21,760 nt of DNA from a virus. This document shows, piece by piece, positions 1-21,760 of the stretch (position 1 is its first letter; each line of letters begins with the position of its first letter). The position numbers and the translations under genes are program-made. Location of the stretch: IMG/VR virus record IMGVR_UViG_3300003690_000119, positions 1 to 21,760 of that record; one strand, written 5' to 3'. The notes below the pieces were generated by a model. That model ran no database searches. It was not told the DNA's origin and was given only the letters and a program-made list of their open reading frames with translations.

Positions 1-39
1 ATCGAATAACCCTCAAATAAATGCCCTGGGAAGGACCCG

Positions 40-723
40 TTAACGTGCCGATTTCATGGCCTTCTGGAACGCCTTTCCAAACTCCTTCTGGAACGTCCGT
101 TTGACCTGTTTGGCTACAATCGCAGGGAACGGGAAACGAGGTTTGTAGTGGGCTTGCGGCTCAAATGCAATCATCATCTGAATGTTCTTCCTGCGGTTGC
201 CCTTCGGCCCCAGCCGCTTCCACACGCCACTGGCTTCTGGACCCAGTCGTTGCTTGCGCCCTCCCTTACTGCCCTCGGTGGGCACACCAGCAAAATACCG
301 AGCCTTGTCTGCAATGAGACTGCGGTACTTGGTCTTGGCGAGGTTGCCAAACTTGTTGGTCTTCTGGTGCTTGGTGGGCACCATAATAGTTCTTTTCCTC
401 GGAGACCGGATGCCGCCAGCAATTTGAAAGCCCATGTAGTTTGCTGGCAAGTTCTCCCCCTGCATCTTGCCAAAGCCCTTCCCAGCAAATCCAATTTTTG
501 CAACCAAGGCCTTTTTCTTGTGGCTCTTCTCAACCTGCACCCCTCGGAGGGTATAGGGCGTAGGCCGATCGAGCTTTGCTTTGAGCTGCGCTTGAACGTG
601 CAACCGCCCTGCAAATGCAATTGTATTGAGGGTATTGGAAAGGGCAAAGGGAAGTTGCTCCCGCTGTTGACGGGTCATTCCCTTCTTCAATTTTGCGAGA
701 TCAGAGACAACGGATACTTGCAT
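40..723 (-). CDS. gpZ-like minor tail (tail completion) protein
   Basis: A 227-aa basic protein. Residues about 25-70 carry an ALSNTLNTIAF segment followed by DRPTPYTLRGV, a pattern I associate with lambda gpZ-type minor tail proteins. A GGIRSPRK segment and an aromatic, basic C-terminus (HYKPRFPFPAIVAK, then FQKEFGKAF) also fit that family. Proteins of this type act at the head-proximal end of the tail, near the tail terminator. The start is the first ATG after an in-frame stop; I see no clear Shine-Dalgarno sequence. In lambda-type genomes the gene sits between FII and U. Here it lies alone, about 13 kb away, downstream of a leftward operon of small genes and an 11-bp tandem array. The family call rests on remembered motifs, not a search. 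Confidence 0.65.
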   Translation of the reverse strand: MQVSVVSDLAKLKKGMTRQQREQLPFALSNTLNTIAFAGRLHVQAQLKAKLDRPTPYTLRGVQVEKSHKKKALVAKIGFAGKGFGKMQGENLPANYMGFQIAGGIRSPRKRTIMVPTKHQKTNKFGNLAKTKYRSLIADKARYFAGVPTEGSKGGRKQRLGPEASGVWKRLGPKGNRRKNIQMMIAFEPQAHYKPRFPFPAIVAKQVKRTFQKEFGKAFQKAMKSAR

Positions 724-738
724 TGACTAGATGCGGAA

Positions 739-751
739 TTGCCATTGGCAA
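739..751. promoter_or_regulatory. Palindrome upstream of the gpZ-like gene
   Basis: TTGCCATTGGCAA is a perfect inverted repeat (TTGCCA, one base, TGGCAA) lying 16 bases upstream of the gpZ-like start codon. Its size suits a dimeric repressor or activator site, but it is short enough to be chance. A GATAAT -10-like hexamer lies just upstream on the minus strand without a convincing -35. Confidence 0.25.
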
Positions 752-830
752 CATTATCGCATCAATGCAAGCAATAGTGAGGATGGGTTGACTGATTAAA
801 TCTGCGGGTTTGTGGGGTCTTGACTGTGGC

Positions 831-940
831 CCGGTTGTGGCCCGGTTGTGGTCCAGTTGTGGTCCGGTTACGATCCGGTTACGGTCCGGTTACGATCCGG
901 TTACGGTCCGGTTACGATCCGGTTACGGTCCGGTTACGGT
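831..940. repeat. 11-bp tandem array, ten units
   Basis: Ten consecutive 11-bp units read on the plus strand as CCGGTTACGAT, CCGGTTACGGT or, in the first three, CCGGTTGTGGC/T and CCAGTTGTGGT. Units 4 to 10 (864-940) alternate almost perfectly between ACGAT and ACGGT endings. On the minus strand each of these seven contains CGTAAC. One unit equals about one helical turn, so every copy faces the same side of the DNA. The array begins 107 bp upstream of the gpZ-like gene and swallows the last codons of the small gene at 912-1121. It is too short in unit and lacks spacers to be CRISPR. Iteron-like protein binding is the best explanation. Confidence 0.9.
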
Positions 941-1121
941 CCTTTGGTCGGGTTATGGATGCTCTCACCCAAATCTGTTTCCCCCGATGCTTTACTCCAC
1001 CGTTGCGCCAGTACCCTTGCCGGACAAGCTCCCCCGGCTTGCAGAGTTTCCTTAGCTTGCGGACTCGTAAGAAATCTTTGAGTTTTTGAAACATGGTATC
1101 TCCATAAGGAAACCGGGACAT
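912..1121 (-). CDS. Small basic protein of unknown function
   Basis: A 69-aa, strongly basic protein with many Lys and Arg and no acidic patches. I do not recognise it. Two starts are possible: ATG at 1121, preceded by GGAGGAGG seven bases upstream, and ATG ten codons later with GGAG five bases upstream; both are well placed. The last residues (RTVTGS) and the stop are encoded by the 11-bp tandem array, so the C-terminus is set by where the array supplies an in-frame stop. The gene follows the 96-aa gene after a 112-bp gap and is the last of the leftward small-gene operon before the array. The good ribosome-binding sites favour a real gene, but its length keeps this moderate. Confidence 0.5.
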   Translation of the reverse strand: MSRFPYGDTMFQKLKDFLRVRKLRKLCKPGELVRQGYWRNGGVKHRGKQIWVRASITRPKDRNRTVTGS

Positions 1122-1233
1122 CCTGCCTCCTCCAAGATGCTCAGAGTCAGTGACAGGATTTGGGCTCCCCTGCGATGGCTTTAAGGATAACCACCTCCTC
1201 GAGAAAATCAGGCGATCCCTTGGCCCCGGTGGA

Positions 1234-1524
1234 TTAAAGTGCCCTCCCGCAACGTGGGCATCTGCTTTTTCCCGGCTTCTTCAATCCTGCACTTTTCCAC
1301 AGTTTGGGCAGTGTGGCTCCCTCCTCGATGGCCCGGACAATCCAGGTAGGGTTAGCGTCCAGCCGTTCAAACGCCATCAGGTCCATCGCGGTGTGAAACA
1401 GGCTAGACCACTTTGTGCCATCTTCTGATGGCAGGATCCCCGCTTCGGCCCAGAAGTCACTGCGAGTTGCACAACGGGATGCAGTCGGAACGAGCTTGTT
1501 CCGCATCAATTGGTAATCATTCAC
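1234..1524 (-). CDS. Unknown 96-aa phage protein with C-terminal CxxC
   Basis: A 96-aa protein with GTG start, whose first codon overlaps the stop of the upstream zinc-ribbon gene by four bases (GTGA), a sign of translational coupling. The body is mixed helical with several Trp residues and ends in a single CPRCG motif, which could be half of a metal site or a disulfide pair. No catalytic motif is visible and I do not recognise the family. Its position among coupled small genes and the tight overlap make it very likely to be expressed. A function in replication, recombination or host takeover is possible from context only. Confidence 0.65.
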   Translation of the reverse strand: MNDYQLMRNKLVPTASRCATRSDFWAEAGILPSEDGTKWSSLFHTAMDLMAFERLDANPTWIVRAIEEGATLPKLWKSAGLKKPGKSRCPRCGRAL

Positions 1525-1727
1525 TGTTTCGCTTTCCCTGGTTTTGCTGATCGCACCGGGAGAATCTCATGCAGCACAACAGAAGCCCGGATCAGCATAT
1601 CTCTTCCACATTTGTTGCATTTCCACAGAGTAGTACGGCGTTGAAACTTGATCCACGAAATCAATATCAACTCTTCGCAATGCGGACAAAGGATGCTGTC
1701 CTCAATGCACCCATTCCATCTGGCCAT
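1521..1727 (-). CDS. Zinc-ribbon small protein
   Basis: A 68-aa protein with two CxxC pairs, CPHC at residues 14-17 and CNKCG at 37-40, separated by about 20 residues rich in hydrophobics. This is the classic zinc-ribbon spacing. I chose the ATG at 1727 because AGAGGGG lies four bases upstream; the frame stays open further upstream but that part overlaps the winged-helix gene deeply. It overlaps the end of the winged-helix gene by 26 bases and the start of the 96-aa gene by four, so the three are co-translated. Zinc ribbons of this size often contact nucleic acid or RNA polymerase, but the partner here is unknown. Confidence 0.65.
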   Translation of the reverse strand: MARWNGCIEDSILCPHCEELILISWIKFQRRTTLWKCNKCGRDMLIRASVVLHEILPVRSAKPGKAKQ

Positions 1728-2040
1728 CAATCCCCTCTTGCATGAAGGAATCCGTGTACCTCCAAACAATCTGCATTCTTCCTGATTCTCCCTTTCGTTT
1801 CTCTCCAGAGTCATAAATAAGACCTTTCCGCCGCATCGGTGCAAAACGTGGAGTCAGGCTTTGATTTGTCAGCTTCGTCAAGCTCTCAAGTTCAGAAGAT
1901 GTCGCCCCTCCGGGTTCACAATAGCGGATTGCTTCCAGCACTCTGGATTCCAAATCAGTTGCCCTGACTGATGCGGCGGCAGCATGACTGGTGCCAGGAT
2001 CAGTATTCCGGGCATGGGCTTCCGTGCCATCACACTGCAT
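1702..2040 (-). CDS. Winged-helix DNA-binding protein
   Basis: A 112-aa protein whose N-terminal part contains RNTDPGTSHAAAASVRATD, a signature I recognise from phage-encoded winged-helix proteins. A helix-turn-helix region follows (about residues 30-70, GGATSSELESLTKLTNQSL) and then a wing segment (RRKGLIYDSGEKRKG) ending in QIVWR. The frame is open for 18 more codons upstream. I prefer the ATG at 2040 because it has AAAGG six bases upstream and begins close to the conserved region; it then overlaps the preceding gene by only 11 bases. It probably binds DNA, perhaps as a regulator of this operon or a replication accessory factor. Its target is not known. Confidence 0.75.
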   Translation of the reverse strand: MQCDGTEAHARNTDPGTSHAAAASVRATDLESRVLEAIRYCEPGGATSSELESLTKLTNQSLTPRFAPMRRKGLIYDSGEKRKGESGRMQIVWRYTDSFMQEGIDGQMEWVH

Positions 2041-2536
2041 TTTCTGCCTTTCTTCTTCGGCCCTGGGCTTTCTTTGCCCTCGTTTTCTCTTCAACTGTCA
2101 GAGATTCACCCTTCCAGTTCAACAACCTGACCACATCTGTGCCCGTCACTCTATCCCTGTAGAGCTTGGCCCAGCGATGCCCACTGGAATTGATCAGGTA
2201 AAGCTCCCCCGGTTTTTCTCCAGGCTCTTCTGTTCGTTCCTGATCCTCAGGGTTTGGAATCAAATGAGGGTTCAGCCGCATCCATGCCGCCCTCTTCAAT
2301 CGCGCCCTGGTCATCAATGCCGTCAGGATGGCCACTGCTTCTTCGTGGTTGCACCGGACATCAATCTTCGGCATATCCGGCATTGCCCCTTCAGGGTCCT
2401 CCCTGGACCCTAGGCCACTGGCCATCGAAGGTGGGGGAATGGGAGGAGAAAATCCCCGTAGGGGGATTTCTCCCCCATCCCCGCCGAGAAAGGGGCTCTC
2501 AATCACTTCCGTTTGATTTTCCATATAGTCTTCCAC
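2030..2536 (-). CDS. Unknown 168-aa phage protein
   Basis: The start is a GTG that overlaps the stop of the 222-aa gene (TAGTG). An ATG four codons later, with GGAAG upstream, is an alternative. Residues about 15-50 are Gly/Pro-rich and low in complexity (including PPIPPPS). The rest is a compact region with KIDVRCNHEEAVAILTALMTRA, then a WAKLYRDRVTGTDVVRLLNWKG stretch that looks like beta strands, and a basic tail (KKAQGRRRKAENAV). I do not recognise the family. Its position directly after the possible ssDNA-binding protein and before a winged-helix protein suggests a role in DNA metabolism, by context only. Confidence 0.7.
   Translation of the reverse strand: MEDYMENQTEVIESPFLGGDGGEIPLRGFSPPIPPPSMASGLGSREDPEGAMPDMPKIDVRCNHEEAVAILTALMTRARLKRAAWMRLNPHLIPNPEDQERTEEPGEKPGELYLINSSGHRWAKLYRDRVTGTDVVRLLNWKGESLTVEEKTRAKKAQGRRRKAENAV
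2450..2469. repeat. Perfect 8-bp inverted repeat inside a gene
   Basis: AAATCCCC and GGGGATTT flank a four-base loop, giving a strong potential hairpin in the mRNA of the 168-aa gene. It lies in the region coding the low-complexity Gly/Pro-rich segment. There is no U-tract after it on the minus strand, so it is not a typical terminator. Confidence 0.4.
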
Positions 2537-3204
2537 TAGACCACTTTTGGATGGGTTGGATGGGTTGGATGGGTTGGATACGCCTCAGAGTAGGGTTGCT
2601 TTGGCATCTCTTGCTGAACCGGCTGCTGAATCGGCTGCTGCTGTGGCTTGTCAAAAGGGTCTTTGCCCTCAAACAAAACCTCTAGATGAAGGTTTGTCAG
2701 GGCATCCTTGATGATCTCCATCTGAGTGCCTCCCAACGCTTCCGGCTGATACGGATGCACGGACCACATCTGTGCTGGAGGTTGGCTTTTGGAGTAGCGC
2801 ACATCAACATCATAAGTTCGCCAATCTGCAAATTGCGGGTTCGGACTAACCGGGTTCGTCAGATCAAATAGACGTTGCTGGAGTGTCTGCTGCCGGATCT
2901 CCCAGAGTGCAACCCGTCCGGCGTACCAGTCGTATACTGGCAATGTCCAGAATGGCTTGATTTTCTGGGGCTGTCCAAACTGGTCCTCCCCCAACATCTC
3001 CTCGGGGATATCGGCCCGGTTACGCTTATAGATTGGCTTGTTATCCAGCCCAAATGCAAGCCATCCACGGACCATCATCCCGTCCGTCATGGTGCCCAAC
3101 AGCCGGAGCTTTTTAGAGACTTCATCCGTGAATTTCAACCAATGCCCGGAGCCCTCCAAATCTACCCTAACTGCGGCTAAATGTTCTCCCCAGATGTCAG
3201 GCAT
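2536..3204 (-). CDS. Unknown 222-aa protein, possible ssDNA-binding protein
   Basis: The ATG has an excellent Shine-Dalgarno sequence (AAGGAGG, four bases upstream) that overlaps the end of the 47-aa gene. The first 60 or so residues look mixed alpha/beta. The central part (about 85-165) runs FWTLPVYDWYAGRVALWEIRQ, then a strand-rich segment with WRTYDVDVRYSKS and MWSVHPYQPEALG. This layout resembles OB-fold ssDNA-binding proteins of phage replication modules, but the resemblance is weak and from memory. The C-terminus is low-complexity, rich in Gln and then THP repeats, without the acidic tail typical of such proteins. It is the longest gene of the leftward operon. Confidence 0.8.
   Translation of the reverse strand: MPDIWGEHLAAVRVDLEGSGHWLKFTDEVSKKLRLLGTMTDGMMVRGWLAFGLDNKPIYKRNRADIPEEMLGEDQFGQPQKIKPFWTLPVYDWYAGRVALWEIRQQTLQQRLFDLTNPVSPNPQFADWRTYDVDVRYSKSQPPAQMWSVHPYQPEALGGTQMEIIKDALTNLHLEVLFEGKDPFDKPQQQPIQQPVQQEMPKQPYSEAYPTHPTHPTHPKVV
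2549..2575. repeat. 9-bp tandem repeat, three units
   Basis: Three perfect copies of GGATGGGTT encode the THP-THP-THP tail of the 222-aa protein on the minus strand. The unit is a multiple of three, so changes in copy number would not break the frame. Confidence 0.8.
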
Positions 3205-3213
3205 TCGACCTCC

Positions 3214-3357
3214 TTACTCCCATCTCCATCCTTTCCACATTCGATGGGGACCTGAAGCAGTTTTGCGCAGACGTGCCCAGATTCTGTCACTGAACTCCTT
3301 TGCCATTTTCTTACTGATTGCTGCATCGGCAGCAATGCACCCCTGGTCAATGCTCAT
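3214..3357 (-). CDS. Small 47-aa protein of unknown function
   Basis: A short open frame beginning MSIDQGCIAADA and ending RMWKGWRWE. Three signs support it. AAGGA lies five bases upstream of the ATG. The start overlaps the end of the upstream HTH gene by 11 bases. Its stop codon runs straight into the Shine-Dalgarno sequence of the 222-aa gene (TAAGGAGG). It exactly fills what would otherwise be a 142-bp hole in a tightly packed operon. The protein is basic, Trp-rich at the C-terminus and has no recognisable domain. Confidence 0.6.
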   Translation of the reverse strand: MSIDQGCIAADAAISKKMAKEFSDRIWARLRKTASGPHRMWKGWRWE

Positions 3358-3532
3358 CGCTTTCCTTATGGTTTAGTGTCCCGGCTTGCCAGTCCTCGAC
3401 ATCTCTTGGATTGTACAGACGCACACCGCCCTTCTGCTGGCACGGGATTTCATCTGCAAGTGTTCGAAGGAACTTTGACGGGGATAGGCCCAGCAGGTTG
3501 GCAACCTCCCAGGCAAATAGAGACTCTGACAT
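3347..3532 (-). CDS. Small HTH protein, excisionase/MerR-like fold
   Basis: A 61-aa protein. Residues 7-25 (WEVANLLGLSPSKFLRTLA) form a helix-turn-helix, followed by GGVRLYNPRDVEDW, which looks like the wing and last helix of small excisionase-like or Nu1-like DNA-binding proteins. AGGAGG lies four bases before the second of two adjacent ATG codons (3532); the first ATG (3535) is too close to it. It is the first gene of the leftward operon and faces away from the plus-strand AlpA-like gene, so the two small DNA-binding proteins bracket the control region. A role in regulating that region is plausible but not shown. Confidence 0.7.
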   Translation of the reverse strand: MSESLFAWEVANLLGLSPSKFLRTLADEIPCQQKGGVRLYNPRDVEDWQAGTLNHKESDEH

Positions 3533-3608
3533 CATTCCTCCTTGTTAGTGCATCGGCCCCACGGCAGGCGGAGCCTCAAGGGCTAACCCACAAATTCATG
3601 GACCCTCA

Positions 3609-3642
3609 GCACTATCGTAAATCACGAACATCGACAGTGCAA
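3609..3642 (-). promoter_or_regulatory. Candidate leftward promoter with flanking inverted repeat
   Basis: On the minus strand TTGCAC (3642-3637), a 17-bp spacer and TACGAT (3619-3614) make a moderate sigma70-type promoter. It would drive the operon starting at 3532. An imperfect inverted repeat, GCACTATCG at 3609-3617 and CGACAGTGC at 3632-3640 (one mismatch), overlaps both hexamers. A protein bound there would block or modulate transcription. The hexamers are only fair matches to consensus. Confidence 0.35.
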
Positions 3643-3736
3643 GGTTTTTTTGCAGCGGAAACTGCCGGCCACTCGCTGGCGGGAACACCCCCTGTGTGGG
3701 TACTGCCAAAACTGACAAAACCTGTTTTTCGGGGGG

Positions 3737-3792
3737 TTTGGCTGATTGCTTCTGACGTAAGAGACGTAACACAGACGTAACACAGACGTAAA
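3737..3792 (+). repeat. Phased GACGTAA element, copy 1
   Basis: Four GACGTAA boxes start at 3754, 3763, 3774 and 3785 (spacing 9, 11, 11). The 17 bases before the first box are shared with copy 2 apart from one change. Over 56 bp this copy differs from the reverse complement of 12498-12553 at only two positions (3744 and 3762). It lies upstream of the AlpA-like gene and in the same orientation relative to it as copy 2 is to the tail chaperone gene. Confidence 0.9.
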
Positions 3793-3797
3793 AACCG

Positions 3798-3808
3798 TCA
3801 CTGAGTGA
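3798..3808. promoter_or_regulatory. Operator-like palindrome, copy 1
   Basis: TCACTGAGTGA is a perfect palindrome around a central G, preceded by CG as in the other two copies. It lies six bases after the phased GACGTAA element. Confidence 0.55.
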
Positions 3809-3871
3809 CCAAGTCAATCGCAATTATCTGAAATCATGTAGTAAACATTTTGCGATAGCCTGAAAAAAACG

Positions 3872-3882
3872 TCACTGAGTGA
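3872..3882. promoter_or_regulatory. Operator-like palindrome, copy 2
   Basis: Second exact TCACTGAGTGA, also preceded by CG. Its start is 21 bp from the start of copy 3, which is two helical turns, so proteins on both would lie on the same face of the DNA. Confidence 0.6.
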
Positions 3883-3892
3883 TCACTGGCCG

Positions 3893-3903
3893 TCACTGAG
3901 TGA
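3893..3903. promoter_or_regulatory. Operator-like palindrome, copy 3
   Basis: Third exact TCACTGAGTGA. It overlaps the expected -35 position for the TATACT box at 3915-3920, fitting either a repressor site or an activator site that replaces a poor -35. A partial fourth copy (CTGAGTGA) follows at 3930-3937. Confidence 0.6.
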
Positions 3904-3914
3904 TTTCCCTCCTT

Positions 3915-3920
3915 TATACT
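3915..3920 (+). promoter_or_regulatory. Candidate -10 box for the AlpA-like gene
   Basis: TATACT matches the sigma70 -10 consensus at five of six positions. The hexamer 17 bp upstream (GTCACT) is a poor -35 and falls inside an operator-like palindrome. The AlpA-like gene starts about 50 bases downstream of the likely transcription start. Confidence 0.35.
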
Positions 3921-3976
3921 CGTTCCAAGCTGAGTGAACAACCCCGTTCGCTCGAAACCCAAATCTTGAACGAGAT

Positions 3977-4171
3977 ATGGAAAATCCCAAAACTTTTTTG
4001 ACCCCGGAACAGGTCTCCGAACTCACGGGCGTTCGTGCCTCCACGCTGGCTAACTGGCGCTGGGCGCACCGAGGGCCGAAGTTTCACCGGCTGGGCCGAT
4101 CAATCCGCTACGAAAAGGGGGAGGTGCTGCGCTGGGCCGAAGCCCAGGCCGTGGAGCCGGAAACCGCCTGA
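3977..4171 (+). CDS. AlpA/excisionase-like HTH DNA-binding protein
   Basis: A 64-aa protein with the layout of the AlpA/HTH_17 group. FLTPEQVSELTGVRASTLANW (residues 7-27) is the helix-turn-helix; HRLGRSIRYEKGEVLRWAE (about 37-55) is the wing and the last helix. Such proteins act as excisionases or as transcription regulators. It is one of three plus-strand genes in the window, lies downstream of the operators and phased repeats, and its GC content looks higher than the flanking genes. The ribosome-binding site is weak (ACGAG). No integrase is in view, so excision versus transcriptional control cannot be decided. It converges on the lysis operon. Confidence 0.85.
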   Translation: MENPKTFLTPEQVSELTGVRASTLANWRWAHRGPKFHRLGRSIRYEKGEVLRWAEAQAVEPETA

Positions 4172-4186
4172 CCCCATAAACGACAA

Positions 4187-4227
4187 CGGCCCGTAACCTC
4201 CAGAGACGAATCCAGAAGCACGGGCCG
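4187..4227. repeat. Inverted repeat between convergent genes
   Basis: CGGCCCGT at 4187-4194 and ACGGGCCG at 4220-4227 are perfect 8-bp arms around a 25-base loop. They lie just after the AlpA-like gene and before the end of the lysis operon. A second hairpin (CCAGC, six bases, GCTGG, 4238-4253) and a direct repeat of CAGTCTAG (4273-4280 and 4287-4294) follow. This could be a bidirectional termination zone, though no U-tract is present, or part of an attachment site. Confidence 0.35.
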
Positions 4228-4320
4228 AAATCAACAACCAGCGCGGTAGCTGGCAGGGCCAGAAGACAAATCCAGTCTAGCAACTTCAGTCTAGCCGCTC
4301 CCCTCCCAATAGCAAGCCCC

Positions 4321-4512
4321 TTAGATCACTCCGGTTTCCTGCAAGCGTTCCCGCATCATCAACACGATTTTGTCGTCAATCGTGTTGCTGGAACGCTTCA
4401 CTGCCCACTCCAGGATCTCAAGAGTCAGCTTGAGGATGATTCGCTCGCTTAGCATTGAGAGAACCAGGGTCTTTGCAGCGGCTAACCCAATTGTTCCTAA
4501 CATTCCAATCAT
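4321..4512 (-). CDS. Small membrane-associated phage protein after the endolysin
   Basis: A 63-aa protein starting MIGMLGTIGLAAAKTL. The ATG at 4512 begins one base after the endolysin stop, and GGAG lies eight bases upstream inside the endolysin gene. The first 25 residues are hydrophobic; the middle is amphipathic (LKLTLEILEWAVKRS) and the rest reads SSNTIDDKIVLMMRERL, a pattern I have seen in small phage proteins of lysis regions. It could be a holin-type or accessory lysis protein. It is the last gene of the late leftward operon. Confidence 0.65.
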   Translation of the reverse strand: MIGMLGTIGLAAAKTLVLSMLSERIILKLTLEILEWAVKRSSNTIDDKIVLMMRERLQETGVI

Positions 4513-4513
4513 T

Positions 4514-4891
4514 TCAATAACTCCATAGCCACGGTCGAGGGCCACTCACGCCATCTCCCAGGTCATCCATGTGCAAAAACCGGCTAGCGTGCGGACCTGA
4601 TTGTTTTATTCCAATCCCAGTCATCCCATACCCCCGCGCAAGCTCGACAAGGTCAAGGGCATCTGATCCTGAGATGCCGATATCAATTGCCCGGCCAGTC
4701 TGGTGTGGACCCTTTCCACCTAGAGCGGCATCATGGACCGGACATCGATAGCCACTATTGACGCGCATTGGTTTCCCGTATTCCTCGCGGATTTCTTGGA
4801 GACGATCAAGGAAGGCAACCTTCATCATGTTCACCCTGCACCCGCATTTGCACCTTAATTCGGCTTCACTGAAATTCTGGGTACTGGGCAT
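4514..4891 (-). CDS. Endolysin, M15-type zinc peptidase
   Basis: A 125-aa protein with the core of the M15 (M15_3, D,D- or L,D-carboxypeptidase/endopeptidase) family. VNSGYRCPVHDAALGG is the conserved substrate-side motif; HQTGRAIDIG supplies two zinc ligands (His about 63, Asp about 70) and FLHMDD the third (His about 107) with nearby acids. It would cleave the peptide part of peptidoglycan at the end of infection. No signal peptide or membrane segment is visible, so export must depend on the neighbouring membrane proteins. ATG at 4891 touches the stop of the upstream gene (TGATG); a GTG one codon earlier is possible. The N-terminal LRCKCGCR cysteine cluster is common in phage copies of this family. 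Confidence 0.9.
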   Translation of the reverse strand: MPSTQNFSEAELRCKCGCRVNMMKVAFLDRLQEIREEYGKPMRVNSGYRCPVHDAALGGKGPHQTGRAIDIGISGSDALDLVELARGYGMTGIGIKQSGPHASRFLHMDDLGDGVSGPRPWLWSY

Positions 4892-5127
4892 CACTTCTTT
4901 TTTGCAGTTTCCGGTTCCCCGTGATCGTAATTGAGCAGCACTCGCTCCAATAGTGAGAGTCGAATCTGAATATTTTGTGTGCCGGATTCCGTGCGTCTTG
5001 CCATCATTTCAATCTGTTCTAGCTGATTTCCAATATTATAATTGAGATGATATAGAGACGTGAACATGGCAACGACAATGATTAAAACTACGACATTATA
5101 CCCTGCGATGACTAGATAGCTGTTCAC
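4891..5127 (-). CDS. Small membrane protein of the lysis module
   Basis: A 78-aa protein with GTG start overlapping the previous stop by four bases. One membrane segment (about residues 4-27, LVIAGYNVVVLIIVVAMFTSLY) is followed by a coiled-coil-like stretch with regular hydrophobic spacing and a basic tail. N-terminal anchor plus periplasmic or cytoplasmic coiled coil fits an inner-membrane spanin component or a small holin, but sequence alone cannot separate these. It sits immediately upstream of the endolysin. Confidence 0.75.
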   Translation of the reverse strand: MNSYLVIAGYNVVVLIIVVAMFTSLYHLNYNIGNQLEQIEMMARRTESGTQNIQIRLSLLERVLLNYDHGEPETAKKK

Positions 5128-5423
5128 CGTTTCCGATCCAATCTTCCAAGCAGTTCCCGCATCGCAGCAGTCTGTTCTGCAAGTGCAGTTTTCATATTAA
5201 TGAGAGCTTCACTACTTGCCTTCATGAGTTCCACCAGACGCTCATCTGCCGTTCTTTCATTAAGTAACCACTCGCCTCGCTCCTGTGCAAAGGAATCCCG
5301 TAATTCGCTGCGTTCCTTTGTAAATCCAATTTGCAGGAATTTAATGTACCAACCTGCAAAACCAAGGACAACGATTGGAACACCTAACTGCTCGATCAGT
5401 TTTACGATTGTCTCAATCTCCAC
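5124..5423 (-). CDS. Membrane-anchored coiled-coil protein, lysis module
   Basis: A 99-aa protein starting at GTG with GAGGG three bases upstream. A single hydrophobic segment (about residues 11-30, LGVPIVVLGFAGWYIKFLQIG) is followed by some 65 charged residues with heptad-like spacing (ERSELRDSFAQERGEW and onwards). The architecture is that of a short anchor with a long coiled coil. It lies between two other membrane proteins and shares the same layout as the 129-aa one, suggesting related or interacting roles. Holin or spanin function is inferred from context. Confidence 0.75.
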   Translation of the reverse strand: MEIETIVKLIEQLGVPIVVLGFAGWYIKFLQIGFTKERSELRDSFAQERGEWLLNERTADERLVELMKASSEALINMKTALAEQTAAMRELLGRLDRKR

Positions 5424-5429
5424 TTTCCC

Positions 5430-5819
5430 TCAACTCCGGAGCCGTTCAAGTTCTCGGCTAATATTTCCGAGTTCGGAATGTTGTTCAGCCAGATTTTTGT
5501 TAGTCCGTTCCACGAGATCAAAAACACGTTCTTCAATCCGCAATCTGTCTGTCCGCGCTTGTGCGGTTGACGTTTTAATCCACCAAGCCAGCACGATAAG
5601 TCCAACGCCAGCCACGCCTTGTGACAACAAGATATCAATGATTTTTTCAGTGGGATCTCTAGCCGGGGTTTGTGGCACTGGAGGAGGGACATAGGCCGCA
5701 GCAAATTCGACCTCTTTATCGGCTAGCGCATACTCATGAAAGACAACAAAAAAAGCCATCAACGCAGCAATCACAACAATCAGCATAAGCTCATAGTTAC
5801 GGTCTCGATCCACAATCAA
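5430..5819 (-). CDS. Two-span membrane protein, holin candidate
   Basis: A 129-aa protein with two membrane segments: residues about 11-28 (LMLIVVIAALMAFFVVFH) and about 64-82 (LLSQGVAGVGLIVLAWWIK). A Pro-rich linker (YVPPPVPQTPARDP) separates them, and a charged coiled-coil C-terminus follows. It overlaps the preceding gene by four bases (ATGA). Two spans next to an endolysin gene make this the best holin candidate of the four small membrane proteins. The linker between the spans would face the periplasm if both ends are cytoplasmic. Confidence 0.75.
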   Translation of the reverse strand: MIVDRDRNYELMLIVVIAALMAFFVVFHEYALADKEVEFAAAYVPPPVPQTPARDPTEKIIDILLSQGVAGVGLIVLAWWIKTSTAQARTDRLRIEERVFDLVERTNKNLAEQHSELGNISRELERLRS

Positions 5820-6169
5820 TCTGGAATCTCCGGCCAGGTAACACCAGTGAGCTGCCCGGACTCATCGAGGGCTGGGGACGCGGACGCGGGGAGGTCCCGG
5901 AGTGCTTGACGATAGCTTTTGCGCTTTGCAATCATTGTCAAATCAGAGGATGCCCACCAATCAGACTCTGCAAGCAATCGGTCCCGCTCAATTCGTAACA
6001 GACGCAATGGTTCTGCTGCTTGGAGTTCTGCGAGTTTTTTCCGAATTTGCTCCTTTGTAATTCCCTTTGGTCTCTCGGTAATCCATGTGATCAGATCCAA
6101 GGATTCTCCTCTAACTATTACACGCGAACCCGGACTGATCAAGTGGATTGCATCGCTAATGTTTTTCAT
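5816..6169 (-). CDS. Phage tail assembly chaperone-like protein
   Basis: A 117-aa protein whose C-terminal half matches the pattern of the Phage_tail_APC family as I know it: LLRIERDRLLAESDWWASSD, then YRQALRDLPASAS and a terminal WPEIPD. Such proteins commonly follow tail-fibre genes and are thought to help fibre folding or attachment. The N-terminal 45 residues (with RVIVRGESLDLITWI) look like a small beta-rich domain. Its ATG overlaps the stop of the fibre gene (TAATG), supporting co-translation with its likely client. Confidence 0.8.
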   Translation of the reverse strand: MKNISDAIHLISPGSRVIVRGESLDLITWITERPKGITKEQIRKKLAELQAAEPLRLLRIERDRLLAESDWWASSDLTMIAKRKSYRQALRDLPASASPALDESGQLTGVTWPEIPD

Positions 6170-6951
6170 TATTTAATCTCCATTACTGTCCAAGATGAAC
6201 CCGTGACTGCCTCATATGCTTCAGTACCGCTTGTTGCTACGCCTGGCCCCCTATTGATAGTCGTTGTATACGTACCCCCTGAGTGAGCAAGCATTTTCAC
6301 CTTATACACAATTGCAACTGGAGTTGATGGCACCGTCAACGAATCCATAAATGACCCGTGAAACGCTGGCGAATACGTCATGCTCGCCGCATTAGCGGAC
6401 CATGTGCATTTTGGCACATTAGACGATTCAGTGCTTATTCCAATATCAGTCGATACTGTTGCGGTTGTCCGATTCAAAATTAAACCTAATGCCTGTGCCC
6501 CACCAGTATCATTTGGAGCAAAACGGCCTATTGTAAACATGCAAAGAAATTTTGTGGTCAATCCAGCGGATACAGCAGATGGAGTGACCGAAACTGACCA
6601 ATCGGCAGTGCCATTATTGATAAATTCCGGGGTGCCTCCTTCAATATCTTGTGTGAATGCTTCGCCAAAAAACTGGGTAGTAACTTGTAACACATGACCC
6701 GCAGGAAATATCACATTTCCCAGGGTAACCACGCCCCCGGACTCAGTCAAAATTGCAGTGCTGCCATCTGATTCATAAATCCCTCCCGCACTCGGCAATT
6801 TGATTTTTGCGTTGGTGTTTCCAGAAAAGTCAATATCCCCGGAACTATCAATGTTTAGACAATCAACCGCACTCCCTCCAGAATCCCCCTGAAGGGATAG
6901 AGCTGCCCCGGAGGTGACAGGCTTAATCGTATCTACTTTAACTGTACTCAT
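6169..6951 (-). CDS. Tail fibre or receptor-binding protein
   Basis: A 260-aa protein beginning MSTVKVDTIKPVTSGAALSL, a start I associate with short fibre proteins of environmental phages. Residues 1-80 are repetitive and beta-rich (GDIDFSGNTNAKIKLPSAGG), as in fibre shafts. The C-terminal part (about 90-260) is a globular beta domain ending SSWTVMEIK, again typical of this fibre group. It probably contacts the host surface. It overlaps the 330-aa gene by four bases (ATGA) and is followed by the chaperone-like gene. No intramolecular chaperone or peptidase motif is visible. Confidence 0.75.
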   Translation of the reverse strand: MSTVKVDTIKPVTSGAALSLQGDSGGSAVDCLNIDSSGDIDFSGNTNAKIKLPSAGGIYESDGSTAILTESGGVVTLGNVIFPAGHVLQVTTQFFGEAFTQDIEGGTPEFINNGTADWSVSVTPSAVSAGLTTKFLCMFTIGRFAPNDTGGAQALGLILNRTTATVSTDIGISTESSNVPKCTWSANAASMTYSPAFHGSFMDSLTVPSTPVAIVYKVKMLAHSGGTYTTTINRGPGVATSGTEAYEAVTGSSWTVMEIK

Positions 6952-7940
6952 AACGCTTCTATTAGTTGAAATGACAGATTCCGGTAACTCCCGGTTGCTC
7001 CAACGTAGCCTTCATCCGGGTTGCTGATGCTGCCATAAATCGCCAGGGAGTTCCGTTCAGTTGGCATACTGGACAGCACCTCGATCGGCAGGGGCAACCC
7101 CCGTCTGGCATTTGCAATTCCCACCAGGTCATCAGCATGGGCTTGGGACCAGATGCTGCTGATTCCATAAGTCTGCGCCACATTCCGGATCAATGTTTGA
7201 TAGCTGCCATTCGGCCCCGATGATTTGCTGGAGAAATCCTGGACTCCCCTGCTCAAGCTGCTGGCGTTAGAAACTTCGGTTGTGGTTCCAACCCGCAAAA
7301 TCCCAAGTTCCACCGGATGCTTAAGGACTGTGCAAGCTGTACTTGCAACTGTTGCAGAAAGTGTGATTGCTCCACTGCTTGTGCCATCTCCAACAATTTT
7401 GATGATTTGGTACTCTGATCCGATGGTTACAAACCCTCCAAGTAAGACCTGTCCATGCTCGGAACTGTTTATGACTGCATTACTGGAATCCTCAAAACGT
7501 CCTGTTGCTCCGCTGTCCTGTCGCCAGTTTGCAATTGCATTGGTAGTTGGATTCAAGGGGCTTCCCTTGAAATCAGTGGAAGTGGTCAACGATAGATCGA
7601 GTGTGCTGCTGCCGGAGATGGGGACAAACTGGCTTTTCTGCCATTGGGTTGATCCTCGGCCCCAGGGACTGAATCCATATTGATTTTCCAGTTGGGCCGA
7701 TGTCCATGCAACTGCACCACCTCCATCAACTGCATATGTACCGGAGTCGGCCATCCAATTTGCTATCAGAAATGCCGTGGATGCCCCTGTAAGGGTAGCG
7801 CGAGCCACTATCGTGGTCGCACTCCCGATCAGGCGATTCCTGGGTTGTGATGTCTCGATATTGCCCACAGGCCATGCGCTCAATGCGGTGCCAGTCGTGA
7901 GACTTACTGCACTGATAGTGTTATCAGCGATCAGTTTCAT
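6948..7940 (-). CDS. Tail-tip associated protein of unknown function
   Basis: A 330-aa protein overlapping the hub gene by four bases (ATGA). It is rich in Ser, Thr, Gly and Ala, with strand-like segments throughout, and lacks membrane spans or catalytic motifs. The order MKLIADNTISAVSLTTGTALSAW near the start and YGISSIWSQAHADDLVGIANA near residue 260 suggests a beta-sandwich surface protein. Its position between the hub and the fibre fits an adaptor linking them or a tail-tip decoration. I do not recognise a named family. Confidence 0.75.
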   Translation of the reverse strand: MKLIADNTISAVSLTTGTALSAWPVGNIETSQPRNRLIGSATTIVARATLTGASTAFLIANWMADSGTYAVDGGGAVAWTSAQLENQYGFSPWGRGSTQWQKSQFVPISGSSTLDLSLTTSTDFKGSPLNPTTNAIANWRQDSGATGRFEDSSNAVINSSEHGQVLLGGFVTIGSEYQIIKIVGDGTSSGAITLSATVASTACTVLKHPVELGILRVGTTTEVSNASSLSRGVQDFSSKSSGPNGSYQTLIRNVAQTYGISSIWSQAHADDLVGIANARRGLPLPIEVLSSMPTERNSLAIYGSISNPDEGYVGATGSYRNLSFQLIEAL

Positions 7941-9871
7941 GCCGTCCCTGCCTGTGTGTATGGATCAATGACTGCATCCCCTCCCCATGTGGTTTGCTCA
8001 TTTGCAAAATCCCATGATCGTTTCCGGGCGACCAGATATCCGGAAACTCCCAGGGTATCTGAAAAGAAATCCACTCGCTCCCCCAGGGAAACATCAGTGT
8101 TAATTCCTGACACTGTGACCTCAATTCGTGGACGCACCAAAATGCTGCGGATATTTCCCATCATATGGGTTGCCTTTTCCATACTTGGTGCAAATGTCCG
8201 GATACGCTTGTCTCGTCCGGTATCTGCAATCGCAAGCCTCACGAACCGCTGAGTCCGTTGCAGCTTAAATGCGTTCGCTGAGCTGCCATCACCAAGTGCC
8301 TGATTGTAGCTTCTGGTGGACATCACCCCGGAAATTGGCCCCGGCAATGACAGGTTGACATCAACAATATCCTCTGCGTAAATCGTCAGGACACTGCTGG
8401 GAGTGTTTGCACGATCAATCACATGGAGGATTTTGTTTGGCTCATCAATATAAAACTGATAATTGATCCCCTGCGCCACCACTGAAGCAAAATCAATCAG
8501 ACGTTGTTGCCGGGTTTCAAAAACGGCCAGTTCTGCGCTGGAGGTATCCGAACCTGGTGCCAAAGTTTGATCAACTCCATATCCAAGAGTGTTCCCCAAA
8601 AATATAAAGAAATCAGATGCGGTGCTGTCTCCATTCGTCCTGTCCACATATCCGGTTGTCCCGGAAACACTGGCTTCCCCTTTGACTGCTCCGGAGGACA
8701 GGGAAAGCATCGGAAAACTGCCCGGTTCCACTGTCGAGAAGTCAGTGCTTGCCGAAGTATCAATGGACTCTGCAACTCCATCATCCTGGACTGCCGCATT
8801 CCCTCCAGACAAGGTGATCAACAAATTGGGATTTCCAACCTGGGTTTCTGCGATATTCAGGACCAAGATTGGAGATTCAAGAGTGAGGGACCCAAAAGCA
8901 AATGCTAATTGACTATCAGAACTGGATGCACTTCCTGCATCATAATACACTCGACCTCCTGTGGTGGTTGTCCCACTGATTCCAACAGTGAGCCCAAAAT
9001 CAATCGTGAGTGTTAACCCGGCTGGAATTTCCATTTCCTCTGGCAATCTCCTTTCCACCGAAGTCATCGACAACGTCCCGGTCACAGTCAGGGTGACTCC
9101 TGAGTTGATTGTGACTGGACTATCCACCTCAATGGTGTTGTCCACCAGTTGGTCTGTTGTGTAGATATAACCCCCACTAACTTGCTCGTTTGCAGTCAAT
9201 GGGTTTGCAAATGCAATCTCCGAGAAATTCTTGTCGAAATCAACTGTTGGCCCACTGGGTACCGCAGTCACCGTGAACAAGGTGCTTGATGACCCATCTG
9301 ATTCAAACTCGGATCCAACCAAATCCATGCCCACAAAAAATATGATCTCTCCAACTGAAAACGGATGATTCGCGGAGAATGTCATCCGGCATTTACCAGC
9401 ACCGTTGTCTGCAATCTCAAGAAACTCGGCAGTTGTAGATGTTTCCGCAAGATATAACCTGAGTAAATTAAATCCATTGACGGGAGCTTCCATCTGAAAA
9501 CTCAAGGAAGTCTCAGTCAAATCCTTGAGAATACACGCGACCTCCCCAATTTTGTTGCCATCCCAGTAGAGGGTTGTCGGGATTGCACTCATCGGATTAT
9601 CCACCAGCACCCCCAAATTGGTGCCAGAAAACGGATGATCTGAATCAGTTGGCCGATTGGCAATTACCAAAGACCCATAGGATGGTGCAAGCCAACCATC
9701 ATCAAAACCACCTTCGGAGAATCTTGGAAGCCTCAAAATATACGGATGGTAATAGCTGGACGAATCAAACCCGCTGGGCTGTTCTGAAAGATGCCAAATC
9801 CCGGCACCTCCACCCCCGCTGGTGTCGTTGAAAGGGCTGCCAGTCAAATCCATATCGACCTGGAATGCCAC
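7937..9871 (-). CDS. Putative tail hub / tail-tip protein
   Basis: A 644-aa protein with GTG start overlapping the tape-measure stop (TAGTG). The N-terminal 220 residues are beta-rich (RLPRFSEGGFDDGWLAPSYG). About 240-270 is a shaft-like repeat stretch (NTIEVDSPVTINSGVTLTV). The C-terminal part (about 455-640) has RQQRLIDFASVVAQGINYQF, then IRTFAPSMEKATHMMG and SLGERVDFFSDTLGVSGYLV, which is how hub proteins of siphophage tails often look near the ring-forming domains. Its place right after the tape measure agrees. The assignment to hub rather than distal tail protein is inferred. Confidence 0.65.
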   Translation of the reverse strand: MAFQVDMDLTGSPFNDTSGGGGAGIWHLSEQPSGFDSSSYYHPYILRLPRFSEGGFDDGWLAPSYGSLVIANRPTDSDHPFSGTNLGVLVDNPMSAIPTTLYWDGNKIGEVACILKDLTETSLSFQMEAPVNGFNLLRLYLAETSTTAEFLEIADNGAGKCRMTFSANHPFSVGEIIFFVGMDLVGSEFESDGSSSTLFTVTAVPSGPTVDFDKNFSEIAFANPLTANEQVSGGYIYTTDQLVDNTIEVDSPVTINSGVTLTVTGTLSMTSVERRLPEEMEIPAGLTLTIDFGLTVGISGTTTTGGRVYYDAGSASSSDSQLAFAFGSLTLESPILVLNIAETQVGNPNLLITLSGGNAAVQDDGVAESIDTSASTDFSTVEPGSFPMLSLSSGAVKGEASVSGTTGYVDRTNGDSTASDFFIFLGNTLGYGVDQTLAPGSDTSSAELAVFETRQQRLIDFASVVAQGINYQFYIDEPNKILHVIDRANTPSSVLTIYAEDIVDVNLSLPGPISGVMSTRSYNQALGDGSSANAFKLQRTQRFVRLAIADTGRDKRIRTFAPSMEKATHMMGNIRSILVRPRIEVTVSGINTDVSLGERVDFFSDTLGVSGYLVARKRSWDFANEQTTWGGDAVIDPYTQAGTA

Positions 9872-11754
9872 TAGACCCCGCTTACATTGAGTGCTGGGAT
9901 CATCCCCAGGCGGTTGCTGCGCTCCTTGATCTCCACCCTGATGCTGGAGTTGTAGGCATCAATGCGCTGGCCGGTGCCGTCATAGATGTTGACCTCGACA
10001 CCTCCAGCACCATCCTGCCCGGAGGCTTGCCTTGCTCCAGGAGAACTCAACCCTGAGGATCGGCCCGTGCTGTCCCCTCCTCGATCAATGCGCGGGACAT
10101 CATAGGATAAATCATTTTCATGATCCACTTGGAGTCCGGAGGGCATATTCTTTTGCCAATAAATCTGCGCGCTGTGAACGCCGCTGCGCCTGTGCCCATA
10201 GACTGCCCTCTGTGTTTGTCGGCCCGTGGCAACAGAATACGCATTGATCTGATCAACCAATCTATTGAGCTTGGAAGATGCACCCTCAACTTTCTCAAAT
10301 GAGAATGCAGATGCAGGGATATATATTGTTGGAACTGTCACCTCAAAGCCCTTGATCTCCCTGTCCAAATCTCCCATCACTCTTGCAAATGAATTGCGAA
10401 TGCGGTTGCCCACGAAAACTGTCACGTTGTCCAAGCGCAGCAGCGTTTCCTCAAAGATATGAACTACTCCATTGAGCTTGGATTCTGTTGTCTCAGTGAT
10501 ATATCCAAAATAATCCTTGAACAAGAGATCGGCATTGACAAAGAAAATCGTGATCGCTTCCAACAGTCCTCCAAACCCCTCGCGGCCCCGCAAGGATTTG
10601 AGAGCTTTTGCAGATGTTCCCACCATCTCATCCAGATTCTTGAGATTAGGCACCAGCTCTTTCTTGGTAGTCTTTGCAAATTTCTTTGCAGTTGTCAACC
10701 GTACCTTCTCCAGCTTGTCCAGTTTCAGCAGCTGTTCCGCATTATCCTCCAGTGCAGTTGAAACCTTCTCCAGCTTCTTTGGAGTTTCATCTGCAAATCC
10801 AAAAACCTCTGCAATTTCCTCCCGGTAAACAACAATCGCAGCAAGCCCGGTTGCCAGTAATCCCAAGGGATTTAACATCACCGCTTTCGTCAGCAACGTG
10901 ACTGCCGCAGTGATGGCTCCAACAATGGCCCCAAAGTTTGCAATCAGGAAAACACCTGCCGCCAATCCAACTGCCTTTGCAATCGCGTCGAAATTGTCAA
11001 CCAGTGCAGTGAGAAACGGGAGAATGGCAACCAGCACCACTGCGAACTTCGCGGTGAATGCCCGGTTCAGCAGATCCAACTCATCATTGAAGGTGCTGAT
11101 TGCATTTGCTGCATCAGTGCCAATAATCCCTCCGGCTTCCCGCAGCCGATCTGCAAACAGATCAATACCAAATGCCCCCTGCTGGAGCAGCGGCAACAAC
11201 TCAACCCCTGAACGTCCAAAGAGATCAGATGCAATTGCTGCTTTCTGTGCTGGAGATTCGATACCTTTGATTGCCTCTGCAACCTCAACAAAAAGTGTGG
11301 AAGAATCCTTGATTTTCCCGTCATTTGCTGTGATTGAAATCCCAAGACGTTCAAATGCGTCTGAACTCTCCTTGATCCCCTGGTCTGCATCTCCAATTGT
11401 CCGGGAGAACTTCTGCATCGATTTGTTGAGTGCTTCTGTTCCAACTCCAGACTGCGAGGCAGCAAACTGGAGGATCTCCAGCTCTTCAACTGCAAGCCCG
11501 GTCTGAAGCGATACCTTTTGTAGACGATCTCCCAACTCCAGAACCTTGCGGGAGAGTGCAGTGATTGCTCCAATGCTCACCAGGCCGGCAACCGCACCTC
11601 CCAGTTTTCCCATGCTTCCGGCCAATGCGCTGGTCCTGGTCGTGGTCTTCTCCAGTTTCCTGGTGTACTTATCCAGGGCAGTTCCGGCAGTCCGGAATGC
11701 AGCCCGGGTTTTGTCCTCGCCCCGGATTTCAACGGTGGTGACGTTCCTGGCCAT
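9871..11754 (-). CDS. Tape measure protein
   Basis: A 627-aa protein with the layout of short tape measures: a helical N-terminus (RGEDKTRAAFRTAGTALDKYTRK), a region with LQKVSLQTGLAVEELEILQFAASQSG seen in phage tail tape measures, two or three hydrophobic stretches (about 240-330) and long helices. It sets tail length and is released on DNA entry. From length, assuming about 0.15 nm per residue, a tail of roughly 90-95 nm is expected. The ATG overlaps the stop of the gpGT extension (TAATG). The C-terminus (about 530-600) is Gly/Ser-rich and less helical, perhaps a separate module. Confidence 0.9.
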   Translation of the reverse strand: MARNVTTVEIRGEDKTRAAFRTAGTALDKYTRKLEKTTTRTSALAGSMGKLGGAVAGLVSIGAITALSRKVLELGDRLQKVSLQTGLAVEELEILQFAASQSGVGTEALNKSMQKFSRTIGDADQGIKESSDAFERLGISITANDGKIKDSSTLFVEVAEAIKGIESPAQKAAIASDLFGRSGVELLPLLQQGAFGIDLFADRLREAGGIIGTDAANAISTFNDELDLLNRAFTAKFAVVLVAILPFLTALVDNFDAIAKAVGLAAGVFLIANFGAIVGAITAAVTLLTKAVMLNPLGLLATGLAAIVVYREEIAEVFGFADETPKKLEKVSTALEDNAEQLLKLDKLEKVRLTTAKKFAKTTKKELVPNLKNLDEMVGTSAKALKSLRGREGFGGLLEAITIFFVNADLLFKDYFGYITETTESKLNGVVHIFEETLLRLDNVTVFVGNRIRNSFARVMGDLDREIKGFEVTVPTIYIPASAFSFEKVEGASSKLNRLVDQINAYSVATGRQTQRAVYGHRRSGVHSAQIYWQKNMPSGLQVDHENDLSYDVPRIDRGGDSTGRSSGLSSPGARQASGQDGAGGVEVNIYDGTGQRIDAYNSSIRVEIKERSNRLGMIPALNVSGV

Positions 11755-12475
11755 TACCTGCGTTTTGGTCTTTTCCTCATTTCCTCGGATTTTCTGCGCT
11801 GCTCAATCACTCCCTGCCGGTGGGAATATAAAACAGTTTCAATGTGCAGCAAACGCTCCCAGAGTTCTGGAAACTTCATCCCATACAATCCCAGCACCTC
11901 CAGCATATCGGAGGCTTGCAGGGGATCAGTGCCCCCACGCCGGCCAGTCCAGTCCAGTTGTCTCCAAACCTTGACCAGCAGGGCGTTGATTGGAGTGATC
12001 TTCAGCAGCCCTCGTGGGCATATCCTGCATGGCGGATTTTCCCACTGGCTCAGTTTGGACTTGCAGCACCAGCTCTCCTCGAAGGAGGTACCCTGCTTGA
12101 TGCCATGCTCCTCTGATCCCTCGGCATAGCTTGCCTGTCCTGTTTCCAGGTCCAGCCACTGGTTTAGTTTCCCAGTTCAATCTCGACCTCTTCAAGAACT
12201 TGCCGAATTAGTTTGTCTGCGACACTGATGCAAAGGGTTGCATGGATTTGCAGCAACTTTTTTTTGTTTGTCTTGTTGCATGGAAAAGCCTCCCCGCCCA
12301 TCTCCAACCCGTCCCAGCTTGTCACGCATCCCTCAAAAATCCGTTTGTTCTGCTCTGCTCCCGATTGCCCCTGCTGTGATAGCTCGTCAATCTGGGGCCT
12401 CTTGCACCAGAACGTCACCTCCTGATGCTTCTGTAAATTGATTGGAATCTCCTCGGAAAACTCCTTTAAGTCCAT
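11754..12475 (-). CDS. Tail assembly chaperone gpGT, -1 frameshift product
   Basis: This is the frameshifted product of the gpG gene. A GGGAAAC heptamer at 12173-12167, in frame as G GGA AAC, is followed at once by the gpG stop TAA. Slipping back one base opens a 137-codon frame that I translated by hand from 12167 to the stop at 11756-11754. It starts LNQWLDLETG, contains a CC...CRIC cysteine cluster (extension residues about 34-50), a helical part (DMLEVLGLYGMKFPELWERL) and a very basic end (RKRPKRR). The fusion would be about 240 aa. The stop overlaps the tape-measure ATG, leaving no gap, exactly as expected for the lambda G/GT arrangement. GT binds the tape measure during tail assembly. 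Confidence 0.8.
12139..12173 (-). promoter_or_regulatory. Programmed -1 ribosomal frameshift site
   Basis: The heptamer GGGAAAC fits X XXY YYZ (lambda uses GGGAAAG). Four bases downstream, CCAG-TGG-CTGG (12162-12152) can form a small hairpin, and CCTG-GAAA-CAGG (12150-12139) a second with a GNRA loop. These may act as stimulators. The zero-frame stop lies directly after the heptamer. Confidence 0.8.
12164..12475 (-). CDS. Tail assembly chaperone gpG
   Basis: A 103-aa zero-frame product, starting at ATG with AGGA five bases upstream. It is mostly helical and acidic at the C-terminus (VADKLIRQVLEEVEIELGN), as gpG-type chaperones tend to be, and sits between tail tube and tape measure. By analogy with lambda, gpG is made in excess and coats the tape measure together with gpGT, and neither is in the finished tail. 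No sequence motif is strong alone; the slippery site at its end and the position make the call. Confidence 0.75.
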   Translation of the reverse strand: MDLKEFSEEIPINLQKHQEVTFWCKRPQIDELSQQGQSGAEQNKRIFEGCVTSWDGLEMGGEAFPCNKTNKKKLLQIHATLCISVADKLIRQVLEEVEIELGN

Positions 12476-12497
12476 TTGTTCCTAATTATTTCTAATA

Positions 12498-12553
12498 TTT
12501 ACGTCTGTGTTACGTCTGTGTTACGTCACTTACGTCAGAAGCAATAAGCCAAA
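12498..12553 (-). repeat. Phased GACGTAA element, copy 2
   Basis: Reverse-strand copy of 3737-3792, with two differences in 56 bp. Four TTACGTC boxes start at 12499, 12510, 12521 and 12530 on the plus strand. It lies in the 137-bp gap between the tail tube gene and gpG, 22 bases upstream of the gpG start, one of the few real gaps in the late operon. Confidence 0.9.
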
Positions 12554-12574
12554 GCGTTTCTACAGAATGTAACG

Positions 12575-12601
12575 CCAAACCCCTCCAGTGCTGGCGCACC
12601 A
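12575..12601 (-). terminator. Hairpin after the tail tube gene
   Basis: On the minus strand an imperfect hairpin (CCCTC and GAGGG outer arms, CTGG-TGCG-CCAG inner arms) follows the tail tube stop by about a dozen bases. No U-tract follows, so it is a weak terminator or an mRNA-stabilising stem that would keep tail tube message more abundant than downstream genes. Confidence 0.3.
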
Positions 12602-12612
12602 GAGGGTTCGGA

Positions 12613-13860
12613 TCAGGCGTTGTCATAGTTAAGCTGGAACCGAGTCTGGTCAGTTGTTGCCGAACCCTTCACCACCTGAAACTCGCAGGTTGAGGTTGCA
12701 ACCAAGTCCCCGCCGATCACCGCACTGATCCTCACTTGAGGCATATAGAAACGGATGTAGTTGCTGGACCCGTCATCCACCTGGACTCCAATGGCCATCA
12801 AATCATCATCGATAAACCGGGAGGATGCCGTCAATTCGTTCGGTTGTGCGTTCAATGTGAAACTTCCGCTGATCGAAAAATCGTTGCCAATCAGGTAGGT
12901 CGCGGCAGGGTACACACTCCCGGTCAGATCGGCTGCCCCCGGTGTCTGGATGTCTCTGCTCAATGTCATATCAACGCTCTGGACTGTGACCTTGTTTCCG
13001 GCAGCAAACAAACTCGCCTGTGCAGTTGCATTGTCTGCAACATAGAGTGCAGAGTTCTTCATGCTGATTGGAGACAGGGCAGAGACTGCACCAGCCGAAA
13101 GGGTCGCTCGCATCACATCATCTGCATCAGTTGATGCTGGAGTTGCTGCAACAGAGACGATATTGCCAGCAATGCTGGAAACGGTCGTGGACCCCCGGCT
13201 GGCACCTCCACTGTTGTTGAAGACTTCAACAGGCTCGTTTGGAAAAAAGATGTTTGTTGCATCTGAACCAGGTGCCAAGTTGATGTCTGGCGCATTGATC
13301 GTGATGTCATTTGTGGAGACAGTTGCAACAGTCGCCTGGCCGCCATAATAGAGGCGGGTCCCCAAAACACTCAGGGTATAGGTTAGGCTACCCTCCTTTG
13401 ATATGGTGACTGACAACTCGTTGAGGATACCCCCCGCAGCAGCAATCAAAAACTCTTCATCGATCAAGTGCCATGCAGAAAATGCTGCAACCTGGTTGCT
13501 GAAGTAGTACCCATAAAACGATGGATCAATGTTTGTTGACCCAAAGAATTTCTTGAGCAGATACCCCTCCGCTGGTTCTGAGACCCCATTGGGTTTTGCC
13601 AACACACTGAAAGTGGTGGTCGCATACTCCAGGCGGTTGAGGGATTGATCCTGAGTGATGATGTCAGTCCCCGTTTCGGAAAACGTTGTGGTGTTCGTTT
13701 CCTGGGACCATGCCGGGGCCTCGCTAAATGCAAAACTCTGCTCTGTCGCGCCATTGGAACCGGAAGGTGCGGCACTTAGAGTGCCTGTGGTTGATTCATC
13801 GACTAAGACCGAGGTGACGGCCCGTTGCCTCAATACGTCTGTGCTGATTGCAGTAGGCAT
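12613..13860 (-). CDS. Major tail tube protein
   Basis: A 415-aa Ser/Thr/Ala-rich, beta-rich protein in the position of lambda V. It has FSVLAKPNGVSEPAEGYLLKK near residue 85 and a C-terminal segment (SISGSFTLNAQPNELTASSRF, then YMPQVRISAVIGGDLVATST) of the type seen in siphophage tube proteins. Residues about 175-270 look like an inserted Ig-like beta domain (TVATVSTNDITINAP and NNSGGASRGSTTVSSIAGN), which would decorate the outside of the tail. No clear Shine-Dalgarno sequence precedes the ATG, which is odd for an abundant protein. A hairpin follows the gene. Confidence 0.75.
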   Translation of the reverse strand: MPTAISTDVLRQRAVTSVLVDESTTGTLSAAPSGSNGATEQSFAFSEAPAWSQETNTTTFSETGTDIITQDQSLNRLEYATTTFSVLAKPNGVSEPAEGYLLKKFFGSTNIDPSFYGYYFSNQVAAFSAWHLIDEEFLIAAAGGILNELSVTISKEGSLTYTLSVLGTRLYYGGQATVATVSTNDITINAPDINLAPGSDATNIFFPNEPVEVFNNSGGASRGSTTVSSIAGNIVSVAATPASTDADDVMRATLSAGAVSALSPISMKNSALYVADNATAQASLFAAGNKVTVQSVDMTLSRDIQTPGAADLTGSVYPAATYLIGNDFSISGSFTLNAQPNELTASSRFIDDDLMAIGVQVDDGSSNYIRFYMPQVRISAVIGGDLVATSTCEFQVVKGSATTDQTRFQLNYDNA

Positions 13861-13866
13861 GATAGT

Positions 13867-14316
13867 TTAGGATTTAGAGGTTTGAGGATCGTTTGCCTCG
13901 GTTAAATAAACACAATTCCAAGTCATCGAAGCACAACCGATTGGCCGGTCTCCTTCATTGGCAAAGCTGATGCTGGTTTCTGACAAATAAATGTTTCCGA
14001 CCAACTCTTGGACAGTGGAGTTATCCATAATGGCGACCTCCACCTCGGCGCAAATGGTGTCCAACTCATCATCCAGTCCGGATGTCTTTCTGCTGTAACC
14101 ATCAATTTTAATCTCCAGAGTCCGCATCAACAGGCGAGCGGCCCCGCCGACCTCTGCTTCCTCAGAAGTTTCGGAGTTTGTATAGATCGCCAAGCCTGGA
14201 AGATCGGCAGTTGCCAGGGGATACACCCTTGCCTGAAAAACCCGTGCTGCCGTGGTGGTCAAGCTGGTGCAAGCAGTTCCAACCGCTTCCCTGATCTGTT
14301 GCCGGACATGGGACAT
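13867..14316 (-). CDS. Tail terminator, gpU-like
   Basis: A 149-aa protein in the position of lambda U. The order of features fits: N-terminal helix (VRQQIREAVGTAC), RVYPLATADLPGLAIYTN (like the conserved DFPAVAVY segment of gpU), an acidic stretch, a strand (RTLEIKIDGYS), then LDDELDTICAEVEVAIM and a C-terminal strand (ASMTWNCVYLTE). The terminator caps the tail tube and joins it to the head. Its ATG overlaps the stop of the FII-like gene by one base (TGATG). Confidence 0.7.
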   Translation of the reverse strand: MSHVRQQIREAVGTACTSLTTTAARVFQARVYPLATADLPGLAIYTNSETSEEAEVGGAARLLMRTLEIKIDGYSRKTSGLDDELDTICAEVEVAIMDNSTVQELVGNIYLSETSISFANEGDRPIGCASMTWNCVYLTEANDPQTSKS

Positions 14317-14630
14317 CAGGTCAACTCCAACACAAGGTTGGTCATTCCCTGGCCGTCCTCCTGCACTCCAATCACGGTGTAGCCCACCGAGGAAACTGTC
14401 AGGGTATCCCCGGATGCTGCGGATGCAACATCCGAGGTTTCACACAGAAAGGTTGGCGTGTTGGAGTCAACATCCACCTCTCCGGTGTCCAACGGTATCG
14501 AAGAAGATGGCTTGTCGAAAATCCCATTGACTGTGGACGCACTCCCCCCGTTCGGGGTGTACGTTCCCGCCAGTCCAAAATCCGAGGTGCCCAGGAAATT
14601 GGCACGGTCATCGGAAGATTCGACAGCCAT
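14316..14630 (-). CDS. Head-tail joining protein, gpFII-like
   Basis: A 104-aa protein similar in order to lambda gpFII: STVNGIFDKPSSS (as GVFDDPEN), then VDSNTPTFLCETSDVAS (as VEGSSPSLFVRTDEV) and SGDTLTVSSVGYTVIGVQEDGQG (as RGDTLTIGEENFWVDRVSPDDGG). That alignment from memory is good across the whole length. It forms the connection surface at the head portal where tails dock. The ATG follows the upstream stop directly (TAGATG). Confidence 0.8.
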   Translation of the reverse strand: MAVESSDDRANFLGTSDFGLAGTYTPNGGSASTVNGIFDKPSSSIPLDTGEVDVDSNTPTFLCETSDVASAASGDTLTVSSVGYTVIGVQEDGQGMTNLVLELT

Positions 14631-14849
14631 CTACTTCTTCCCCTTTTTCTTGGGCGTTGCTGGTGCTGCCCTGCCCAACTGGATCATCTGCTGGGCAAAC
14701 TTCTCCGGCACCTCGATCTGCTCCCCGATCTTGACATCCCGGCCATCGAAGACAAATCCCCGAATTACATCAATCAACATTTTAGGCCCTTCGGTGGACT
14801 GGGATGCCAGCCCGGAAACCAGGCCGGCACCCGTTTTAGTGGACAACAT
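14631..14849 (-). CDS. Small protein between capsid and FII-like genes
   Basis: A 72-aa protein with a TAATG overlap to the capsid stop. An internal ATG at 14780, with GAAGGG six bases upstream, may be the true start and would give 49 aa beginning MLIDVIRGFVFDGRDVK. The part with IGEQIEVPEKFAQQMIQLGRAAPA is a small beta domain I have seen in short proteins encoded beside phage capsid genes. The tail is Lys-rich. Its position equals lambda FI, but I see no sequence similarity to that protein. Confidence 0.7.
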   Translation of the reverse strand: MLSTKTGAGLVSGLASQSTEGPKMLIDVIRGFVFDGRDVKIGEQIEVPEKFAQQMIQLGRAAPATPKKKGKK

Positions 14850-16699
14850 TATGGATTGGAAGTCCTGCTGAATGAACCTGCATGACGCACGTTGCAATCT
14901 GCATCAACAAAGACCAGCAGACGAGTTCTTCCGTCATCAAATTCTTTGTGTACAGAAACGTCAATGCCGGGACTCCAATAGCCGATCAACAAATCTGACC
15001 ATTGACCAAAAATAGCGTTGTTTGCACCGGCTGCTCCCAAATCCTTGACCTGGGCCGATATAAATGTCGGGTAGCCATCGATTTCGCCACCTTCCATTAC
15101 ATAACGGCCTGACCCGCTATCCCTGCTCCGGGACTTGGCATCCCCTGCCAGGGTTGGATGGATTGCATATGCCAGATTCCCAAAAAAGGAATTGGCACTC
15201 ATGACATCCGATTGAAGCCCAATTGCTTCGGCCCAGGTGAGCTGGTTGATGATGGCAAGTGCTTGGATTCCAACTCCAGTCTGTGCGCCGACTCCGGTTG
15301 GGGAATTGCCCGTGCCGTCTCCAGTCATCGCAGCTTTATCCAGTGCAAGTGCAACAGACAAACTGATCTCCCGCGCGACTAACGATTCAACATCCATCGA
15401 ACTCTGCAACCTCAATTGCCGTGTTAAATCCACGCGCAATCCATAGGTTTTGAGTTGGAGAGTTACCTGGTCATAACTCGGTGTTGTATCGCCGGCATCG
15501 GCTGATTCTGCCAGCCAACCTCCGGTAATTGCTTCATCCCGTCTTGGAATCTTGATAATCCCATCTAGGTTCCGCAGCACGGTTGCCCCTGCCCGGACTG
15601 TCACCATTGCATTATCCAAGAACTCAATGAAGGAACTTGCATCCAGGATCGTGGGCACCAAATTTGCGCCATCCCCGGACCCGGCCAGCAGTTCCCTGGT
15701 GTAGCGCACCGGAGTGTTGAGCTTAATCCTGCGATCATTCAAAACTTCATTCGGAATGAAAAACCCACGAGGTGCCCGGTTGTGGTGTTTCTCGGCTGCA
15801 AGGCAGGTGTCAATCTCAAACTCTGCATCCCGCCGGAATTGCTCACTGCCCGGTTTGCTCATATGGTTGATCAGTTTCATCCAAGAGAAACGCCGGGTTT
15901 CCTTTGGAGTCAATCCAATGTTTGCATGATCCTTCGGCTTTTGCTGATAGCGTTGCAAAACTTTGATTGCAAACTCTCCCGCGGATTTGCCGTCCTTGAT
16001 GAACTCCTCTGCAAGTTCAGTTTCCTTGTGTTCCCGTCCATAAGTTTCAATCTCACGAACTCTTGTAATCTCCTCGGCCCGTGCTTTTGCAACAATTTGA
16101 GTTGTGTCAACACGCTCCTCGGTAATTTCAATCTGTGCTTGTTCCATTTTCTGTTCTCTAGAATCAAATTTAATGATCTCAGTCTGGAACGTCTGCTCAG
16201 AATCCCGCCCAATCCCCACCGACTGATCGGCCCCTGAAGCCACAATTGATAACTCATAGGGTTCAAAATCCATCACCCGGTAAACAGGAGGGTTTTCTTG
16301 AGTTTGTTCCATTTTGTGTATTGCATATCCGACCGAAACTTGAGTTCGGATTCCATCTTGGACATCCAAAAAGATTTCTTCTGCACGATCCGATTTGCCA
16401 AACCGTATCTGTGCCCGTCCAAATCTATCAGGATCAATCCTCGCGGACTCCACGACTCCAACCTGGTCGTCTAGGTTGTGGTTGACCAACAACGGTCCGG
16501 AATTGTTCAGGCGGCCAAGCCTTACCGATTCGGCCCGATGATCAAGAATTTCTGTTCCGAAATGCCGTTCTACTGGCGTTTCAGAACTAAATGCAAGTGA
16601 CAGGGTGCGCTCCTCTGTTTGCAGCTCCTCCCGATCAAGAGAGAATGTCCGCAGAAACAACCCTGTCGTTTCAATTTCTGTCTTCGTTTTCATCTGCAT
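14849..16699 (-). CDS. Fused HK97-type prohead protease and major capsid protein
   Basis: One 616-aa frame holds two functions. Residues about 1-175 are an HK97-type prohead protease: LLVNHN carries the catalytic His (about 74) and TQVSVGY the catalytic Ser (about 122). A charged, helical delta-like segment (about 180-330) follows, then an HK97-fold capsid protein from roughly 340, with TVRAGATVLRNLDG, GGWLAESADAGDTTPSYDQVTLQL, LDKAAMTGDGTGNSPTGV and GYWSPGIDVSVHKEF. The protease would have to cut itself free from the capsid domain during assembly. I chose the ATG at 16699 since GAGG lies six bases upstream; it overlaps the portal gene by 29 bases. No internal stop or frameshift separates the domains. 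Confidence 0.9.
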   Translation of the reverse strand: MQMKTKTEIETTGLFLRTFSLDREELQTEERTLSLAFSSETPVERHFGTEILDHRAESVRLGRLNNSGPLLVNHNLDDQVGVVESARIDPDRFGRAQIRFGKSDRAEEIFLDVQDGIRTQVSVGYAIHKMEQTQENPPVYRVMDFEPYELSIVASGADQSVGIGRDSEQTFQTEIIKFDSREQKMEQAQIEITEERVDTTQIVAKARAEEITRVREIETYGREHKETELAEEFIKDGKSAGEFAIKVLQRYQQKPKDHANIGLTPKETRRFSWMKLINHMSKPGSEQFRRDAEFEIDTCLAAEKHHNRAPRGFFIPNEVLNDRRIKLNTPVRYTRELLAGSGDGANLVPTILDASSFIEFLDNAMVTVRAGATVLRNLDGIIKIPRRDEAITGGWLAESADAGDTTPSYDQVTLQLKTYGLRVDLTRQLRLQSSMDVESLVAREISLSVALALDKAAMTGDGTGNSPTGVGAQTGVGIQALAIINQLTWAEAIGLQSDVMSANSFFGNLAYAIHPTLAGDAKSRSRDSGSGRYVMEGGEIDGYPTFISAQVKDLGAAGANNAIFGQWSDLLIGYWSPGIDVSVHKEFDDGRTRLLVFVDADCNVRHAGSFSRTSNP

Positions 16700-18167
16700 T
16701 GCTTTCCTCAACAACTTCGTCTGTTAGTGGTGGCCCCAATTTGAGGCCCATTTTTTCAATTAAGGATTTTTCCGCTGCAAGCTGGGCTAATATATCCGTG
16801 TATTCTTTTCCTTGCTCTCCTGCAATTTCGGAAAGGCTCGTGACGCCAATCTCCATTGCCAATTTCTTTGCCTTCATCTCCTTTTCCGGATCAACATACC
16901 CCCAACCTCGCGGATGCCATTTGACATCGTGGAATTTCTTGAGTTTGGAGATGGGCAGCTGCAACTCACTGGTTGTGATTGCCATCACAAGCCACGCCTG
17001 GTAAACCCGGTTGCAAAACCGGCTGATGATCATCTGCTGGAGAGTCTGCCACTGCCCTTGCTCGTCTTTTGCCCCGGCACGAATGCTGGAGTAATTAACA
17101 GATTCCAAATCCCCTGCAAGGCTGTTGTAGCTCACCAGGGCGCCTGATGAAACGGATCGTAGAATGCTTTTGACAAAATCAGGATAAGCAGTTGTGGGAT
17201 GGGTTGGGTCAAATGACTGAAACTGCATCCCGTCCGGGAGCTGCTGGAACTGTCCCGGCTGAAACTCTGTGATTAGGTTGCCCTCGGCATCCTCGTCTGT
17301 TCCGCTATATCCGGCAGAATCCGGACTGGTGAAAAAACCCATTGCACTGGAGCCAATCCTTGATGCAACCAGCTCCGATTCCTGATACTGATTCAGCATC
17401 TGGAGCGGACGCAATGCCGTATTAAGCCAAGGAATCCCCCGCGATTGCCCTGGGCGTTCCTGGATGTAGAGATGGATCATCTCATCTGCCGGCACCCGCT
17501 CTGCTTCTGCGCTGGCCTGGTTTCCAAAATATTGGGAATTGGGAGGTTTGCTTTGCTGATAGTACGCCAAGGGCTTGCCGTGCTGGTCTTGCTCGATGCC
17601 CATCACAACATAGGTGTCCCGCTCTGTGGTGTTGTAATCAATGCTGATGGAGTCACCCTCCAAAACCCACAGGGTCAAACCAAATGGGTTGCCTGGAACA
17701 CCCTTGAGCAGACGGATAAAAACCTCGCCATCCCTTGCCAGTGTCTCCATCACCTGATGCTGGACTCCAACCCAATCCTGCCGGGCATCAACAGTGACAA
17801 ACGATGGGTTGATCCCCCACTCAAACCATTTTTTCTCAAGAAAATTGTTATCTGCGGAATCAAGTGTGCCGTCCTCCCTCCTGGTCTTTGCCTGGAATTT
17901 AATTCCATGTGGGCCGATCACGTTGGCCTTGTTCATCGAAAGGAATTTCCGGGCATACTCGGAGTTTTGGCACAGGGCCCGAATCCGGGCACGGATCACC
18001 TTGAGCGCACCCCGCAGTTCCTCGTCCGCGCTGCTGTAACTCCCGCCCCAGCCGGCAAACAGATTGTCGAACTTTGCAGAATCAAATGCACGTTTGCCCA
18101 GATTGACAGAGGGCACGTTTTGCTTGGGCTTGGTCTGCTTTGCCCGGAACCAGCTGAACATTCCCAT
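16671..18167 (-). CDS. Portal protein, lambda gpB family
   Basis: A 498-aa protein of the phage portal family 2 (gpB-like). Recognisable segments: RARIRALCQNSEYARKFLSM near residue 50, DGEVFIRLLKG near 150, EMIHLYIQERPGQSRGIPWL near 225, and SYNSLAGDLESVNYSSIRAG near 350. It forms the ring in one capsid corner through which DNA enters and leaves. The start overlaps the stop of the gpW-like gene by one base (TAATG) with GGTGAG upstream. The C-terminal tail is acidic. Confidence 0.93.
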   Translation of the reverse strand: MGMFSWFRAKQTKPKQNVPSVNLGKRAFDSAKFDNLFAGWGGSYSSADEELRGALKVIRARIRALCQNSEYARKFLSMNKANVIGPHGIKFQAKTRREDGTLDSADNNFLEKKWFEWGINPSFVTVDARQDWVGVQHQVMETLARDGEVFIRLLKGVPGNPFGLTLWVLEGDSISIDYNTTERDTYVVMGIEQDQHGKPLAYYQQSKPPNSQYFGNQASAEAERVPADEMIHLYIQERPGQSRGIPWLNTALRPLQMLNQYQESELVASRIGSSAMGFFTSPDSAGYSGTDEDAEGNLITEFQPGQFQQLPDGMQFQSFDPTHPTTAYPDFVKSILRSVSSGALVSYNSLAGDLESVNYSSIRAGAKDEQGQWQTLQQMIISRFCNRVYQAWLVMAITTSELQLPISKLKKFHDVKWHPRGWGYVDPEKEMKAKKLAMEIGVTSLSEIAGEQGKEYTDILAQLAAEKSLIEKMGLKLGPPLTDEVVEESNADENEDRN

Positions 18168-18778
18168 TAGCTCACCAGTCGCGAAAGAATTATCCCGTCA
18201 TTCCCAAGGCCCTTGCGTGCGCGTTCCAATCTTGTCTCCTTGATCCACTCGGCCATGTATTCATTTTTGAACTTCAGCAAATCCTCAATCGGCATTCTTG
18301 CCAATGACCGTCCTGCAATCGAATAGCTCATTTGATCCTGGCTTGCCCGTCCACGAATAACTGCTTGAATGGCAGTTAAAACTTTCCGCGCCTCGCTCTG
18401 TGGATCAGTGCTGGTATCGGTTCTGATGTTGGAAACCACTTCCCATGAACCAGAATCCAACCGCAGCCGTTCGGAGTCACTGGTGCGCGTCACATAAAGA
18501 TTCCACTGGTAGATTCCCGGTGTGTATCCTGCTGAGGTTGCAGCTGCAATCTCAAACTGCCACTCGGAACTGCTGACTGATCCTGCAACTGTATATCCGT
18601 CTGTTGGTGCGCCATTGAGTGTGAACTGATAGGCAACCGAGTAAGTTGCAGCAGGATAGTCGTCTTCAATGCCCGTCCGTTTCCATGGGGTGAAATCCCC
18701 AGCAACAATTGGGCTGCCGTACTCGGCCAGTCCAGGTTCCCTCGTGGGATAGTTGGTTGCATCAAATAGGTTGCTCAT
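18167..18778 (-). CDS. gpW-like head completion protein with extra N-terminal domain
   Basis: A 203-aa protein in the position of lambda W, between terminase and portal. Residues about 130-185 (VLTAIQAVIRGRASQDQMSY, then RSLARMPIEDLLKFKNEYMAEW) match the order of gpW: helix, two short strands and a second helix. The N-terminal 120 residues form a separate beta-rich domain (AGDFTPWKRTGIEDDY, then YQWNLYVTRTSDSERL) that the 68-residue lambda gpW lacks. gpW-type proteins plug the portal after packaging. Start ATG 18778 has no good ribosome-binding site. It is the first minus-strand gene after the plus-strand cassette. Confidence 0.65.
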   Translation of the reverse strand: MSNLFDATNYPTREPGLAEYGSPIVAGDFTPWKRTGIEDDYPAATYSVAYQFTLNGAPTDGYTVAGSVSSSEWQFEIAAATSAGYTPGIYQWNLYVTRTSDSERLRLDSGSWEVVSNIRTDTSTDPQSEARKVLTAIQAVIRGRASQDQMSYSIAGRSLARMPIEDLLKFKNEYMAEWIKETRLERARKGLGNDGIILSRLVS

Positions 18779-18937
18779 TCGCTGGCGTGGTTGATCTATT
18801 TATTTTATCGATACCTGCGATACAATCTTTATATGCGGGTACTGCGTTTTTCTGTGGACAAAGACGTAGCGACCGCGTAAACTGGTATCAGAGTTGACGC
18901 AAGGGGCATCAACCGGAACCCAAAGCAAAGTAGAAAA

Positions 18938-19414
18938 ATGAAGATTAAAGTGACACCACCCCTGGATGCAGCACTGGCCTTGAAACCAGGGGAGACCCAG
19001 GGAATAGTCTGGCCCCCATTCGGAAGTTCTCGCAGGGGCCAAGCTAGAGGCATCTATCTGTCAGCGGATGCCTCGAAAAATGATGCCGGGCAAATCTGCA
19101 TCACATGGGCAGTATCCGTTAGTCGCATAAAGCCCAACGGACGACCGGCAACCGGCCTTGAGGGCAGCTTCAAACTTCGGGTCACTGTCCGGGAAACAGA
19201 AACTGGTGCAGACTTGACACTGCAAGCCCCGTTTGCCGCAGAAGAACGGCAAGATTTTGCAACGGTGCAGGAGGCCATTGATGGGTTCCCAGCTCGGCTA
19301 ATACCGTTTTTGCAAAGTTTACGATTGCTGGAGACTAGCCAAGGACGATTAGCCCTCGGAGAGGTCAGTGCCCCCTCTGGTGGAGTTCTGTTTGCGCTCC
19401 CAACAATTGATTGA
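18938..19414 (+). CDS. Unknown 158-aa plus-strand protein, moron-like
   Basis: A plus-strand gene inside the minus-strand late operon. The translation has balanced composition (strand-rich first 110 residues such as SFKLRVTVRETETGADLTL, then helical VQEAIDGFPARLIPFLQSL), while the overlapping minus-strand frame is Ser/Arg/Pro-rich like a shadow. The ATG has only a weak purine stretch upstream. Its stop overlaps the start of the small HTH gene (TGATG), so the pair is co-translated. I do not recognise the family and see no membrane span or catalytic motif. GC content appears higher than the flanking genes, which fits later acquisition. Confidence 0.7.
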   Translation: MKIKVTPPLDAALALKPGETQGIVWPPFGSSRRGQARGIYLSADASKNDAGQICITWAVSVSRIKPNGRPATGLEGSFKLRVTVRETETGADLTLQAPFAAEERQDFATVQEAIDGFPARLIPFLQSLRLLETSQGRLALGEVSAPSGGVLFALPTID

Positions 19415-19587
19415 TGATGACCGCATCCGATTTCCGACAAATCCGCAAAGCCCTCGGACTCTCCATGGTTGAGGCCGCCCGTGAGTCGCGGGTACCCTAT
19501 CGCACTTGGCAATCGTGGGAAGGGGGAGAAGTGCCGATCCCCGAATACGCTAAGACCCTGCTGGACCATCTTGCTTGCACTCCTTAA
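19414..19587 (+). CDS. Small XRE/Cro-type HTH protein
   Basis: A 57-aa protein: DFRQIRKALGLSMVEAARES, then RVPYRTWQSWEGGEVPIPEY. This is a clear Cro/XRE-type helix-turn-helix with the conserved recognition-helix and W-E-G-G turn. The ATG overlaps the upstream stop by one base. The stop (19585-19587) overlaps the end of the terminase gene on the other strand. It could regulate its own cassette or, being a Cro-size DNA-binding protein, phage genes elsewhere. Confidence 0.75.
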   Translation: MMTASDFRQIRKALGLSMVEAARESRVPYRTWQSWEGGEVPIPEYAKTLLDHLACTP

Positions 19588-21389
19588 TGCCTTTTTTTGC
19601 TCCACTGCACCCCTGAAACCCACCCGCTTGGGCGGGAGGTTTTCCGGGGTGTCGTTTTCCGTACTTCTGATAAATTGCGTTGCACCCGTGTCATGTTTGC
19701 ATTTAATGATGTAAAGGCCGCCAAGTTGTAAACCATCAAATCCAATGCTTCATTGCGTGGGCGAATCCGCTTGAACTCCAAATGGGGAATCCCTTTGCTG
19801 TACTTCTTGATCATCTTTTCTGCGGTCAATTGATGGAAGAACTCATCATCCAAGAAACTGCCAAAATGGATGTAGCCCGGTGTGCCCAGTTCCGGGTTCT
19901 TCAATCTGCCCATGATTTGAGTCTTCAGGGTGTTCACTCCGAGCGGGAAGACATTGCATTTCGCAGAGTTGTTCTTTGAGGGCCGCCCAACCTCGGCCCG
20001 ATTGCTTCCGCCAATTCCCTTGATTGCATGGACTCCCATGCCATCCAGCTTCGTGCAAAATCGGTAAACCTGTCCTGTTTCATATCCGGAGTCAATGAAC
20101 GTCCTCGCGATCCTCAAATCTTTTCCGAGTGGATGCGGCCATGCTTCCCTCAAATAGGTTTCCAGCTTTTCCCAGAGTTCCCCGGATTGCGGGTTGCCGT
20201 AGAGAATTTGATACCCCAGCACCCAAATTTCATCTTTGGAATAGCCATTCACGAGAACTTCCAGCCGATCGGCCTGGACATCCACTGATCCACACAACAC
20301 CCCAATTGCCTCGTCCGGCACTCCCTCTGGGTAGACCTCGCACCGTTTCATCAGGTCATGATGCTCGACCTGCTCCCCTGCGTCATCCTCCCAAGATTCT
20401 GCCAGTACCGTGTTGACGAACACCCGGAGGGCTTCAGGGCCGGTGTGCTTGGATTCCAAGAATAGCCGGGCCAATTCTGGGATTGTAACCCAAGGGCTGT
20501 ACAATCCATTCAGATGAAATCCTGCTGTCCCATTAAACGTTCCACTTGCAACCCACTGCCCGGTCTGCAATGACTTTTTCCGCTCAATCTCAGACCATGC
20601 CCGGTCGCATTGTTCGCAATGGTATGCTGCGCCGCCTGGATCATCGGTCGGCCATCGAACCCGGCCCCACTCCAAAACCTGTTCGGCCCCGCACCCCGGA
20701 CAACTCACCTCGTAGTATCTTTGATCCGATGCTTGAAATGCTGCCTCGATACGTGATTCGCCCTTGACCGTGGGCGTCGAAACGAGACACACCTTTCGGT
20801 TGAAATAGTTTGCTGTCCTCCTCGTTGCCAACATCACCGGGTCGCCCTCCGCTCCCGCACTCAATGGCATCCTGTCGATCTCGTCCATCAGGCAAATCCG
20901 GATTGGACGGGATGCCAGCCCTGCCGGGGAGTTCGATCCTGCGATTGAAAGCCTTGCCCCGTTCCTGAATATCTTTTGGCTCAAGGTGTTGTCGCCGTCC
21001 TTGGCTTTCCGATCGCCAATCTGTTCCCTGATTGCCGGGGTGGATTGGATCAATGGTGCAAGCCTGTCCTGGCTCCAGGCCCGTGCCATTTCCAGAGTCG
21101 GCTGGAGAACTAACATTGGGCTGGGATCGTGAACGATGAAGAAGCCACAAATGTTGTTGATGATCTCGGTCTTGCCACACTGAGAGGCCATCATGCAGAC
21201 CACCCTTTGCACCCTTGGGTCCGAAAATGCGTCCATGATCCCGCGCTGATATTCGGCCCGGCTTGTCTTCCACTTGCCCGGAAACGGGGAACTCTCCCTG
21301 CTCAATATCCTCTCGGCATCTGCCCATTGGCTAACTGATAGCTTTGGTGGTGGCTTCCATATCTCCAGCAGCTCCGTAGAGAGCAGCAT
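19584..21389 (-). CDS. Terminase large subunit, gpA family
   Basis: A 601-aa packaging motor of the lambda gpA family. N-terminus: LSVSQWADAERILSRES and WKTSRAEYQRGIMDAF. The ATPase has a Walker A-like ASQCGKTE (about 68-75) and Walker B ICLMDEID (about 165-172). A zinc-finger-like CPGC...CEQC set follows (about 230-261). Nuclease acids lie in SVDVQAD (about 370), FIDSGYETG (about 433) and NEALDLMVYNLAA near the end. It cuts genome ends and pumps DNA into the prohead. The frame opens further upstream (TTG at 21470, ATG at 21455); I prefer the ATG at 21389 because homologs start just before this point and the overlap with the small subunit falls to 59 bases. Confidence 0.95.
   Translation of the reverse strand: MLLSTELLEIWKPPPKLSVSQWADAERILSRESSPFPGKWKTSRAEYQRGIMDAFSDPRVQRVVCMMASQCGKTEIINNICGFFIVHDPSPMLVLQPTLEMARAWSQDRLAPLIQSTPAIREQIGDRKAKDGDNTLSQKIFRNGARLSIAGSNSPAGLASRPIRICLMDEIDRMPLSAGAEGDPVMLATRRTANYFNRKVCLVSTPTVKGESRIEAAFQASDQRYYEVSCPGCGAEQVLEWGRVRWPTDDPGGAAYHCEQCDRAWSEIERKKSLQTGQWVASGTFNGTAGFHLNGLYSPWVTIPELARLFLESKHTGPEALRVFVNTVLAESWEDDAGEQVEHHDLMKRCEVYPEGVPDEAIGVLCGSVDVQADRLEVLVNGYSKDEIWVLGYQILYGNPQSGELWEKLETYLREAWPHPLGKDLRIARTFIDSGYETGQVYRFCTKLDGMGVHAIKGIGGSNRAEVGRPSKNNSAKCNVFPLGVNTLKTQIMGRLKNPELGTPGYIHFGSFLDDEFFHQLTAEKMIKKYSKGIPHLEFKRIRPRNEALDLMVYNLAAFTSLNANMTRVQRNLSEVRKTTPRKTSRPSGWVSGVQWSKKRH
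19620..19643 (+). terminator. Candidate terminator of the plus-strand cassette
   Basis: CCCGC-TTGG-GCGGG with extra outer CC/GG pairing is followed by TTTT (19640-19643). It lies 32 bases after the HTH stop and inside the 3' end of the terminase gene on the other strand. It would stop cassette transcripts from running far antisense into terminase. Confidence 0.4.
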
Positions 21390-21760
21390 GACTGGAGAGC
21401 TCAACAAGGATTTCCCGGATGCTCCCTTCGATGATTTCTTTGCAGACTGCGGCATCGTCTTCGATTGCAACTATTCCACTGATGGCAGTGGGCACTGTTA
21501 GAAACTTGGTCTTTGCAATATGAATTGCCTGGCCAACTTCCATGATCACTTCGGCCCGTGGCAGCAAATCCTGCTCATAGACCTGCCGCTCGCGCTGGGC
21601 CTTCAGTGCGTCCTCCTTCATTTTGAACGCTCGCCATTTTCCAAAGTCGATCACCTTGACCTCATCCCCATCATCCGGGGTTTCCATTGACAAGCCTCCC
21701 AGGTCAACAGGTCTGCCGATCCGCTTGGAATCTTCCTCTAGATCATAAAGCCCCTGTTCA
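21331..21760 (-). CDS. Terminase small subunit, Nu1-like (5' end beyond window)
   Basis: The frame stays open to the window edge; the TTG at 21693 is inside it. Reading from the edge gives EQGLYDLEEDSKRIGRPVDL before the rest, and GLYDLEED looks like the end of a Nu1-type winged-helix DNA-binding domain. Residues after that include RERQVYEQDLLPRAEVIMEV, a helix seen in phage small terminases, and an IREILVEL helix. It recognises packaging sites and loads the large subunit. It overlaps the terminase large-subunit gene downstream. The N-terminal half of the HTH is outside the window. Confidence 0.75.
   Translation of the reverse strand, partial: EQGLYDLEEDSKRIGRPVDLGGLSMETPDDGDEVKVIDFGKWRAFKMKEDALKAQRERQVYEQDLLPRAEVIMEVGQAIHIAKTKFLTVPTAISGIVAIEDDAAVCKEIIEGSIREILVELSSHAALYGAAGDMEATTKAIS

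Follow-up and report, generated by a model that had tools for sequence, protein, structure and literature searches.

Two separated sites with the same repeats, ori and crr, are found in the one small genome of satellite phage P4 (alpha protein), a satellite without capsid genes of its own. Cluster K mycobacteriophages carry start-associated sequences, which are single motifs placed before many early genes, and BldC and lambda Xis bind head-to-tail on phased direct repeats. The origins of SaPI and PICI elements lie directly 3′ of rep, with iteron sets on either side of an AT-rich region (PMC6092414). DUF927-containing Cch is related to the SaPIbov1 Rep helicase, and the binding of Cch2 requires its direct repeats (PMC7581432). 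A helicase is listed as a core gene of the CRP-822 group of roseophages, but the contigs of that group were retrieved only if they held the helicase (PMC12629253).

Here we examine a 56-bp element that occurs twice, in inverse orientation, in a stretch of viral DNA of 21,760 bp (the window). The element is probably a replication iteron array, and its form resembles that of the iteron origins of the SaPI-Rep/Cch kind.

Results and Discussion

The window is an IMG/VR virus contig without terminal repeats; apparently it is the near-complete genome of a small tailed phage (∼22 kb), and a full set of head and tail genes is present. Relatives were retrieved through searches with the gpG-like and major tail proteins (L003–L011) and with the early HTH protein (L058–L061). 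BLAST of the early gap of the window against phages gave no match, and neither did a gpG profile search in genomes, made to find a host.

A sequence-only reading of the window had reported the same 56 bp at two places, on opposite strands and with two differences, each copy bearing four GACGTAA boxes. A repeat search bears this out: the element is the single 56-bp inverted pair found in the window, the copies are 96% identical (Table 1), and the boxes start at 3754, 3763, 3774, and 3785 (+) in copy 1 and, as TTACGTC, at 12499, 12510, 12521, and 12530 in copy 2, with spacings of 9/11/11 in each. The pair is real and not due to chance. All 8 exact GACGTAA heptamers of the window lie within the two arrays, where 0.84 would be expected in the window as a whole, and its longest exact inverted repeat measures 30 nt, whereas 30 windows simulated by a Markov model gave 13–16 nt. 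The copies also agree in the 16 non-repeat bases that precede the boxes, which supports the view that copies 1 and 2 are related by descent. Each copy is oriented toward the gene downstream of it, as had been claimed, at unequal distances of 22 nt (end of copy 2 to the gpG start) and 184 nt (end of copy 1 to the AlpA-like start); copy 1 in addition precedes a small HTH gene that points the other way (3347–3535, −).

Both copies consist of several short direct repeats at near-helical spacing in non-coding DNA, as do the SaPI/PICI/Cch-type origins. AT-rich DNA adjoins both arrays on the same side of the boxes, and the window has about six AT-rich stretches of comparable kind. In the SaPI/PICI and Cch/Cch2 origins the iteron sets flank one AT-rich region; in the window each set adjoins AT-rich DNA, and the two lie 8.7 kb apart in inverse orientation.

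An RNA hairpin within the 56-bp element was rejected (folding z −0.75). A dispersed host repeat was likewise rejected, with 4 matches to CAGACGTAANACAGACGTAA in 257 Gb compared with ∼2 expected by chance from base counts. The exact pattern GACGTAA-N(2-4)-GACGTAACACAGACGTAA has no copy outside the window in viral contigs.

Table 1. Coordinates of the features discussed, in the window and in other contigs
Feature	Position or contig	Strand	Basis or remark
Further 11-bp direct-repeat array (GGTCCGGTTAC, ∼11 copies), before tail gene	806–948		repeat search
Second small HTH_17-like protein, 62 aa	3347–3535	−	kept in relatives with and without array
Segment swapped in L058/L059 for a different iteron module	3653–4177		flanks 94% and 87% identical
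56-bp element, copy 1: 16 bp plus four GACGTAA boxes	3737–3792	+	putative iteron array; repeat search
AT-rich stretch beside copy 1, possible unwinding region	3793–3869		37% G+C at 3793–3868, 32% at 3810–3869; genome 51%
Three TCACTGAGTGA palindromes (3798, 3872, 3893), probable operators before AlpA-like gene	3798–3903		presumed function
AlpA/Xis-like HTH_17 protein, 64 aa, within exchangeable segment	3977–4171	+	
gpG-like tail assembly chaperone, 103 aa	12164–12475	−	assigned by position
AT-rich stretch beside copy 2, partly coding	12431–12497		60-mers 30–32% G+C; 18% at 12476–12497
Tail-gap stretch absent from L003, L004, L006, where the gap is short	12482–12572	−	alignment to relatives
56-bp element, copy 2, in gap between major tail protein gene and gpG-like gene	12498–12553	−	repeat search
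Hairpin AACCCTCTGGTGCGCCAGCACTGGAGGGGTT after major tail protein gene, kept in relatives	12575–12611	−	folding z −4.2
9-bp array 3′ of DUF927 gene	L062, L063, L064, L065/L067/L072, L068, L071		
9-bp array 3′ of VapE gene	L069, L073, L074, L076, L078		
GACGTAA array 37 bp 3′ of DUF927 + Cch-HTH gene	L038		
GACGTAA array 183 bp 3′ of Prim-Pol/VapE gene	L055		
GACGTAA array 965 bp from Prim-Pol/DUF3987 gene	L023		
GACGTAA array 190 bp upstream of BT4734-like_N gene	L028 and kin		

The early gap that holds copy 1 (lysis/HTH62) behaves as a site at which short phased arrays are exchanged as cassettes, because L058/L059 and L003 carry other arrays there. L058 and L059 lack the segment with the array, the AlpA-like gene, and the three TCACTGAGTGA palindromes, and have in its place ∼150 bp that contain, in order, GTACCCACT x3, a hairpin of the unit, GTGGGAAC, 26 nt, and GTTCCCACT x3. 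In this gap of L003 the element has a 41-bp match (95%) with the same 9/11/11 spacing. That gap holds both array types, GACGTAA and 9-bp, together with GTTTCCACT x3, GTTCCCACT x3 in inverted form, and an AT-rich repeat of 42 bp; two inverted GTTYCCACT sets stand around an AT-rich stretch, and the L003 GACGTAA array has no AT-rich DNA adjoining it on the same side. The early gap of L006 has no array.

The boxes could instead be operators of the 64-aa AlpA-like HTH_17 protein, which would bind head-to-tail on the phased repeats and so control the tail chaperone gene as well as the promoter from which it is itself expressed. The repeats are direct and phased, which does imply a repeat-binding protein, as had been argued from the sequence; the HTH_17 gene shares an exchangeable segment with copy 1, and AlpA is an autoactivator in PICIs (PMC6092414). 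We nevertheless judge this explanation unlikely. The array does not accompany the gene in relatives: L003 has the array and lacks an AlpA-like gene in that gap, and in five contigs (L012–L016) the AlpA-like homologues are not preceded by such an array. A different set of probable operators (TCACTGAGTGA) is nearer the gene, and GACGTAA arrays recur beside replicases (Table 1). Together with L058, where the second HTH protein is kept at 90% identity and the GACGTAA array is absent, these cases leave unsupported the earlier suggestion that one regulator serves both an early-control gene and the tail operon.

Copy 2 stands between the major tail protein gene and gpG, in a gap that differs in nearly every relative except for the hairpin. 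L003, L004, and L006 have no insert, the window has the 56-bp element, and L005 and L007 have different inserts; the insertions sit downstream of the hairpin, and one (L005) also upstream. The L005 gap (4657–4814) contains GTGCGTTGAAAA x3 (12 bp) before the hairpin and GACCAAGTTTG x4 (11 bp) after it. In L007 (8057–8297), an insert of ∼150–200 bp contains the inverted repeat CGTCTCTTCCGAATGCGGAC (20 bp), two copies of TGTCCGCATTG, and a gpG start that is repeated in truncated form, and it folds far better than shuffles (z −6.2). The contents of the gap vary among L005, L007, and the window, and copy 2 is therefore one among a number of different insertions that this gap has received. The alignment to the relatives picks up again at 12481 and 12573, giving an insertion of ∼91 bp; because it resumes on both sides, an assembly join can be eliminated as the source of copy 2. 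The interpretation offered by the sequence-only reading is supported in part, in that both copies sit in exchangeable segments.

Variability of this kind is also what a neutral history would leave, in which a repeat-prone non-coding element was copied by template switching into an insertion-tolerant gap and copy 2 has no function. Such a history agrees with a non-coding gap that differs in nearly every relative, with the arrays of other units there in L005 and L007, and with the inclusion of non-repeat flank in the copy. It fits poorly with the preservation between L003 and the window of the four-box spacing and of 41 bp at 95% identity, compared with 72–77% for most of the aligned coding DNA, an argument that bears on copy 1 more than on copy 2. 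We regard this explanation as quite unlikely, though it may hold for copy 2.

A scan of viral contigs for GTWYCCACT x3 returned 16 unrelated contigs besides the window group. In 13 of the 16, a DUF927 or VapE gene, encoding a primase-helicase of the SaPI-Rep/Cch type, has the 9-bp array (GTACCCACT/GTTCCCACT) 21–677 bp beyond its 3′ end; L067 and L072 are included on the basis of the 598-aa frame that they share with L065 at the corresponding position. A random-position test, with 11 contigs taken as independent and gene presence taken as given, yields p about 4e-8. An inverted unit is found 24–27 or 48–49 nt before the array in most of the unrelated contigs, and 26 nt before it in L058/L059. 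Because these arrays lie 3′ of DUF927/VapE genes, matching the published origin position and the repeat dependence of Cch2, the GTWYCCACT arrays are very probably origin iterons.

The replicase link is more limited for GACGTAA than for the GTWYCCACT arrays. Non-coding GACGTAA arrays adjoin primase-helicase genes in 4 of ∼10 cases, a count that covers this one heptamer; as far as tested, no known replicase lies near the array in L019, L021, L026, L042, L044/51/57, L049, and L056. The L019 array is beside a Mu-like transposase. Similar flanks surround the 11-bp arrays of L019 (998–1059) and L021 (3270–3320), the units of which are partly different (GGACGTAAGTT vs GGACGTAACTC). Many 12-bp-period GACGTAA matches are accounted for by collagen-like GDVT coding repeats and were set aside, and the 12-bp GACGTAAC repeats of L024, L030, L043, L045, and L048, which lie inside long open frames and read G-D-V-T, were rejected as coding and unrelated.

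The best terminase matches of the window are to CRP-822-type roseophages (TerL 49% identical), and its closest cultured relatives are the Roseobacter phages CRP-821, CRP-811, and CRP-406. CRP-821 has the same gene order as the window, including a tail gene that adjoins TerS, and its SSB gene is followed by a primase/helicase and then the tail gene; protein matches between the two are confined to head and packaging genes. The CRP-821 helicase carries AAA_25, and its gene is followed by GTATAAA repeats and the hairpin AACCCTTTAGGGTT (L083 3282–3456). The homologous helicase gene of CRP-811 is followed by TTTGTAG repeats and the same hairpin (L085 4363–4548), and the comparison suggests that iterons turn over among closely related phages. 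In CRP-406 an 11-bp array stands at the 3′ end of the helicase gene. The roseophages thus share the genome order of the window and carry 9–11-bp arrays, but theirs accompany a helicase whose gene follows SSB and precedes the tail gene, whereas the window has no helicase and has its arrays elsewhere.

VapE, DUF927, and AAA_25 have no match in the window or its relatives, no other replicase domains were found among the window proteins scanned, and L061 has no helicase from the SSB-like gene through the tail gene. The neighbors of the two copies are lysis, HTH, and tail genes rather than an initiator (rep) gene directly 5′ of the array. The window ends with a tail gene (40–723) and with TerS (21331 to beyond 21760, its start seen in L010), and because these two genes stand at its two ends little sequence seems to be missing, the tail/TerS junction lying outside; this junction measures 135 bp in CRP-406 and 276 bp in CRP-821. 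Since no helicase occurs in the window or its relatives over the stretch in question, it is fair to infer that the initiator acts in trans, with one junction (tail/TerS) outside the sequence seen.

The 806–948 array, which separates the early genes from the tail gene, stands at the place occupied by helicase and origin in the CRP phages; the L058 contig breaks off at this GGTCCGGTTAC array. Structure models of the early proteins 2536–3204 and 2030–2536 (pLDDT 39 and 46) were too poor for use. Protein 2536–3204 is called SSB-like from gene order only, and BLASTP with the CRP-821 SSB gave no match. At 18782–19582 the window has a plus-strand ORF (18938–19414) against the operon, a stretch with no nucleotide match in L007/L010, which have ∼650 other bases there.

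The lack of an initiator and the turnover of cassettes would also suit a decoy, in which the boxes are iterons of a competing satellite or plasmid that titrate its initiator (incompatibility) or gain recognition by it, and the several unrelated iteron types in one L003 gap point the same way. Arrays of 3–4 boxes are small for titration, however, and no competitor with the same iterons was identified, and we consider a decoy very unlikely. That the element serves gpG as an internal promoter, or otherwise controls its transcription, is scarcely credible: a weak promoter-like match (12513–12485, −) overlaps copy 2, but only 9/12 positions agree, 2 such sites compare with 0.5 (sd 0.9) in shuffles, copy 1 has no promoter-like match, and relatives without the element keep the gene order.

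Under the iteron reading, direct repeats at about one helical turn would be read head-to-tail by the DNA-binding domain of an initiator helicase of the SaPI Rep/Cch/VapE/P4-alpha type, and the bound initiator would open the neighboring AT-rich DNA so that replication starts. Copy 1, in which the array is followed by AT-rich DNA, would be the likely origin site as well as an exchangeable cassette. Copy 2 would have been copied from copy 1, inverted, into the tail operon gap, where it may be a second initiator-binding site, as with P4 ori plus crr, or a by-product of copying. The in-trans initiator would be the replicase of another element, expected to carry AGACGTAAC iterons at its own 3′ end. 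On balance we lean toward this reading as a whole, that of orphan iterons carried by exchangeable cassettes, of which one was copied into the tail operon, with the initiator probably in trans. Counted against it are the location of both copies away from any initiator gene, while the established origins of this type follow rep on its 3′ side; the lack of the inverted unit at 24–27 nt in either copy; the ∼6/10 non-coding GACGTAA families that are not next to a known replicase; the L003 array, which has no AT-rich DNA on the corresponding side; and the chance that an initiator gene lies in the tail/TerS junction.

The likeness to the SaPI/PICI (Rep, Pri-Rep) and SCCmec Cch/Cch2 origins lies in short direct repeats in a non-coding gap with AT-rich DNA alongside, and in the presence, in the same gap of the window's relatives, of arrays like those that follow DUF927/VapE genes on their 3′ side. 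We do not file the element in the SaPI-Rep/Cch family because the defining location next to rep fails; the window has no rep gene by the array or elsewhere in the sequence seen. As in P4, there are two separated sites with the same repeats, but the window lacks an alpha-type protein and, unlike that satellite, has a full head and tail set. The cluster K start-associated sequences are likewise repeated non-coding motifs before phage gene starts, whereas those of the window are phased arrays in two places. The earlier statement that no named phage element has this form is therefore only partly right, since the form matches the iteron origins of SaPI-Rep/Cch/P4-alpha-type replicases; new here is an array that is orphaned, cassette-borne, and duplicated in inverse orientation.

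Conclusions

The phage may borrow the copying enzyme of another element. That the window phage depends on a helper replicase is possible, though doubtful. A broader scheme, which we put forward tentatively and think rather unlikely, is that a lineage of ∼22-kb tailed phages lost its own helicase and picks up, at two or three fixed gaps, iteron modules that belong to different initiator families, to be copied by the initiator of a resident plasmid, satellite, or co-infecting phage, with the inverted tail-operon array as part of the scheme.

As a practical lead, phased arrays such as GTTCCCACT x3 mark the origins of DUF927/VapE-type replicases and could be used to pair orphan origins with initiators. 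If the arrays are origins, a phage lineage swaps its replication specificity as a cassette of ∼100–500 bp, perhaps without the initiator gene. If true, this would reverse the usual picture of satellites exploiting phages.
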